Shown here in pieces: positions 1-64,000 of a stretch of 64,000 nt of DNA; the stretch's first letter is position 1, and every line of letters begins with the position of its first letter. A program made the translations under genes and the position numbers. The DNA lies in contig NZ_AP027731.1 in NCBI RefSeq assembly GCF_030296595.1, forward strand, positions 124,001 to 188,000, in the 5' to 3' direction. A model generated the notes under the pieces. The model saw only the letters and a program-made list of their open reading frames with translations. It made no database searches and was not told the DNA's origin. This DNA is from Naasia aerilata. GTDB taxonomy: Bacteria; Actinomycetota; Actinomycetes; Actinomycetales; Microbacteriaceae.

Positions 1-1620
1 CCCGACGGCGTCGTTCAGCCAGAGGCGGCTGCGGTGCACGGCCTCGATCGGCGCGTCCCCGAGGGGGATGACACGGCAGCTGTCGTACCAGCGGTGGTAG
101 GTGCCGGCGAGCTCCTCGAGGTATCGGGCGACCCGGTGCGGCTCGCGGAGCTCGGCCGCCTGCGCGACGATCCGCGGGAACTCCTGGAGCACGCCGAGCA
201 GGATCGACTCGGTCTCGTGCTCGAGCGTCGCCGGATCGAACGCGGGCTCGCCGTCCTCGAACCGCCGGACGCCGGACGCCTCCGCGTTGCGGTCGACGGC
301 GCTCGTGCGGGCGTGGGCGTACTGCACGTAGTAGACGGGGTTGTCGTTGGTGTGCTTGGTGAGCAGGTCGAGGTCGACGTCGAGCTGCGAGTCGGCCGAG
401 GACCGGACGAGCGCGTACCGGGCGGCGTCGACTCCGACCGCCTCCACGAGGTCGTCCATCGTGACGACGTTGCCGGCGCGCTTGCTCATCCGCACCGGCT
501 CGCCGTCCTTGACGAGGTTGACGAGCTGCCCGATGAGGATCTCGAGGTTGACGTACGGGGTGTCCCCGAACGCCGCCACCATCGCCATGAGCCGGCCGAT
601 GTAGCCGTGGTGATCCGCGCCCAGCATGATGATGTTCCGGTCGAAGCCGCGCTCGCGCTTGTTGAGGTAGTAGGCCAGGTCGCCCGCGATGTACGCCGGC
701 TCCCCGTCGCTCTTGATCACCACGCGGTCGCGGTCGTCGCCGAACTCGGTCGTCCGCAGCCAGACGGCCCCGTCGGCCTCGAAGATGTGCCCCAGCTCGC
801 GGAGCCGCGCGACGGCGTGCTGGACCGCGCCCGTCTCGTGGAGCGAGTTCTCGTGGAAGTACACGTCGAAGTCGACGCCGAACTCGTGCAGCGACGACTT
901 GATGTCGCCGAACATCAGCTCGACGCCCTCCGCACGGAAGACCTCCTGGGCCTCCTCGCGGGGCAGCGCGGCCAGGTCGCCGGCGTGCCCGGCGACGACG
1001 CGCGACACGATCTCGCCGATGTACGCGCCGGCGTAGCCATCCTCCGGGGTGTCCTCTCCGAGGAAGCTCGCGAGGAGGCTGCGGCTGAACCGGTCGATCT
1101 GGGCGCCGTGGTCGTTGAAGTAGTACTCGCGCGCCACCTCGGCGCCCTGGGCCTGCAGAATCCGAGCGAGGCTGTCGCCCACGGCGGCCCAGCGGGCGCC
1201 GCCGAGGTGGATGGGGCCGGTCGGGTTCGCGGAGACGAACTCGAGGTTCATCCGCACGCCGGCGAGCGCCTCGCCGCGACCGTAGCCTTGAGCGTCGTCC
1301 ACGATCTGGCGGGCCAGCGCACCGGCCGCCGCGGTCTCGAGCGTGATGTTGATGAAGCCGGGCCCCGCGATGTCGACCTTGCGGACGCCGTCGAGCGCGG
1401 CGATGCCGTCGGCGAGCTCCGTCGCGAGCTCCCGCGGGTTGGTGCCGAACCGCTTCGCAAAGCGCATGGCGACGTTGCTCGCCCAGTCGCCGTGGTCCCG
1501 GTTGCGGGGGCGCTCGAGCGCCACATCCGCGGACGTGGGACGGACATCGTCGATGCCTCGGCGGCCGGCGGCTTCCGTCACGAGGTGGGCGACGGTATCG
1601 GCGAGCGCGGCGGGTGTCAC
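1..1620 (-). CDS. argS: arginyl-tRNA synthetase (3' end beyond window)
   Basis: Class I aminoacyl-tRNA synthetase that charges tRNA-Arg with arginine in the cytosol. About 540 residues are visible; only roughly the last 15-20 should lie off the left edge. The ATP-binding HIGH motif appears as [10 protein letters not shown] near residue 131 and the KMSKS loop as RMSKRAGN near residue 376, both usual for bacterial ArgS. The N-terminal additional domain has the expected GPGFINI segment. The GTG start at 1620 sits 8 bases after a TAGGCT box with no Shine-Dalgarno sequence, so translation is probably leaderless. The gene is divergent from the lipoprotein at 1776. A tRNA-Arg lies 2.5 kb away, which may be coincidence. 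Confidence 0.96.
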
Positions 1621-1628
1621 GGCGATCA

Positions 1629-1634
1629 AGCCTA
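1629..1634 (-). promoter_or_regulatory. -10 box (TAGGCT) of argS
   Basis: TAGGCT on the minus strand, 8 bases before the argS GTG. Position and lack of a ribosome binding site fit a leaderless actinobacterial promoter. No clear -35 element was seen. Confidence 0.5.
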
Positions 1635-1775
1635 GCCGGAGCGGGACACGCGCCCCCGGCCGGTGCGGGCCGCGCGGGAAGCCGTTGCTACCCTTCCACC
1701 GAGCCCGCCTCGCGGAGCGCGATCCCGATCATCCGGATGTTCGCCGCGGCGCCGGCACGGAGGGGGATCCGACAA

Positions 1776-2375
1776 GTGGCGAGACGCACGACCGCGGCCA
1801 TCCTGGCGATGGCCGGCCTGCTGAGCCTCGCCGCCTGCACGTCGAACCCGGTGCAGGCGCCGCCCGCCAAGCCCGGCCAGTCGGCGACGACGGCCCCGGT
1901 GGGCGCGCCGTCGACGGAGCCGACGCCGTCCCCCACCCCCACCGAGACCGGCCCGACCTCCGTCCCGGTGACTCAGACGTGCGACCAGCTGGTCCCGGCG
2001 CAGGCGCTCTACGACTACAACCCGAACTTCGCTCCGGTGCCCGACTACACGCCCGCGGCCGGGACCGACGCGGCGCTCATCGAGTCCTACCAGGGCGTGG
2101 CCTGCGGCTGGTCGAACCTGTCGAGCGGCAACACGGTCGAGATCGCGGTCGCGCACCTCGGCTCGGAGGACATCGAGAAGCTGGCGAACAGCCTCGTCCT
2201 CACGACCCCCTCGGTGCCGACCTACGGCGGCGTCGACTACTTCAAGTACGCGAACGGCGTGGGCACGGCGAACGCGTTCTCGGGCGACTACTGGATCGTG
2301 GCGCGCTCGGCCGAGTTCTTCGAGCCGGGCGACGCGGCGCAGCTCGTCGCGTCGGTGAAGGCCGCGCTCGCCTGA
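1776..2375 (+). CDS. secreted lipoprotein, DUF3558-like
   Basis: Predicted 199-residue lipoprotein. A short basic N-terminus and hydrophobic stretch end in the lipobox LSLAAC with Cys21 as lipidation site. A Pro/Thr/Ser-rich linker follows (about residues 30-65), then a globular domain with two cysteines (TCDQL and VACGW) that could form a disulfide, resembling actinobacterial DUF3558-type surface lipoproteins. The GTG at 1776 is chosen because an AGGGGG ribosome binding site precedes it and the signal peptide begins right there. An upstream extension of the frame overlaps argS and is not needed. Substrate and role are unknown. Confidence 0.8.
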   Translation: MARRTTAAILAMAGLLSLAACTSNPVQAPPAKPGQSATTAPVGAPSTEPTPSPTPTETGPTSVPVTQTCDQLVPAQALYDYNPNFAPVPDYTPAAGTDAALIESYQGVACGWSNLSSGNTVEIAVAHLGSEDIEKLANSLVLTTPSVPTYGGVDYFKYANGVGTANAFSGDYWIVARSAEFFEPGDAAQLVASVKAALA

Positions 2376-2402
2376 GCCGCTGCGGCGCGCCGCGTGGCCG
2401 CC

Positions 2403-2515
2403 GCGCGCCGGGCACACCGAGCGCCCCCTTTCCCGCCGAGCGCGCCCCGTACCGACGAGCGCACCCCGTCTCCGCCCCGCGCTCGGCGTCTCGACCCGCG
2501 CTCGGTGGGCGGGCG
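2403..2515. repeat. intergenic CCGAGCGC / GCGCTCGG dyad repeats
   Basis: Short spacer holding CCGAGCGC at 2417-2424 and 2436-2443 and its reverse complement GCGCTCGG at 2479-2486 and 2498-2505, so the block can fold on itself. It lies between the convergent lipoprotein and transglutaminase genes and may act as a terminator. The same motif recurs at 39042-39275, so it belongs to a dispersed repeat family. Confidence 0.6.
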
Positions 2516-3316
2516 TCAGCCCAGGGTGACGAACGACGCCACGTGGTCCCGCGGAAGCTCGTCCGCGATGGCCGTGATGCTCATCGCCTGCAGCGTGACC
2601 CAGCCGCCGTGGCTGGTGAGGAAGGCCGTGTCAGCGGCGTCGCGTCCGGTCGCGATGCGGACGAGCGTCTGCCGGGGCGCCAGCGCCGTCGCATCCACCA
2701 CGTGCCACTGCCCGTCGACGAACGCCTCGCAGACGGCGTGGAAGTCCATCGGCATGAGCCCGGGCGCGTACACCGACACCACGCGCGCGGGGACGTCGAG
2801 GGCCCGGAGCAGTGCGACGCAGAGGTGCGCGTAGTCCCGGCACACGCCGCGGCGGTCGAGCAGGGTCTGGGTGGCGCCGTCGGTCACCTCGCTGGCTCCG
2901 GGCACGTAGCTGAGGTGGGAGCCGACCCAGGAGCTGACGCCGGCCAGCAGGTCGCGGCCGGCGAGCCCGCCGAACTCAGCCATGGCGGTCGGCAGGAGCG
3001 AGTCGGACTCCGCGTAGCGGCTGGGCCGCAGGTAGGTGATGAGGTCCAGCGGCTCCACGGCGACGGGGGCGGCCCGGCCGGCGATGTCGGCCTCGTAGTA
3101 GGCGGTCACGCCGCCCGCCTCGGCGACGAACTGGTGCAGCCGCGTGCCGTGCACGTCGGCCAGCTCGACCGCCTCGTACTCGGTGCCTGCACCCTCGAAG
3201 CGGAGCGTTTCGGTCAGGGTCGCCCCGTCGCCCGGACGGGCCGCCGCGATGGCGAAGACGAGGTTGGTGCGCGCCGACAGCGTGAGCTCGAGGGAGGCGG
3301 AGACGTGCCGGTGCAT
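2516..3316 (-). CDS. transglutaminase-like domain protein
   Basis: A 266-residue protein with an N-terminal beta-rich domain of the kind found before bacterial transglutaminase folds, then a transglutaminase core. The papain-like triad is visible: Cys159 in GVCRDYAH, His193 in DFHAVCEAF and Asp208 in WHVVDAT. Members act as cysteine proteases, amidases or cross-linkers; the substrate cannot be told. No signal peptide is seen. The start at 3316 has a GGAAGGA site 7 bases upstream; a longer frame starting at 3421 would overlap the divergent neighbour and is rejected. Confidence 0.88.
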   Translation of the reverse strand: MHRHVSASLELTLSARTNLVFAIAAARPGDGATLTETLRFEGAGTEYEAVELADVHGTRLHQFVAEAGGVTAYYEADIAGRAAPVAVEPLDLITYLRPSRYAESDSLLPTAMAEFGGLAGRDLLAGVSSWVGSHLSYVPGASEVTDGATQTLLDRRGVCRDYAHLCVALLRALDVPARVVSVYAPGLMPMDFHAVCEAFVDGQWHVVDATALAPRQTLVRIATGRDAADTAFLTSHGGWVTLQAMSITAIADELPRDHVASFVTLG

Positions 3317-3371
3317 CCCGCGATCCTTCCACAGGCGGAATAGGCCCCTCCCCGAGCCGGTTGCCGCCACC

Positions 3372-4034
3372 ATGACCATTCCAGGACTGACCACCATCGG
3401 ATTCATCGGCGCCGGCCACATCGGCTCCTCTCTCGCACGGCTCGCCGTGGACGCCGGCTACCGGGTGGTGCTCAGCAACTCGCGCGGACCGGAGACGCTG
3501 GCCGACCTCGTGGCGAGCCTCGGGGATGCGGCGAGCGCCGCGACGCCCGAGGAGGCGGCGAAGGCCGGGGACCTCGTGGTCGTGACCATCCCGCTCAAGA
3601 ACTACCGCGACGTGCCGGTGGCGCCGCTCGCCGGCAAGATCGTGATCGACACGAACAACTACTACCCGCAGCGCGACGGGAGCATCGCGGAGCTCGACGA
3701 CGAGTCGACGACCGTGTCCGAGCTGCTCCAGGCCCACCTCCCCGAGTCGCGCGTCGTGAAGGCCTTCAACCACATCGGATACAACGACCTCCTCACCGAC
3801 GGCTCCCCCGCCGGCACCCCGGGGCGCCGCGCGCTCGTCGTCGCCGGCGACGACCGGGAGGCCCGCGCCACCGTCACCGCCCTCATCGACGAGTTCGGCT
3901 TCGACGTGGTCGAGCTGTTCTCCCTGCCCGAGGGCTGGCGCATCCAGCGCGACACGCCCGCCTACGGCATCCGCCGCAATGCGGACGAGCTCCGCGCCGA
4001 CCTGGCCACTGCGCAGCGCTACCGCGACATGTGA
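3372..4034 (+). CDS. NADP(H)-binding reductase, F420:NADP oxidoreductase-like
   Basis: A 220-residue protein with an N-terminal Rossmann fold: GFIGAGHIGSSLA at residues 8-20 is the dinucleotide-binding loop, followed by SNSRGPE, which suits NADP binding. The middle has DTNNYYPQRDG and KAFNHIGYNDL, typical of the F420-dependent NADP reductase/NADP-binding domain family that moves hydride between reduced F420 and NADP. Whether F420 or another partner is used here cannot be settled. It is divergent from the transglutaminase gene with a 55-bp spacer. The ATG at 3372 is placed just before the Rossmann strand; earlier in-frame codons lie inside the neighbouring gene. Confidence 0.85.
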   Translation: MTIPGLTTIGFIGAGHIGSSLARLAVDAGYRVVLSNSRGPETLADLVASLGDAASAATPEEAAKAGDLVVVTIPLKNYRDVPVAPLAGKIVIDTNNYYPQRDGSIAELDDESTTVSELLQAHLPESRVVKAFNHIGYNDLLTDGSPAGTPGRRALVVAGDDREARATVTALIDEFGFDVVELFSLPEGWRIQRDTPAYGIRRNADELRADLATAQRYRDM

Positions 4035-4091
4035 CCGGGCCGGGGTCCGGGCGGCCTGCACACCGGTGCTAGCCTTGACGGGCCCCAAGGA

Positions 4092-4166
4092 GCCCCCATA
4101 GCTCAGGGGATAGAGCACTGCCCTCCGGAGGCAGGGGCGCAAGTTCGAATCTTGCTGGGGGCACCA
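4092..4166 (+). tRNA. tRNA-Arg (anticodon CCG)
   Basis: A complete cloverleaf can be drawn: acceptor stem GCCCCCA (4092-4098) with TGGGGGC (4156-4162), D arm GCTC/GAGC (4101-4116), anticodon stem CTGCC/GGCAG (4118-4134) with CCG at 4125-4127, T loop with GTTCGAATC, discriminator A at 4163 and an encoded CCA at 4164-4166. It reads CGG arginine codons. Confidence 0.97.
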
Positions 4167-4230
4167 CTCAGACGCGGTTTTACACCGATGGCCTTGTCTC
4201 GCGCTGCAGCAACGACCGCCGCCGGCCGGC

Positions 4231-5054
4231 TCAGCGGTTGAGCCACACGCGAGCCTCTCGCTGCGCCGTCTCGGATGGACGCTCGTCGGGACTCAGGTGT
4301 CCGGCCACCTGCTCGTAGGCCAGCCCGACCGCAGCCTTGTCGACGCCCAGCGGCACAACGCTCAGGATGTCCTTCAGCGAGGAGCGCCCAGCGAGGCCGT
4401 ACATCGCGAAGTAGACGGCCCTCGCCGACGCGAGAGGATCGAGGGGCCGCGCCAGAGCAACCGCGACCGGCTGCGGAACCAGCTTCTCGCGGTTCGCCTC
4501 GATGAATTTCGCCACCTTGTTCTGCACGGGGCCACTGATCTTCAGATACGTGGAGTAGTTGAAGGTGCCCACGCCTGGGAGATCCGAGAGTATGTCGGCG
4601 AAGACCGCCCCGATTCCGACGCCCTGGATCTCATAGGTCGCACGAGCGGCGCCGAGTTCCACGGCGGCCCCGACCAGGCCGAAATTGAAGGAAGCCTTGA
4701 GGTCGGTGTGCTGGACGCGGAGCAGGATCCGCATCCCCACCCCCACCGCGTTCCCACTATCTGGTCGGGAAACCGCGCTTGTCCGTCGGGTACGAAGCGG
4801 TCGGTGAAGGTCATTGCATCGAAGTAGAAGGCCTCCTCGTTCGCCGAGAGCTGCCCTTTGAAGATCGTGCCGATCCCGAGCGTTGCGGCCGCGGTGATTG
4901 CGAGAGAGTCGGACACGATCTGGAAGTTGGAGAAGGCGCCTTCCGGATCATCGAGGGGCACCGGCAGAGCGGACTCCTCGCTGCTCAGCGAGCCGATCAG
5001 CGCGACCATCGCGCCCCGATCGTTGCGCAGCGGACCGATGGGCAGGAAATCCAT
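4231..5054 (-). CDS. unrecognised protein, frameshifted
   Basis: About 275 residues if one frameshift is repaired. The first part (from the ATG at 5054, beginning MDFLPIGPLRN) runs to the C5 run at 4740-4744. Adding one base there joins it to a downstream frame with MRILLRVQHTDLKASF and an end at 4231. Pieces such as the IGTIFKGQL stretch suggest beta structure; no known motif, signal peptide or membrane span is evident. Base composition is less GC-rich than in neighbours and the gene follows a tRNA, so it may have been acquired. Function unknown. Confidence 0.6.
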
Positions 5055-5269
5055 GACTTGCCTCTCGACGTTGAGAAGTGCGGGCGAACCAGAGCCGACG
5101 TCTGCATCGTTCTCCCGGAGGCCGGGCGCCGTAATGACGAAGGTCCCGTTCCTCCGACCTTGCCGACTCGAAGTGACTCCGCCCGGGCCCGGCGCACTCC
5201 AGCAGACCTTGCGCTCTGACCAGCGCTAATGTGCAGATCGCCGCGCCCGGCGGTCGAACGGAGCCCCTG

Positions 5270-5734
5270 ATGTCCTACGTCGTCGACTTCACCGACGTCT
5301 CCACCGTCGGCCTCGAGTCCTCGCCCGTCGCGGACGCCCTCGCCGGCCTCCGCGCGAACGAGGCACGGTACTTCAAGAACAAGTACGACCACGTCTTCAC
5401 CGTCGAGCCGGCGAGCGAGGCGGCGGAAACCGTCGAGTGGGTGCACCGCATCCTCCGCGAGGAGCGCGACCTCGTCATCTCCTCCCCCGCCCTCGAGGCG
5501 ACCGCCTTCGAGGTCGAGGGCTACCGGATGGCGTACGTCTTCTACGAGAGCGGCCTCTCCATCAACGTGATGTACGCCACGGACGACGCGGGCAAGCGCG
5601 CCGTCGGGTTCAAGCTGTCCGACGGGATGGAGGTTCCCGCCGAGCTGGCGACGCGCTTCAAGTTCGCGCGCCAGCGGTCGAAGCTCGCCGGCACCATCCG
5701 CGGCTCCTACTTCACGATCAAGAACGAGTACTGA
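5270..5734 (+). CDS. unrecognised small protein
   Basis: A 154-residue acidic, soluble-looking protein with no signal peptide or membrane segment. The ATG at 5270 has GGAG 6 bases upstream and replaces an earlier in-frame codon that lacks a site. The sequence has alternating strands (YRMAYVFYESG, INVMYATDD) and a basic C-terminal section (KFARQRSKLAG). I recognise no family. It is divergent from the preceding hypothetical gene and convergent with the hydrolase gene, with a strong hairpin between. Confidence 0.7.
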   Translation: MSYVVDFTDVSTVGLESSPVADALAGLRANEARYFKNKYDHVFTVEPASEAAETVEWVHRILREERDLVISSPALEATAFEVEGYRMAYVFYESGLSINVMYATDDAGKRAVGFKLSDGMEVPAELATRFKFARQRSKLAGTIRGSYFTIKNEY

Positions 5735-5778
5735 GGCGCCTTCCGGCGCTCGAGGTGGCACTTGTTGCTGCCTCAGCG

Positions 5779-5808
5779 GCGAGGTGGCAGCACCTACTGC
5801 CACCTCGC
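5779..5808. terminator. bidirectional hairpin terminator
   Basis: Perfect 12-bp inverted repeat (5779-5790 and 5797-5808) with a 6-base loop between two convergent genes. There is no long T run, as is common for actinobacterial terminators. A partial third copy of the arm lies just upstream near 5753-5760. Confidence 0.65.
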
Positions 5809-5818
5809 GTGTGCGGCG

Positions 5819-6649
5819 TCAGCGCCGCCAGGAGTCGCCGGCGATACCGGGGAGTTCCCGGGCGACGAGTGTGACGTCCTCGCCGGGCTCGAGGAGCACG
5901 AGGCGCTCCTGCATGGCGCTCCCCTCGAAGGCCCGGCGGATGGATGCGTGGTCCTGCGTGAAGTGCGCCCACCCCTCGCTGTGCACCGGGACCATCCGCT
6001 CGACCCCGAGCAGCTCGGTGGCGATCGGCAGCTGATCACTCGTCAGGGTGAGGAACGCGTCGAGGCGCGGCACCCTCGCGCCGCCGCCGAACAGGACGGC
6101 GAAGGTGATCGGGCCCAGATGGTGGGCGACCTCCTCGACGACGCGGAGCGAGGCGTTGTCGCCGCTGACGTAGACGGTCGGCAGCCCCTCGCCGTGCAGG
6201 ACGAATCCGATGACCGGGCCGGACGAGGCCGCCATGCCCTCCGGCCCGTGCACGGCGGGCACCGCGGTCACGTGCAGCCGGCCCTGATCCGGCCGCGCGA
6301 GCGACATCCGCTGCCACTCGCCGAGCCCCGTCACCGAGGCGCCCAGCCGCTCGGCTGCAGCCCCCGTGGAGACGACGAGGGGCACTGAGGAGAGGAAGGC
6401 CCGCCCTGCGTCGTCCAGGTTGTCGCCGTGCTGGTCGTGCGAGAGGAGCACGACGTCGACCGGCCCGAGGTCCTCGGGCGTCTTCGCCGGACCAACGGTC
6501 TTCGTCAGGGTGGACGCACCCGAGGGCTGGGGTCCTGGCGGACTGAAGGTGGGATCGGTCAGGAAGCGCAGCCCGCCGAGCTCGATCACGGCGGTCGGCC
6601 CGCCGATCAGCTCGACGCGGACCGCACGGGGGTCGACTGCGCTGCTCAT
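5819..6649 (-). CDS. metallo-beta-lactamase-fold hydrolase
   Basis: A 276-residue protein of the UlaG/YtnP-like branch of the MBL superfamily. The metal-binding signature HxxHxD is read as HDQHGD at residues 71-76, with a later HGPEG histidine, SGDNAS (bridging Asp) and PVHSEGWAHF as further ligands. Such enzymes hydrolyse phosphodiesters, lactones or related bonds at a dinuclear metal site; the substrate is unknown. The start at 6649 is preceded by GGGAGGA; the longer frame to 6871 lacks similarity and is rejected. No partner gene is apparent. Confidence 0.85.
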   Translation of the reverse strand: MSSAVDPRAVRVELIGGPTAVIELGGLRFLTDPTFSPPGPQPSGASTLTKTVGPAKTPEDLGPVDVVLLSHDQHGDNLDDAGRAFLSSVPLVVSTGAAAERLGASVTGLGEWQRMSLARPDQGRLHVTAVPAVHGPEGMAASSGPVIGFVLHGEGLPTVYVSGDNASLRVVEEVAHHLGPITFAVLFGGGARVPRLDAFLTLTSDQLPIATELLGVERMVPVHSEGWAHFTQDHASIRRAFEGSAMQERLVLLEPGEDVTLVARELPGIAGDSWRR

Positions 6650-6966
6650 GGGTCCTCCCGAAACCTCCGCCGCTCGGATCCTTGAGGAGCGACGCATCCA
6701 GTGTGCCGGACGCTCCGCCCTCGCCGGCCGAGCTCGGGGAAAGCCCCTGGCCATGGTGGACTTCGCCGGATCGGAGCGCCATACATCCCCGTTATCAGCC
6801 GGGTGGATGAGGCGGATCACCAACGTGTTATTCCCCGATGCCTCCGCCGTCGCTTCAATGAGACTGCCCATGCACAGCGCTGGGCACTCGGACGCGCAGT
6901 GTGGCCGTCCAGCCGGGCCCCGCCCGTGGCCGCTCTGTCGCTGATGAAGACGATGGAGGTTGTTCA
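6650..6966. other. gene-free spacer
   Basis: Divergent intergenic region between the hydrolase and the MFS gene. Short open frames exist but none has a convincing start or composition. It should hold both promoters; I could not place them with confidence. Confidence 0.4.
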
Positions 6967-8181
6967 GTGTCGAATTCTTCCCTTGCGGCCGAGGCCCCGG
7001 TCGCGGAGCATCGCGCCGGCGTCGGTCAGGGCATCCTGCTCCTGGCCGGGAGCTGCATGCCCGTGCTCGGCTCCGTGCTCATCACCCCGGTCCTGCCCCA
7101 GCTCTCGCAGGCCTTCGCCGACGTACCGGGGTCCGAGGTGCTCGTGCCCATGGTGGTCGCCATCCCGGCGCTCATGATCGCGATCTTCGCGCCCTTCGCC
7201 GGCCAGATCGTCGACCGGGTCGGCCGCAAGCTGCTGCTGATCATCGCGATGTTCGCCTACGCGATCGTCGGCACGGCGCCGGCGTGGCTTCAGGGTCTCC
7301 CGGAGATCCTCATCAGCCGCGTCCTCGTCGGAGTCTGCGAGGCCGCGATCATGACGGTCTGCACGACGCTCATCGTGGACTACTTCCACGAGAAGCGGCG
7401 CAACCGCTACCTCGCGGCGCAGACCATCGCGACGACGCTCGCGGCGACGGTCTTCATCGCCCTCGGCGGCGCCCTCGGCGTCGGCGGCTGGCACACGCCG
7501 TTCTGGGTGTACGCCATCAGCATCCTCATCGCGGTGCCGATGATCTTCGCGCTGTGGGAGCCCAAGGCGTCGTCCCGCACGGTGGAGAAGGTGCGCACGC
7601 CCATCCCGTGGCGCCGGATCGGCGGACCGCTGCTCGTCACCCTCTTCGGCGGCTTCAGCTTCTACGTGATCATCATCGAGGCGAGCTACCTCGTCGTCGG
7701 AACTGGCATCGACGCGACGGACACCGGTGTCATCGGCGGGGTCGCCGCCGGCGCCTCGCTCGCGACCGCGATCGGCGGCCTGAGCTTCGTGCGCGCGATC
7801 CGCCTCGGGCTGCCGGTCCTCCTTCCGGCAGCCTTCGGCCTCCAGGCGCTCGGCATGCTCGTCATCTGGGTGGTGCCCGGCCTCGCCGGGGTCGCCATCG
7901 GTGCGGTCATCGCCTCGTTCGGCTCGGGCCTGCTCCTCCCCTCGCTCCAGCGCTGGGTGGTCGCCACCACCGAGTTCGCCGAGCGCGGGCGGGTCACGGG
8001 CTGGTGGACCGCCGCGTTCTTCCTCGGTCAGTTCCTCACGCCGATCCTCATCGCCATCTTCAGCGGGATCGGCGGCAGCCTGGGAGCGGGCGTCGGCATC
8101 GTGGGAATCGCCGCGATCGTGATCGCGGTCGTGGTCGGGATGGCCGTGCGGCGCGAGGGCACGCCGGTCCCCGCCGAGTAG
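6967..8181 (+). CDS. MFS transporter of the catabolic cluster
   Basis: A 404-residue major facilitator with about 12 membrane spans. The loop between helices 2 and 3 carries the MFS signature as GQIVDRVGRKLLL, and a second basic loop (HEKRRNRYLA) follows helix 4. The GTG at 6967 is chosen for the GGAGG 8 bases upstream. It sits next to a LysR regulator and a set of aromatic-degradation enzymes, so it probably imports the aromatic substrate, but drug or metabolite efflux cannot be excluded from sequence alone. A hairpin at 8193-8227 ends the gene. Confidence 0.88.
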   Translation: MSNSSLAAEAPVAEHRAGVGQGILLLAGSCMPVLGSVLITPVLPQLSQAFADVPGSEVLVPMVVAIPALMIAIFAPFAGQIVDRVGRKLLLIIAMFAYAIVGTAPAWLQGLPEILISRVLVGVCEAAIMTVCTTLIVDYFHEKRRNRYLAAQTIATTLAATVFIALGGALGVGGWHTPFWVYAISILIAVPMIFALWEPKASSRTVEKVRTPIPWRRIGGPLLVTLFGGFSFYVIIIEASYLVVGTGIDATDTGVIGGVAAGASLATAIGGLSFVRAIRLGLPVLLPAAFGLQALGMLVIWVVPGLAGVAIGAVIASFGSGLLLPSLQRWVVATTEFAERGRVTGWWTAAFFLGQFLTPILIAIFSGIGGSLGAGVGIVGIAAIVIAVVVGMAVRREGTPVPAE

Positions 8182-8192
8182 CACTGCACGCC

Positions 8193-8227
8193 GGGGTGAC
8201 GGATGGGGGCCTCCCCGCCGTCACCCC
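8193..8227. terminator. hairpin between convergent MFS and LysR genes
   Basis: Ten-bp inverted repeat: GGGGTGACGG at 8193-8202 and CCGTCACCCC at 8218-8227. It overlaps the LysR stop codon and can serve both genes. Confidence 0.6.
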
Positions 8228-9147
8228 TGTCGCATCCCTGCGGTCGCCTCGGCGAACTGCTCGCGCATCCAGATGTGCTCGGGGTCGTGCGTGTAGCCGG
8301 GGTGCCACCAGAGCGCGTTCGTGATCGGCGTGGCATCGAAGGGCGGCTCGAACACCTCGACGCCGCCCATGGCGCGCGCGAAGTCGGCGAGCCCGGCCTG
8401 GATCAGCCCGAGCCGCCGCGTGCCGGCGATGAAGGCGGGCAGGGTCACGAAGCTCTCGACCACGGCTTCCACGTGCGGCTCGATCCCCAGCTGCTGGATC
8501 TGCCGCCCCGCGGACGTGAAGGCGGTCCGCGACTGGTAGGTGAACACCCACGGGGACGTGGCGACCGCTGACATCGAGACCCCGTTCCGGGTGTCCGGGT
8601 TGTCCGACGCCGCGAGGACCACCCACCTGTCCCGCCACAGGTCGAGGTAGGGCAGGCCGCTGATCGTGCCGTGGGGCATGAGGATCCCGTCGGTGCTGCG
8701 GAGGCGCTCCTCGACGTCCTCCACGATGGCCGTCGTGTGCAGCATGAACCGGAACTTGACGGCGGGCGCCCGCTCGATGGCGAGGCGGGCGACGGCTCGC
8801 CCGGTCGTCGCGAAGCCGTAGTCGGACCCGTAGATCGAGAACTCCCGGGTCGCCCGCTCCGGGCTCCAGTCAGCCTGGCTGCTGAAGACGCGCTGCGACA
8901 TCTCCAGCGCGGCGGTGGTGTGCTCGGCGAGCCGGACGGCGAGCGGCGTGAGGTCGTAGCTGTTGCCGCGCCGAGCGAGGATGGGGTCGCCGAAGTGCTG
9001 CCGGAGGCGGGACAGCGCCGCCGACAGCGCGGGCTGGCTCAGCTGCAGGCGTTCGGCCGCCCGGGTGACGCTGCGCTCGGTGAGGAGCGCGTCGAGCGCG
9101 ACGAGCAGGTTCAGATCGAGGCGGGACAGGGCGCGCTGGTCGGCCAT
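8221..9147 (-). CDS. LysR-family regulator of the catabolic cluster
   Basis: A 308-residue LysR-type regulator. Residues 10-70 form the winged helix-turn-helix (LLVALDALLTERSVTRAAE, LSQPALSAALSRLR). The C-terminal effector-binding domain resembles the NodD/NahR branch, whose inducers are often aromatic. The start has GAGGAGGATC upstream. It is divergent from the dioxygenase gene, the usual arrangement for a LysR activator and its target operon, so I infer it controls 9297-13546 and perhaps the carrier at 6967. The inducer is unknown. Confidence 0.93.
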   Translation of the reverse strand: MADQRALSRLDLNLLVALDALLTERSVTRAAERLQLSQPALSAALSRLRQHFGDPILARRGNSYDLTPLAVRLAEHTTAALEMSQRVFSSQADWSPERATREFSIYGSDYGFATTGRAVARLAIERAPAVKFRFMLHTTAIVEDVEERLRSTDGILMPHGTISGLPYLDLWRDRWVVLAASDNPDTRNGVSMSAVATSPWVFTYQSRTAFTSAGRQIQQLGIEPHVEAVVESFVTLPAFIAGTRRLGLIQAGLADFARAMGGVEVFEPPFDATPITNALWWHPGYTHDPEHIWMREQFAEATAGMRQG

Positions 9148-9296
9148 CGGCGATCCTCCTCGACCGGTCGGCGGGTGCAGACGACAGCATAAGTGGCATG
9201 GATTGCAGGCATAGGGAATTGGCCGTTCCGTGATGCCCCCGCGACTCGGATAGTGGAGGAACGTCCACGCACCCGCGGACCCCGAAAGGATCGACG
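9148..9296. promoter_or_regulatory. divergent control region, LysR gene / dioxygenase operon
   Basis: 149-bp spacer between divergent starts, markedly more AT-rich than the flanks around 9185-9225, where GGCAT occurs twice. A LysR operator (T-N11-A type) is expected here but I could not identify a single convincing site. The dioxygenase has a good AAAGGA ribosome binding site at its end. Confidence 0.45.
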
Positions 9297-10306
9297 ATGA
9301 TTCACCTGCTCTCCCACCTCTCCTACGTGGCCATCACCACGCCCGATGTGGAGGCGTCGGTCGAGTTCTACAAGACGGAGGTCGGCCTCACCGAGGTCGC
9401 CCGCGAGAACGGCTCCGTGTATCTGCGCTGCTGGGGCGACTACTACGCCTACTCCGTCGTCGTGGTCCCGGGCGACGAGCCCGCGATGGAGACCATGGCC
9501 TGGCGCACCTCGTCACCGGAGGCGCTCGAGGAGGCGGTCACGCGCATCGAGGCCGCCGGGGTCACGGGCGAGTGGTTCGACGGCTACAAGATCGGCCGCG
9601 CCTACCGGTTCGTGGGGCCGTTCGGGCACTCCATGACGCTGCACTGGGACGTGGAGCGCCACCAGGCGCCCGGGCACGTCGCCTCCATCTACCCCGACCG
9701 CCCCGAGCGTCGCTCGAAGGTCGCCGGCGCTCCCCGCCAGCTCGACCACGTGACGATCGCCGCGAGCAACGTCGACGAGTTCGCCAAGTGGTACAACGAT
9801 GTCCTCGGCTTCCGCATCATGGCGCGCACCGTCCTGGACGAGGCCCCCATCTCGGTGTTCTCCGTGCTCACCACCAACGAGAAGTCGCACGACCTCGGCG
9901 TCGTGCTCGACGGCTCCTCGCGTGCCGGCCGGATCAACCACTACGCCTTCTGGGTGGACACCTACGAGGAACTCCTCATCGCCGCGGACACGCTCATGGA
10001 GAGCGGCGTCGCGATCGAGTACGGCCCCTCCATCCACGGCATCGGCGAGCAGACGTTCCTCTACTACCGCGAGCCTTCCAGCCTCCGCATCGAGCTCAAC
10101 ACCGGCGGCTACCGCAACTACGTCCCGGACTGGACGCCGAACACCTGGAAGCCGTCGCTCGGCTCGAGCAACTTCTACAAGAACGGCGCCATGCCGATGT
10201 CGATGACCGAGTCGTTCCCCCGGCCGACGGCCCGACGGCGACCGAGGAGGGCGTGCCCGAGGAGCTCCGCGCGGCGCTGCTCAACCCCTACACCCGGCAC
10301 GGCTGA
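9297..10306 (+). CDS. two-domain VOC extradiol-type ring-cleavage dioxygenase, frameshift near the end
   Basis: About 336 residues, made of two vicinal-oxygen-chelate modules like catechol 2,3-dioxygenases. The Fe(II) ligands are in the second module: His151 (QLDHVTIA), His215 (INHYAFW) and Glu266 (LRIELNTGG), matching the family's 2-His-1-carboxylate triad. It should open a catechol-like ring next to the diol with O2. The C5 run at 10218-10222 lacks one C; repairing it gives the tail PPADGPTATEEG ending at 10306 instead of a run-on to 10388. First gene of the operon with the cyclase, monooxygenase and FAH-family genes. Confidence 0.9.
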
Positions 10307-10321
10307 GCCCCGACGCCCCCG

Positions 10322-10350
10322 CCCCGGAGCCGCCGCTGGCGGCCCCGGGG
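10322..10350 (+). other. intra-operon hairpin
   Basis: CCCCGGAGCCGCC pairs with GGCGGCCCCGGGG (one A-C mismatch) in the gap between the dioxygenase and cyclase genes. It could stabilise mRNA ends or attenuate the downstream genes. Confidence 0.4.
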
Positions 10351-10384
10351 CTTCGGCATTTCCGTTGCGATTCAAGGAGGAACC

Positions 10385-11397
10385 ATGACGACAGCAGCAT
10401 CCGGAGCACCCAGCGAGGACCCGGGCGAGCTCGACCGGCAGAACCCGGAGGCGGAGATCGGGGCACGCGCCGAGGCGTTCCGCAACTGGGGACGGTGGGG
10501 CGAGGACGACGTCCTCGGCACCCTGAACTTCATCGATCCTGCCAAGCGCGTCGAGGCGGCCGGCCTGGTGCGGGAGGGCCGAGTCGTCTCCTTGTCGCTG
10601 GCCTTCGACACCGATGGTCCGCAGAAGGGCTGGCGCCGGCGCGTCAATCCGGTGCACACCATGACGGACACCGGATCGGACGCCGAGCTCGGCAACCAGC
10701 CGTTCCCGCACGGGATCGGCGGCGCCGACGACTACGTCACCATGCCGCTGCAGAGCTCCACGCAGTGGGACGGCCTCGGGCACATCTTCGACCACGGCAA
10801 GGCCTGGAACGGGCGTCGCGCCGGCACCACGGTCACGAGCGACGGCGACCTGGTCACGGGCATCGAGCACGCGGCCGCGGTCGTCGTCTCGCGCGGCGTC
10901 CTGCTCGACGTCGGCCGCCACCTCTCCCCGAGACCGGCGAGCTGCCGGACGGCTACGGCATCACCGCCGCCGACCTCGACGCCTGCATCGCGGCGCAGGG
11001 CGAGACCTCCCGAGTCGGCCGCGGCGACATCGTCGTGGTCCGCACGGGCCGGCTCGCGCGCGCCCGCCGGGAGGGCTGGAACGACTACGCCGGCGGCAGC
11101 GCGGCCGGCATCTCGCTGACCGCCGCGGGCTGGATCCACCGCACCGAGATCGCCGCCATCGCCACCGACACCTGGGGCTTCGAGGTGCGCCCGAACGAGT
11201 TCGACGTGCCCTCGTTCCAGCCGCTCCACCAGGTCGCGATTCCCAACATCGGGCTCACGATCGGCGAGATGTGGGACCTGGACGAGCTCGGAACCGTGTG
11301 CGCGGAGCTGGGCCGCTTCGAGTTCCTGCTCTCCGCGCCTCCCCTGCCCATCACCGGGGCGGTGGGCTCGCCCATCAACCCCGTCGCCGTGCTCTGA
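10385..11397 (+). CDS. cyclase-family (DUF/PF04199) hydrolase, frameshifted
   Basis: About 337 residues once one C is added to the C4 run at 10926-10929. The metal-site segment reads QSSTQWDGLGHIFDHGK near residues 120-135. It is the subfamily variant of the HxGTHxDxPxH signature, keeping the Asp and the following His. Family members include kynurenine formamidase and isatin hydrolase and act on cyclic amides or lactone-type bonds. A perfect AAGGAGG precedes the ATG at 10385. Its place between a dioxygenase and a flavin monooxygenase suggests a hydrolytic step in the same pathway; the actual bond is unknown. Confidence 0.87.
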
Positions 11398-11429
11398 CAA
11401 GATCTCCGCAGAACAGAGAGGTTCTTCCC

Positions 11430-12563
11430 ATGACCGCAGTCCAGAAAGTCGCCATCATCGGCTCGGGGGTCGCCGGGCTCGCCGCCGGCATCCAGCTCGC
11501 CAAGGCGGGCGTCGAGGTCCACCTCTACGAGTCCCGCGCCGACATCGGGGCCCTCGGCTCCGGCATCTCGCTGCAGGGCAACGCGCTGCGGGTGTTCGAC
11601 GCCCTCGGCGTGTGGGAGGACGTCCAGAAGGCCGGATTCACGTTCGAGGGCCTCAACCTGCGGGCGCCGGGCCCGGGCGCACCCATCGTCGCCGCGCTGC
11701 CCGACGTCAAGACCGGCGGGCCCGACTACCCCGCGGCGATGGGCATGCCACGTCCCGAGCTGACGCGCATCCTCTTCGAGCACGCCCAGCGTGCCGGGGT
11801 CCAGCCGCACTTCGGCGCGAAGGTGACCGGGCTCGAGCAGAGTGACGACTCCGTCGAGCTGCTCGTGGACGGAGAGTCGGCGGGCAGCTTCGACCTGGTG
11901 ATCGGGGCGGACGGGCTCAACTCCACTGTCCGCAGCCTCATGGGCATCGAGACGAAGCCCGAGCCGAACGGCATGGGCATCTGGCGGACCTTCGTGTCCC
12001 GCCCCGCCGAGGTCGAGCGGAGCGAGCTCTACTACGGCGGCCCCGTCTACATCGCCGGGTACACGCCGACCGGCGAGAACAGCATGTACGCGTTCCTGGT
12101 CGAGAAGGCGCAGGACCGCACCGGACTCGACGACGCGGAGGCCTCCCGCATCATGCTCGAGGAGTCCCGCGCGTACGACGGACCGTGGAACTCCATCCGC
12201 GCCGACCTCGAGAAGGGTGCGCACGCCAACTACACCTGGTTCACGAAGCACCTCGTGCCCGCCCCCTGGAACCGCGGACGGGTGGTGATCATCGGCGACG
12301 CGGCGCATTCCTGCCCGCCCACGATCGCCCAGGGCGCCGCTCAGGGGCTGGAGGACGCCTACGTGCTGACCGAGCTCCTCGTGCAGCGCGACGCGGTCGA
12401 CGAGACCCTGTGGGACCTGTTCCACGCGCGGCGGATCCCGCGCGCCACGGCGGTGGTCGAGGCCTCCAGTCAGCTCGCTCAGTGGCAGATCGACGGGAAC
12501 CGGGACGCCGACGCCGGCGGACTGATCTTCGGCATCGCGCACCAGATGGCGCAGCCGGCATGA
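11430..12563 (+). CDS. FAD-dependent aromatic hydroxylase
   Basis: A 377-residue single-component flavin monooxygenase of the 4-hydroxybenzoate/salicylate hydroxylase group. The three hallmarks are present: Rossmann loop GSGVAGLAAG near residue 12, DG motif IGADGLNSTVRS near residue 165, and the second FAD motif GRVVIIGDAAHSCPP near residue 285. Such enzymes add a hydroxyl to a ring at the expense of NAD(P)H, often making the diol that an extradiol dioxygenase opens. AGAGAGG precedes the ATG. The stop overlaps the next start (ATGA), so the two are translationally coupled. Confidence 0.93.
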   Translation: MTAVQKVAIIGSGVAGLAAGIQLAKAGVEVHLYESRADIGALGSGISLQGNALRVFDALGVWEDVQKAGFTFEGLNLRAPGPGAPIVAALPDVKTGGPDYPAAMGMPRPELTRILFEHAQRAGVQPHFGAKVTGLEQSDDSVELLVDGESAGSFDLVIGADGLNSTVRSLMGIETKPEPNGMGIWRTFVSRPAEVERSELYYGGPVYIAGYTPTGENSMYAFLVEKAQDRTGLDDAEASRIMLEESRAYDGPWNSIRADLEKGAHANYTWFTKHLVPAPWNRGRVVIIGDAAHSCPPTIAQGAAQGLEDAYVLTELLVQRDAVDETLWDLFHARRIPRATAVVEASSQLAQWQIDGNRDADAGGLIFGIAHQMAQPA

Positions 12564-13546
12564 GGATCGCGCGCTGGCAGCAGGCGGATGGGGTGGTCGG
12601 CGAAGGGCTCGTCCTCGACGGGGTCGTCGTGCCCTTCCCCGGCGGCGCGACCGTCGCCGAGGTCCTCCGCGACGGCCTCGACGCCGCTTCCGGGCTCGAC
12701 GCCACGGCGCGCACGGCGCTGGAGCAGGACCCGAGCCGCGGCATCCCGCTCGACGCGGTCCGGCTGCTCCCGCCCGTGGTCCCACCGTCGATCCGCGACT
12801 TCGTGACCTTCGAGGAGCACGTGGAGGGCGTGAGCGCGGGCGTCGAGGGCAAGAGCCACGTGGCCGACGAGTGGTACGACGCACCCACGTTCTACTTCAC
12901 GAACCCGCACACGGTCCGGGCGACGGGCGACACGGTGCCGGTGCCCGAGTCCCGCCGGCTCGACTTCGAGCTCGAGCTCGCGGCGGTCATCGGCGGCGTC
13001 CCCGGGTCGACCGGCGAGACGCTCGACGTCGACGCCGCGGGCTCCCACATCTTCGGCTACACGGTGATGAACGACTGGTCCGCTCGCGACCTGCAGGCGC
13101 GCGAGATGAAGGTGCGGCTCGGTCCCTGCAAGGGCAAGGACTTCGGCATGACGCTCGGGCCGTGGATCGTCACGGCCGACGAGCTCGCGCAGTTCGTGGA
13201 CGATGACGGCTTCCTGGCCGTGCGCGCCGAGGTGCGCGTCAACGGCACGCTCGTCGGCGAGGACCTCGTCTCCAACATGGGCTGGCCCTTCCCTGAACTC
13301 GTGGCGTACGCGTCGCGCAACTCCGTGGTGGTGCCCGGCGACGTGCTCGGCTCCGGCACGGTTGGCAACGGCGGCTGCCTGGGCGAGCTGTGGGGGCGCG
13401 GATCGAGCATCCCGCCGCTCGAGCCGGGCGACGAGGTGCGGATGACGATCGAGGGCGTCGGCGAGATCGTCAACGTGGTCGGCGAGCGGGTTCCGGCACC
13501 GGACCTGCCCCGAGCTCGTCAGCGCACGCGCGCACGCACGCGCTGA
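12560..13546 (+). CDS. fumarylacetoacetate-hydrolase family protein
   Basis: A 328-residue member of the FAH superfamily, with a short N-terminal lobe and the mixed-beta-roll core from about residue 80. The core carries the metal-binding acidic residues (LDFELELAAVIGG, then a later Asp in GYTVMNDWSARD). The family includes fumarylacetoacetase, fumarylpyruvate hydrolase and 2-keto-4-pentenoate hydratase, which break C-C bonds or hydrate ring-cleavage products. It follows the hydroxylase with a 4-base overlap. Likely role: processing the ring-cleavage product. A strong terminator follows. Confidence 0.92.
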   Translation: MRIARWQQADGVVGEGLVLDGVVVPFPGGATVAEVLRDGLDAASGLDATARTALEQDPSRGIPLDAVRLLPPVVPPSIRDFVTFEEHVEGVSAGVEGKSHVADEWYDAPTFYFTNPHTVRATGDTVPVPESRRLDFELELAAVIGGVPGSTGETLDVDAAGSHIFGYTVMNDWSARDLQAREMKVRLGPCKGKDFGMTLGPWIVTADELAQFVDDDGFLAVRAEVRVNGTLVGEDLVSNMGWPFPELVAYASRNSVVVPGDVLGSGTVGNGGCLGELWGRGSSIPPLEPGDEVRMTIEGVGEIVNVVGERVPAPDLPRARQRTRARTR

Positions 13547-13575
13547 CGGGACACCGGCTCCATAAGGCCGAAACA

Positions 13576-13608
13576 AAAGCGGGACCCGAGTCGCTCGGGT
13601 CCCGCTTT
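13576..13608. terminator. bidirectional terminator
   Basis: Perfect 15-bp stem (13576-13590 with 13594-13608) and a 3-base loop, with A runs at one base of the stem and T at the other. It lies between the convergent FAH-family and alpha/beta-hydrolase genes and should stop both. Confidence 0.85.
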
Positions 13609-13615
13609 CCGTCGT

Positions 13616-14774
13616 TCAGGCCAGTTCGGCGAAGGTCTCGGCGACCCAGTCGGCGATGATGCTGCCGACGTAGGGCATGTTGTCGATCGAGATGTGCTCG
13701 GTGCCGCCCTCGGGCTCGTCGAAGATGCGCAGCTCGCGCTTCGGCGAGTTCACCGCCTGGTCGTAGGACTGGTGGGCGTACTTCACGTTGATCTGGCGGT
13801 CGCCCGCACCGTGTGTGATGAGGAACGGCACGGTGATCTGCTCGACCACGCCGTTCAGGTGCATGTTCTTCGTCTTCTCGATGAAGTCGTCCATGTCGGA
13901 CGCGCCCCAGACCCAGAACACGTGGTCCCAGTAGTGCGGCACGGGGTTCTCTCCTCGCGACGGCGGCGGGCCTCCTGAACCTCTGACCAGTTGTGGTTCG
14001 CTCCCCAGGCGACGCCGAGCTTGAGCCGCTTCTCGAAGGCCAGTGCCCGCGGCGCGTAGTAGCCGCCGAGCGACCAGCCGACGATGCCGATCTGCTCGGG
14101 GTCGATGCCGAGGTCGCCGGCGTTCGCCTCGAGCCAGTCGACGATCGCGGCCGCCCACACCTCGGTGTCGTACCGGGCGGTGAGGCCGCGCAGGCGCAGC
14201 GCCTCGCCCGAGCCGGGAGTGTCGATCATGAGGGTCGAGACGCCGCGCTGCGCGAGCATCTGCGGGAACTGGGAGTAGTACGCCATCTCCTTGGTGGAGT
14301 CGAGGCCGTTCCACTGGATGATCACCGGGTGGGGCCCGTCGCCGGGAGCACGATAGAAGTAGCCGGGCAGCGAGGAGTCCTCGTAGGGCACCTCGACCTG
14401 GGTGAGCGGCGCGCCGCTCAGCTCGACGTGCTTGAGCAGCAGGTCGATCGACCGCTGGTAGGCGGCGTTGCGCCCCTCCCACTTGGGCGACTGCAGGCGC
14501 TCGGCCTGCGAGGTGTAGAGCGAGGCCCGGTAGTAGGTCTCCCCGCACCGATGCGGCGCCCACGCGCCTCGTCGTCGCGGGCCTTGGCCACCAGGCGGTC
14601 CACCACGGCGGACCAGGACGCGTAGAGCTCCTCGGTGCCGGCGTCGTCGCCGTTCTGGGAGGCGATCAGCACGGGCTTGCACGCCCGGTCGATCTCGTCG
14701 ATGTACCCGCCGTTGTTGAGGCTGGCGACGACCGCCATGCTCCACACGTAGTTGGTGGGGAAGTACATGAACAT
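13616..14774 (-). CDS. alpha/beta hydrolase, C-C hydrolase-like, two frameshifts
   Basis: About 386 residues after repair at two places: one G missing in the G4 run near 14541-14544, and one base near 13945. It has a helical N-terminal cap region (from MFMYFPTNYVW) and a hydrolase core with the nucleophile elbow GWSLGGYYAPR and a late THGAGD (Asp) and TEHIS (His) completing the triad. The layout resembles 2,6-dihydroxypseudooxynicotine hydrolase and FrsA-type enzymes, which cleave C-C bonds in ring-derived diketones. It is convergent with the dioxygenase operon and probably belongs to the same pathway. The start at 14774 follows a GGAG about 10 bases away. Confidence 0.85.
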
Positions 14775-14966
14775 CTTCGATGCTCTCCTCTTCTTCGTGG
14801 AGGCCCGCCGGCCGATGGGTCGGGAGCCGGCCTTCGGCCAGGGTCCGCGACGGTGCACGCTCTTCGAAGGTACGTAAGGCGCGCGGCATCACGGAAGCCG
14901 CCGTTGCGTATGAGCGCCATCGGCGGCGGTGATAGCGGGAGCAGGCCCCACGTGCTTGTGTGGAGG

Positions 14967-15500
14967 ATGCCCGCTCGCGTCGCCGTCCTCGTCGAGGGAG
15001 TCAGCGACGCCGAGGTCGTCCGGGTCTGCGCCGCCCGGCTGGGGATCGAGCTGGGCGCGCTCGGGGTCGAGCTCCTGCCCTGCGAGGGGGCGAACGGGAT
15101 GGCGCGGAAGGTGCGGGAGATGCAGCCCCGCCCCGGTCGGCTCCTCGCGCTCTGCGACGCCCACGAGGCCCCCGCAGTCCGCCGCTCCCTCGCGGCCGCC
15201 GGAGCCCCGGTGGAGCCCTACGTCTGCTCCGCGGACCTCGAGGACGAGCTCCTCCGCGCGCTCGGCGAAGTCGCGGCGCTCGAGGTCCTCGCCGGCACCG
15301 GGGACCTGCGCGCCTTCCGGATCCTGCAGGGCCAGCCGCAGCACCGGGCGCGGTCGTTCGAGCAGCAGCTGCACCGCTTCCTCGGCGCTGGGGCCGGCCG
15401 GAAGGCCCGCATCGGGGCCGCTCTCGCCGCAGCACTGGACCCTGCCGCGACGCCTCCGCCGATCGCCGCGCTGCTGCGCGACGCCGCCGACGGGCGATAG
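14967..15500 (+). CDS. stand-alone TOPRIM-like protein (OLD nuclease type)
   Basis: A 177-residue protein starting VAVLVEGVSDAEVV, which fits the first TOPRIM strand and its catalytic Glu as in OLD-family nucleases. CDAHEAP may be the DxD-like second motif, altered. No ATPase domain is present; OLD proteins usually carry one, so this is either a minimal single-domain form or a degenerate paralogue. The ATG at 14967 has GGAGG immediately before it, too close for an ideal site; a GTG 9 bases upstream is possible. Function unproved. Confidence 0.7.
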   Translation: MPARVAVLVEGVSDAEVVRVCAARLGIELGALGVELLPCEGANGMARKVREMQPRPGRLLALCDAHEAPAVRRSLAAAGAPVEPYVCSADLEDELLRALGEVAALEVLAGTGDLRAFRILQGQPQHRARSFEQQLHRFLGAGAGRKARIGAALAAALDPAATPPPIAALLRDAADGR

Positions 15501-15610
15501 GGCTGCGCCCGGCCGACCAATCGCGCAGGCCTTCCGCCGCAAACTCCGATGTGGAAGCCGAGCGGTGCCGCCGCCCGGCAATAGACTCCGCGAGACGGAT
15601 GGAGCCTCGG

Positions 15611-16192
15611 ATGGGACACGGCCGTGATCGCGGCGCCACCGTCGCGCGCGGGGCTGCGGCGGCGTCGGTCGCGACCTTCGCCGCAGCCGCCTTCCACACC
15701 CTCGGCGGCGGGGAGGCCCCCGCGCCCGTCACGATCGTCCTCACGCTCGCGTTCGCGATCCCGCTCTGCATCGCCCTCGTGGGGCGCCGGCTGCCGCTCG
15801 TCCGCCTCGCCGCGGCCGTCTCGCTGAGCCAGGTTCTCTTCCACCTCCTCTTCACGCTCGGCGAGGGCTCCGGCACCGCCGCGCTGCCGCACCTGCACGG
15901 CGGCGCGGTCCACCTGCCCGCCATGCTCGGGCACGCGCCGCAGCAGATGACGTCCTCGCACGTCGCCGCGGCCCTGCTCACCACCGTGCTGCTGGCGCGC
16001 GGGGAGGCCGCCCTGCGCGCCCTCCTCACCTCGTGGCGGCTGTCCGCCACCCGCTGGCGCCGGCTGCCCGCCCCGGTGCCGCTGATCCCGCGGCCGCTGC
16101 CCGAGCCCGTCGCGGAGCCGGTCCACCGTCTGCCGGGCCTGATCCTTCCCCTGTCGCTCCGGCATCGGGGTCCGCCGGCACTCGCCGTCTGA
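15611..16192 (+). CDS. small membrane protein upstream of YcnI
   Basis: About 193 residues with four hydrophobic stretches in the first 130 residues and a basic, proline-rich tail. A loop is rich in histidine and methionine (LHGGAVHLPAML, HAPQQMTSSH), which would suit copper binding. The ATG at 15611 has GGAG 6 bases upstream; an ATG at 15599 is in the same frame. A TAGACT box at 15582-15587 could be the -10. It lies 100 bases before a YcnI-family gene, so a role in copper handling is a reasonable guess, not more. Confidence 0.7.
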   Translation: MGHGRDRGATVARGAAAASVATFAAAAFHTLGGGEAPAPVTIVLTLAFAIPLCIALVGRRLPLVRLAAAVSLSQVLFHLLFTLGEGSGTAALPHLHGGAVHLPAMLGHAPQQMTSSHVAAALLTTVLLARGEAALRALLTSWRLSATRWRRLPAPVPLIPRPLPEPVAEPVHRLPGLILPLSLRHRGPPALAV

Positions 16193-16292
16193 GCCCCCTT
16201 TTCCGCCGGTTCCACGCCTTCCCAGGCGCCCGGCACCCCGGCCGTCCTCGACGGCCTCTCCTCTCGACTCCTCAGAAGGACGAAACACGCTC

Positions 16293-17031
16293 ATGCACAC
16301 CATCACCTCCTCATCCCGGCGCGTCCGCCGCCGGGCTCTCGCCGCCGGCATCCTCGGCACCGCCCTCGCCCTCGCCGCACCGCTCGCGGCGAGCGCCCAC
16401 GTGCGGGTCACTCCCGACCAGGCGGAGCCGGGCGGCTACAGCCAGCTCACCTTCCGCGTTCCGAACGAGAGCGACACCGCCGGCACCGTCCGCGTCGAGG
16501 TCACTCTGCCGGCGGACACCCCGTTCGCCTCGGTGTCCTACCAGCCGGTGGCGGGCTGGACGACCACCGCCGACCCCACTCCCCTGCCGAAGCCGGTGAC
16601 CGTGAACGGCAACGACCTCACCGAGGCCGTCACCAGCGTGGTCTGGCAGGCGGATCCGGGCGTGCAGATCGCGCCGGGACAGTTCCAGCTGTTCACCCTG
16701 TCCGTCGGTCCGGTGCCGGAGGTCGGCTCCATCACGCTGCCCGCGACCCAGACCTACTCGGACGGCACGGTGGCCGAGTGGAACGGGGACGCGGAGGCCG
16801 AGGAGCCCGCGCCCGTGGTCTATGTGACCGACCCTCCCCCGGCGCGGACGCGCACGACGCCGCGGCGGAGGGCGACGAGCCCGCGGTGACCGCCTCGCCG
16901 AGCAGCTCCGATGACGGCCTGGCAAGGGGGTCGCGTTCACCGGGCTCGCCCTCGGGGCGATCGCCTTGATCGTCGCCACCCTCGCCCTGGTTCGCGGCCG
17001 TCGGCGGGCGGGGACTAGCCTCGGGTCGTGA
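16293..17031 (+). CDS. ycnI: YcnI-family (DUF1775) copper-type membrane protein, two frameshifts
   Basis: About 246 residues after adding one base in the C5 run near 16848-16852 and one in the G5 run near 16925-16929. It has a signal peptide ending at SA, and the mature chain starts at His (HVRVTP), the histidine that binds Cu(II) in YcnI. A DUF1775 beta-sandwich with two conserved Trp (AGWTT, SVVWQ) follows. An acidic linker and a C-terminal membrane span (LALGAIALIVATLAL) follow with an RGRRR anchor. This is the usual membrane-anchored YcnI form. The stop overlaps the next start (GTGA). Confidence 0.88.
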
Positions 17032-17848
17032 GATTCGTCGTCGTCCCCCAGTGGCAAGGCTCCGGATCGAGCAGGGCCATGCGGCTGGGGGACGGCGCTC
17101 TCGCCATCCTCGGCGACCTGCCCTCGTCGCGCACGTCGACGGTCGAGGTGCCGCTCGGCGCGGGTGAGCCCCTCGGCACCGGGGTGGCGCGCTTCAGCTC
17201 CCTGCGGCTCGTGCACGACCGGCTCGCCGACCTGCTCTCCGGCTTCCAGGAGCCCGCCATCGTCATCGGCGGCGACTGCGGAGTGGAGCTGGCCGCGGTG
17301 GAGCACGCGATCGCACGCGACGGGGTGCTCCCGCCGTCGTGTGGCTGGATGCGCACCCCGATCTCGGTGGGATCTCACCGGACCGGCCTCGCGCCTTCTG
17401 CGGCACGGTGGCCCGCGCCATCCTCGGCGACGGAGCCGACGGGCTGAGCGCAGCCTCTCCCCTGCCGCCCGAGCGCCTCGTCCTCGCCGGCACCCGGTCG
17501 GTCGACGACGACGAGCAGGAGGTGATCGACGAGCGCGGCATCCGGATGCTCCCGGTCGCCGACCTGACCGGCACGGCCCTCGCCGACGCCGTCCAGGCGA
17601 CGGGCGCGACGTCCGTCTACGTCCACATCGACCTCGACGTGCTCGACCCGGGCGTCCTCGCCGGCATCGGCGATCCCCAGCCGTTCGGTGTCGGCCTCGC
17701 CGAGCTCCTGGCGGAGCTGCGTGCCCTCGTGGCGCGCGTGCCGCTCGCGGGCGCCGGCATCGCCATGTTCTCCCCGGAGAGCGCCGACGCCGCCGAGGCG
17801 GACCTGCCCGCGATCCTGCGCCTCCTCTCGGCCCTGACCGCCGCATGA
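17028..17848 (+). CDS. arginase/agmatinase-fold protein, frameshifted
   Basis: About 273 residues after adding one C in the CCC run near 17329-17331. The ureohydrolase metal motifs are visible but altered: GGDCG replaces the first GGDHS (Cys for the His ligand), WLDAHPD keeps DAHxD, and HIDLDVLDP keeps the last Asp pair. The missing His ligand makes standard Mn2-arginase activity doubtful, though actinobacterial relatives share the change. Encoded in an overlapping operon between ycnI and a crotonase; GTG start overlaps the previous stop. No role in arginine breakdown is supported by the neighbours. Confidence 0.85.
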
Positions 17849-18659
17849 GCGGCGAATCGGCCGTGCCCGACGACGCGGCGGCGCCGCGCGTCCGGGTGGA
17901 GCGCCGCGGCCCGGTGACGCTGGCCGGATTCGACAGGCCGGCCAAGCGGAACGCGGCCGACCTGCGGATGCTGCAGGAGCTCGCTCTCGCCTACGGGGAG
18001 TTCGCACGCGACGATGCGGCGCGCGTGCTCGTCGTGCACGGCATCGGGGATCACTTCACGGGCGGGCTGGACCTCGCGGACCTCGCGCCGCGGCTGGCCG
18101 GCGGCGCGCTCGACCTGGTGCCGGAGGGCGGGATCGATCCGTGGCAGCTCACGGGTCCGGTCCTCGGCAAGCCCGTGGTCGTCGCCGTCCAGGGCACGTG
18201 CCTGACCCTCGGGATCGAGCTTCTCCTCGCCGCCGACGTCACCGTCGCGGCCGACTCCACGCGCTTCGGCCAGGTCGAGGTGAGCCGCGCGATCCTCCCC
18301 TTCGGCGGGGCGACGCTGCGCTTCCCCCGGGCCGTCGGCTGGGGGACGCGATGCGCTGGATGCTGACCGGCGACCTCTTCGACGCCGCCGAGGCGCACCG
18401 CATCGGACTCGTGCAGGAGGTGGTCCCGCACGGCGCCCAGCTCGACCGCGCGGTGGAGCTCGCCGAGCGGATCGCCGCCCAGGCACCCCTCGCGGTGCAG
18501 GCGACGCTCGCGAACGCGAAGCTCGCCGTCCGGGAGGGCGACGCGGCCGCGATCGAGCGGCTCCCCTCCGAGCTGGCGCGCCTTGCCGCGACAGAGGACT
18601 CCCGCATCGGCATGACCGCCTTCCTCACCCGGACGGCTCCGAACTACGTGGGACGCTGA
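17845..18659 (+). CDS. enoyl-CoA hydratase/isomerase (crotonase) family, frameshifted
   Basis: About 271 residues after adding one G in the G5 run near 18342-18346. Crotonase features: GDHFTGGLDL near residue 70 (oxyanion hole loop), VAVQGTCLTLGIELLLAADV for the second oxyanion element and helix, and the C-terminal helices that form the trimer contact. The general-acid Glu positions are not clearly conserved, so hydratase activity is unproved. The ATG overlaps the previous stop (ATGA). Acyl-CoA chemistry is likely; the substrate is unknown. Confidence 0.88.
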
Positions 18660-18675
18660 CCGAGCTGGAGGACAG

Positions 18676-20112
18676 ATGACGCGCACGTACGACCTCATCG
18701 TGCTGGGGGCCGGGCCGGTCGGCGAGAACGTGGCGGACTACGCGCATCAGCGGGGCCTGTCCGTCGTGATCGTCGAGTCGGAGCTCGTCGGCGGCGAGTG
18801 CTCCTACTGGGCGTGCATCCCCTCGAAGGCCATGCTCCGCCCGGCCCAGGCGCTCGAGGGAGCCCGCCGGGTCGCGGGGGCCGCTGAGGCCGTCACCGGC
18901 TCGCTGGACGCCCCTGCCGTGCTGAAGCGCCGCGACTCGTTCGTGCACGACTGGGACGACTCGAGCCAGGTCGAGTGGCTGCAGGGAGCCGGCATCGACC
19001 TCGTCCGTGGACACGGCCGGATCACCGGGCGGCGCACGGTGACCGTGACGGGCTCCGACGGCGAGACGGTCGAGCTCAGCGCGACCGCGGCCGTCGCCGT
19101 CTGCACGGGCAGTGCGGCCCTGCTCCCCGACATCCCGGGCCTCGCCGAGGTGGACCCCTGGGAGAGCCGGGAGGCGACGGGCGCGAAGTCCGTCCCCGCC
19201 TCCCTCGCCATCGTGGGAGGCGGTGTGGTCGCCGTGGAGATGGCCACCGCCTACGCGGCCCTCGACAGCCAGGTGACGCTGCTCGCCCGCAGCGGCCTGC
19301 TCGGCGGGATGGAGCCGTTCGCCGGCGAGCTCGTCGGCGAACAGCTCGAGCGCTCGGGTGTGCGCATCCGCCGCGGCGCCTCGCCGATCGGGGCGAAGCG
19401 CGGCGCGGATGGGGTGGTGCTGGACCTCGGAGACGGCGAGAGCGTCACCGCCACCGAGGTGCTCGTGGCCACCGGCCGCAGGCCGCGCACCGACGACCTG
19501 GGCCTCGACTCGGTCGGGCTCCCCGCCGGGAAGTGGCTCGACGTCGACGACACGCTCCTCGTGCGGGCCGAGACCAACGAGGGCGACCCGTGGCTGTACG
19601 CGGTCGGCGACGTGAACCACCGGGCGCTGCTCACCCACCAGGGGAAGTACCAGGGTCGCGCCGCGGGCGAGGTCATCGCGGCTCGGGCCCAGCAGCGGGC
19701 GGTGGACGACGGTCCGTGGGGTCTCCACGTCGCGACCGCCGACTCCGCGGCCGTTCCGCAGGTCACCTTCGCCGACCCGGAGGTCGCGTCGGTCGGGCTC
19801 ACCGAGCGTGCCGCCCGCGACCGCGGGATCGACGTGCGGGTGGTGGACTACGAGATCGGCTCGGTCGCCGGGGCGTCCCTGCTGGCGGACGGCTACGCGG
19901 GGCGTGCGCGCCTCGTCGTGGACCGGCAGCGGGACGTGATCGTCGGGGCCACGTTCGTCGGCCAGGACGTCGCCGAGCTCCTGCACTCGGCCACCATCGC
20001 GGTGGTCGGCGAGGTGCCGCTCCGGCGCCTCTGGCACGCCGTCCCCTCCTATCCCACGATCAGCGAGGTCTGGCTCCGGCTCCTCGAGACCTACGGAAGG
20101 CCCGAAGAATGA
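18676..20112 (+). CDS. dihydrolipoamide dehydrogenase/mercuric reductase-like FAD disulfide oxidoreductase
   Basis: A 478-residue class I pyridine nucleotide-disulfide oxidoreductase. FAD loop GAGPVGENVA lies near residue 10, the redox pair is in GGECSYWACIPSK near residues 40-52, the NAD(P) loop is IVGGGVVAVEMA near residue 180, and the FAD-binding YAVGDVN lies near residue 315. The dimerisation domain ends with LWHAVPSYPTISE, where the histidine acts as base. There is no lipoyl-complex gene nearby, so it is better called a NAD(P)/FAD-dependent oxidoreductase than Lpd. GGAGG precedes the ATG; the stop overlaps the next start. Confidence 0.93.
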   Translation: MTRTYDLIVLGAGPVGENVADYAHQRGLSVVIVESELVGGECSYWACIPSKAMLRPAQALEGARRVAGAAEAVTGSLDAPAVLKRRDSFVHDWDDSSQVEWLQGAGIDLVRGHGRITGRRTVTVTGSDGETVELSATAAVAVCTGSAALLPDIPGLAEVDPWESREATGAKSVPASLAIVGGGVVAVEMATAYAALDSQVTLLARSGLLGGMEPFAGELVGEQLERSGVRIRRGASPIGAKRGADGVVLDLGDGESVTATEVLVATGRRPRTDDLGLDSVGLPAGKWLDVDDTLLVRAETNEGDPWLYAVGDVNHRALLTHQGKYQGRAAGEVIAARAQQRAVDDGPWGLHVATADSAAVPQVTFADPEVASVGLTERAARDRGIDVRVVDYEIGSVAGASLLADGYAGRARLVVDRQRDVIVGATFVGQDVAELLHSATIAVVGEVPLRRLWHAVPSYPTISEVWLRLLETYGRPEE

Positions 20113-20483
20113 ACGCACGCCCCGCTCAGCGGAACTACCTGCGCGAGCTCGGATTCGCCTACGCGACCCTCGTCGGCCTCGTCTGGGGACTCCCCTTGAG
20201 CACCGGCCGGGTCCGGGTCGAGGAGGGGCTCATCGTGCTCACCGGGCTTCCGCACTGGGCCTTCCGCCGCGGCGGGACGACCGTCGGGCGGGTCTACCTG
20301 ACGAACGACAACGACGGCCCCGCGGTGCTCCGCCACGAGCGGGTGCACGTGGAGCAGTGGCGGCGGCTCGGCCTCTGGATGCCGATCCTCTACGCGCTCG
20401 CCGGCCGGGACCCGCTGAAGAACCGCTTCGAGATCGAGGCGGGGCTCGCCGACGGCGGCTACCTCGACCGAGGCCGCGCGTGA
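20109..20483 (+). CDS. small membrane-associated protein with HERVH motif
   Basis: 124 residues. One hydrophobic stretch near residues 14-28 (FAYATLVGLVWGLPL), then LRHERVHVEQWRRLG, a zincin-like HExxH variant (HERVH) followed by a helix and by NRFEIEAGLADGGY, which could give a third, acidic ligand. This pattern looks like a reduced metallopeptidase-like fold and occurs as an uncharacterised actinobacterial family often placed beside oxidoreductases. The ATG overlaps the upstream stop and its own stop overlaps the next GTG, so it is tightly coupled to both. Activity unproved. Confidence 0.8.
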   Translation: MNARPAQRNYLRELGFAYATLVGLVWGLPLSTGRVRVEEGLIVLTGLPHWAFRRGGTTVGRVYLTNDNDGPAVLRHERVHVEQWRRLGLWMPILYALAGRDPLKNRFEIEAGLADGGYLDRGRA

Positions 20484-21375
20484 GCGCGCTGCCGGCCCCC
20501 GGGGATGCCTCCGGCCTCGTCGTCGTGGTGACGGGCGGAAGCTCGGGGATCGGGGCCGCCGCCGCCCGCGCCCTCACGACCCTCGGGGCCGAGGTCGCCC
20601 TGGTCGGCCGCAATCCGGAGCGCACGCGCCGGGTCGCCGAGTCCCTCGGCGCGACGCCGTTTGTAGCGGACTACGGGCGGCTCGCGGACGTCCGCGACCT
20701 GGCGGACCAGCTGCTCGAGCGGTACCCCCGCATCTCGGTGCTGGCGAACAATGCCGGCGGCCTCGTGCCCGAGAGGACTCTGACCGTCGACGGCAACGAG
20801 CGGACGCTCCAGGAGTCGGTTCTCGGCGGCTTCCTGCTCACGTCGCTCCTGCTCCCCCGGCTGCGGGAGACCGCGGCTTCGGAGCCCGGAGGGCGAGTTC
20901 GGGTGATCCAGACCTCGAGCGCAGCGAACCTCGGCGGGCGCATCCGCCTCGACGACCTCGACCACGCCCGTCGCCCCTGGCTGGGCGGCTGGCGCGCCTA
21001 CAACTCGGCGAAGCTCGCCAACATCCTGCTCACGAGGGAGCTGGCCCGCCGCACCGAGCGAGACGGCATCGGCACCTACGCCTTCCACCCGGGCCTGGTG
21101 CGCACCGGCTTCGGCCGGGAGAACCGCTCGATCAACCTGCTCGCCGCGCTGACCGGCGGGCATTACGGCATCAGTCCGGAGCAGGGTGCGGAGCCGCTGA
21201 TCCGGCTCGCCTCCGCGGCCCAGATCGCGGAGCCGTCGGGGACGTACTTCTCGCGGCTGCGCGCACACGGTCCGACCTCTCCCCAGGCCGACGACGGCGA
21301 GCTGGCCCGGCGCCTGTGGGCGATCGCGGCCGAGCGCGTGGGCGCGCCGGATCCGGTCGCCTCCCCTCCGCGTAG
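20480..21375 (+). CDS. short-chain dehydrogenase/reductase, frameshifted at C-terminus
   Basis: About 298 residues. SDR features: cofactor loop TGGSSGIGAA near residue 18, NNAGG near residue 92, catalytic Ser in QTSSAAN, and YNSAK as the Tyr-xxx-Lys pair. It resembles the retinol/WW-oxidoreductase-like SDR branch (the YAFHPGLVRT segment). The frame otherwise reads on into the antisense of the next gene; adding one C to the C4 run at 21363-21366 gives a natural end at the TAG at 21373. Last gene of the operon that begins near 16293. Confidence 0.88.
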
Positions 21376-21403
21376 CCGCGCGGCAGAACGCCGGGGCAGG
21401 GGT

Positions 21404-22333
21404 TTATGCGGCTTCCGCGCGCCCCTCGCGCCAGTACCCCATGAAGGCGACCTGACGGCGATCGAACTCGCACTCGCTGACCAGGAAGCGGCGGAGGGTC
21501 TTGATGACGGCGGCCTCGCCGGCGAGCCAGGCGTAGAGGGCTCCGGTCGGCGGCTCGGTCGGGGTCTCCCAGAGGAGCGTGCTGTCCACGTCGATGTCCG
21601 CGGGCTCCTCGTGAGCGAGGGCGTGCGCGGCGGCGGCGAGGTGTCCCTCCACCCACTCGCGGACGGCCGGCTCCAGCAGGCTGCCGCTCGGCGCGCCGTC
21701 CCGCGGCAGCCAGGTGAGCGTCGCGGATGCGGGCATCCGGAGCGGGAGCCGATCGGCGGCGGTGGGGACCTCGACGAAGGCGGTCGCGGGCGTGCCGTCG
21801 GGCAGGGACTCGAGGATGGAGGAGATCGCAGGCACCGCCGTCTCGTCGCCGATGAGGAGCAGGCTCGTCGCCGAGCCGGGCTTCCACTCGATGCCGACGC
21901 GGCGATCCTCGCTCAGCTCGTCCGGTCCCACGAGGACCAGCTCGTCGCCGACGCGCGCGTGCAGGGCCCAGGAGGAGGCGGGACCGGCGTCGCCGTGCGC
22001 GACGAAGTCGACGTCCACCTCGGCTCGCGAAGGACGCACCGCGCGGATCGTGTAGGTGCGGAGCGGATTGCGCAGCTCGTCGGGGAGGGCGCGCCAGCGC
22101 GGGTACCAGTTCTCGGCGTCCTCGACCGGCAGGTGATCGAATCCGACGCCGGGCAGCGGCAGGAGGAGCTTGACCCGCTGGTCGAGGCCCGCCGTGCCGA
22201 ACCCGGACAGCTCGGGTCCGGTGAAGGTGATGCGGACGAAGGAGGGCGACAGCCGCTCGACTCGCTGCACTCGTGCCCGGAACGGCCGGTACGCCGGGCG
22301 ATGCCGGACCGGACTCCGGAGCGAGGTAAGCAT
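21404..22333 (-). CDS. siderophore-interacting protein (ViuB/SIP family ferric reductase)
   Basis: 309 residues with the two SIP domains: an FAD-binding barrel (RPFRARVQRVERLSPSFVRI, then LRTYTIRAVRP, the flavin-binding RxYTxR signature near residue 92) and an NAD(P)H domain (LLLIGDETAVPAI near residue 160, ending with FMGYWREGRAE). Such proteins reduce Fe(III)-siderophores to release iron in the cytosol. An iron-box-like sequence overlaps the ATG, and TAAGGT 6 bases before the ATG fits a leaderless promoter. No siderophore biosynthesis or uptake gene lies beside it. Confidence 0.93.
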   Translation of the reverse strand: MLTSLRSPVRHRPAYRPFRARVQRVERLSPSFVRITFTGPELSGFGTAGLDQRVKLLLPLPGVGFDHLPVEDAENWYPRWRALPDELRNPLRTYTIRAVRPSRAEVDVDFVAHGDAGPASSWALHARVGDELVLVGPDELSEDRRVGIEWKPGSATSLLLIGDETAVPAISSILESLPDGTPATAFVEVPTAADRLPLRMPASATLTWLPRDGAPSGSLLEPAVREWVEGHLAAAAHALAHEEPADIDVDSTLLWETPTEPPTGALYAWLAGEAAVIKTLRRFLVSECEFDRRQVAFMGYWREGRAEAA

Positions 22334-22345
22334 TGCCTAACCTTA
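22327..22345 (-). promoter_or_regulatory. DtxR/IdeR-like iron box over the start of the SIP gene
   Basis: The 19-bp TAAGGTTAGGCAATGCTTA (minus strand) matches the DtxR/IdeR consensus at 14 of 19 positions by eye and is part of a wider dyad (AGGTAAG...CTTACCT). It covers the putative -10 and the start codon, a position suited to iron-dependent repression. Confidence 0.65.
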
Positions 22346-22391
22346 CCTCGACGATTCCGTGCGTCGCCAGAGTGCAGCCGGGGACCGGCCC

Positions 22392-23819
22392 TCACCACTG
22401 CGGCGGATGCCGCCGCTGCCAGTCGAAGCGCCGCTCGAGCTGGCGTCCGATCGAGACGAGGACGTCCTCGCCACCCGGCCGGCCGAACAGCTGCACGCCC
22501 ATCGGCAGCCCCTCCTCCGTGGTCGCGATCGGCAGCGTGATCGCCGGCAGGCCCGTCGCATTGAGGAAGGAGGTGAACGGCGTGTACTGCACCTGCTGCT
22601 CGAAGTTCCGCTCGCCGTCCTCCAGGTCCCACCAGCCGATCGGTCGCGGGGTCAGGGCCAGGGCGGGGGTCAGCATGGCGTCGAGGCGCGCGCCCTCCGG
22701 TCCGAACAGGCGGGCGATCAGCGCACGCTCGAATCGGGCGAGCGCGTCCAGAGCCTCCGCGAGGACGGACGCCCGCAGGTCGCGGCCCGTCCGCACCAGC
22801 CAGGCGGTGAGCGGCTCGACGTGCTCGAGGGCCGCGTCATCGAGGGGCACGGCGCCGGCCCCCGCCTGCCAGAGGGCACGGAAGGCGCGCGGGTACTCCC
22901 CGGAGTCGGGCAGCGACGCCTCCTCGACGCCATGGCCGAGCGCGTCGAGGGCCTCCCGGGCGATCGCGAGGGCGGACTGCGCCTCCGGGGAGACGGTGAT
23001 CTCGTACGCGTCGTCCCATGGGCTCTGCGAGGTGACGCCCACCGTGAAGCGCCCCTCGCCGCGGACGGCGGGCCCGAGCAGGCGACCGGGGTCGGGTGGT
23101 CGCAGGGTCGACGGGAACGGAACGCCCTCGCCGCGGCGGGCGATCATGGCGTCGAGCAGCATCGCCGCGTCGGCGACCGACCGGGCGAGCGGGCCGGGGA
23201 CCACCAGACCGCCGAGGCTGTCCCGCCCGGCGGGGACGAGGCCCCGGGTCGGCTTGATGCCGACCAGCCCGGTCGCAGCCGCCGGGATGCGGACCGACCC
23301 GCCGCCGTCCGACCCGGGTGCGAAGGGCAGCAGCCCGGCGGCGACGGCCACCGCCGCTCCTCCGCTGGAGCCGCCCGGACCGCGCTCGAGGTCGTACGGA
23401 TTGCGGGCGGGTGGCCGGCCGATGGGCTCGGTGTAGGAGGGCAGGCCGAACTCGGGCGCGGTGGTCGCACCGAGGCTCACCGCTCCCGCCGTGTCGAGGA
23501 CCTCGACGAGCTCGTCCGTCGCCTCCGCGACCGTGTCGGCCAGCGCGCGCGAGGCGCCCGTCGCCGGGAAGCCCGCCCTCCGGGACAGCTCCTTCTCCGC
23601 CAGCGGCAGGCCCCACAGCTCGGCCGCCCGCGGCACGCGGTCCAGCGCACGGGCCCGGTCGAGAGCGAGGTCGCCGTCCACGCGGGAGAGCGCCCCCAGC
23701 TCGGGATTCAGGCGCTCGATGCGGCGCAGGTAGTGCTCGGCGAGCTCCACCGGGGTGACGTCCCGCCGCTGCAGCCAGTCCCACTGGTCCTGTGCGCTGA
23801 GGTGGTGGAGCTCGAACAC
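22392..23819 (-). CDS. amidase signature family protein
   Basis: 475 residues. The Ser-cisSer-Lys triad is visible: Lys in PLAEKEL near residue 75, cis-Ser and Ser in GPGGSSGGAAVAV and GSDGGGSVRIPAA (residues 148-180), the glycine-rich amidase signature. Members hydrolyse amides including acyl-amides and nitrile-derived amides; there are no GatB or GatC genes here, so it is not likely part of the tRNA amidotransferase. It begins 1 base after the GNAT stop and is the last gene of a minus-strand run. Substrate unknown. Confidence 0.92.
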   Translation of the reverse strand: MFELHHLSAQDQWDWLQRRDVTPVELAEHYLRRIERLNPELGALSRVDGDLALDRARALDRVPRAAELWGLPLAEKELSRRAGFPATGASRALADTVAEATDELVEVLDTAGAVSLGATTAPEFGLPSYTEPIGRPPARNPYDLERGPGGSSGGAAVAVAAGLLPFAPGSDGGGSVRIPAAATGLVGIKPTRGLVPAGRDSLGGLVVPGPLARSVADAAMLLDAMIARRGEGVPFPSTLRPPDPGRLLGPAVRGEGRFTVGVTSQSPWDDAYEITVSPEAQSALAIAREALDALGHGVEEASLPDSGEYPRAFRALWQAGAGAVPLDDAALEHVEPLTAWLVRTGRDLRASVLAEALDALARFERALIARLFGPEGARLDAMLTPALALTPRPIGWWDLEDGERNFEQQVQYTPFTSFLNATGLPAITLPIATTEEGLPMGVQLFGRPGGEDVLVSIGRQLERRFDWQRRHPPQW

Positions 23820-23820
23820 G

Positions 23821-24399
23821 CTACTTGAGGCTCTTCTGCAGCATGACGGTGCCGAGCCAGCGGTCGAACTTGAAGCCGACCCGGCCCATCCGGCCGATCT
23901 CCTTGAAGCCGAACGACTCGTGCAGCCGGATCGACGGCTCCGCCCCCTTGTCCGCGATCACGGCGAGGACCTCCTTGAGGCCCGCCTGCTTCGACCGGTC
24001 GAGGAGCTCCGCGAGGAGGGCGCGACCCAGACCCTTCCCGGCGGCGGCGGGACGGAGGTAGATCGAGTTCTCCACCGTGTAGCGGTACGCCTTCTTCTGC
24101 TTCCACGGCGTCACCAGCGCATAGCCGAGCACCTGATTGCTCGGGGACACCGCGACGAGGAACGGCATCTTCAGCTTGGCGAGATAGGCGAACTTCGATC
24201 GCCACTCGCGCAGGGTCATCGTGTCCTCGTCGAACGTCACGACGCTGTTCGTCACGTAGTAGTTGTAGATCTCCCGGACATCGGGGAGATCCCGCGGGGT
24301 CGCGTCCCGGATCGTGAAGGAGAACTCCGGCTCGGGCGGCGCGGGCGGGCGCAGGTGCCGCGGCAGGACCCGACGCGTCTCGTATTCCTCTTCGAGCAT
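23821..24399 (-). CDS. GNAT N-acetyltransferase, phosphinothricin acetyltransferase-like
   Basis: 192 residues. After a short leader, the GNAT fold starts at TIRDATPRDLPDVREIYNYY and includes VTFDEDTMTLREW, typical of Pat/YncA-type acetyltransferases. The acetyl-CoA loop reads RPAAAGKGLGRALL (QxxGxG/A variant) near residue 122. A C-terminal section RVGFKFDRWLGTVMLQ is also shared with that group. Substrates in this group are amino-acid-like amines; resistance to phosphinothricin is possible but unproved. It sits between ung and the amidase with almost no spacing. Confidence 0.9.
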   Translation of the reverse strand: MLEEEYETRRVLPRHLRPPAPPEPEFSFTIRDATPRDLPDVREIYNYYVTNSVVTFDEDTMTLREWRSKFAYLAKLKMPFLVAVSPSNQVLGYALVTPWKQKKAYRYTVENSIYLRPAAAGKGLGRALLAELLDRSKQAGLKEVLAVIADKGAEPSIRLHESFGFKEIGRMGRVGFKFDRWLGTVMLQKSLK

Positions 24400-24424
24400 G
24401 CCGCCCTCCGTTCCTCAGACCAAC

Positions 24425-25132
24425 CTAGGGCTCGAGGCGGGGACGGTCGAGGCGCCAGTCGATCGGGGCCGCGCCCTGCGCCTCGAGGGCGGCGTTGACG
24501 CGGCTGAAGGGTCGCGAGCCGAAGAAGCCCGCGGAGGCCGACAGCGGGCTCGGGTGCGCGGACTCGACCACGGGGACGGCGCCGAGCAGCGGCCGCAGGG
24601 TCCGGGCCTGCCTGCCCCACAGCACCGCCACGAGCGGTCCCCCGCGTTCGACCAGCCGCTCGATCGCGAGGGACGTCACGCTCTCCCAGCCCTTGCCCGC
24701 ATGTGACCCGGCGGCACCGGCACGCACGGTGAGGACGCGGTTGAGGAGGAGGACGCCGGAGTCCGCCCATGCCGACAGGTCGCCGTGCTCGGCCGGCGGG
24801 ATGCCGAGGTCGTCTCTCAGCTCCCGGTAGATGTTCGCCAGGCTCCGCGGCAGCGGCCGGACGTGCCGCTCGACCGCGAAGGCGAGCCCGACCGCGTGTC
24901 CCGGAGTCGGATACGGATCCTGACCGACGAGCAGCACGCGGACGTCGGCAAGCGGTGTGCGGAAGGCCCGCAGCACGGCCGGGCCGGCGGGGAGGGTGGT
25001 GCGCCCGGCCTCGTGCTCCGCCCGGAGGAAGCCGCCGAGGGCCGTCAGGGTCGGCTGCGCGGGGGCCAGGGCGTCCGCCCATCCCCGATCGAGGTCCCCC
25101 GCTTCCGCGAGCTCCGCGAGAGTCCGGCGCAC
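24425..25132 (-). CDS. ung: uracil-DNA glycosylase
   Basis: 235 residues, family 1 UDG. Water-activating motif [16 protein letters not shown] near residues 69-84 and the DNA-intercalation motif HPSPLSA near residue 196 are intact, along with [11 protein letters not shown]. It removes uracil from DNA and starts base-excision repair. The GTG at 25132 follows the S51 peptidase stop by 3 bases. An N-terminal extension as in long UDGs is absent, giving normal bacterial length. Confidence 0.97.
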
Positions 25133-25135
25133 GCG

Positions 25136-25858
25136 TCAGCCTGCCGCCGCGAGCACCTCGACGAGCACGCCGCCCTCGCCCGGGGCGACGCGCCACACGT
25201 TGCCCGCGCCCGCCACCCGGACTCCGTCGGCGCCCACGATCAGCGCGGTCGCCTCGTCGATGGCGATGCCGCCGTCCGTGAGGCCGGCGGCGGTCGCCGC
25301 GACGAGCCGCGAGAGGGTCCCCCACTGCGCCGTGTGCACCTCGACGGTGACGTCGAGGAGGCCGATGCCGTTGACGATCGTCACGTCGTCGAGCTCCTCG
25401 GACGCCTCCTCGGGGCCGACCGGGACGCCGCCGATCCGCCAGCCGCCCAGCAGCGCCCTCTCCGGCGCGATCATCGCGCCTGCCGAGAAGCCCAGGTACG
25501 GGACGCCGTCCGAGACGCGCTCGCGGATCTCGTCGAAGAGCGGCGCCAGGCTGTCGAGGTAGGCGGGGGTGAGTCCGCCGCCCACGAGGATGCCGTCCGA
25601 GTCGGCCAGCACTCCCGGCTCGGCCCGCACGCCTTCCACGAGCGCGATGACCCGCTCGTCGACGTCGCCGGCGTGGGCCGCCTCGGCGACCAGCTTCGCG
25701 GCGTGCTCCACCCCGTCTCCGTCGCGCACCACGACGACGGCGATGCGCGGCGCGCCGATCACCCCGGAGGCGTGCGCCCTGTCCGCGGCTTCCCGGACGA
25801 ATGCCGCGAAGGCGGCTCCGTCCTCGGAGTAGCCGCCGCCGACCAGGTGGATGCTCAC
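25136..25858 (-). CDS. S51/cyanophycinase-like serine peptidase (class I GATase-like fold)
   Basis: 240 residues. It has an N-terminal Rossmann-like fold (IHLVGGGYSED), GILVGGGLTPAYL, and the nucleophile elbow YLGFSAGAMIAP, matching the peptidase E/cyanophycinase Ser in G-x-S-A-G. Family members cleave aspartyl dipeptides or cyanophycin. The GTG at 25858 overlaps the stop of the phosphoribosyltransferase (GTGA); a longer frame would run into that gene and is rejected. Substrate unknown. Confidence 0.88.
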   Translation of the reverse strand: MSIHLVGGGYSEDGAAFAAFVREAADRAHASGVIGAPRIAVVVVRDGDGVEHAAKLVAEAAHAGDVDERVIALVEGVRAEPGVLADSDGILVGGGLTPAYLDSLAPLFDEIRERVSDGVPYLGFSAGAMIAPERALLGGWRIGGVPVGPEEASEELDDVTIVNGIGLLDVTVEVHTAQWGTLSRLVAATAAGLTDGGIAIDEATALIVGADGVRVAGAGNVWRVAPGEGGVLVEVLAAAG

Positions 25859-26391
25859 CGGTCGGGCGCCGCGGTGGGGTCCTCGGTCACCGGAGGGAGT
25901 GCGGACCAGGGGAAGACGATCCACTGGTCGGTGGCCCGCCAGCAGTAGTCGGGGGCGAGGACCGTGCGCGGCTTCGTGTACAGCGTCACGCTGCGCACCT
26001 CGGCGCCGAGTCCGCGCAGCAGGTCGACCGCGAGCGCGAGCGTCCGGCCGGAGTCCGAGACGTCGTCGACGAGCAGCACCCGCTTGCCGCCGAGCGATGC
26101 GCCGTCGAGCAGCGGCGGCAGGATCTCGGGCTGGTCCAGTCGCTCGTCGACGCCCGTGTAGAACTCCACGTTGAGGCTTCCGCAGCTCTTCACGCCGAGG
26201 GCGTAGGCGAGGGAGCCCGCCAGCAGCAGGCCGCCCCGCGCGATCGCGACGACGATCTCCGGCGCGTAGCCCGACTCCGCCACCGAATGCGCCAGGGAGC
26301 GCGATGCGTCGCCGAACTCCAGCCAGCCGAGCACCTCCCTTGCGGGAGCCTCGTCGACCGTCGTTCCTGTCGCAGTTCGCTCGATCGACAT
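25855..26391 (-). CDS. phosphoribosyltransferase (purine type)
   Basis: 178 residues. The PRPP-binding loop is VLLVDDVSDSGRT near residues 110-122, and the core starts with IVVAIARGGLLLAG. Together these fit xanthine/hypoxanthine-type phosphoribosyltransferases that salvage purines with PRPP, though base specificity cannot be read. The ATG at 26391 is 7 bases after TAGCGT with no ribosome binding site, so it is probably leaderless. First gene of the run with the S51 peptidase, ung, GNAT and amidase, and divergent from an MFS gene. Confidence 0.9.
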   Translation of the reverse strand: MSIERTATGTTVDEAPAREVLGWLEFGDASRSLAHSVAESGYAPEIVVAIARGGLLLAGSLAYALGVKSCGSLNVEFYTGVDERLDQPEILPPLLDGASLGGKRVLLVDDVSDSGRTLALAVDLLRGLGAEVRSVTLYTKPRTVLAPDYCWRATDQWIVFPWSALPPVTEDPTAAPDR

Positions 26392-26446
26392 GCCGTCTAC
26401 GCTATCCGGTTCCGACCGCTGCGCCCCCGCCGCAATAGCATTCCTC

Positions 26447-27912
26447 ATGCCCTCCCGCGTGCGCAGCCGAGCCGGCGCCGTCACCCTCGGCCTCGTCGGC
26501 TGGCTGTTCCTCGTCGAGATCGTCAGCGGCCTCCTGCAGGGGTACTACATCCCGATCGTCTCGCCCATCGCCCGGCGGCTCGGCATCGACGACCCGCAGC
26601 TGAACTGGCTGGAGGCGGGACAGCTGCTGCTGTCCTCGATCGTGCTGCCGGTGCTCGCGAAGCTCGGCGACATGGTCGGCCACAAGCGGATCCTGCTGAT
26701 CTCGAGCGCGGTGACCGCCGTGGCGAGCTGGGCGCTCGTGGTGTCGACGGACTTCGTGCCGTTCCTCCTGGCCTGGGCGCTCCAGGGCTTCTACGTCGTG
26801 TGGCTTCCCCTCGAGGTGGCGATCATCTTCTCCCGCGCCCGGACGAGCGGAGTGGCGAACGCCACCACGCGCCGGGCCGCCGGGCTTCTCGTCGTGGCAC
26901 TGCAGGCCGGCGGCATCCTCGGCGCGCTCCTCGGGGGCGGCTGCTCTCCGTGTTCGGCGACCTCACGCCGACCCTCGCCGTCCCGGCCGTCGCGGTCACC
27001 GCGGTGTTCTTCGTCGTGCTCTTCGGGGTCCCCCGCACCGAGCCGGAGGTCGGCGACCGCAGCCTGGACGCCGGCGGCTTCGCGCTCCTCGGCCTGGGGC
27101 TGCTGCTGCTGACCTCGGCCCTCACCTTCCTCCGCCTCGACGGGCCGGGCGCCTGGCAGGTGTGGACCCTGCTCGTGCTCGGCCTCGCGGTGTTCGTGCC
27201 CTTCGGCCGGTACGAGCTGAGGCGGAAGGACCCCGCGCTCGACCTGCGGATGTTCCGGCGGTCGAGCATGTGGCCCGTGCAGGTCACCGCCGGGCTCTTC
27301 GGCATCTCTGTCCTCGGCGCGCAGGTGCCGCTGTCGACCTTCGCCGCGACCGATCCGGCCGTCGGCTACGGCCTCGGACTGCAGCCGGCGGAGGTCTCGA
27401 ACCTCATCGGCATCTACCTGCTGGCCGTCATCGTCGGGGCGATCCTGTTCCCCTTCGCCGTCCGTCTCACGACGGCCCGGATCACCCTGATCGGCGCGTC
27501 CGTCCTGGTCGGCATCGGCTACCTGATGTTCCTGCCCCTGCACGACGGCGCCGTCGAGGTGCTCGTCAACATGGTCGTCGCCGGGCTCGGCTCGGGGGCG
27601 CTCCTCGCCGCGCTGCCCGCCGCCGCGGCCGCCGCCGCACCGGTCGGCCAGACCGGCATCGCGGCCGGGATGACGAACACGACCAAGACGGTGGGCGGCA
27701 CCTTCGCGTCAGGCATCTTCGGCGTCGCGCTCGCCTCGGGCGTCGTCTCGGCCGCGTCGACCGCCGGATCGCTCGCCGGCTACTACACGGTGTGGGCGCT
27801 GTGCGGCGGGACCGCGCTCGTCGCGGCGGGCCTGCTCCTCTTCGTGCCGCGGCTCGCCTTCTCGGATCCGGCCGAGGTCCGAGTCGCCGAGGCGGTCGCC
27901 ACCGCGGAGTGA
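26447..27912 (+). CDS. MFS transporter, frameshifted
   Basis: About 488 residues after adding one G to the G5 run near 26934-26938 (GALLGGRLLSVFGD restored). Length and the number of hydrophobic stretches (about 14) suit the DHA2-type drug/proton antiporters. The first cytoplasmic loop reads AKLGDMVGHKRILL, the MFS signature. The ATG at 26447 is preceded by TAGCAT 5 bases away. Substrate not predictable; divergent from the phosphoribosyltransferase gene. Confidence 0.87.
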
Positions 27913-27953
27913 CCGGTCAGCCGCTCCGCACCGTCTCTTGCGAGGATCGGATC

Positions 27954-28957
27954 GTGCCACGCGAGAATTCCGCAGACGACCGGTCGCGCCTGGCCTCGAA
28001 CGCGCCCGACAACCACGAGGAGGGCACGGCCGCGTGCTGCCTGCCCTCCTTCGGATTCGGGGCCGATGCGGCGCCGCCGTCGCGCGGAGCCGGGGAGCAC
28101 CGCATCGAGCAGGTCGAGCTGCCGGGCGGCTCCTTCCTCATGGGCGACTCCACGGGCGACGGCAACCCCGCCGACGGGGAGGAGCCGGTGCACCGGGTGG
28201 CTCTCGCCCCGTTCAGCATCGACGCGACCACCGTGACCAACGCCGACTTCGCCCGGTTCGTCGAGGCGACCGGCTACGTCACCGAGGCGGAGGCGTTCGG
28301 CTACTCCGCCGTCTTCCACCTGGCCCTCGCGGCGGACCCCGCCGACGTGATGGGCAGAGCCGCAGGCACCCCTGGTGGTTCGGAGTTCGCGGTGCCGACT
28401 GGCGTCATCCCGGCGGAGCCCGGTCGACGATCGACGGGCTGGAGGACCGCCCCGTCGTACACGTCAGCTGGAACGACGCGTCGGCCTATGCGGCGTGGGC
28501 GGGCCGGCGCCTGCCGAGCGAGGCGCAGTGGGAGTACGCCTCCCGCGGCGACCTGACCGGCGCGCGCTTCCCCTGGGGAGACGAGCTGATGGACGGCGAC
28601 GCCTGGCGGGTCAATATCTGGCAGGGACGGTTCCCGTCCGTCAACTCGGCCGAGGACGGCTGGCCGACCACGGCCCCGGTGCGCTCGTTCGCCCCCAACG
28701 CCTACGGCCTCTGGCAGACGGTGGGCAACGTGTGGGAGTGGTGCGCGGACTGGTACGACCCGGGCTACTACCGGCGATCCCCGGCCGCCGATCCTCCCGG
28801 CCCCGAGGCGGGGAGCGCGCGCGTGCTGCGCGGCGGCTCTTACCTGTGCCACGACTCGTACTGCAACCGGTACCGCAACTCCGCGCGGTCGTCGAACACC
28901 CCCGACTCGTCGATGGGCAACGCCGGGTTCCGGACCGTCTCGGTCAGCCCGCCTTGA
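27954..28957 (+). CDS. formylglycine-generating enzyme, frameshifted
   Basis: About 334 residues after adding one C to the C4 run near 28372-28375 (AGTPWWFGVRG restored). This is a genuine FGE rather than a general SUMF1-domain protein. The copper-binding active-site pair is present in SYLCHDSYCNRYRNSARS, followed by SNTPDSSMGNAGFR, the signature of aerobic sulfatase activators. It converts a Cys in the CxPxR motif of sulfatases to formylglycine. An N-terminal segment with CCLPSFG is unusual. No sulfatase is encoded in this window, so its client lies elsewhere. The 3' end overlaps the convergent SDR by 14 bases. Confidence 0.92.
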
Positions 28958-29721
28958 CCTCGAGCGGCCCGCGGATGACCTTGTCCCGCGCCGCCTGCGC
29001 CACCGGGCGCACGGTGACCGAGTCGAGGTTGACGTGGCCGGGCAGCTCGACCGCGTAGACGATGACGTTCGCGACGTCCTCCCCGGTGAGCGGGTTGTCG
29101 ACGCCGGCGTAGACCTTGTCGGCGCGCGTCTGGTCGCCGCCGAAGCGGCGCAGGGCGAACTCCTCCGTCTTCACCATGCCGGGAGCGATCTCGATCACGC
29201 GGAGGGGCTCCCCGCGAGCTCCAGCCGCAGCGCCTTCGAGACGGCGGCCTCCCCCGCCTTCGCGGCGTTGTAGCCGGCGCCCCCTCATAAACCTCCGTGG
29301 CGGCGACGGAGGTGATGGTCACGATGTCCGCGTTCCCCGCGTCCGCGGCGGTGGCGCGCAGGAGCGGCAGCAGCGCGGAGGTGACGCGCTGCACGGCGAC
29401 GACGTTCGCCTGGAACATCCAGAGCCACTCGTCGGGGTCGCCGTCCTCGACGCGGTCCATGCCGCGAGCCCCTCCCGCGTTGTTGACGAGGACGTCGAGG
29501 CGGCCGAGGCCCTGCAGGTGGCTGCGGAGCGCCTCGACCTCTGCGGCGTCGGTGAGGTCGGCGGCGAAGACGTCCGCGCCGGTGGCCGCAGCGAGCTCCT
29601 CGAGCCGGTCGGCGCGCCGGGCAACTCCGGTCACCTCCCAGCCGTGCTCGCGCAGGAGGGCGACGGTGGCCCACCCGATCCCTGTGCTGGCCCCCGTGAC
29701 GACCGCTCGCTTCCCGGACAC
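28944..29721 (-). CDS. short-chain dehydrogenase (YdfG/NADP-serine type), two frameshifts
   Basis: About 259 residues after adding one base in each of two C runs (29210-29213 and 29280-29284 on the plus strand). Features: TGASTGIGWA cofactor loop, NNAGG near residue 84, TSVAATEVYEGAGYNAAKAG with the catalytic Ser/Tyr/Lys, and IEIAPGMVKTEEF, typical of the 3-hydroxy acid dehydrogenase YdfG group. The GTG at 29721 follows GGAAGGGAG. The last bases overlap the FGE gene tail to tail. Confidence 0.88.
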
Positions 29722-29815
29722 GCGACTCCCTTCCGTGCGGGAGCAGCGCCCGCAGCGTTGCCGTCCCACGCTAGCGGCCCGCGCCCGGTTCCGCCGAGGC
29801 GCCCGGTGACGGCTC

Positions 29816-29821
29816 TAGGCT
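29816..29821 (+). promoter_or_regulatory. -10 box (TAGGCT) of the acyltransferase gene
   Basis: TAGGCT 6 bases before the GTG at 29828, no ribosome binding site: leaderless pattern. Confidence 0.5.
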
Positions 29822-29827
29822 GACCGC

Positions 29828-30885
29828 GTGGCAACGACGGCGACCGCAGGTCCGGCGGCCGGCGTCGCGCCGCGAGCCCGGGTCGCGCTGTGGGACAACG
29901 CCCGATTCGTCGCGATCTTCCTCGTGGTAGCCGGTCACTCGGTGCAGCGCCTCACCGGAGGACTCGACGCGGCGTTCGCCGTCTACCTCCTCATCTACTC
30001 GGTGCACATCCCGCTGTTCGTGCTCGTCAGCGGCCACTTCGGGAAGGACAGGCTCGAGGGCAGGGACCTCCGCCGCATCCTCACCGACCTCGTCGCGCCG
30101 TACCTCGTCTTCGAGACGATCTGGACCGTGATCCAGTGGCTCGTCGAGGGCAAGACGACCGTCGACTACGCGAACGCGTCCTGGACCCTGTGGTTCCTGC
30201 TCGCGCTGATCTGGTGGCGCCTGCTGCTGCCGGTGCTCGCGGTGCTCCGCTGGCCGCTGCTCTGGGCGACCGTCCTCGCCGTCGCCGCCGGGTACACGGA
30301 CGAGATCGACAGCACGCTCGCGCTGTCCCGGACATTCGGGCTGCTGCCGTTCTTCGTGCTCGGCTGGGAGCTGAAGCGGCACGACGCCGGGCGCCGCTGG
30401 CAGGAGGCCGCGCCGAAGGTCGTGACCGCCGTGCGCGGTGCGGCGGCCGTGCTGGTCCTCGCCGCCGTCGTCACGGTCGTCGCCGGGCTGCCGCTCTGGA
30501 AGAGGCTGCACCTCAAGGACTTCTTCTTCGCCGACGACGCCTATGCGACCTTCGGGTACGACGCGTGGTGGGCGGGGCTCGTCCGGCTCGGGCTTCTGGC
30601 GCTCTCCGCCCTGCTGTGCCTCGCCGTGCTCGCGCTGACCCCTCGCGGGATCACGTGGTTCACGTCGCTCGGAGCCGCCACGCTGTACGTGTACCTGTTC
30701 CACACCTTCCTGCTCTACCCGCTGCGGGAGAGCGGCGTGCTCGCGGAGCAGGCGACCGTGCCGGTGCTGGTCCTCATGCTCCTGCTGGCGGCGGCCATCA
30801 CCCTCGCGCTCTCCTCCGAGTTCGTGCGGCGGGTGTTCCGCCCCTGGTCGAGCCGCCGATCGGGCGCCTGCTGGTCCGGGAGTAG
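29828..30885 (+). CDS. acyltransferase family 3 membrane protein, frameshifted at C-terminus
   Basis: About 352 residues with roughly 10 membrane spans. It opens with LWDNARFVAIFLVVAGHSVQ, where the His in the first span is the conserved catalytic residue of acyltransferase-3/OafA and fucose 4-O-acetylase-like proteins. These move acetyl groups onto sugars or lipids at the membrane. One C is missing in the C4 run at 30841-30844; repair gives the end VEPPIGRLLVRE at 30885 instead of a run-on into metY. Acceptor unknown. Confidence 0.85.
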
Positions 30886-30959
30886 AGCCCGGCGAGACGG
30901 CCCGCGGCCCTCCGTTACGCACTGTGTCGCACGCTGTGGCCCGCCATGTGCCCCCTCCG

Positions 30960-30965
30960 TAGGCT
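30960..30965 (+). promoter_or_regulatory. -10 box (TAGGCT) of metY
   Basis: TAGGCT 7 bases before the ATG at 30973; leaderless pattern as at argS and 29816. Confidence 0.5.
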
Positions 30966-30972
30966 CGCCCGC

Positions 30973-32289
30973 ATGACCGACACGCCTTGGAAGTTCGAGA
31001 CCCAGCAGATCCACGCTGGCGCCGCACCCGACCCGGTGACCAACGCCCGGGCGACCCCCATCTACAAGACGACCTCCTACGTCTTCAACAGCGCCGACCA
31101 CGCCAAGAACCTCTTCGCGCTGGCCGAGTTCGGGAACATCTACAGCCGCATCCAGAACCCGACCCAGGCGGTCGTCGAGGAGCGCATCGCGACACTCGAG
31201 GGCGGGACCGCAGCGCTGCTGCTCGCCTCGGGCCAGGCCGCGGAGACGTACGCCGTCCTCAACATCGCGCAGGCGGGCGACCACATCGTCTCGTCCAGCT
31301 CGATCTACGGCGGCACCTACAACCTCTTCAAGTACACGCTCGCGCGCCTCGGCATCGAGACCACCTTCGTCGAGGACCAGGACGACGCGGAGGAGTGGCG
31401 CCGCGCGGTCCGCCCCAACACGAAGCTCTTCTTCGCCGAGACCATCGGCAACCCGAAGATCAACCTCCTCGACATCGCCCTGGTCGCCGGCGTGGCCCAT
31501 GAGAACGGCGTCCCGCTGATCGTCGACAACACGATCGCGACCCCGTACCTGCTCCGCCCGTTCGAGCACGGCGCCGACATCGTCGTGCACTCGGCGACGA
31601 AGTTCCTGGGCGGCCACGGCGTCGTCATCGGCGGCGTCATCGTCGACGGCGGCAAGTTCGAGTGGTCGAAGAACGCCGAGAAGTTCCCCGGCCTCTCCAC
31701 CCCGGACCCGTCGTACCACGGCGCGGTCTACACCCAGGCCGTCGGCGACCCGCTCGCCTACATCATCAAGGCCCGAGTCCAGCTGCTCCGCGACCTCGGC
31801 GCCGCGATCTCGGCCGACAGCGCCTTCACGCTGCTGCAGGGCATCGAGACCCTGTCGCTGCGGATCGAGCGGCACGTGCAGAACGCCCAGCTCATCGCTG
31901 AGTGGCTGGAGAACCACCCCGACGTCGCGAGCGTCAACTACGCGGGCCTCCCCTCGAGCCCCTGGTATGCGACCGCCAACAAGTACACGCCCAAGGGCGT
32001 TGGCGCGGTCGTGTCCTTCGAGCTGAAGGGCGGCGTCGACGCAGGCCGGCGGTTCGTGGAGAGCCTCACCCTGTTCAGCCACCTCGCCAACATCGGCGAC
32101 GTGCGCTCCCTGGTGATCCACCCCGCGTCGACCACCCACTCGCAGCTCACGCCTGAGCAGCAGCTGACGAGCGGCGTCACGCCGGGCCTCGTCCGCCTCT
32201 CGGTCGGGCTCGAGCACGTGGACGACCTCAAGGCGGACCTCGAGGCGGGCCTCGCCGCCGCGCGCGCCCTCTCGTCGGTCGAGGCCTAG
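30973..32289 (+). CDS. metY: O-acetylhomoserine sulfhydrylase
   Basis: 438 residues, PLP-dependent Cys/Met metabolism family of MetY length. The PLP lysine is in HSATKFLGGHG near residue 212; other cofactor contacts include the tyrosine in IYSRIQNPT and the aspartate in LIVDNTIATPYL. It makes homocysteine from O-acetylhomoserine and sulfide. It is followed by a strong hairpin and by metX, which supplies its substrate. The start is chosen at the ATG after the -10 box; an upstream ATG at 30946 is less consistent with the family N-terminus. Confidence 0.96.
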   Translation: MTDTPWKFETQQIHAGAAPDPVTNARATPIYKTTSYVFNSADHAKNLFALAEFGNIYSRIQNPTQAVVEERIATLEGGTAALLLASGQAAETYAVLNIAQAGDHIVSSSSIYGGTYNLFKYTLARLGIETTFVEDQDDAEEWRRAVRPNTKLFFAETIGNPKINLLDIALVAGVAHENGVPLIVDNTIATPYLLRPFEHGADIVVHSATKFLGGHGVVIGGVIVDGGKFEWSKNAEKFPGLSTPDPSYHGAVYTQAVGDPLAYIIKARVQLLRDLGAAISADSAFTLLQGIETLSLRIERHVQNAQLIAEWLENHPDVASVNYAGLPSSPWYATANKYTPKGVGAVVSFELKGGVDAGRRFVESLTLFSHLANIGDVRSLVIHPASTTHSQLTPEQQLTSGVTPGLVRLSVGLEHVDDLKADLEAGLAAARALSSVEA

Positions 32290-32303
32290 CCTCCGCTCCC
32301 CTG

Positions 32304-32350
32304 CCGCCCGGTGCGCCTCCTCCCCTCGCGGGCGGAGGCGCACCGGGCGG
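32304..32350 (+). terminator. hairpin between metY and metX
   Basis: Perfect 17-bp stem (32304-32320 with 32334-32350) and a 13-base loop directly after metY. It probably ends or strongly reduces readthrough into metX. Confidence 0.8.
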
Positions 32351-32415
32351 TTCTGCGTCTCCCCCGCGTAACACAGCGCGGTGGCCCCTCGCCGGTCAGC
32401 CATACTGATCGCGGC

Positions 32416-33635
32416 ATGGACTGGCAGACCCCCGAGGACGCAGTGCCCTCCGCCATCGTGACGGAGGCGGATCAGCGCGCCCTCCTCGGCAAGCCGCCCG
32501 CGACGGGGGCGTGGCGTGAGGGCGACCCGCCTGCCGGACGCCACTTCGCGTCGATCGGCACGCTGCATCTGGAGGCCGGGGGCAGCATCCCGGCCGTCCG
32601 CATCGCCTACGAGACCTTCGGCGAGCTCTCGCTCGCCCGGGACAACGCCGTGCTCGTGCTCCATGCGCTCACCGGGGACGCCCACGTGACCGGCCCCGCG
32701 GGTCCCGGGCAGCCGACGGGCGGCTGGTGGTCAGGCATCGTCGGCCCGGGCCTCGCTGTCGACACCGACCGCTGGCACGTGGTCGCCCCGAACATGCTGG
32801 GCGGCTGCCAGGGCAGCACGGGACCGGCGTCCCTCGCCCCGGACCTCCGCGAGTGGGGCCCCCGCTTCCCGCAGCTCACCATCCGCGACCAGGTGGAGGC
32901 GCAGCGTCACCTCGCGGACCGCCTGGGCATCGACCGCTGGGCTGCCGTGATCGGCGGATCGATGGGGGCATGCACGCACTGGAATGGGCGCTCACGCACC
33001 CCGGGCGGGTGGAGCGAGCGGCGGTCCTGGCCGCCCCCGCCGCGTCGAGCGCTGACCAGATCGCGCTCAACTCGGTGCAGATCGAGGCCATCCGCATGGA
33101 CCCGCACTTCCGGTCCGGCTGGTACTACGGGGCGCTCGACGGCGACGGCCCGACGAGCGGGCTCGCGCTCGCCCGCCGGATGGCGCTGCTCAACTACCGC
33201 AGCCCCGGCGAGCTCAACGCACGGTTCCGCCGGTCCTGGCAGAGCAGCCTCGATCCGCTGGGCGAGGGCGGGCGGTTCGCGGTCGAGTCGTACCTCGACT
33301 TCCACGGCAACAAGTTCACGCGCCGGTTCGACGCGAACAGCTACATCCGGGTCGTCCAGGCGATGAGCTCGCACGACGTCGGGCGGGGCCGGGGCGGTGT
33401 CGAGGCGGCTCTCGCCACGCTCACCACGCCGACCCTGGTGCTCGGCATCGACAGCGACCGGCTCTACCCGGTCGAGGACCAGGAGCTGATCGCGCGTCAC
33501 GCGCCCGGGGCGCTGGACGGCGACAAGCCGGTGGTGATCTCGTCCGAGTACGGCCACGACGGCTTCCTCATCGAGAACGAGCTCGTCGGGCGGGGGCTCC
33601 GCCGCCTGCTCGCGACGGAGCCGCTCAGAAGTTGA
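32416..33635 (+). CDS. metX: homoserine O-acetyltransferase, frameshifted
   Basis: About 406 residues after adding one G to the G5 run at 32964-32968. That restores [14 protein letters not shown], the nucleophile elbow with the catalytic Ser. The Asp ([12 protein letters not shown]) and His (YGHDGF) of the triad follow near the end, and [12 protein letters not shown] is the family oxyanion loop. It acetylates homoserine with acetyl-CoA for methionine synthesis, feeding MetY just upstream. The ATG at 32416 is 9 bases after CATACT and has no ribosome binding site. The last 11 bases overlap a small gene on the other strand. Confidence 0.94.
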
Positions 33636-33816
33636 TGTAGTGCCGGTCGTTCAGCGGGTCCTCGCGGTGCGCCCGGATGTCCTTCGCGGTGCCGAGCAGC
33701 GCCGCCGCGCCCAGCAGACCAGCCACTGCGCAGCCGATCAGCACGAGGTTCCCGAGCGGGCTCTCCGCCAGCGTCGCGCCGCCGAGATGCGCGCCGAGCG
33801 TGTCCAGAACCGCCAT
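33625..33816 (-). CDS. 63-residue single-span membrane protein
   Basis: Small protein with one clear membrane span (LGNLVLIGCAVAGLLGAAALLG, split here as residues 21-42) and a charged tail ending [17 protein letters not shown] precedes the ATG at 33816. It is tail-to-tail with metX. Not recognised; similar short actinobacterial membrane proteins are common. Confidence 0.6.
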   Translation of the reverse strand: MAVLDTLGAHLGGATLAESPLGNLVLIGCAVAGLLGAAALLGTAKDIRAHREDPLNDRHYINF

Positions 33817-34088
33817 CCGTAACCCCCTGAAAACGCCCGTCCATGGGCGTTGCTCCACGATAGGGGCGGCCGCAGACACCCGAACTCCCGATCGCCTCCC
33901 CAGTCCGGGGGTGCACCGGACGGTCTGCCGCGGGAGCCGGCGCCGCGCTCGTTCCGGCCCGGCGACCGGACCTCGGGAAGCGACCCGGCGCGTCGGCCTC
34001 GACACTCCGCGACCGTGCCGATTGCCTCCTCCGGACGACGATCCGGGGGTGCCCCAACGGGGGCGTCCCCCCTAGACTCGACGGCGAG

Positions 34089-34763
34089 GTGAACGTGCCC
34101 GCAACGCCAACACCGCGACGCCCCCCGAGGTTGAGAGTCGCGATCGTCGACGACCATCGTCTGGTCCTCGACGGCTTGGAGGCGCGCCTCGGCGCACCCC
34201 GGACCGGCCTCCAGGTCGTGGCCGCGGTCCCCTCGTGGGGCGCCCTGGTCTCCCATCCCGAGTTCCCGGTCGACGTCGTGATCCTCGACCTCAACCTCGA
34301 GGACAACATCCCCGTCTCGACGAAGCTGCGGGTCCTCAACGCGGCCGGGAGCAAGACGGTCGTGATCTCCCGGCATGCCGACTCCGGCTCGATCTACGGC
34401 GCCATCCAAGCCGGCGCGGCGGCCTTCGTGGGCAAGACCGAGTCGGCGGACGCGCTCATCGCGACCGTGCACGCGGCGGCGGACGGCCACGCCGAGCCGA
34501 GCGACGCCGTCCGGCGCGCGCTCGACGACTTCGAGAGCTCGGTCGAGCCGAACCTCGGCAAGCAGGAGCAGCGCGCGCTCGTGCTCTACGCCTCGGGACG
34601 CTCGATCAAGGAGGTCGCCTCCGATATGAGCACCACCGAGGAGACGATCAAGTCCTACATCAAGCGCGGACGGCGCAAGTACCGCGCGATCGGCGTCGAC
34701 CTGGGGACCAAGGTGCTCCTCCGCCGCCACGCCATCCGCGAAGGCTGGATCACCCCGGAGTGA
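34089..34763 (+). CDS. NarL-type response regulator 1
   Basis: 224 residues: receiver domain with the acidic pair in VAIVDDHRLV, the phospho-acceptor Asp in VVILDLNLED near residue 66 and Lys in FVGKTE near residue 117, then a LuxR-type helix-turn-helix (SIKEVASDMSTTEETIKSY). TAGACT at 34073-34078 may be its -10. The GTG at 34095, after GAGG, is an alternative start. It closely resembles the second regulator at 38034, and the kinase at 35495 lies between, so both may serve the same sensor. Confidence 0.9.
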   Translation: MNVPATPTPRRPPRLRVAIVDDHRLVLDGLEARLGAPRTGLQVVAAVPSWGALVSHPEFPVDVVILDLNLEDNIPVSTKLRVLNAAGSKTVVISRHADSGSIYGAIQAGAAAFVGKTESADALIATVHAAADGHAEPSDAVRRALDDFESSVEPNLGKQEQRALVLYASGRSIKEVASDMSTTEETIKSYIKRGRRKYRAIGVDLGTKVLLRRHAIREGWITPE

Positions 34764-35244
34764 CGCCGGAAGCGACCTCCGCAGGCGGCCCTCGCTGGGA
34801 CGACGACGAGCGCGGGGAGGGCGTGGGCACCGGCGCCGCGTTCCTGCCCGGGCTCGCCGAGCTGGGGAGCTCGCAAGCCGCCCGCGCTGGGTCGCCGAGG
34901 ATCCGGAGGCCCACCTGGGCCGGCAGCTCCGCGAGGCGGGGACACGGCTGGGGGTGCGGGTCACCTCGACAGCGGTCGAGCCCGATGGCGCCTACCGGCT
35001 CGAGGTCGCCTGCGACCGCGCCGCCTTCCCGAACCGCCGCGCGCTGCGGGCGCTCGGCTGGCGGCTGCTCGGGGAGGTCGCGGAGGCGGGCAGCTGTGTG
35101 CTCGAGGCTCCGCTCGAGGACGGCGTTGAGCTGCGGATGCTGACCGGCATGCCGCCGCGGACGACCGACTTCGCGACGCACGGTCACACGATGATCCTCG
35201 CGATCCGGGCCGAGCGCAGACACGAAGCGGGCGCCTCGGCTTAG
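34760..35244 (+). CDS. unrecognised protein coupled to the response regulator, frameshifted
   Basis: About 161 residues after adding one G to the G4 run at 34864-34867, which gives a continuous chain from VTPEATSAGG through RWVAEDPEAHLGRQL to the end at 35244. Mixed alpha/beta with no membrane span or signal peptide; the C-terminal half (MRVTSTAVEPDG onward) looks like a compact regulatory domain. The GTG overlaps the regulator's stop (GTGA). No known family recognised. Confidence 0.6.
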
Positions 35245-35494
35245 GCGCCCTCGGCCGCCGCGACGGTCGCCGCGACCCGAAGCGCGACGGCCGGCGCCGC
35301 GAGGCGGTGCGCCGCGCCCCCGAACCGCCCCGCCGGAGTGGCTCCCCTGAATCGGGGGTCACGGGTGTCACCATGAACCCACGGGCCCCGAAGCCCGGAA
35401 CCACCGGCTCGCCGGTGTCCACGGAGTCCCGCACCCGACGGCGGGCCCGGATCCCCAACACGGACCCCCGCCCCTCTCCCGCGCAGGAAGCCCC

Positions 35495-36700
35495 ATGGAA
35501 CGCATCGTCAAAGAGCGCGACAGACTCGTGCAGCGCAGTGCCCGCCTCATCGGCATGACGGGCGCCGTCGTCGCGCTGCTCTGCCTCGCCATGCCGGGCG
35601 CCGTCGCCCCGGCCACCCTCGTCGTGCTCGTCCCGATCTTCGCGGTCTTCGGCCTGCTCCTCGACCGCGTCGGCCGCTCCCGGTCGCTGCTCTGGCCGCC
35701 GCTCGCCGTCGGGGCAGGAGCGCTGCTGCTCCTCGTCCTGCACCTCGCCGACATCGGCGCGCTGCAGGCGGTCACCGGGGTCGCCGCGTCGCCGACCGGG
35801 CTCAGCACCGCCGCCGAGATCGCCATCCGGATCCTCGCCGGCTGGGCGATCGCGAGCGTCGGCGTCGTGCTCACCATCTCCCTCGGCCGGATGATCGTCC
35901 TGGGCGTGACCTTCACGGTCACCCTCCTGTCCCTCGTCCTGACCCTGGCCGACCGCCCGTCCCTCATGCTCGGCATCGCAGTCCTGTTCGCCGGCTGGAC
36001 CATCGCGGTCGTCATCGGCTCCCTGCTCAACGCGGGCGTGGTGCGCGCCGCACGCCGGATCTCCAACATCGGCCGCGCCCACCGCGCCGAGCGGCAGGCC
36101 AGCGAGACCGAGGCGCAGCGCCGGCAGGGCGCGCGGCTCCTCCACGACACGGTGCTGGCCACCCTGACCCTCCTCGCCCACTCCGGCGTCGGCGTCTCGG
36201 TCGACGCGCTCGTGCACCAGGCCGGCGACGACGCCCGCCTGCTCCGCCAGCTGCGGCTCGGGTCCACGCCGTCGCCGTCCTCGAGCGGCCAGTACGCGCT
36301 CAAGCCGACCAGCGAATCCGTGCTCGGCAACACGCTCGAGAACGTCAAGCAGCGCTTCGGTCGGATGGGCCTCACCGTGAGCTGGCACGGCACCGGTCAG
36401 GTGCTCCTGCCGAGCGACGTCCTCGACGCGTTCCTCGGCTCCCTCGCCGAGTGCCTGGAGAACGTGCGCCGCCATGCCGGCGTGGCAGAGGCGCACGTGA
36501 CGATCACCGATGACGACACCACGATCCGCGCCATGGTGACGGACAGCGGCGTCGGCTTCGACGTGGCCGCGATCGCGGAGGGCCGGCTCGGCTTCAAGGA
36601 ATCGGTGCTCGCCCGGCTGCGGGAGGTCGGGGGCAACGCCCGCGTCTTCTCGGCTCCGGGCTCGGGCACCACGGTGGTGTTGGAGGTGCCGCGCGCATGA
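35495..36700 (+). CDS. membrane sensor histidine kinase (HisKA_3 type)
   Basis: 401 residues. About six membrane spans (residues 15-190), then a dimerisation helix with LLHDTVLATLTLL, the NarL-partner kinase H-box, and an HATPase domain: SLAECLENVRRHAGV (N box), VTDSGVGFD (G1) and a late GSGTT. The canonical Asp/Asn residues are present. It likely phosphorylates one or both adjacent response regulators. AGGAAG precedes the ATG. The stop overlaps the next ATG (ATGA). Confidence 0.9.
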   Translation: MERIVKERDRLVQRSARLIGMTGAVVALLCLAMPGAVAPATLVVLVPIFAVFGLLLDRVGRSRSLLWPPLAVGAGALLLLVLHLADIGALQAVTGVAASPTGLSTAAEIAIRILAGWAIASVGVVLTISLGRMIVLGVTFTVTLLSLVLTLADRPSLMLGIAVLFAGWTIAVVIGSLLNAGVVRAARRISNIGRAHRAERQASETEAQRRQGARLLHDTVLATLTLLAHSGVGVSVDALVHQAGDDARLLRQLRLGSTPSPSSSGQYALKPTSESVLGNTLENVKQRFGRMGLTVSWHGTGQVLLPSDVLDAFLGSLAECLENVRRHAGVAEAHVTITDDDTTIRAMVTDSGVGFDVAAIAEGRLGFKESVLARLREVGGNARVFSAPGSGTTVVLEVPRA

Positions 36701-37983
36701 CCGCAATCACAGACCTCGCCCCGTCGGGCGTCGAGGAGAACACCCTCGGCGCACCGCGGGTCACCCCGCGCAAGCGGAACCTGCCGACGCTCCGGCTGCC
36801 GAGCTTCGCCTCGTCCCGGATCATCGACGAGAACGCGGGCAGCCTCGGCACCGGGTTCCTCGCGATCGGTGCGATGGCGGTGTGCGTCATCATCTCGATC
36901 TACGACCTCGCCCGCTTCACGCTGCAGTGGTCGCAGTACACGCTCCCGGGCGCGGCGGCGGCGGCGTGGCTGCTGTACGCGGCGCTGCTCGTCGGCGTCG
37001 GGATCGTCATCCGGAAGAACGAGGACCGGCTCCCCGACACCATGTTCCTCGCGTTCCTCGCGGGGCTCGGCGTCGTGGTCCTCCTCGACCTCATCTCCGC
37101 CTGGTCGAACGGCAACGTCGCGAGCAGCGTCACCGCTGCGGTCGCCGCCGGGGTGGGGCTCCTCTCCGTGGCCGGCGTGCGCCCGACGCGCGAGATCCTC
37201 GGCGCAGCCCTGATCCTGGGCGGGACTCTGCTCCTCGCCGACCTGTTCGACGGCCACCTGGACGCCGAGAACCTCGCCCCCTCGGTCGCCATGCTGGGTC
37301 GCGCCGTGCTTCCCGCCGTCATCGGGGCGCTCATCCTGCGCTCGTTCCGGCGGATGGTGACCCTCGAGCTCGACCGCGTGCTCGTGCAGTCCACCGTGTC
37401 GGCGCCGCGCTACGCGGTCGGCATGCTCGCCTCCGAGGAGCTCGCTCGGCTGGACCTCGCCGCCGAGCAGCTGCTCGAGGGGATCGCGAGCGGACGGACG
37501 CCCCTGCCACTGACCCCCAAGCTCGCCCAGACGGCCGCGTCCCTCGCCACCGAGCTCCGCCTGCACCTCATCGAGGGCCGCAGGGAGACGTGGCTCTATC
37601 ACGCCATCTCGGAGTCCGAGCTGCTCGGTCCGTCCGTCTCGCTCAGCGACCCCGCGAGCCTCGCGGGCCTCCTCGACCCGCGCCAGCGCGACGGCCTGCT
37701 CTCCACGATCTGGCTGCTCGTCGCCGACCGCACCCCGCGTGAGGCGGGTGCGGGACGCACCGTGCGCATCATGCTCGGTCCCGCCCAGACGGCCCCGGAG
37801 TCCGGCGTCGTCCGCCGCCTGCTCATCCCGATCGTGATCGAGACGACCGGCGTGGCGCGGGGCCGAGTCGACCCGGCCGCATGGGACGCTATGCGCAAGG
37901 TCGGCCGGCACACCGATTCGATCCGGGACGGAAGCCTCTGTCTCGAGATCGAGTGCCACGTCGACAGCCCGAGCGACTCATGA
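36697..37983 (+). CDS. membrane protein partner of the two-component cluster
   Basis: 428 residues with about six hydrophobic stretches in residues 50-225, then a soluble C-terminal region of about 200 residues. That region has no clear H-box or ATP-binding motif, yet its overall plan mirrors the kinase upstream (membrane part then cytosolic part). It could be a degenerate kinase acting as a partner or signal sensor. It is translationally coupled to the kinase and precedes response regulator 2. Function inferred only from position. Confidence 0.75.
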   Translation: MTAITDLAPSGVEENTLGAPRVTPRKRNLPTLRLPSFASSRIIDENAGSLGTGFLAIGAMAVCVIISIYDLARFTLQWSQYTLPGAAAAAWLLYAALLVGVGIVIRKNEDRLPDTMFLAFLAGLGVVVLLDLISAWSNGNVASSVTAAVAAGVGLLSVAGVRPTREILGAALILGGTLLLADLFDGHLDAENLAPSVAMLGRAVLPAVIGALILRSFRRMVTLELDRVLVQSTVSAPRYAVGMLASEELARLDLAAEQLLEGIASGRTPLPLTPKLAQTAASLATELRLHLIEGRRETWLYHAISESELLGPSVSLSDPASLAGLLDPRQRDGLLSTIWLLVADRTPREAGAGRTVRIMLGPAQTAPESGVVRRLLIPIVIETTGVARGRVDPAAWDAMRKVGRHTDSIRDGSLCLEIECHVDSPSDS

Positions 37984-38033
37984 CCAGCGTCTTCCCGAAC
38001 GACGACCTTGCCCCTCTGATCTCAGGAGACTCA

Positions 38034-38689
38034 GTGATCGAACCCCGCCCCCGATCCGACTTGCCCTTGTCGACGACCACAAGATGCTCCTCGGCGCGCT
38101 GACGGAATGGATCCGCAACGCCGCCTCGGACATCGAGATGGTGGCCGCCGTCACGACCTGGCCCGAGCTGCTCACCCACCGGGAGTTCCCCGTCGACGTG
38201 GTGCTCCTCGACCTGGACCTGAAGGACAACATCCCGATCTCGGTGAAGCTCTCGATGCTGAAGAGCACCGGGGTCAAGACCGTGCTGATGAGCACCTACT
38301 CGGAGCCCAACGTGGTCCGTGAGGCTCTTGCGGCCGGCGCACTCGGCTACCTCGTGAAGAGCGAAGACGCCTCCATGATCGTCGACGCGCTCCGCTCCGC
38401 CTACCGCGGCGAGTCCTACATCTCGGCAGAGCTCGACCTCGCGCTGAACGCCGGCGACATCGGCGGCGCCCCCAAGCTCAGCGCCCAGGAGCGTCGGGTC
38501 ATGGCGCTGTACGGCGGCGGCGAGCCCGTCAAGACGGTCGCCTACGAGCTCGGCATCTCCGAGGAGACGGCCAAGAGCTACCTCAAGCGCATCCGCGAGA
38601 AGTACCGGGTCGCCGGGTTCGATGTCGGCACCAAGGTGGCGCTGCGTCGCCGCGCGATCCAGGACGGCATCCTTCTCCAGACCGACTGA
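38034..38689 (+). CDS. NarL-type response regulator 2, frameshifted at N-terminus
   Basis: About 218 residues after adding one C to the C5 run at 38048-38052, which restores IRLALVDDHKMLLGAL at the start. Receiver: Asp pair in LVDDH, acceptor Asp in VVLLDLDLKDN, Lys in YLVKSED. DNA-binding domain: AYELGISEETAKSYLKRI. The GTG at 38034 is preferred for AGGAG 7 bases upstream; an in-frame ATG at 37980 overlapping the previous stop is possible. Much like regulator 1 in both domains. Confidence 0.9.
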
Positions 38690-38704
38690 CCGGGGGAACA
38701 CCGG

Positions 38705-38731
38705 GGCACCGCACGCGCAGCGTGCGGTGCC
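38705..38731 (+). terminator. terminator of the two-component cluster
   Basis: 12-bp perfect stem (38705-38716 with 38720-38731), 3-base loop, followed by a short T-rich tract. Confidence 0.8.
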
Positions 38732-38813
38732 TTCCTGGTTTAAAGAGACGCCACAGCTCAGCTCCTTAGCGCACCCCCACCTCCGGTGATCCCCTCCGGT
38801 AACCCCCTCCGGT

Positions 38814-38853
38814 GATTGAGGAGCTCGCGCAGCGAGCGTCTCGAAATCCCCGC
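38814..38853. repeat. 40-bp actinobacterial intergenic repeat, copy 1
   Basis: Begins GATTGAGGAGCTCGCGCAG and contains the small dyad GCTCGCGCAGCGAGC, ending TCGAAATCCCCGC. Identical by eye to the copy at 38895-38934. Very similar sequences are scattered through Microbacteriaceae spacers. Confidence 0.85.
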
Positions 38854-38894
38854 GACGAGTAGACGCGAAACCCGCACAGCCCACCCCCACCGCC

Positions 38895-38934
38895 GATTGA
38901 GGAGCTCGCGCAGCGAGCGTCTCGAAATCCCCGC
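38895..38934. repeat. 40-bp actinobacterial intergenic repeat, copy 2
   Basis: Same 40 bases as copy 1, 81 bases downstream and in the same direction. Confidence 0.85.
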
Positions 38935-39041
38935 CTCTGGTCCCGTGCAGCCCGCGCAGCCTCCTCTCGGGCTTAAGACAGCAGGGAGGTGGCTGCGTTG
39001 TGCGCGCACGTCACGCCCGCGCGCCCCGTCCTTGAGCCCTT

Positions 39042-39124
39042 CACCGAGCGCACCCCTACGCACCGAGCGCGCCCGTCGTTCACCGGGGAGGGCGCGCGCT
39101 CGGTGCGTCGGGGTGCGTTCGGTG
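39042..39124. repeat. long imperfect palindrome of CCGAGCGC motifs
   Basis: Left arm 39042-39074 and right arm 39090-39124 are near-perfect reverse complements (one 2-base insertion and two mismatches by eye). The arms contain the CCGAGCGCACCCC-type motif also present at 2403-2515 and 39197-39275. Confidence 0.7.
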
Positions 39125-39293
39125 CGACCGACGAGAGCCGGTCACGCCGGGCCCGCTGAGCGCGGGGCGAGGCGCCAGGCGCGCAGTGCACCGCCACCGA
39201 GCGCGGGGTGTGACGACGAGCGCGCCCCTAGTACGCACCGCGCTCGTCGCTACGGGGCGCGCTCGGCGAGAGGCACCGCGCTGAATGAGAGCG

Positions 39294-40565
39294 CTACGCC
39301 GGGTCGGACACCAGCTCGCGCGACCGGGCCGGCGCCGCGGCGGGGATGCGGCGGCGCTGGCGTGCCTCCACCGTGAAGCTCACGATCGCGAGCAGGACGC
39401 CCACCACGCTGAGGGCGAGCCCGACTCCGACCGGCGCCACGTAGCCGAGCCCCGCCGCGACGACGGCGCCGCCCAGCGCCGCTCCGAGGGTGTTGCCGAT
39501 GTTGAGCGCCGAGTGGTTCACCGCCGCCGCGATCGTCTGGCTGTCGCCGGCCACATCGAGCAGCCGCACCTGAATCGCGATGGAGCCGCCGCCGATCGCC
39601 GCGCCGAGCAGGAAGCAGCAGGCGAACAGGCCCGCCGCGGTGCTCACCGTGAACAGGAGCACCGCGAGCGCGACGATGGTGCCGCCGAATGCGACAAGCA
39701 GTGCTCGCTTCACCCCGCGGTCGACGAACCACCCGCCGGCGAAGTTGCCGACGGTCATGCCCAGGCCGAACACGACGAGCACGATCGGGACCACTGCGAG
39801 CGGGAGGCCGGTCACATCCGTGGCGATCGGCGAGATGTAGGTGTAGACGGCGAACAGGCCGCTGAAGCCGACCGAGCCGATGCCGAGGGCGAACCAGACC
39901 TGCGGGCGGCGGAACGCCTTCAGCTCGTGGCCGACCGTCGCGCCCGGGTTGCCCGGCTGAGCCGGCACGACCGCCGCCACCGACAGGAACGTCAGCGCGA
40001 AGACCGCGGCGACCGCGACGTAGGCCATTCGCCAGCCGGTCTCCTGGCCGAGCCAGGTGATCGCGGGCACCCCGACCACGTTGGCGATCGTCAGCCCGCC
40101 GATGACGAAGGCGACGCCCTGGCCGCGCTTCCCGGGCCCGAGGAGGGATGCGGCGACGAGCGACGCCACTCCGAAGTACGCCCCGTGCGGCAGGGCGGCC
40201 ACGAACCGGGCGGCGAAGACGAGGCCGAAGGAGGGCAGCGTCGCGGAGGCGATGGTTGCGACCGTGACGACGGCGAGGAGGACGAGCAGCAGCTTCTTCC
40301 TCGCGAAGCGGGCCGAGAAGGCCGCGATCGTCGGCGCACCCACCACGACGCCCATCGCGTACGCGGCGATCAGGGCGCCCGCCTGGCCGTTCGCCGTCGC
40401 GGGCGAGGCCGCATAGACGTCCGGGAGCAGGTCGCGCGCCAGGTTCGGCAGGAGGCCCATCGCCACGAACTCGGTGCAGCCGATGCCGAATCCGCCGAGA
40501 GCCAGTGCGAGCAGGGCGAGGCGGACACGGGCAGGGCTGAGTTCAGGCAACGAGCGCTCCATCAC
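39294..40565 (-). CDS. MFS efflux transporter (DHA1, AraJ/Cmx-like)
   Basis: 423 residues with about 12 membrane spans. LALGGFGIGCTEFVAMGLLP at the start is the signature of the AraJ/chloramphenicol-efflux group of DHA1 carriers, and MGVVVGAPTIAAF/RKKLLL forms the loop after helix 2. Likely a drug or sugar exporter; substrate not determined. Two ATG codons stand at the start (40565 and 40562). It is the last gene of the minus-strand block that ends at the repeat region. Confidence 0.9.
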   Translation of the reverse strand: MMERSLPELSPARVRLALLALALGGFGIGCTEFVAMGLLPNLARDLLPDVYAASPATANGQAGALIAAYAMGVVVGAPTIAAFSARFARKKLLLVLLAVVTVATIASATLPSFGLVFAARFVAALPHGAYFGVASLVAASLLGPGKRGQGVAFVIGGLTIANVVGVPAITWLGQETGWRMAYVAVAAVFALTFLSVAAVVPAQPGNPGATVGHELKAFRRPQVWFALGIGSVGFSGLFAVYTYISPIATDVTGLPLAVVPIVLVVFGLGMTVGNFAGGWFVDRGVKRALLVAFGGTIVALAVLLFTVSTAAGLFACCFLLGAAIGGGSIAIQVRLLDVAGDSQTIAAAVNHSALNIGNTLGAALGGAVVAAGLGYVAPVGVGLALSVVGVLLAIVSFTVEARQRRRIPAAAPARSRELVSDPA

Positions 40566-40644
40566 AGAAGGGAAGGTGGCGTCGTCGCCGGGTATTCCAG
40601 GGTAGGCGACCGCGCGCTGTTCTCCGGAGGGGTGGACAGGACCC

Positions 40645-41748
40645 TCAGGGGTTGATCGCGAGGAAGACGAACGCGGCGAGCAGGATGAGGTGCAGCACGC
40701 CCTGCAGACGCGTCACCCGCCCCGGCATCACGGTGAGGATGCCGACGAGCACGGTCAGCACGAGCAGCACGATCTGCGTCGAGCCGAGGCCGAGGGTCAG
40801 CGGGCCCGGCAGCCAGATCGAGGCGATCGCGATCGCCGGGATCGTGAGGCCGATGCTCGCCATCGCCGACCCGTAGGCGAGGTTGAGGCTCGTCTGCATC
40901 CGCTCGCGAAGGGCGGCGCGGGACGCGGCGAGCCCTTCGGGCAGCAGCACGAGCAGCGCGATGACCACACCCACGAACGAGCTGGGGATCCCCGCCGCCG
41001 CGACCCCGGCCTCGATCGCCGGAGAGACCGTCTTCGCGAGCCCGACCACGGCGACGAGCGAGACGACCAGCAGTCCCCCGCTGATCGCCGCTGCGCGCCC
41101 CGACGGAGGAGCCACGTGATCCTCCTCGTCGTCCGGCTGGATCGACTTCCCGGAGGCGGACACGGGCAGGAAGAAGTCGCGATGCCCCACCGTCTGGGTC
41201 AGCACGAACGCGACGTAGAGGATCAGCGAGGCCACGGCGGCGAAGCCCAGCTGCGACGGCGAGAACTGCGGCCCCGGCCGGCTCGTCGTGAACGCGGGCA
41301 GCACGAGGGTGAGCGTGGCGAGTGCCGCCACGACCGCGAGCGCCGCCCCCGCGCCCTCCGAGTTGAACCGGGGCAGCCGGAAGCGCAGCGAACCGAGGAG
41401 CACCGCGAGGCCGGCGATGCCGTTCACCGTGATCATGACGGCGGCGAAGACGGTGTCCCGGGCCAGCGTCGAGGTGTCCTTCCCGCCGCCCGACACCATG
41501 AGCGTGATGATGAGGCCCACCTCGATGACGGTGACAGCGACCGCGAGCAGGAGCGAGCCGAAGGGCTCTCCCACCCGGTGGGCGACGACCTCGGCGTGGT
41601 GCACCGCGGCGAGGACCACCCCGACGAGAACGAGGCCGACGAGGACCACGAGGACGCCGGGGAGCTTCTGCCCCCAAGTCGCGATGAGCGCGACGGCGCC
41701 GACCGCGGGAATGCCGGCGCTCCACCAGCGTCGGATCCATGCCGTCAT
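40645..41748 (-). CDS. ChaA-like Ca2+/Na+/H+ antiporter
   Basis: 367 residues with about 11 membrane spans in two related halves, the CaCA superfamily plan. The first half carries HHAEVVAHRVGEPFGSLLLA with the conserved acidic residue, and the second LLVLLPEGLAASRAA. Between them lies an acidic cytosolic loop (QPDDEEDH). ChaA exchanges Ca2+ or Na+/K+ for protons. The ATG at 41748 is chosen for the GGGAG 7 bases upstream; a TTG at 41799 begins a longer frame. Confidence 0.9.
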   Translation of the reverse strand: MTAWIRRWWSAGIPAVGAVALIATWGQKLPGVLVVLVGLVLVGVVLAAVHHAEVVAHRVGEPFGSLLLAVAVTVIEVGLIITLMVSGGGKDTSTLARDTVFAAVMITVNGIAGLAVLLGSLRFRLPRFNSEGAGAALAVVAALATLTLVLPAFTTSRPGPQFSPSQLGFAAVASLILYVAFVLTQTVGHRDFFLPVSASGKSIQPDDEEDHVAPPSGRAAAISGGLLVVSLVAVVGLAKTVSPAIEAGVAAAGIPSSFVGVVIALLVLLPEGLAASRAALRERMQTSLNLAYGSAMASIGLTIPAIAIASIWLPGPLTLGLGSTQIVLLVLTVLVGILTVMPGRVTRLQGVLHLILLAAFVFLAINP

Positions 41749-41841
41749 TCGGTCACTCCCGGCGCTGGGCCTTCCGGCCTCGGACGTCTGAGCATCCAAC
41801 CTATCGGGTGGCCCTGGACGGCGGCCCGACGCGTCCGGTGC

Positions 41842-42023
41842 TCAGGCGGAGGCGTCCTGCGTCGTCAGCGCCTTCTCGAGCCGCTCCACCTTGGCCGTGA
41901 GCTCGCCGCTGTATCCGGGCCGGATGTCCGCCTTGAGTACGAGCGAGACGCGCGTGCCGTACTGCCCTACCGCCTCCGCCGCCCGGCGGATCACGTCGAA
42001 CACCTCGTCCCACTCACCCTCGA
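41842..42023 (-). pseudogene. 3' half of thiamine-binding (MTH1187/YqgV-type) gene, split by an island
   Basis: Codes for the C-terminal half of a small thiamine-binding protein: EWDEVFDVIRRAAEAVG, RVSLVLKADIRPGYSGEL, ending QDASA. Reading upstream, similarity stops at EGEWDEV, in the CCCTCGA core at 42017-42023, and the frame then hits a stop near 42049 with no start codon. The missing first half is at 46500-46644. It is about 80 % identical by eye to the intact copy at 45167-45487. Together with 46500-46644 it formed one gene between the GT87 gene and the antiporter. Confidence 0.9.
42017..42023. repeat. island boundary, left core CCCTCGA
   Basis: The 7 bases CCCTCGA occur here and at 46500-46506. 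Joining the outer flanks through one copy restores the thiamine-binding reading frame (TTIEG-EWDEV), so these are the ends of the inserted DNA. Confidence 0.8.
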
Positions 42024-42081
42024 GGGCAGAGAAAGGGGCCTTGCCCTACTTTTCCTTCGCCACCACGAGAGGAGCACCACC

Positions 42082-42395
42082 ATGAACGTCGTCGGTTACG
42101 TCCGCCTGTTCCGCGCTTCCCGGGAGGAGAGCACTCCCATCGTGCGCCAGCGCGAGGTGATCGCTAGGACCGCCGAGTCGCGCGGATGGCAACTTGTTGG
42201 CATCGAGGAGGACAACGACACGTCGGCGACGAGACCCGGCTGGACCGCCCCAGACTGAACCGGGTGCGAGAGCAGATCGCCAGCGGCGCGGCGAAGGCCG
42301 TCCTCGTCTGGCGCCTTGACCGCATGGCACGCAGCGTCGTGGACTTCGGCACGCTGCCGGACCAGGGCGTTGAGGTGATCTCCTGCACGGCTTAG
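42082..42395 (+). pseudogene. serine recombinase (large serine integrase type), truncated
   Basis: Residues from the ATG at 42082 (GAGAGGAGC upstream) match the start of actinobacterial/phage serine integrases: NVVGYVRLFRASREESTP, RQREVIARTAESRGW, GIEEDNDTSA. After a frameshift near 42235 the resolvase domain goes on as RLDRPRLNRVREQI and AVLVWRLDRMARSVVDFGTL. The catalytic Ser region near the start looks altered (VRLFRASREES, where VRVS is usual). The gene stops at 42395 after the resolvase domain; the recombinase and zinc-ribbon domains needed for integration are gone. Its position next to the left core is where an integrase gene normally lies. Confidence 0.8.
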
Positions 42396-42995
42396 CAACC
42401 CTCTGCGGATGCGCTCGCCGCTCGGATTCTCACCGCACGCCTCCACGCTTCTCAGGCCCTCTCCTGTGCCCCAATTCGTACCCTGAAAGGAGGCGGCACC
42501 ATGGCCGCCGTCACCCCTCTCCCCACCCCCGAGCCGGACCCGGCCCCCACGCTCTCGCACGAGCCCCCGGCCGCCCTGGTCGGAGACCGCTCGGGCGACC
42601 TTCTCCGACGCCGTCGCCGAGTTCCCCGCCCCTGGACCCCGCCACCCTCGCCGAGCCCTACCAGGCGTGCGCCCTGATCTCCCGCGGTGGACGCCGACGG
42701 CGTCGTGTCCGTCGGAAGCATGGGCCAGCCCGTGCCGCACCCCCTCGTCGCCGAGGAGCGCCTTCACCGGACGCAAGCCGTCGGCGCGCTGAAGGCGCTC
42801 GGCCTCGCTCTCGGCGCTGGCCCGCGCTCGGCGTCCTCGTCCTCTCGGGCTGGCGCCGCCCTCGCCGGTTCCCGCTGGCGCGGTCAGCACGCCTCGCGTC
42901 TGGAGGCGTCGTCGGCACCTCGCGTCCGTGCCGATCGCGCGTGGGACCGAGTCCGTCTAGGACCCTGGAACCCGCGCACCTCCTACGCTGGCCGC
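42396..42995 (+). pseudogene. degenerate phage-like stretch, possible terminase small-subunit remnant
   Basis: An ATG at 42501 has a perfect AAAGGAGG site. Pieces in different frames read TLSHEPPAAL, ATFSDAVAEF, LDPATLAEPYQACALIS and GVVSVGSMGQPVPHPLV followed by GALKALGLALGA. That order, above all GSMGQPVPHPLV, is like P27-type phage terminase small subunits. The frame changes do not follow the single-missing-base pattern seen elsewhere, so real decay is likely. The identification is tentative. Confidence 0.35.
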
Positions 42996-43121
42996 ATGGA
43001 CGACGACCTCGGCGAGATCGGCACGCCCTCGTGCCCGGGGTGTCTCGTGCCGCGGGAGGCCGAGGGCGACGCCCGTCCCCGCTGGCGCTGCCCGTCGTGC
43101 AAGCTCATCGTCCTCGCCTAG
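42996..43121 (+). CDS. 41-residue zinc-ribbon protein
   Basis: MDDDLGEIGTPSCPGCLVPR, then a CPSC pair near the end: two CxxC knuckles 18 residues apart, enough to bind one zinc. TACGCT stands 6 bases before the ATG, a leaderless arrangement. Tiny proteins of this kind are frequent in Microbacteriaceae. Function unknown; it could belong to the island or to captured host DNA. Confidence 0.6.
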   Translation: MDDDLGEIGTPSCPGCLVPREAEGDARPRWRCPSCKLIVLA

Positions 43122-43201
43122 TCGGCGTGCCCACGGGTGCCCACCCAATAGCCCCCGTAGAGTCCGCCCATGGCTCTTCGCCGACTACGAGAGGCCCGCG
43201 A

Positions 43202-44908
43202 ATGAAGATCGAATCTGAAGACATCGACATAGAAAGCATGCTGTCTGGTCGCTACTTCAAGATTCCCAGGTTCCAGCGGCCGTACTCCTGGGATGACGAG
43301 AACATCCAAGACCTTTGGGACGACGTCATGGCGGCGAAGGGCGAGGACTACTTCATCGGATCGATGGTTGTCTACCGCGGCGGCAAGCAAGCCTTCAGCC
43401 TGGTAGACGGCCAGCAACGCCTTACCACAATCACTGTATTTCTATGCATCTTGCGTGACGCATTCGCATCCCTAGACGAGGTCGACCTCGCGGCAGGCAT
43501 ACATCAGCTCGTCGAGCGCCCGAACCGGGACAATCAGAACGAGTTCGTGCTTCAAACCGAGACCTCGTTTCCATTCCTTCAGGAACAGATTCTGAAGTTC
43601 GGCGACCCCGACCTCACCGACATAGTCGAAATGTAAGAGGAACAAGCGCTACGCCAAGCGCACTTCACCCTGAGCGCCAAGGTCGCTTCGGTTCTGACAG
43701 CAGTCGATATCGACGATTCCATCTCAGAAGACGACAAACACACCGCGAAGGTTGCTCGCCTGAAGAAGGTTCGGGACTCCGTGTTCAACCTGAAGGTTAT
43801 CTTCGTGAAGCTGGAGAACGAGGATGACGCGTACCTAATCTTCGAGACACTGAACACACGAGGCAAGGACCTCGCCGTCACCGACCTCGTGAAGAATCAC
43901 TTCGCGAAGCTACTCCGGTCAAAGAACGCGGTGGATTCGGTGAAAATCAAGTGGAGCACGATTCTGGAAACCATCCACGAGTCGGCAGCCGACATAAACA
44001 CCGACTCATTCATCTACCACTTCTGGGCCTCCCGGCATGAAGCAGTACCGGCGAAGAAGCTCTACCCGGTCGTCAAGAAGCGGATCGATGCCAAGAACGC
44101 ACGCGTCTACCTTGACGCCCTAGTTGAAGACTCGAAGCACTACCGCGCCATCCACGAGCCTTCCTTCCGATGGGAGAAGGCCGAGCGGCGCGCAGCCAGT
44201 TCGCTGTCGGCGATCCAGCTGTTCAGGCTGGTGCAGCCAACACCCGCTCTCCTATCCCTCGTGCGGGCGTACAACGAGAAGAAGATTCGACTGAAGACGC
44301 TCGTGCGCGCATTGGAGGCAATCGAGAACTTCCACTTTGCCTTCACCGCCGTCACCTCATCCCGCTCGTCTGGGGGCATATCTGGCATGTATGCGTCGTT
44401 CGCGCGGAAGTTGTACGAGAGCCGGAACTCCGCGGAAGCGGGCGTCGAGATCGATGCGTTCATCAAGAAACTCCGCGAACGCCGCCCGGACTACGACGAG
44501 TTCGAGGTTGCCTTCAGGCAGATCGGGTATACGAACGCCAACACAAAGCAGAAGGGGCTCGTGCGCTACATCCTCCGACGTTTCGCCGAGCATCACTCCT
44601 ACAAGTTCGCCGTGGACTTCGACGACCTCACCATCGAGCACCTTGCCCCACAGTCATTGATCGGAACGGACCCCTGGAGCGACGAGACCGTCGGCGCACT
44701 CGGCAACTTATTCCTGATCGATCAGAAGATGAATGGCGCCCTCGAGAACAAGTCGTTCAACGTCAAGGTGAAGATGTTGAGTGACGGGCGGTACAGCGTG
44801 CCGCAGTTCATGACTCTTGCCGATTCATGGACACCGGAGAAGGTTCGTCTTCATTCGAACGCGATGGCTCGGGAGGCCTACGACGCGATCTGGAGCATTC
44901 CCAGCTAG
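43202..44908 (+). pseudogene. DUF262/DUF1524 (GmrSD-like) restriction-type gene with an in-frame stop
   Basis: If read through, a 568-residue protein. The N-terminal DUF262 part has IPRFQRPYSWDDENIQDLW and LVDGQQRLTTI (the DGQQR nucleotide-binding motif). The C-terminal DUF1524 part has the HNH-like IEHLAPQS followed by GALGNLFLI. GmrSD-type enzymes are type IV restriction systems that cut modified phage DNA. A TAA at 43634-43636 interrupts the gene after residue 144 without any frame change; the ATG at 43781 could restart a 375-residue C-terminal piece. Codon use is clearly less GC-rich than in the flanks, a sign of transfer. GAGAGG precedes the ATG at 43202. Confidence 0.85.
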
Positions 44909-45166
44909 CGGAACGGATTACCGGGTCCGACTCGATCAGGTCGGGCAAACCGCCGAGGGGGAAGTCCGAACCAGGATCGACGATCTAATCGACGGGCTTC
45001 CGGAGCCGCCGCACGTGATCGTGTGGATGGACACCGTAACGCCTACTCGGGCGACGTGCTCGCGGTGGCACGAGCATGTGAGGCCCTGGAGCACCCGATC
45101 CAGGTAGCGACGTTCGTAGCTGTTGGATGAACTGAACTGAGGTTCGGACCTCCGTCCGTCGTCTTC
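44909..45166 (+). other. remnant or non-coding stretch in the island
   Basis: Broken frames reading YRVRLDQVGQTAEGEVRTRI, then PEPPHVIVWMD and VLAVARACEALEHPIQVATF suggest the 3' end of an older gene with at least one frame break. I do not recognise it. Confidence 0.3.
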
Positions 45167-45487
45167 CTAGGGAAGGCGGACTTTTTCGGTATGTAGCGCC
45201 GCCTCCAGCCGTTCCACCTTGCCCGTAAGTTCGTCAGCGTGCCCCGGCCGAATGTCCGCTTTCAGCACGAGCGAGACCCGCGACCCATACTCACCGACCG
45301 CTTCGGTCGCGCGCCGGACAACGTCCATGACTTCGTCCCACTCGCCTTCCACGGTCGTAAACATGGCGTCCGTGTGATTCGGCAGGCCCGACTCGCGGAC
45401 GATCCGCACGGCCGCCGCGACGGCGTCATGGACCGAACCGTCGGTCCGACCGGTGCCGCTCGGCGCTACCGAGAATGCAAGCAGCAT
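45167..45487 (-). CDS. thiamine-binding (MTH1187/YqgV-type) protein, intact island copy
   Basis: 106 residues, complete. [47 protein letters not shown] and RVSLVLKADIRPG match the small ferredoxin-like family that binds thiamine or HMP. About 80 % identical by eye to the split host gene on either side of the island. Its stop and start are intact and it begins 16 bases after the stop of the deoxyribosyltransferase-like gene, so the two are probably cotranscribed. It may supply the function lost through the insertion. Confidence 0.88.
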   Translation of the reverse strand: MLLAFSVAPSGTGRTDGSVHDAVAAAVRIVRESGLPNHTDAMFTTVEGEWDEVMDVVRRATEAVGEYGSRVSLVLKADIRPGHADELTGKVERLEAALHTEKVRLP

Positions 45488-45503
45488 GACTTTCCAGTCC
45501 CTT

Positions 45504-46439
45504 TCACTGCGTCATCCGGAGGTACGCCAATTCCCGAGCACGGAAGTCGCGAATCTTCGACAGGAGAAGCTCACGGCGATCCATCAACTTCGCGCGCTCG
45601 GTCACGACGCCCACTACACCTTCGGGCGTTCCGCTGACCTCTGTGCCTGCGTCTTCGATCGAGAGGGAGAGGGAGTCGAGTTGCGCCTCCACCGTGGTGA
45701 GGTCGGCCTGGAGCGCTCCCAGCCGACGCTGTATTGCCCTCAGCTCTTGTCCAGCCGCGGAGTCGCCCGAGCGCCCTGCCCCGCTGTCCCAGGTCCAAAT
45801 GCCTCCAGTCTCATACACGGCGGCGGGGGCCAACGAACGCCGTTCCATGCGGCCCAGGCGCGTCGACAAGTCCTGAAGGGCTAGTGCGATCGCGTCGTTG
45901 GAGTCGCCACCAGCGCCGCCCGTGGCGATCGCCGCGAAAGCGCCGTAGGCGGTTAGGGGTGTCCGTGGCGGACCATCGGCCTTCTCTAGGTGGGCTGCAC
46001 TCATTCGAAGAGCCTTGATCGCCCCGTCCACCGATGCTGGATCCGTGAGTTCATAGTTGATGGCTCGCTGATCTGTCACGTCGAACGGAATCGTCTGCCC
46101 CTCACGAATCATGAGTATGAGCGGCTTCTGGTAGCCGTGCGCAAGCGCGACTTCGTAGAACACGTTTGGATTGTGATCAGTGAGGTCCGCGACGATCAGG
46201 TCGCTCTTCACAATCCGATCGATCACCTGCGTCGTGATGGAGTCGGGTGCGCTCTCCTCGTCTGCCCTCACAACGAACCAATCCGGCTCTCGAAATGCCT
46301 TCTTGATGACGTAGTCCAAGACGAGCTTTGCAGCGTGATGCTCGGCTGTGCCCGGTCGGCCGATCGGAGAGATCACGAAGAGCGTCTTGGGGGCGGCGTC
46401 AGGCTTCTTCGCGCTCGGTCGTTCCGACTTCTCCGTCAC
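45504..46439 (-). CDS. nucleoside 2-deoxyribosyltransferase-like protein with coiled-coil tail
   Basis: 311 residues. The first 150 match the NDT-like fold found in many defence and signalling islands: LFVISPIGRPGTAEHHA, TTQVIDRIVKSDLIVADLTDH (its Asp pair is typical), NPNVFYEVALAHGYQKPLI and PFDVTDQRAINYEL. The second half (residues 190-300) is rich in heptad-like Leu and charged residues, probably a coiled coil for oligomerisation. Relatives act on nucleotides such as NAD or serve as effectors, but the activity here is unknown. The GTG at 46439 has AAGGAG 6 bases upstream. Confidence 0.78.
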   Translation of the reverse strand: MTEKSERPSAKKPDAAPKTLFVISPIGRPGTAEHHAAKLVLDYVIKKAFREPDWFVVRADEESAPDSITTQVIDRIVKSDLIVADLTDHNPNVFYEVALAHGYQKPLILMIREGQTIPFDVTDQRAINYELTDPASVDGAIKALRMSAAHLEKADGPPRTPLTAYGAFAAIATGGAGGDSNDAIALALQDLSTRLGRMERRSLAPAAVYETGGIWTWDSGAGRSGDSAAGQELRAIQRRLGALQADLTTVEAQLDSLSLSIEDAGTEVSGTPEGVVGVVTERAKLMDRRELLLSKIRDFRARELAYLRMTQ

Positions 46440-46499
46440 AGCGCTCCTTCGTTACCCGAATGGCGCCGATCCTACAGACTCCCTTTACCCGCTATCGTG

Positions 46500-46506
46500 C
46501 CCTCGA
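46500..46506. repeat. island boundary, right core CCCTCGA
   Basis: Second copy of the 7-base core, at the point where the host gene's first half ends. Confidence 0.8.
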
Positions 46507-46644
46507 TGGTCGTGAACATCGAGTCGGTCGAGTTGGGCAGACCGGATTCGCGGACGATGCGGACTGCGGCCGCGACCGCGTCGTGGATCGAGGCGTCCGG
46601 GCTCCCTCCCCGCTCGGGGACAGCGAGAATGCGACGAGCATCAT
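46500..46644 (-). pseudogene. 5' half of the split thiamine-binding gene
   Basis: Starts at an ATG overlapping the stop of the GT87 gene and reads [14 protein letters not shown], then, after adding one G in a G run near 46604, [18 protein letters not shown] and [11 protein letters not shown]. Beyond the core the frame enters island DNA and ends within a few codons. With 41842-42023 it makes one complete gene of the same family as 45167-45487. Confidence 0.88.
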
Positions 46645-47918
46645 GCCTCCTTCATCAGGTCGTGCGGCTCCTCGTCGAAGAGGCTCTCCTCATCCTCGTC
46701 GAGGTCCGGGCGTCCCGGCAGGAGCCAGAGGATGCGCACCGACAGCACGAGCACGACGACGAACGCGAGGTTGCGGACGGTGAGCACGGCGGCGCCTCCC
46801 GGATCGGCTCCGATCACTTTCGCGTAGCTCCACGGATACACCACCTGGGTCAGCAGGGCGATCCCGAGGGCGAGCGCGGCCGGCACATGCACGGCTCGCT
46901 GGCGAAGGCAGAGCCCGAGGACGACGGGCGCCGCCAGCCAGGCCACGTACTGGGGCGAGCCGACCTTGTTGAACACGATCATCGCGAGCACGAGGGCCAG
47001 CCCGAGCGGGGGAAGCAGCGCGAGCGGATCCACCCGGCGGCTCATGCCCCGGAGGGCGAGGAGCAGGAGGGCGGCGACGGCGGCGACGAGCAGCGGGGTC
47101 ATCGCCGCGGCGGCGGCGGAGGTCCCGTTGCCGAGCACCTGCCAGGTGAGGATGTCCCGGTCGTAGTAGATGCGCGTTCCCCCGAGGCCGAGGACCGCCT
47201 CCCACAGCCACCACGACGTCACCGGCGCCTCCACCTGCAGGCCCCGCGTCTCCTGCGCCGAGATGAACGTGAAGACATGGGCGCCGGCCCCGAGCAGCAG
47301 GGCGCCGCCGAGGATCGCGACGGTCACGAGGGCACCGCCCGTGAAGACCGCGGCTCGTCGGCGCAGGGTGAGCACCGCGGCGGCGAGAAGCGCGGCCGGC
47401 CACACCTTGATCCACGCCCCGAGCCCCAGCAGCGCGCCGGCCAGGACCGGCCGGGCCGAGAGGACCAGGAGGCCCAGGATGGCGAGCGGAGCGGTCACCG
47501 AGTCGAGTCGCGCCACGGCGACCGGACCCAGTGCGGCCAGGAAGGCGACCCACCACCAAGCGGCCGCGGGGCGGCGGCGGAGCAGGGCGTGGAACGCCAC
47601 GGCGTCGAGCATCGTCACGAGCACCAGCCAGACCACCCCGTAGGCGTCCGAGCCGAACAGATACGCGAACCCCAGCGGGAGGAGTGCCCCGACCGGGTAG
47701 ACCCAGGAGGTGTCGATGCCGACCAGGACGCCGTTGGCGGCCGCGTAGTCCATCCAGAACCGGTACACCCCGACGACGTCCCCGAACGGCAGATGCACGG
47801 TGTCGTGGAGGTTGATCTCGGCGAGCACCAGGTGCACTGCGGCGAACGCGATCCAGGCGCCGAGCGCGCCCGTAACAATTCGACGTGCGCTCCCCCACCG
47901 GCCCTGGGGTTCGGTCAT
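46641..47918 (-). CDS. GT87-type polyprenol-phosphate mannosyltransferase-like membrane protein
   Basis: 425 residues with about 10-11 membrane spans. The periplasmic loop after span 1 carries [21 protein letters not shown] and [14 protein letters not shown], the arrangement of GT-C enzymes of family GT87/DUF2029, where an acidic residue in this loop is catalytic. A late segment reads [16 protein letters not shown], also typical. Likely uses polyprenyl-phosphate mannose for envelope glycolipids. An acidic tail ([14 protein letters not shown]) ends at a stop overlapping the thiamine-binding start. Confidence 0.85.
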
Positions 47919-48001
47919 GCTGGTTCCCGGCGCAGCGGCACCACAGCACCGTACCGCAGCCCCTCCGCCGGTCGGCGGAGCAGACGTCCTGAGGAGATCC
48001 C

Positions 48002-48858
48002 ATGCCCCTGTCCCGTATCCGGATCGGCTCCGTCGCCGCCGTCGTCGCGGCCACCGCCCTCCTCGCGGCCTGCGCTCCCGCGTCCTCGAGCGGCGGACCC
48101 GGCTCGAGCCCCGCCTCCGACAGCGGCTACGTCACCGACGGCAAGTTCACCGTGGCAACAGGCGAGCCGGCCTACTACCCGTGGGTGATCGACGACGACC
48201 CGGAGTCCGGCAAGGGCTACGAGGCGGCGGTCGCGTATGCGGTCGCCGACCAGCTCGGCTTCGCGAAGGACGACGTCGTCTGGGTGCGCACGAGCTTCGA
48301 CGAGGCGATCGCGCCCGGTCCCAAGAGCTTCGACGTCAACCTCCAGCAGTTCTCGATCACGCCGGAGCGGGCCGAGAACGTCGACTTCTCGACCCCCTAC
48401 TACGAGACGACGCAGGTGGTCGTGACCACCGGTGCGTCGAAGGCCGCCGACGCGTCCTCCTCGCCGATCTCAAGCCGCTGCTGGTCGGCGCGCAGACCGG
48501 CACCACGAGCTTCAACGCCGTGGAGTCGGAGATCGCACCCGATGCGGGAGCCCAGGCCTTCAACACCAACGAGGACGCGGTCCTCGCCCTCAAGAGCGGC
48601 ACGGTCGACGCGATCGTGGTCGACCTGCCCACCGCCTTCTACATCTCGGGCGTCGAGCTCGACGACGGCAAGCTGGTCGGCCAGCTGCCGCAGCCCGAGG
48701 GCGCGGAGCCCGACCGCTTCGGCTTCGTGCTGCCGAAGGACAGCCCGCTCACGAAGAAGGTCAGCGACGCCGTCGACGCCCTGCGCGAGGCGGGCACGCT
48801 CGACGAGCTGGCCCAGGAGTGGCTGGCCGACGCGGGCGACGCGCCTGTCCTCAAGTGA
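48002..48858 (+). CDS. polar amino-acid ABC transporter substrate-binding lipoprotein, frameshifted
   Basis: About 285 residues after adding one C near 48459-48460 (ADASSLADLKPLLVG restored). Lipobox LLAACA with Cys at residue 24, then a class 3 solute-binding fold: ATGEPAYYPWVID, KGYEAAVAYAVADQLG, NLQQFSITPERAENVDFSTPYY, GAQTGTTSFNAV. Family members bind polar amino acids such as glutamine, arginine or cystine. It is the first gene of a three-gene importer operon, divergent from the GT87 gene. Confidence 0.92.
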
Positions 48859-48895
48859 CCTGTCCTCGAGGAACCGGGCGGAGCAGAATCCCCAG

Positions 48896-49753
48896 GTGAC
48901 CACCCTTCCGGCAGCTCCGAGCGCCCTCGAGCTCGACCGCCGGCGCTACCGCCGACGGCAGACGGGGCGGTCCGTCGCCGTGGCCGCGGTCTCCACCGTG
49001 GCGTTCGCGGTGGTCGTCTGGCTCACCATCGTCAACACCCCCGGCTGGGCCCGCGTGCAGAGCACGTTCTTCGACCCTGCGGTCGCGGCGCGGGCGTGGC
49101 CGCGGGTGTTCCAGGGCCTGCTGACAAACCTGACGGTGCTCGTGTTCGCCGCGCTCGGCGTCCTTCTCCTCAGCATCCTGCTCGCGACCCTCCGCACGCT
49201 CCGGGGGCCGGTCTTCTTCCCGCTGCGCGCCCTCGCCGCCGGCTACACCGACCTCTTCCGCGGGATGCCGCTCATCATCGTGCTCTACCTGGTCGGCTTC
49301 GGCATCCCGGGGCTCGGCTTCACGGCGGAGCGGCCACCCGCCGCCCTGCTCGGCACGGTGGCGCTCGTGCTCGTCTACTCGGCGTACGTGTCCGAGGTGT
49401 TCCGTGCCGGCATCGAGGCCGTGCATCCGTCGCAGCGGCTGGCCGCGCGCTCCCTCGGGCTGAGTCACGCCCAGACGCTGCGGCTGATCCTGCTGCCCCA
49501 GGCGGTCCGGAAGGTCACGCCCGCGCTCATGAACGACCTGGTCGCGATGCAGAAGGACGTCGGTCTCATCTCCGTGCTCGGCGCGGTCGACGCGGTCCGC
49601 GCCGCGCAGATCGAGACGGCGGCCTCGTTCAACTTCACTCCCTATGTGCTCGCCGGGCTGCTCTTCGTCCTGCTCGCACTGCCGCTGATCCGGCTCACCG
49701 ACTGGTACACCGCGCGCATCCGGCGACGCGAGCAGATGGGGGCGGTGGTGTGA
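48896..49753 (+). CDS. amino-acid ABC transporter permease
   Basis: 285 residues, HisMQ-type permease with five or six membrane spans. N-terminal cytosolic arm, then GLLTNLTVLVFAALGVLLLS and the EAA loop AARSLGLSHAQTLRLILLPQ that contacts the ATPase. It has LFRGMPLIIVLYLVGFG, usual for polar amino-acid permeases. A GTG at 48896 is used as start; the spacing to GGAG is long, so the exact start is uncertain. The stop overlaps the ATPase start. Confidence 0.93.
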   Translation: MTTLPAAPSALELDRRRYRRRQTGRSVAVAAVSTVAFAVVVWLTIVNTPGWARVQSTFFDPAVAARAWPRVFQGLLTNLTVLVFAALGVLLLSILLATLRTLRGPVFFPLRALAAGYTDLFRGMPLIIVLYLVGFGIPGLGFTAERPPAALLGTVALVLVYSAYVSEVFRAGIEAVHPSQRLAARSLGLSHAQTLRLILLPQAVRKVTPALMNDLVAMQKDVGLISVLGAVDAVRAAQIETAASFNFTPYVLAGLLFVLLALPLIRLTDWYTARIRRREQMGAVV

Positions 49754-50517
49754 GCGACCCCCTGCTCCGGCTCACCGGTATCCGCAAGTCCTTCGGGACG
49801 GCGGAGGTCCTGCGCGGCATCGACCTCGACGTGGCGGAGGGCGACGTGGTCGCGCTCATCGGCGCGAGCGGCTCCGGTAAGTCCACGCTGCTGCGGGTCA
49901 TCAACCTCCTCGAGCGTGTCGACGACGGCCAGGTGCTGCTGCGCGGCGAGGACATCAGCGATCCCCGCGTGAAGCCGGACGCCGTCCGCGCCCGGATCGG
50001 CGTCGTCTTCCAGCACTTCAACCTGTTCCCGCACCTCTCCGTGCTCGACAACGTCACGCTGGCCTCCCGCCACGTCCTCCGGCGCGACCGCGCGGAGTCG
50101 GAGGCACGCGCGCTCGAGCTGCTCGGCCGCATCGGGCTCGCCGAGCACGCCCGCTCCTACCCAGATCGCCTGTCCGGCGGTCAGCAGCAGCGCGTGGCGA
50201 TCGTCCGCGCCATCGCGACCGATCCGGACCTGCTCCTTCTCGACGAGATCACGAGCGCGCTCGATCCGGAGCTGGTGGGCGACGTGCTCGCCCTCGTCCG
50301 GGACCTGGCTACAGCCGGCACCACCATCGTGATGGCCACGCACGAGATGGCGTTCGCTCGGGACGTCGCCGACCGGGTCGTCTTCCTCGACCGTGGCGTG
50401 ATCGCCGAGGAGGGCACCCCGGACGAGGTCTTCCGGCGCCCGCGCGAGCAGCGCACCCGCGAGTTCCTCGCCCGCTTCAGCGAGCCGCTCGCGGGCGATC
50501 CGCTGCCGCGGCAGTAG
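49750..50517 (+). CDS. amino-acid ABC transporter ATP-binding protein
   Basis: 255 residues, GlnQ/HisP type. Walker A GASGSGKSTL near residue 40, Q loop VFQHFNLFPH, signature LSGGQQQRVAI, Walker B LLLLDEITSALDP, switch His in ATHEMAFA. Drives import with the permease and binding protein upstream. The GTG overlaps the permease stop. The stop codon lies within the first unit of an 18-bp tandem repeat. Confidence 0.96.
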   Translation: MSDPLLRLTGIRKSFGTAEVLRGIDLDVAEGDVVALIGASGSGKSTLLRVINLLERVDDGQVLLRGEDISDPRVKPDAVRARIGVVFQHFNLFPHLSVLDNVTLASRHVLRRDRAESEARALELLGRIGLAEHARSYPDRLSGGQQQRVAIVRAIATDPDLLLLDEITSALDPELVGDVLALVRDLATAGTTIVMATHEMAFARDVADRVVFLDRGVIAEEGTPDEVFRRPREQRTREFLARFSEPLAGDPLPRQ

Positions 50518-50575
50518 ACGCTGCCGCATCAGTAGACGCGGCCGCATCAGTAGCCGGAGCCGCGTCAGTAGCCGG
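50512..50575. repeat. 18-bp tandem repeat (3.5 units) between convergent genes
   Basis: Units begin CAGTAGACG or CAGTAGCCG at 50512, 50530, 50548 and 50566 (the last partial). The TAG in unit 1 is the stop of the ATP-binding protein; the stop of the FNR fusion on the minus strand (50565-50567) straddles the boundary between units 3 and 4. Confidence 0.8.
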
Positions 50576-52064
50576 AGAAGAGGTCGGTCTTCACCCGCCG
50601 CGCTCCCGCTGACCGGAGCGCGACGCGCGCGCGGTCGAGGAACGCGGGCGAGCCGGACGCGAACACGGCGCGCTCGGGCACCCGCTCCACCTGCGCCATC
50701 GCCTCCTCGAGGGACGGCGCCCACCGAACGCCGGGAACAGAGTCCCGCGGCGGCTCGGGTGTGACGAGGATCACCTCGCCGGCGAGCCGGCCCAGCCGGT
50801 CCAGGTAGGCGGCGGCCTCCGGAGAGGGCGCCCGGTAGACGAGCGCGACGTCCCGGTCGATCCCGGCAAGCGCATCCGCCTCCAGCTGGCGGACGAACGG
50901 CGTCACCCCGATTCCGCCCCCGACCAGCAGCACCGGCACCGAGGCGTCCGCCGGCAGGAGGAAGTCGCCGCCGACCGTGGTGAGCCGCAGCTCGTCGCCA
51001 GGCTCGAGCTCGGCGAGGGCCCGCTTGAAGGAGCTGCCCGGGTCCGACGTGCGAACGGCGACGCGGAGGTCCCCGTCCGCGGCACCCACGACGGTGAGAT
51101 GGCGGCGACGCCCGCGCCGGTCGGCGCGCGCGTGGGGCAGGTCGAGCTCCACGTACTGTCCCGGCAGGACGCGCACCGGCCGCTCGGGCGTGAAGGCGAA
51201 CTCGGTCACGCCGGGCGCGACCTCGGTTCGGCCGGTGAAGCGCAGGCGGGCGCCCCGCGGCAGGGAGAGGAGCGCGGCCACCAGGTTGCCGACCACGACG
51301 GCGAGCTCGGAGCTGAGGTAGAAGGTGCCGAGGGAGAAGCCGAAGCCGACCGGAAGCGAGAACAGCACGCCGACGACCGCCGCGACGACGAGCCGCTGCC
51401 AGCGCCGTGGCGGGAGGGTCTGGGGCTCGGTCAGCAGGAAGCCACCGAGGAAGAGGATCGGGTAGGAGCCGAGCGCCACCCCGGACGCCGCGGCGACGCT
51501 GTCGCCGAACGGCAGCAGTTGCACGACCACGAGGACGAACGCGACCGCGAAGAACACCGCGCCCATCGCGAGGGTGCGGGTGCGGATCAGGACCAGCAGG
51601 GCGAGCACCGCCGTGAGCGGGGCGAGGAGCGGCGTCGCGACCCACCACCCCGCGGCGCCGAGCCCGGTGAGCGCGACGACGAACGCCGCGACCGCCGCCG
51701 GATTGAGCAGGTGACGACCGCGGGCGACGACGAGGAACTTGCTCGCCGCGGCGACGGATCCGGCGAGCGCGATCACGCTGAGCCCCTCCGGATCGAGCGT
51801 CGGCAGGAAGAGGAAGAAGAGGATCAGGCCCGTGATCACCGCCGACTCGTCGTGCGGCCGCATCCGGAACGCGATGCCGAGCAGCCGGGTCGCCGCCCAG
51901 CTCGAGCCGACCGCGACGATCCCGGAGAGGATGAGGGCGAGCGGCGGGTAGAAGATCCCGCCGAGCGCGGAGGCGAGGAGCGCGGCCGCGGCGAGGACGA
52001 GCAGGCAGAGGGTCACCAGCCGGTACATCGGCAGCCGGCCGGTGAGCCGATCGACGAGCCTCAC
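50565..52064 (-). CDS. RnfD/NqrB-like membrane domain fused to FNR-type FAD/NAD(P)H reductase
   Basis: 499 residues. The first 265 form eight to ten membrane spans like NqrB/RnfD (MRPHDESAVITGLILFFL is a typical piece). The rest is a ferredoxin-NADP reductase fold: FAD-binding LPGQYVELDLPH, then RHLTVVGAA, and NAD(P)H-binding LLVGGGIGVTPFVRQL. It would pass electrons from NAD(P)H across the membrane. The GTG overlaps the ApbE stop. With the ApbE and FMN-binding lipoprotein genes it forms a flavin-based extracytosolic electron-transfer unit. The final acceptor is unknown. Confidence 0.88.
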   Translation of the reverse strand: MRLVDRLTGRLPMYRLVTLCLLVLAAAALLASALGGIFYPPLALILSGIVAVGSSWAATRLLGIAFRMRPHDESAVITGLILFFLFLPTLDPEGLSVIALAGSVAAASKFLVVARGRHLLNPAAVAAFVVALTGLGAAGWWVATPLLAPLTAVLALLVLIRTRTLAMGAVFFAVAFVLVVVQLLPFGDSVAAASGVALGSYPILFLGGFLLTEPQTLPPRRWQRLVVAAVVGVLFSLPVGFGFSLGTFYLSSELAVVVGNLVAALLSLPRGARLRFTGRTEVAPGVTEFAFTPERPVRVLPGQYVELDLPHARADRRGRRRHLTVVGAADGDLRVAVRTSDPGSSFKRALAELEPGDELRLTTVGGDFLLPADASVPVLLVGGGIGVTPFVRQLEADALAGIDRDVALVYRAPSPEAAAYLDRLGRLAGEVILVTPEPPRDSVPGVRWAPSLEEAMAQVERVPERAVFASGSPAFLDRARVALRSAGARRVKTDLFSGY

Positions 52065-52924
52065 GCGGCGAACACCTCCCCCGGCAGGTCGTCCGAGTAG
52101 TCGGCGCTGCCGTCGGTGAACATCCGGACCCAGCGGAAGTCGAAGTCGCCCAGCAGCCGCTCGGGGTCGGTGAGGAAGAGCGCGGTCGCGAGCCCGTCCG
52201 CCTCGAGGGCGGTCTCCGAGAGCACCCAGGTGGCGGCCACCTCCCGCACCGGCAGGCCGGTGCGGCCGTCGAGCACGTGGTGGAGACCGTCCGCCCACGC
52301 CCGGCGGTTGGCCGCCGAGGCGCAGATGGCGCCGCTGACCTCGACGACGCCGATGGCGAGCGAGGAGTCGTACGGGTGCTCGAGGGCGACGCGGAGGGGC
52401 TCGGGCGCGGTGTGCAGCAGATCGCCGCTCGCGTCCACCGTGGCGCCCCCGACACCCACCGCGCGCAGCTCCGCCGAGACGAGGTCGACGAGCGCGCCCT
52501 TCCCGGCGGCACCCACGTCGAGCAGCACGGGCTCCGCCGCGGTCACGCGGCTGCCCTCCACGCGGAGGCGGTCGTCCCACGCGGGGCTCGGCAGCGCCGG
52601 CCAGCGCGGGGTGAGCCGATAGGCGGGGTCGTAGCCGAGCTGCTCCAGGGAGGCCCCGACGAGAGGTGTCAGCGCGCCGTCCGTCGCCCGGTAGAGGGCC
52701 GCGTAGAGAGCGAACATCGGCTCGGCGTCCTCCGGGAAGTCGACGGTCCCGCCGTCGCGGGCGAGGCGCGCGACCAGGGAGTCGTCGCGGAACCGGGAGT
52801 ACGCCCGGTCGAACTCCTCGACCAGCGCCAGCACGCGCTCGAAGCCGGCGTCGTCGAGCGGCTCCTCGGTGTCGATCCGCCACGGGGCGCCGATCGCGGA
52901 GAACCGGCGCTCACTCGGCGGCAT
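52061..52924 (-). CDS. apbE: ApbE-family FAD:protein FMN transferase
   Basis: 287 residues. ApbE fold with EEFDRAYSRFRDDSLVA, LLDVGAAGKGALVD (Lys binding FAD), VDASGDLLH and the metal-site region GVVEVSGAICASAANRR. It attaches FMN by a phosphodiester bond to Thr/Ser of partner proteins, and its substrate is almost certainly the FMN-binding lipoprotein just upstream. It lacks a clear lipobox, unlike many ApbE proteins. The ATG at 52924 overlaps the upstream gene's end; an ATG at 52948 is a longer option. Confidence 0.9.
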   Translation of the reverse strand: MPPSERRFSAIGAPWRIDTEEPLDDAGFERVLALVEEFDRAYSRFRDDSLVARLARDGGTVDFPEDAEPMFALYAALYRATDGALTPLVGASLEQLGYDPAYRLTPRWPALPSPAWDDRLRVEGSRVTAAEPVLLDVGAAGKGALVDLVSAELRAVGVGGATVDASGDLLHTAPEPLRVALEHPYDSSLAIGVVEVSGAICASAANRRAWADGLHHVLDGRTGLPVREVAATWVLSETALEADGLATALFLTDPERLLGDFDFRWVRMFTDGSADYSDDLPGEVFAA

Positions 52925-53372
52925 CGGCCTTGATCTGCTCGACGGCATCGTTGAAGCCCGAACTCGTGAGCGACGAGCCGGCGACGCGGGAGACGTTCAG
53001 CGAGTCGATGTCCCTGCCCACCACCTGATCGGCGATCGCGCCGGCGAACTGGCCCTGGAACTGCTTGGCGTTCGGGTCCGTCGCGTGCGGCGTCACCGTC
53101 ACCGCCGTCACGGTGTCGTCCGCGAGCGTGATGCTGACGGTGACCGTCTGCTGGCCGCCCGGGGATCGATAGGAGCCGTCCGCCTCGTAGGTCCCGTCGG
53201 CGTAGGAGCGCGCGCCCGCCGAGTCCGCTCCCGTCGAGGATCCCGTGCCGGACTCCTCGGCCTCCGCTCCCCCGGCACAGCCCGCGAGGGTGCCGAGAAG
53301 CCCGACGCCTGCCAGGGACACCAGCGCGGTGCGGGACGAGCGCAGCGTGCGCGGCATGGATCGATCGGTCAT
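52911..53372 (-). CDS. FMN-binding-domain lipoprotein
   Basis: 153 residues. Lipobox GTLAGC (Cys32), a Ser/Gly-rich linker, then one FMN_bind domain: DGTYEADGSYRSPGGQQTV and, near residue 132, AGSSLTSSGFNDAV, a form of the [S/T]GAxxT flavinylation motif with the Thr to which ApbE would attach FMN. It would act as a surface electron shuttle for the membrane reductase downstream. GAGGGGG precedes the ATG. First gene of the operon. Confidence 0.9.
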   Translation of the reverse strand: MTDRSMPRTLRSSRTALVSLAGVGLLGTLAGCAGGAEAEESGTGSSTGADSAGARSYADGTYEADGSYRSPGGQQTVTVSITLADDTVTAVTVTPHATDPNAKQFQGQFAGAIADQVVGRDIDSLNVSRVAGSSLTSSGFNDAVEQIKADAAE

Positions 53373-53448
53373 GGAGCCCCCTCGTAGTCGGTAGGACCAT
53401 CCAATTGCATCGATCCCACCGGTTACACGAGGCGGGGCTGGGAAGAGT

Positions 53449-54288
53449 TCACGAATCGGCCAAGAGCGACGCGATCGTCGCGGGCAGGGCCTCTGCGATG
53501 TCGAGGGCCGCGAGCGGTCCGCCCGAGGATGCGCGCTCCCCTGCTCGGCCGTGCAGAAACGCCGCGGCGGCGGCCACGCGGGCCAGCCGGTCCGGGTCGG
53601 CGAGGATCTCGGGAGACCGTGACGCCGCGAGCGCGCCGAGGATGCCGCCCAGCACATCGCCGGAGCCGGCCGTGGCGAGCCAGGGCGGTCCCGCCTGGAC
53701 GCGGTACCCGCCGCCGCCCGGCAGGGCGACGTGCGTGGTGCTGCCTTTGAGCAGGACGGAGCAGCCGAGGAGCTCGGCGGCGCGGGTCGCCCACTCCTCG
53801 GGTGCTGCCGCGATCGTGGGACGGTCGACGTCCACGCCGCGCGCGCTCAGAAGGGTGGCGAGCTCACCGTGGTGCGGTGTCAGCACGGCGGGGCCGGCCG
53901 ACGAGCCGGCGAGGTCCAGCGCGCCGGCGTCGAGCACCACCGGCAGGTCCTGCCCGAGCGCCTGGTCGATCTGCGCGCGCAGCTCGGGCGACCGGGCGGA
54001 GCGATCCATGCCCGAGCCGATGAGCCACGCCTGCACCCGCCCGTCGGCCGTCACCGCCTCGGGCCGGCGCTCCAGCACGAACCGGGCCGCGCCGGCGTCG
54101 CCGAGGTAGCGCACCATGCCGATGCCGGTCCGGGAGGCGCCCTCCACGCCGAGGACCGCAGCCCCCGGATACTCCGCAGAACCGGTGAGGATCCCCACGA
54201 CACCGCGCGAGTACTTGTCGTCGCCCTCGACCGGCACGCGGTACTCCGCGACCGTGTCGGCGGCCGTCCAGTCCGACCATCCCGTCAT
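53449..54288 (-). CDS. nnrD: ADP-dependent NAD(P)H-hydrate dehydratase
   Basis: 279 residues, ribokinase-like fold. KYSRGVVGILTGSAEYPGAA near residue 25 and ATAGSGDVLGGILGAL near residue 205 (ADP-binding, with catalytic Asp) match NnrD. It repairs hydrated NAD(P)H made by heat or GAPDH side reactions. The epimerase partner domain is absent, so NnrE must be elsewhere. The ATG at 54288 is 53 bases from the divergent flavin oxidoreductase. Confidence 0.94.
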   Translation of the reverse strand: MTGWSDWTAADTVAEYRVPVEGDDKYSRGVVGILTGSAEYPGAAVLGVEGASRTGIGMVRYLGDAGAARFVLERRPEAVTADGRVQAWLIGSGMDRSARSPELRAQIDQALGQDLPVVLDAGALDLAGSSAGPAVLTPHHGELATLLSARGVDVDRPTIAAAPEEWATRAAELLGCSVLLKGSTTHVALPGGGGYRVQAGPPWLATAGSGDVLGGILGALAASRSPEILADPDRLARVAAAAAFLHGRAGERASSGGPLAALDIAEALPATIASLLADS

Positions 54289-54340
54289 GCGTCCCACCCT
54301 ATGCGCGGGCGTGCATACGTCTCCGCGTAGCGTGGGGAGC

Positions 54341-55419
54341 ATGCCTTCCGCCCTGTTCTCGCCCTTCCCCTCCGCAGCGTCACCGCCCGCAACCGGCTCT
54401 GGGTAGCTCCGATGTGCCAGTACTCGGTGGATCGGCAGGACGGCATCCCGACCGACTGGCACCTCGTGCACCTCGGCTCGCTGGCCCGGGGCGGCGCCGG
54501 TGTGGTGATCACCGAGGCGACCGCGGTGAATCCGGAGGGCCGCATCTCGCCCCAGGACACAGGGATCTGGAACGACGAGCAGGTCGCCGCCTGGCGGCGG
54601 ATCGTCGACTTCGTGCGCGGTCAGGGCGCCGTGGCGGGCATGCAGCTCGCCCACGCCGGCCGCAAGGGCTCCACCCGGCCTGCGCTCGGCGGACCCTCCG
54701 GATCGGTGCCGGCCGAGGAGGGCGGCTGGCAGACGGTGGCCCCGTCGGCCGTCGCGTTCGAGGGCTACGCGGCCCCGGTCGCGCTCGACGCCGAGGGCAT
54801 CGACCAGGTCGTGGCCGACTTCGTCGCCGGAGCGCGCCGCGCTCTCGACGCCGGCTTCGAGCTCCTCGAGATCCACGCCGCGCACGGGTACCTCCTGCAC
54901 CAGTTCCTGTCCCCGCTCAGCAACCTCCGCGAGGACGAGTACGGCGGGAGCCTGCCGAACCGCGCCCGGCTGCTCCTCCGCATCGTCCGGGACGTCCGCG
55001 CCGAGGTCGGCGACGACATCCCGCTCCTGGTCCGGTTCAGCGGCACCGACTGGGCCGAGGGCGGCTGGACGGTCGAAGAGACCGCGACCGTCACCGAGTG
55101 GGCGCGCGACGCGGGCGCCGACCTGTTCGACATCTCGACCGGCGGGCTCGTCGCCGGGGTGCGCATCCCGCTCGGGCCCGGCTACCAGGTGCCGTTCGCC
55201 GAGCACGTGGGCCGGGAGACCGGCGCGCCCGTCGGCGCGGTCGGGCTCCTCACCGAGCCCCAGCAGCTCGAGGACATCGTCTCCTCCGGCCAGGCCGACG
55301 TCGTTCTCCTCGCCCGCCAGCTGCTGCGCGAGCCGCGCTTCCCGCTGCGCGCCGCGCACGAGCTGGGCGTCGAGCTCGACTACTGGCCCGCCCAGTACCT
55401 CCGGGCCCGCTGGCGCTGA
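54341..55419 (+). CDS. old yellow enzyme family NADH:flavin oxidoreductase (YqjM type), frameshifted at N-terminus
   Basis: About 359 residues after adding one C to the C4 run at 54367-54370, which joins MPSALFSPFP to LRSVTARNRLWVAPMCQYS. The short N-terminus with the Cys in PMCQYS, HLVHLGSLARGG, MQLAHAGRKGS, EIHAAHGYLLHQFLSP (HxxH pair) and a late VLLARQLLREP identify the YqjM subclass of ene-reductases that reduce activated C=C bonds using FMN. TAGCGT 7 bases before the ATG suggests a leaderless transcript. Convergent with the CNNM gene pair. Confidence 0.93.
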
Positions 55420-55424
55420 GGCGG

Positions 55425-56462
55425 TCAGCGGCGCCGGGTCGCGTCCTGCACCTCGCCGACGAGCTCCTCGATGATGTCCTCGAGGAACAGCACGCCCGCC
55501 GTACCGCCCTGCTGGTCGAAGGCGCGGGCCAGGTGCACGCCCGCCCGGCGCATGGTCGCGAGCGCGTCCTCCAGGTCGGTGCCCTCGTAGATCGAGATGA
55601 GCTGGCGGACGAACTTCGGCGGAACCGGCTGGTCGAACTCGTCGTCGTCGAGCTCGAGGACGTCCTTGAGGTGCAGGTAGCCGGTCGGCTCGCCCTCCTC
55701 GTCGACGAGCACGTAGCGCGAGAAGCCGTGGCGGCTGACCGCGTGCTCCAGGTCGGCGGGCGTCGCGTCCTCGGGCAGGCTCACGAGCTGGGCGACCGGG
55801 ATCGCGACGTTCTGCACCTTCTTCTCGGTGAACTCGAACGCCGCCGTGAGCGTGCCCGACCGGTCGGAGAGCACACCCTCGCGCCGCGACTGGTCGACGA
55901 TGTTCTGCACCTCCTCGAGGGTGAACGTGCTCGCGGCCTCGTCCTTGGGCTCGATCCGGAACAGGCGCACGACGCCGTTCGAGATCGCGTTGAGCGCCGA
56001 GATGATCGGGCGGAACACGGTCGCGAAGAACACCAGCGGTGCGGCGAGCAGCAGCACCGCGCGGTCCGGGACCGAGAAGGAGATGTTCTTCGGCACCATC
56101 TCGCCGATGATCACGTGCAGGAACGACACCAGCAGCAGCGCGATCACGAACGACACGATCGAGATCGCCGCGTCGGGGAGGCCGGTCAGGTGCAGCGGCG
56201 CCTCGAGGAGGTGGTGGATCGCGGGCTCGGACACGTTGAGGATGAGCAGCGAGCACACCGTGATGCCGAGCTGAGTGGTCGCGAGCATGAGCGTCGCGTG
56301 CTCCATGGCGTACAGCGCGGTGCGCGCGCTCCGCTTGCCGCGGTCCGCGAGCGGCTCGATCTGCGACCGGCGCGCGGAGATGACCGCGAACTCGGCCGCG
56401 ACGAAGAACGCGTTGATCAGCAGCAGCACGCCGAGCGCGAGGATGCCGCCCCAGTCGTTCAC
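55425..56462 (-). CDS. CNNM/HlyC-CorC family transporter, short form
   Basis: 345 residues. DUF21/CNNM membrane domain (FFVAAEFAVISARRSQIEPL and EMVPKNISFSVP) with about four spans, then a pair of CBS domains. No C-terminal CorC_HlyC domain is present, unlike its upstream partner. This family handles Mg2+/Co2+ or Na+-coupled export. The GTG overlaps the stop of the upstream paralogue by 4 bases. Confidence 0.9.
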   Translation of the reverse strand: MNDWGGILALGVLLLINAFFVAAEFAVISARRSQIEPLADRGKRSARTALYAMEHATLMLATTQLGITVCSLLILNVSEPAIHHLLEAPLHLTGLPDAAISIVSFVIALLLVSFLHVIIGEMVPKNISFSVPDRAVLLLAAPLVFFATVFRPIISALNAISNGVVRLFRIEPKDEAASTFTLEEVQNIVDQSRREGVLSDRSGTLTAAFEFTEKKVQNVAIPVAQLVSLPEDATPADLEHAVSRHGFSRYVLVDEEGEPTGYLHLKDVLELDDDEFDQPVPPKFVRQLISIYEGTDLEDALATMRRAGVHLARAFDQQGGTAGVLFLEDIIEELVGEVQDATRRR

Positions 56463-57793
56463 GATGCGCCCTTCGCCTGGTCGAGCGGGATCGCCGCGAC
56501 CGGGTTCGGCGTGAAGCGGATGCGGTCGATGCGGCGGCCGTCGAGGCGCACCACCTTGAGCGTGCCCGGCGGGATCTTCACCTCGTCGCCGACGACGGCG
56601 ATGCGCCCCAGCTCGTTGAGCAGGAAGCCCGCGACGGTCTCATACGGACCCTCCTCGGGCACCTCGATGCCGGTCTGGTCGAGGAGCTCGTCCGGGCGCA
56701 GGCTGCCCGGGAACGACATCGACGTCTTCGTGCGGACGACGCCGGCCCGCGTGCGGTCGTGCTCGTCGATGAGGTCGCCCACCAGCTCCTCGACGAGGTC
56801 TTCCAGCGTGGCGACGCCGGCAGTGCCGCCGTACTCGTCCACGACGACCGCCATCTGGTAGCCCCGCCCGCGCAGCTCCTCCAGCAGGGTGTCGAGCAGC
56901 ATCGTCTCGGGCACGCGCAGCGCCTCGGTCTGCAGCGCCCCGACGGGCACGGTCGAGCGCCGTTCCCGCGGAACCGACACCGCCTGCTTCACGTGCACGA
57001 GGCCGACGATGTCGTCGAGGCCGTCCTCGGTCACCGGGAAGCGCGAATAGCCGGTGCGGCGCGCGAGTTGAAGGACGTCCGCGGCGGTGTCCGAGCGGTC
57101 CAGGCTGGCGATGCGGGGCCGCGGCGTCATGACGTCGGCGGCGGTGTGGTCGGAGAACCCCAGGGTGCGCGTGAGGAGCGTGGCCGTGTCGGCCTCCAGC
57201 AGGCCCGCGGTGGCCGAGCGCCGCACGAGCGAGCTGAGCTCGTCCGCGGTTCGGGCGCCGCTCAGCTCCTCCTTCGGCTCGACGCCGAGCAGGCGGAGGA
57301 TGCCGTTGGCGGTGCCGTTGAGCAGTCGCACGGCGGGCCGGAAGATCGTGGTGAACAGCACCTGGAAGGGGAGGACGATCTTGGCGGCGCCGCGGGGCAC
57401 CGCGAGCGCGAGGTTCTTGGGCACCAGCTCGCCGAAGATCATCGAGAGCAGGGTCGCGATGAGGATGCCGGCGATCGTGCCGATCGGCGCGACCGCCCCC
57501 TCCGGGAGGCCCACCCCGGTGAGCGGCGCCCGCAGCAGGGCGCTGATGGCGGGCTCCATCGTGTAGCCGGTCAGCAGGGTGGTGATGGTGATGCCGAGCT
57601 GGGCGCTCGAGAGGTGCGTCGACGTGATCTTGAGCGCGCCGATGATGACGCCGAGATGCCGCTCGCCCTTCGCCTCGCGCGCCTCCAGGTCGGAGCGGTC
57701 GAGGTTGACGAGTGCGAACTCGGAGGCGACGAAGAACCCGGTGCCGATCGTGAGCACGATCCCGACCGCGAGCATGAGCCACTCAAACAGCAC
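56459..57793 (-). CDS. CNNM/HlyC-CorC family transporter, long form
   Basis: 444 residues: DUF21/CNNM domain (FFVASEFALVNLDRSDLEA, MIFGELVPKNLALAVP), a CBS pair from about residue 205 (TADVMTPRPRIASLD-like start, VVVDEYGGTAGVATLEDL), and the C-terminal CorC_HlyC domain (FPGSLRPDELLDQTG to RIDRIRF). GGGGAGG precedes the GTG at 57793. Forms a tight pair with the short paralogue. Confidence 0.92.
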   Translation of the reverse strand: MLFEWLMLAVGIVLTIGTGFFVASEFALVNLDRSDLEAREAKGERHLGVIIGALKITSTHLSSAQLGITITTLLTGYTMEPAISALLRAPLTGVGLPEGAVAPIGTIAGILIATLLSMIFGELVPKNLALAVPRGAAKIVLPFQVLFTTIFRPAVRLLNGTANGILRLLGVEPKEELSGARTADELSSLVRRSATAGLLEADTATLLTRTLGFSDHTAADVMTPRPRIASLDRSDTAADVLQLARRTGYSRFPVTEDGLDDIVGLVHVKQAVSVPRERRSTVPVGALQTEALRVPETMLLDTLLEELRGRGYQMAVVVDEYGGTAGVATLEDLVEELVGDLIDEHDRTRAGVVRTKTSMSFPGSLRPDELLDQTGIEVPEEGPYETVAGFLLNELGRIAVVGDEVKIPPGTLKVVRLDGRRIDRIRFTPNPVAAIPLDQAKGAS

Positions 57794-57914
57794 GGAGCCT
57801 CCCCGTCCCCGTCGAGAGCGCGGGGAGGGCGGTATGGGCGTGCGGAGGGTCGTCCATCGGTCGCACCAGTATACGGAGCCGCCCGCGCCCCTCCCTGGGG
57901 TGGGGGCGGCCAAA

Positions 57915-57974
57915 CCGCATCACTTCGGACTAACCGCAACCGGAGACCGATGCGGTTAGTCCGAAGTGATGCGG
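57915..57974. repeat. 60-bp palindromic element, left copy
   Basis: Perfect 24-bp arms (57915-57938 and 57951-57974) around a 12-base loop. Its reverse complement recurs at 58976-59035 with four mismatches by eye. Confidence 0.85.
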
Positions 57975-58067
57975 GAACCTTGCCCTCCCCACGCCCACGA
58001 ATTGCTCCGGTTCCACCGAACCCCACCGGCGCTCCTTCGGCGCACCCATCCGGCGCACATTCGGGCG

Positions 58068-59030
58068 ATGGACCGACTCGTCGCCACCACTCCGCTGCTG
58101 CTCTCCCGGGACCTCCGCGCTCGCACGGGCGACTCCCGCTCCCTGAGCCGGGCGGCGGAGCAGGGGCGGCTCGTCCGGGTGCGCCGCGGCGTGTACGTCG
58201 ACCGGGCCGTATGGGAGGAGGCCGGCCGCGAGGAGCGGGCCCTCCTGCACCTTCGGGCCTATGAGGCCACCGCGGATGCCCTTCCCGTGTTCTCCCACCA
58301 GTCGGCAGCTCTGCTGCACGGGCTTCCTCTCCTGGCGCTTCAGCCGGACGAGGTGCACGTGGTCGGAGGCTCGGACTCCGGAGGCCGCCGCGCCGACGGA
58401 GTGCGACGACACCCGCCCGCCGTGTCCCGCCCCGCCGTCCTTCTCGACGGGATGTGGGTCACCGACCGCGAACGCACCATCGCCGACCTCGCGGCGTCCC
58501 TCTCCTTCCCCGCCGCCGTGGTGGTCGCGGATGCCGGGCTGAGAGCAGGCGCAAGCATCCGGGACCTGCGCGATCTCGCCGACTCGGGCACCTATCGCGC
58601 CTGGCGCAAGGTCCAGCGGGTCGTCGGCTTCGCCACCGGACGGTCGGAGTCGGCGGGAGAGTCGTTGAGCCGGGCCCTGATGGACGAGCTCGGGCTGCCG
58701 GCCCCGGAGCTGCAGCGGGAGTTCTTCGACCGCCGCGGATTCATCGGCCGGGTCGACTTCTGGTGGCCGGAGCAGCGCATCATCGGCGAGTTCGACGGGC
58801 GCGTGAAGTACGGAGCGCAGCTCGAGGGCTCGCCAGAGGACCGGCTCTGGTTCGAGAAGCGCCGCGAGGACCGGCTCCGGGCGCTGGGCCCGGGCATGAT
58901 CCGGTGGGTATGGGACGACCTCCGCTCCCCTGCCGGCTTCCGCGAACTCCTCGTCGCGGGCGGGCTCACCGCTAACCGCAACACTCCGGACTATCCGCAT
59001 CGGTCTCCGGTTGCGGTTAGTCCGAAATGA
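58068..59030 (+). CDS. AbiEi-antitoxin-like N-terminus with DUF559 (Vsr-like) endonuclease-fold C-terminus
   Basis: 320 residues. The N-terminal part (RAAEQGRLVRVRRGVYVDRA) is a winged-helix module like AbiEi antitoxins. The C-terminal part from about residue 225 is DUF559: GRVDFWWPEQRIIGEFDGRVKYG (split motif D-x-E) and EKRREDRLRALG. These are the acidic residues and downstream basic helix of the very-short-patch endonuclease fold. Such two-part proteins are abundant in Actinobacteria without known role. The last residues (TANRNTPDYPHRSPVAVSPK) are encoded by the right palindrome copy. Confidence 0.82.
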   Translation: MDRLVATTPLLLSRDLRARTGDSRSLSRAAEQGRLVRVRRGVYVDRAVWEEAGREERALLHLRAYEATADALPVFSHQSAALLHGLPLLALQPDEVHVVGGSDSGGRRADGVRRHPPAVSRPAVLLDGMWVTDRERTIADLAASLSFPAAVVVADAGLRAGASIRDLRDLADSGTYRAWRKVQRVVGFATGRSESAGESLSRALMDELGLPAPELQREFFDRRGFIGRVDFWWPEQRIIGEFDGRVKYGAQLEGSPEDRLWFEKRREDRLRALGPGMIRWVWDDLRSPAGFRELLVAGGLTANRNTPDYPHRSPVAVSPK

Positions 59031-59035
59031 TGCGG
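58976..59035. repeat. 60-bp palindromic element, right copy (inverted)
   Basis: Reverse complement of the left copy at about 56 of 60 positions. It contains the stop codon (59028-59030) of the DUF559 gene. Confidence 0.8.
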
Positions 59036-59098
59036 ATAGGACCTTCCGCTCTGTGGGAACGCGCAGGCGCGGGACCCCGGACGGCAGGCGCGAGCGGT

Positions 59099-59104
59099 TA
59101 GGCT
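59099..59104 (+). promoter_or_regulatory. -10 box (TAGGCT) of kgd
   Basis: TAGGCT 46 bases before the GTG at 59151; unlike the leaderless cases this gives a short 5' UTR with a GAGG ribosome binding site. No consensus -35. Confidence 0.45.
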
Positions 59105-59150
59105 TGATTGCTGGACGGGAACCCGGACGATCGAGAGTGGGCGAGGCACC

Positions 59151-62100
59151 GTGTCAAGTCAATTGACCGGAACGGATGAGGGCGCGGCGGCCGAATTCGG
59201 CGCCAACGAATGGCTCGTGGACGAGCTGTACGAGCGCTTCAAGGTGGACCGGAACTCGGTGGATCGGTCCTGGTGGCCGGTCCTCGAGAGCTACCACCCG
59301 GTGGAGACGCATACCGGGGAGGGAATCTCTCCGGAGGCGTCGATCCAGCCGCCACCGGAGGTGCCGTCGACGGATCCCGGCTCGCAGCCGGGCGGGCCCG
59401 CCGAGCCGAACCCGCCGTCGCCGACCGAGCCGCTCGCGCCGAACCCGGTCGAGCCCACCGTGCCGCTCGAGCCGCAGACCGACCCGTCGTTCTCGGGCGC
59501 CGTGGGCGCCACGGCGGCGCCCGACCCGCAGGTCGCGGCACAGGTGACCTCAGCGGTCCCGCAGAACGGGGTGCCCACCCTCCCGGCTCCGGCCCAGCAG
59601 CCGGCCCCGGCCACCGCCCCGCAGCCCGCCGCCCCGGCGACCGCGCAGCCCGCCGCCCCGGCCGCCTCGCAGCCGACCGCCGCCTCCACGGCGCAGCCGT
59701 CGGCGGTCGCGGCGCGCACGACCTCGATGGCGCCCCGCGCCCAGCCGATCCCGGCCGAGGCGCCTGCCCTCAAGGTGCAGGGCGGCGAGACGCCGGACGA
59801 CGTCACCACTCCCCTGCGCGGCATGGCGAAGACGCTCTCCGCCAACATGGACGTCAGCCTCACCATCCCGACGGCGACGAGCGTCCGCACGATCCCGGCG
59901 AAGCTGATGATCGACAACCGGATCGTCATCAACAACCACCTCACGCGCACGCGCGGCGGCAAGATCTCCTTCACCCACCTGATCGGCTGGGCGCTGGTGC
60001 AGGTGCTCAAGGAGTTCCCGAGCCAGAACGTGCACTACGCGGAGGTCGACGGCAAGCCGTCCGTCGTGCAGCCCGCCCACATCGGGCTGGGCATCGCGAT
60101 CGACGTCCCGAAGCCGGACGGCACCCGCGCACTGCTGGTCCCGAGCATCCGCCGCGCCGACACCATGGACTTCGGCGAGTTCATCGCCGCGTATGAGGCG
60201 CTCGTCCGCAAGGCCCGCGCCAACAAGCTCGAGGCCGGCGACTTCCAGGGCACGACCATCTCGCTGACCAACCCGGGCGGCATCGGCACGGTGCACTCGG
60301 TGCCGCGGCTGATGAAGGGCCAGGGCACGATCGTTGGCGCCGGCGCGCTCGAGTACCCGGCGGAGTTCCAGGGATCGAGCGAGAAGACGCTCGTCGAGCT
60401 CGGCATCGGCAAGACGATCACGCTGACCTCGACCTACGACCACCGCGTCATCCAGGGCGCCGGGTCGGGCGAGTTCCTCAAGCTCGTGCACGAGCGCCTC
60501 ATCGGCAAGCACGAGTTCTACGACGAGATCTTCGCGGCGCTGCGCATCCCGTACGCGCCGATTCGGTGGAACCCGGACATCAACGTCGACCTCTCGGAGC
60601 GGGTCTCGAAGACCTCGCGCGTGCAGGAGCTCATCAACTCCTACCGGGTGCGCGGCCACCTCATGGCCGACACCGATCCGCTCGAGTACCGTCAGCGCTC
60701 GCACCCCGACCTCGAGATCGAGCAGCACGGCCTCACCTTCTGGGACCTGGACCGCGAGTTCGTGGTCGGCGGCTTCGCCGGTCGCCGCAGCGCGAAGCTC
60801 CGCGACATCCTGGGCGTGCTCCGCGACTCCTACTGCCGCACCGTGGGCCTCGAGTACATGCACATCCAGGTGCCCGAGCAGCGCAAGTGGATCCAGGACA
60901 AGGTCGAGAAGCCGTACGTCAAGCCGACGCACGACGAGCAGATGCGGATCCTCAGCAAGCTCAACGAGGCGGAGGCCTTCGAGACCTTCCTGCAGACCAA
61001 GTACGTCGGGCAGAAGCGGTTCAGCCTGGAGGGCAGCGAGTCGCTGATCTCCCTGCTCGACACGATCATCCAGGGCGCCGCGGAGAGCGGCCTCTCGGAG
61101 GTCGGCATGGGCATGGCCCACCGCGGCCGCCTCAACGTGCTGACGAACATCGCGGGCAAGACGTACGGCCAGATCTTCCGCGAGTTCGAGGGCACCCAGG
61201 ACCCGCGGACCGTGCAGGGCTCGGGCGACGTCAAGTACCACCTCGGCACCGAGGGCACCTACCAGGGTGTCAACGGCACGACCATCCCGGTCTACCTGGC
61301 CGCGAACCCCTCGCACCTCGAGGCCGTCGACGGCGTCCTCGAGGGCATCGTCCGGGCGAAGCAGGACCGCCAGCCGGTCGGCTCCTTCAAGGTGCTGCCG
61401 ATCCTCATCCACGGCGACGCGGCGATGGCCGGCCAGGGTGTGGTCGTGGAGACGCTGCAGATGTCGCAGCTGCGGCCCTACCGCACGGGCGGCACGATCC
61501 ACATCGTGGTCAACAACCAGGTCGGGTTCACGACCGCGCCCGCCGAGTCGCGCAGCTCGATCTACTCGACCGACGTGGCGAAGACCATCCAGGCGCCGAT
61601 CCTGCACGTGAACGGCGACGACCCGGAGGCGGTCGCCCGCGTCGCGGAGCTCGCCTTCGGCTTCCGCCAGGAGTTCCACAAGGACGTCGTGATCGACCTG
61701 GTCTGCTACCGCCGCCGCGGGCACAACGAGGGCGACGACCCGTCGATGACCCAGCCGCTGATGTACAACCTCATCGAGGCCAAGCGCAGCGTCCGGAAGC
61801 TCTACACGGAGTCCCTCGTCGGCCGCGGCGACATCACGCTCGAGGAGTACGACAAGGCGCACCGCGACTTCCAGGACCGCCTCGAGCGGGCCTTCGCCGA
61901 GACGCACGCGGCGCAGACCTCGTCCGCGCCGGTGACGGCCCCGCAGACGGATGCGGTCGCCGACCTCGAGCTGCCCGACTCGCAGCAGGACAGCGGCGAG
62001 TCCGGCGAGCCGCGGTCGACCGGCGTCGCCGACACGGTGATCCAGGCCATCGGCGACGCGCACCAGAACCGCCCGTCCGGCTTCACGGTGCACCCGAAGC

Positions 62101-63170
62101 TCGAGGCGCTGCTCAAGAAGCGCTACGACATGAGCCGCAACGGCGGCGTCGACTGGGCGTTCGGCGAGCTGCTCGCGATCGGCTCCCTCCTCATGGAGGG
62201 CACGCCGGTGCGGATGGCCGGTCAGGACACGCGCCGCGGCACGTTCGTGCAGCGCCACGCTGTCCTGCACGACCGGCAGAACGGCCAGGAGTGGCTGCCC
62301 CTGTCGAACCTCGCCGAGAACCAGGCGAAGTTCTGGATCTACGACTCGCTCCTCAGCGAGTACGCGGCGATGGGCTTCGAGTACGGGTACTCGGTGGAGC
62401 GGGCGGATGCGCTCGTGATGTGGGAGGCCCAGTTCGGCGACTTCGCCAACGGCGCGCAGACCATCATCGACGAGTTCATCAGCTCGGCGGAGCAGAAGTG
62501 GGGCCAGAACTCCTCGGTCGTGCTGCTGCTGCCGCACGGCTACGAGGGCCAGGGTCCCGACCACTCGTCGGCGCGCATCGAGCGCTACCTGCAGCTGTGT
62601 GCCGAGAACAACATGACGGTCGCGCAGCCGTCCACGCCGGCGTCCTACTTCCACCTGCTGCGCCGGCAGGCGTACGCCCGCCCGCGGCGCCCGCTCGTGG
62701 TCTTCACGCCCAAGTCGATGCTGCGCCTGCGCGGGGCGACGAGTGAGGTCCCGGACTTCACGACGGGCCGCTTCGAGCCCGTGCTCGACGACGCCCGGAT
62801 CACCGACAAGGCGGCCGTGAAGCGGGTCGTGATGCACGCCGGCAAGCTGCACTACGACCTCGCGACCGAGCTCGCGAAGCGCGACGACCCCGATTCGGTG
62901 GCGCTCGTCCGGCTGGAGCAGTACTACCCCGTGCCCGAGCGCGAGCTCGGCGAGGTGATCTCGTCCTACCCGAACGCCGAGCTGGTGTGGGCGCAGGACG
63001 AGCCGGAGAACCAGGGCGCCTGGCCGCTGGTCTGCCTCGTGGCCGCGAAGAAGCTGAAGGAGCGCTCCATCTCGGTGGTGTCGCGGCCCGCCGCCGCCTC
63101 CCCCGCCGCGGGCTCCGCCAAGCGGCACGCCCAGGAGCAGGCGGACCTCGTCCGCCGCGCGCTCGGGTAG
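59151..63170 (+). CDS. kgd: multifunctional 2-oxoglutarate decarboxylase/dehydrogenase E1 with E2 domain
   Basis: 1339 residues, the actinobacterial Kgd/OdhA fusion. A short N-terminal helix ([20 protein letters not shown]) is followed by a Pro/Ala-rich linker (about residues 50-200, longer than usual) and an E2 succinyltransferase catalytic domain with [16 protein letters not shown] (catalytic His near residue 429). The ThDP-dependent E1 follows: [28 protein letters not shown] near residue 753 and [18 protein letters not shown] near residue 856. It decarboxylates 2-oxoglutarate in the TCA cycle with a separate E3 and a lipoyl partner encoded elsewhere. A terminator follows. Confidence 0.97.
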
Positions 63171-63190
63171 TCGCAGCAGCACAACGGCGA

Positions 63191-63222
63191 AGCCCCCGTC
63201 GATGCTCGGATCGGCGGGGGCT
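63191..63222 (+). terminator. terminator after kgd
   Basis: 12-bp stem (63191-63202 with 63211-63222, one T-G pair) and an 8-base loop, followed by TTTCCTTT. Confidence 0.85.
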
Positions 63223-63253
63223 TTCCTTTGGGGCAGCCGTCAGCGTCGCGGGT

Positions 63254-64000
63254 TTACTCCTCTACGGGGAAGCAGCCGGGGACCCCGTAGGTGCGGCCGT
63301 CGTTGAACGCGTCGATGCGGTCGAACGGATCCCCGTGGTCGTCGGCGCCGGTCCACTCGGTGGAGTCCGACAGGTCGGTGAGTCCCCGGGCGAGCTCCGC
63401 CGTGTCACCCTCGGCCCACGCGAAGACGCCGTCCGCCTCCGCTCCGTAGAGCGCCGCGGCGGCGAAGCAGTCCGCCTGCAGCTCCTCCGCGGTCCACACC
63501 AGGCTGTCGTCGAGCTGCGCCTGGATCGCGTGCCCCCACTCGTGGGCGACGACCAGGTAGACGTTGGCGTCGCCCTCCGCGTACATCTCGGACATCAGCA
63601 CGCGGTCCCACATCACCGAGCGGTCGTCGGTGCAGTAGAGGGCGTTGTCCTCGTCCGCGGGCTCGCCGTCGCAGGTCGTCGTGTCGCCGGGATCGGTGCT
63701 GTCGTAGGTGCCGACGACCGTCGGCGACACGTACTCGCCGGGGTAGAACTCGGACCAGTGGGCCGCCCAGAAGTCGTCGACCACGCCCACCGCCTCGTCG
63801 ATCGAGGCCTGCACGTCGCCGAAGGGCGCGCCGGCGGACTCCCCGGGTCGCCGCTGCCGCCGAAGGCGATCGAGTCGGGCGACAGCGAGCCCGGGGCGCA
63901 GGCGGCGAGGGCGGCGGCGGGCAGGGCGAGGAGGACGAGGAGGCTCCTCGCTCGGGCAGTGGTGCGTGCGGTGGTCGGAATCGGGATCTCCCTGGTCGCC
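63254..64000 (-). CDS. neutral zinc metallopeptidase lipoprotein (5' end beyond window), frameshifted
   Basis: At least 245 residues of a YpfJ-type zinc metallopeptidase: VVAHEWGHAIQAQ gives the HExxH zinc site, and AEELQADCFAAAAL supplies the third ligand. The N-terminal part reads LLVLLALPAAALAACAPGSL, a lipobox. It connects to the catalytic part only if one G is added to a G4 run near 63839-63842. No start codon is seen before the window edge, so the first residues lie outside. Convergent with kgd. Confidence 0.85.
   Translation of the reverse strand, partial: GDQGDPDSDHRTHHCPSEEPPRPPRPARRRPRRLRPGLAVARLDRLRRQRRPGESAGAPFGDVQASIDEAVGVVDDFWAAHWSEFYPGEYVSPTVVGTYDSTDPGDTTTCDGEPADEDNALYCTDDRSVMWDRVLMSEMYAEGDANVYLVVAHEWGHAIQAQLDDSLVWTAEELQADCFAAAALYGAEADGVFAWAEGDTAELARGLTDLSDSTEWTGADDHGDPFDRIDAFNDGRTYGVPGCFPVEE

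What the first reader, a model, noticed from the sequence alone, without database searches (positions are those of the whole stretch)
42017..46506. Island that splits a thiamine-binding gene but carries an intact replacement copy
The host gene's first half (46500-46644) and second half (41842-42023) are separated by 4.5 kb and both end at the 7-base core CCCTCGA. The island holds a complete gene of the same family (45167-45487), about 80 % identical by eye, cotranscribed with an island gene. Most elements rebuild their target with a partial copy at the attachment site; bringing a whole functional paralogue about 1 kb inside the border would be a different way to spare the host. It would also let the element persist after its recombinase decayed, as here.
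Basis: partly seen in the sequence, partly recalled or inferred. Interest (0 to 1): 0.85.

Follow-up and report, generated by a model that had tools for sequence, protein, structure and literature searches.

The report
Mobile island carrying spare target gene
A small mobile DNA island that cuts a bacterial thiamine-binding gene in two carries its own complete, slightly altered copy of that gene, and the same arrangement turns up in other bacteria and in free viruses of bacteria, so these elements appear to make good the damage they cause.

Summary
A thiamine-binding gene (PF01910) between GT87 and ChaA is split by a 4.5 kb island holding a complete homologue; 8 of 8 congeners have one unsplit gene there. 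The same anatomy recurs in Subtercola, Cryobacterium, four Curtobacterium genomes, one unnamed family member and two genomes of other families. Five of these carry an open 469-505-residue serine integrase beside the 3' half; the window keeps residues 1-103 of it. Nine phage records (Arthrobacter cluster AZ) carry the spare gene in the free genome; in the three read it lies 54-64 nt from the integrase start, attP between them. After integration the truncated host ORF would mostly stop within 13 nt of the spare gene's start. Spare copies differ from host genes at the att site more than elsewhere and do not form one clade. I conclude that phages and phage-like islands repeatedly acquired a full, attB-altered replacement of their target. 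Precedent exists: toxin cassettes that split rarA and carry an intact rarA. So this is a new variant of a known kind. Complementation and attB escape are inferred. Single-base breaks here are weak evidence of decay: 5 of 25 conserved window genes are also frame-broken.

The parts
46500..46641 (-). 5' half of the host thiamine-binding (PF01910/DUF77) gene, split after the codons for ...FTTIEG; one frame break near its start
41842..42026 (-). 3' half of the same host gene
   Evidence: (PF01910 E 5e-6)
41998..42045 (.). att junction at the 3' half (limits approximate): host arm, GAGGG, then an element arm with CCCCTTT starting 17 nt from GAGGG as in phage attP
46475..46525 (.). att junction at the 5' half (limits approximate): host arm, GAGGG, then an element arm with AAAGGG 13 nt from GAGGG as in phage attP
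42082..42392 (+). fragment of the large serine integrase, residues 1-103 of about 479, in two frames
   Evidence: PF00239 E 3e-7 for the second piece; 58-67% identity to four relatives
42687..43118 (+). ORF of unknown nature; 34 residues weakly like a small-terminase-like protein of the Subtercola island
   Evidence: E 2e-4 in a tiny database; searches give no accepted family
43202..44908 (+). GmrSD-type (DUF262) restriction gene, cargo; one in-frame TAA at 43634-43636
   Evidence: PADLOC Orf5 E 4e-146 for the C-terminal part
45167..45487 (-). complete replacement thiamine-binding gene, altered at the att site
45504..46439 (-). TIR-effector-like cargo gene between the 5' half and the replacement copy, same strand
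   Evidence: no Pfam family; PADLOC TIR effector E 4e-10; phrog_3634, unknown function, E 2e-36
46641..47918 (-). flanking GT87 gene, upstream of the target gene in 8 of 8 congeners
40645..41799 (-). flanking ChaA-type exchanger gene; same position in congener G004 only

Best explanation
The island is a decayed relative of a family of phage and phage-like elements whose large serine integrase recombines attP with an attB at a Glu-Gly codon pair (codons 47-48 of the window copy) of the thiamine-binding (DUF77/MTH1187) gene. Free phages are arranged [spare gene] <- attP -> [integrase]. Integration therefore puts the spare gene next to the host's 5' half, behind the host promoter, and the integrase next to the 3' half. 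Host transcription continues into the element, the truncated ORF stops at or near the spare gene's start codon, and a complete protein is made again. The spare gene's att region is altered in sequence, probably so that the element does not recombine with its own spare gene and so that the lysogen offers no second attB. In the window a TIR-like cargo gene lies between the 5' half and the spare gene, and the integrase was later truncated, fixing the island. SHOWN by sequence: anatomy, recurrence, free-phage order, att geometry, sequence shift at the att site, low dN/dS. INFERRED: that the phage integrases use this attB (attP likeness plus one viral contig with a 3' half beside its integrase), expression from the host promoter, complementation, escape from the integrase, loss of excision.
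For: Three matches only in the genome: two halves and one intact copy. Unsplit gene in 8 of 8 congeners. Same anatomy in G373 (Subtercola boreus P27444), G298, G215, G198 (Cryobacterium sp. PH31-L1), a Curtobacterium MAG and C. luteum, G437 with 5' half and copy only, and G544/G548 in two other families, whose elements are 89.5-95.6% identical over three blocks of 459-1723 nt while the host 5' halves differ. Open serine integrase of 469-505 aa beside the 3' half in 5 elements: G198, G373, G298, Curtobacterium MAG, C. luteum. Phages: 62 records carry a related integrase, 48 at 60% identity or more; 9 of those 48 also carry the thiamine-binding gene, in the three read with 54-64 nt between it and the annotated integrase start and attP in that gap. 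A viral contig (L104) has a thiamine-binding 3' half beside its integrase. att arm spacing of the window equals that of phage Ascela. Gap from stop of the truncated host ORF to copy start: -1 nt in 4 Curtobacterium elements, -7 in G373, +12 in G215, +13 in G544 and G548, -4 in 3 of 3 phages read (predicted). att-window/rest divergence ratio 0.82-1.04 in 13 element copies against median 0.62 (0.49-0.97) in 60 uninterrupted genes. Mismatches at 29 attB positions invariant in six used sites: 2-6 in copies, 0-5 (median 1) in 60 controls. dN/dS of the window copy 0.04-0.08 in the three pairs where dS could be computed, dS being high (1.4-2.0). One clade of copies rejected, p-AU 0.02; the tree needs 5 changes, at least 4 on supported branches, gains or losses.
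Against: In 39 of 48 phage records with a close integrase no such gene was found, and one of them (Powerpuff) forms stable lysogens (passages of PMC8758107), so the spare gene is not needed for lysogeny. The spare gene is on the opposite strand in G198 and starts 984 nt after the truncated ORF's stop in the window, so stop-start coupling is not universal. Ranges for copies and controls overlap, copies are not independent, and their synonymous divergence is higher outside the att window too. No integrase of this kind was found intact in the window, nor in the stretches read of G215, G437 (19 kb, no 3' half either), G544 or G548; these may use another enzyme. G215's 3' half lacks the junction itself and its assembly has 9% contamination. 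The target gene was found in 306 of 398 family genomes, so it is probably dispensable in some. No expression or recombination data.
Confidence: 0.82

Rival explanations
1. The spare gene is ordinary passenger cargo or an accidentally captured host gene with no role in sparing the target; its nearness to attP is a by-product of imprecise excision.
For: No such gene found in 39 of 48 related phage records; target not universal in the family (306 of 398).
Against: Present in the seven other occupied sites of the family and Curtobacterium scans (G198, G215, G298, G373, G417, G462, G437) and in G544/G548; several lineages of copies; nearer to the 5' half in all of them; dN/dS 0.03-0.08 among island copies where computable; att-region shift. 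A gene caught by imprecise excision would be expected to keep its attB (my reasoning).
Confidence: 0.12
2. Local tandem duplication of the host gene followed by insertion of an unrelated element into one copy.
For: Two homologous genes at one locus; Curtobacterium copies are sister to, or lie among, the Curtobacterium split host genes.
Against: Free phages carry the gene; G544 and G548 share a near-identical copy in different families and contexts; window copy does not group with its host gene; no congener has a duplicate.
Confidence: 0.02
3. Partial rebuild: attP lies inside an element gene, so one junction is a hybrid intact gene, the usual way.
For: G199 has an intact gene plus only a 3' remnant 0.7 kb away, 97.7% identical over 129 nt, which fits a partial-rebuild element or gene conversion.
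Against: In the window and the nine other integrated cases a leftover host 5' half and a whole copy coexist; in the phages read attP lies outside the gene.
Confidence: 0.04

Closest known systems
Botulinum type E cassette in rarA (also topB and pulE cases)
   Same: Insert splits a target gene and holds an intact copy of that gene from a different lineage (passages of PMC2764570 and PMC4824171; one introduction passage of PMC8310154).
   Different: There rarA was read as a recombination gene that targets the insertion, and the same cassette also splits a plasmid helicase. Here the copy is known in free phage genomes beside attP, next to a separate serine integrase, with an altered att region and several lineages.
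Arthrobacter cluster AZ phages (Azeevirinae: Yangvirus, Manhattanvirus)
   Same: Integrase 60-80% identical to the Cryobacterium island integrase in 48 records, nine of which carry the thiamine-binding gene.
   Different: Whole phages of about 42-46 kb; islands with both halves seen are 3-11 kb with defence-like cargo in several. The gene is annotated in one record (Elezi). Within PMC8758107 the words thiamine, attP and attB do not occur, within PMC10652945 thiamine and attP do not.
Serine-integrase ICEs and IMEs of streptococci (rumA, hsdM, mutT, traG)
   Same: Site-specific serine integrase inserting inside protein genes with 2-21 bp direct repeats (passages of PMC4701971, PMC5704250).
   Different: The passages describe plain disruption of dispensable genes, not a full spare copy.
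tRNA-gene islands with a rebuilt target
   Same: The element restores the gene it interrupts (abstract start of PMC4383910 in the listing).
   Different: Restoration there is by sequence at the junction (recalled: a partial copy); here by a whole separate gene.
Recoded-rescue gene drives (synthetic)
   Same: Insert in a target gene with a recoded copy that resists the drive's own enzyme (listing, e.g. PMC7609566, and recall).
   Different: Engineered in animals with a nuclease; here natural, bacterial and recombinase-based. Works like, not a member.

Membership tests
Thiamine-binding protein PF01910 (MTH1187/DUF77) | Profile match over the whole domain above the curated cut-off | tested here: met
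   93.9 bits against 24.9, positions 2-91 of 92; PDB relatives include MTH1187, TM0486, MJ1052
Large serine integrase | Resolvase + Recombinase + zinc ribbon domains | tested here: met
   Subtercola relative: PF00239, PF07508, PF13408
Large serine integrase | Complete protein in the window | tested here: not met
   Only residues 1-103 remain
Serine-integrase integrative element | attL and attR built from one attB and one attP, uninterrupted attB in relatives | tested here: met
Serine-integrase integrative element | Excision or integration activity | not testable with these tools
   needs experiment
Phage satellite (PICI-like) | Packaging or helper-interference genes | tested here: inconclusive
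   Subtercola island: terminase-small-subunit-like hit E 2e-6; window: weak 34-residue similarity only
Element carrying a replacement of its target | Intact homologue inside the insert, halves outside | tested here: met
Element carrying a replacement of its target | Homologue restores the function | not testable with these tools
   low dN/dS only

The most novel reading that the evidence does not exclude
A natural recoded-rescue strategy: temperate phages and satellites recurrently take a host-type copy of their attachment gene, alter its att region so that their own integrase cannot use it, and place it so that the cut host ORF hands translation to it. The swap pays for lysogeny and at the same time removes the only attB, making the host proof against other elements that use the same site. 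Gene-swapped descendants might outlive the element as ordinary host genes.
Probability: 0.4. Interest if true: 0.8.

Novelty: new variant of a known kind. Interest (0 to 1): 0.68.

Why it matters
It shows, in bacteria and in free phages, a whole-gene way for an integrating element to pay for the gene it breaks, with several lineages of spare gene and a sequence change where the enzyme should act. It makes the question of how elements afford protein-gene targets testable in isolated laboratory phages with and without the spare gene, and it offers natural attB variants for mapping what this integrase family needs. The passages I read on serine-integrase elements describe disruption only.

Tried and rejected
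Tandem duplication and partial rebuild were tested and rejected for these elements (see rivals). Decay read from single frame breaks was dropped, which rests on one congener and on the 25 of its 36 ORFs that passed the identity and coverage filter. An order-wide integrase search found 0 of 396 genomes at E <= 1e-100; it used a profile of three rows and scored at most three candidates a genome, so it is weak. In the family search with the same limits, 4 of 398 matched at E <= 1e-60: the three elements and a distant one in G366, about 42 kb from that genome's single unsplit gene, not followed. A viral-contig scan with the phage thiamine-binding protein found one partial hit; none of 9 viral records found by the integrase held a full gene, one (L104) holds a 3' half beside its integrase. 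The faecal contig MT835505 carries an unaltered host-type gene and was set aside; its integrase was not sought. G199 was left out of the counts (copy plus 3' remnant only). G017 and G386 show two adjacent halves, read as frame breaks in 86% and 89% complete assemblies. G479 has two full genes on different contigs, not inspected. Genomes with a single partial match (for example G013) were not inspected, and G087, G245, G280, G343, G375 have only a weak second match. Controls: one search dropped L016, L021, L047 (element copies) and L025, L041 (ordinary genes, dropped without need); one search dropped L148, L149 (copies), L158 (window), L133, L142, L146 (genomes already held) and L138 (without need). 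L042 (G199) and the copy-like L044 stayed among the controls. G215, G437, G544 and G548 have no joined host in the att tests. Cargo of G298 was not resolved by the ORF caller. Print: the listings show, by title and start of abstract, no paper that describes a spare target gene in these phages or islands; the library lacks most subscription journals. Passages were read in PMC8758107, PMC10652945, PMC2764570, PMC8310154, PMC5704250, PMC4701971, PMC4824171; other papers were seen as listing only.
Full report
WHAT IS THERE. The target is a thiamine-binding protein gene (PF01910) on the minus strand. Its 5' half ends at 46500 and its 3' half begins at 42026, with CCCTCGA at both borders; the 7-mer also occurs once inside the island at 44739. 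A whole-genome search gives exactly three matches: the two halves and one intact copy at 45167-45487. The copy matches the family over its full length and is 76-78% identical in DNA to the halves. Cargo is a GmrSD-type restriction gene with one in-frame TAA and a TIR-effector-like gene. The recombinase is an N-terminal piece, residues 1-103 of about 479, in two frames.

EMPTY SITE. All 8 held congeners have a single unsplit gene, each behind GT87 and followed by MFS, with ChaA between in G004. So the island most likely entered an intact gene in the window's own lineage.

RECURRENCE. In 398 family genomes 306 have the gene, and 12 beside the window have more than one match. A second look at those 12 showed two halves plus an intact copy in G373, G298, G215 and G198; G199 has copy plus 3' remnant; G017 and G386 are adjacent halves; the other five have a weak distant match. 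An integrase scan added Curtobacterium luteum NS184 and a Curtobacterium MAG with the same anatomy. Of 66 genomes in the genus of G298, 4 have more than one match (G298, G417, G462, G437), 60 have one and 2 none. By match position G417 and G462 are the two named Curtobacterium records. G437 shows 5' half and copy, but neither 3' half nor integrase in the 19 kb read. Of 149 order genomes, G544 and G548 in two other families also carry it: their elements are 89.5-95.6% identical over three blocks while host 5' halves differ, so the copy travels with the element. No inspected genome has the split without a copy; single partial matches were not inspected.

INTEGRASE AND FREE PHAGES. Three element integrases are aligned (68% and 61% identity to the first); one was scanned and has the domains of large serine integrases. 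Five elements have an open reading frame of 469-505 aa just inside the 3' half, pointing inward. None was found in G215, G437, G544 or G548. Among annotated phages 62 records carry a relative, 48 at 60% identity or more. Nine of these 48 carry the thiamine-binding gene (eight distinct phages, Elezi being listed twice). In the three I read (Elezi, Nitro, Ascela) it stands head to head with the integrase, with 54-64 nt between their annotated starts and attP in that gap. Circular permutation by integration gives exactly the island order. DrManhattan has the same kind of attP and no spare gene there. One viral contig, L104, has a thiamine-binding 3' half beside its integrase. The window's two element arms have the spacing of Ascela's attP: CCCCTTT starting 17 nt before and AAAGGG 13 nt after GAGGG.

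HAND-OVER OF TRANSLATION. Followed in its own frame across the junction, the truncated host ORF stops one nucleotide into the start codon of the copy in four Curtobacterium elements, overlaps it by 7 nt in G373, and ends 12-13 nt before it in G215, G544 and G548. In the three phages the predicted overlap is 4 nt (ATGA). The window differs: the ORF stops before the TIR-like gene, and the copy follows that gene at 16 nt. In G198 the copy is inverted. Coupling is thus common but not universal, and it is inferred from sequence.

ALTERED ATT REGION. Within 20 nt of the core, relative to the rest of the gene, the 13 element copies diverge from 60 uninterrupted genes at a ratio of 0.82-1.04; the uninterrupted genes score 0.49-0.97, median 0.62, and six split hosts 0.58-0.69. 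Mann-Whitney p is 2.5e-7 over all 13 and 1e-4 with one per lineage (five). At 29 positions invariant in six used attB sites the copies have 2-6 mismatches, controls 0-5, median 1. The four Curtobacterium copies also have an extra codon at the core. An earlier run with 7 copies and 37 controls gave the same picture, 0.80-1.01 against 0.40-0.88. Limits: ranges overlap, copies are related, and synonymous divergence of copies is also higher elsewhere. A functional attB a few hundred bases from attP on one molecule should be self-destructive; this is my reasoning, not a result.

ORIGIN OF COPIES. Trees without the att window reject one clade of copies (p-AU 0.02 in both runs). The larger tree needs 5 changes, at least 4 on supported branches; changes may be gains or losses, the bootstrap had not settled, and the smaller tree forced only 2. 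The groups are: window; Subtercola plus Cryobacterium; Curtobacterium; G215 plus G544/G548; phages. Support for the window copy's exact place is weak. Island-copy pairs have dN/dS 0.03-0.08 where dS could be computed; phage pairs 0.21-0.23; one pair was saturated and several dS values exceed 1.

ASSEMBLY QUALITY. Against a congener, 5 of 25 conserved genes of the window are frame-broken; one of the five is seen through an antisense ORF. The assembly is 90.6% complete. Single-base lesions in the island are therefore weak evidence of decay; the truncated integrase is firm.

COMPARISON. [quoted passage not shown] Passages on serine-integrase ICEs and IMEs describe disruption. Hence a new variant of a known kind. 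What I did not find in print (searches listed under Tried and rejected) is the free-phage form, the att-site alteration, the placement for translational hand-over, and repeated acquisition. Complementation remains to be shown.

Noticed in passing
window 48002-48858: The neighbouring substrate-binding protein gene of an amino-acid-type transporter is frame-broken near 48440, one of several such breaks (also about 17350, 18660, 29210, 32965); likely sequencing errors.
   Followed up: partly
L160 and L161: A roughly 3 kb element with a spare thiamine-binding gene and, by eye, a monooxygenase-like and an FAD-oxidoreductase-like ORF is closely similar in two families; no integrase match, only a resolvase-type HTH-like piece by eye.
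   Followed up: partly
L071 (G199): Intact gene followed 0.7 kb later by a 3' remnant 97.7% identical over 129 nt: a possible classical partial-rebuild element at the same site.
   Followed up: partly
L044, L045 (G280, G343): The resident gene behind GT87 has an altered, copy-like att region, and a weak second match lies about 1.2 kb downstream: possibly a replacement copy that outlived its element.
   Followed up: partly
L069 5526-10302: The G215 island carries a C5 DNA methylase, a DprA-like protein, a weak phosphoribosyltransferase match and a SMEK-domain protein: a defence-like cargo. A second, poorer 3'-half-like match lies further out.
   Followed up: partly
L067 8880-9239 and 9730-10533: The Subtercola island has a small-terminase-like protein and an AbiJ-type protein, hinting at a phage satellite with defence cargo.
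   Followed up: partly
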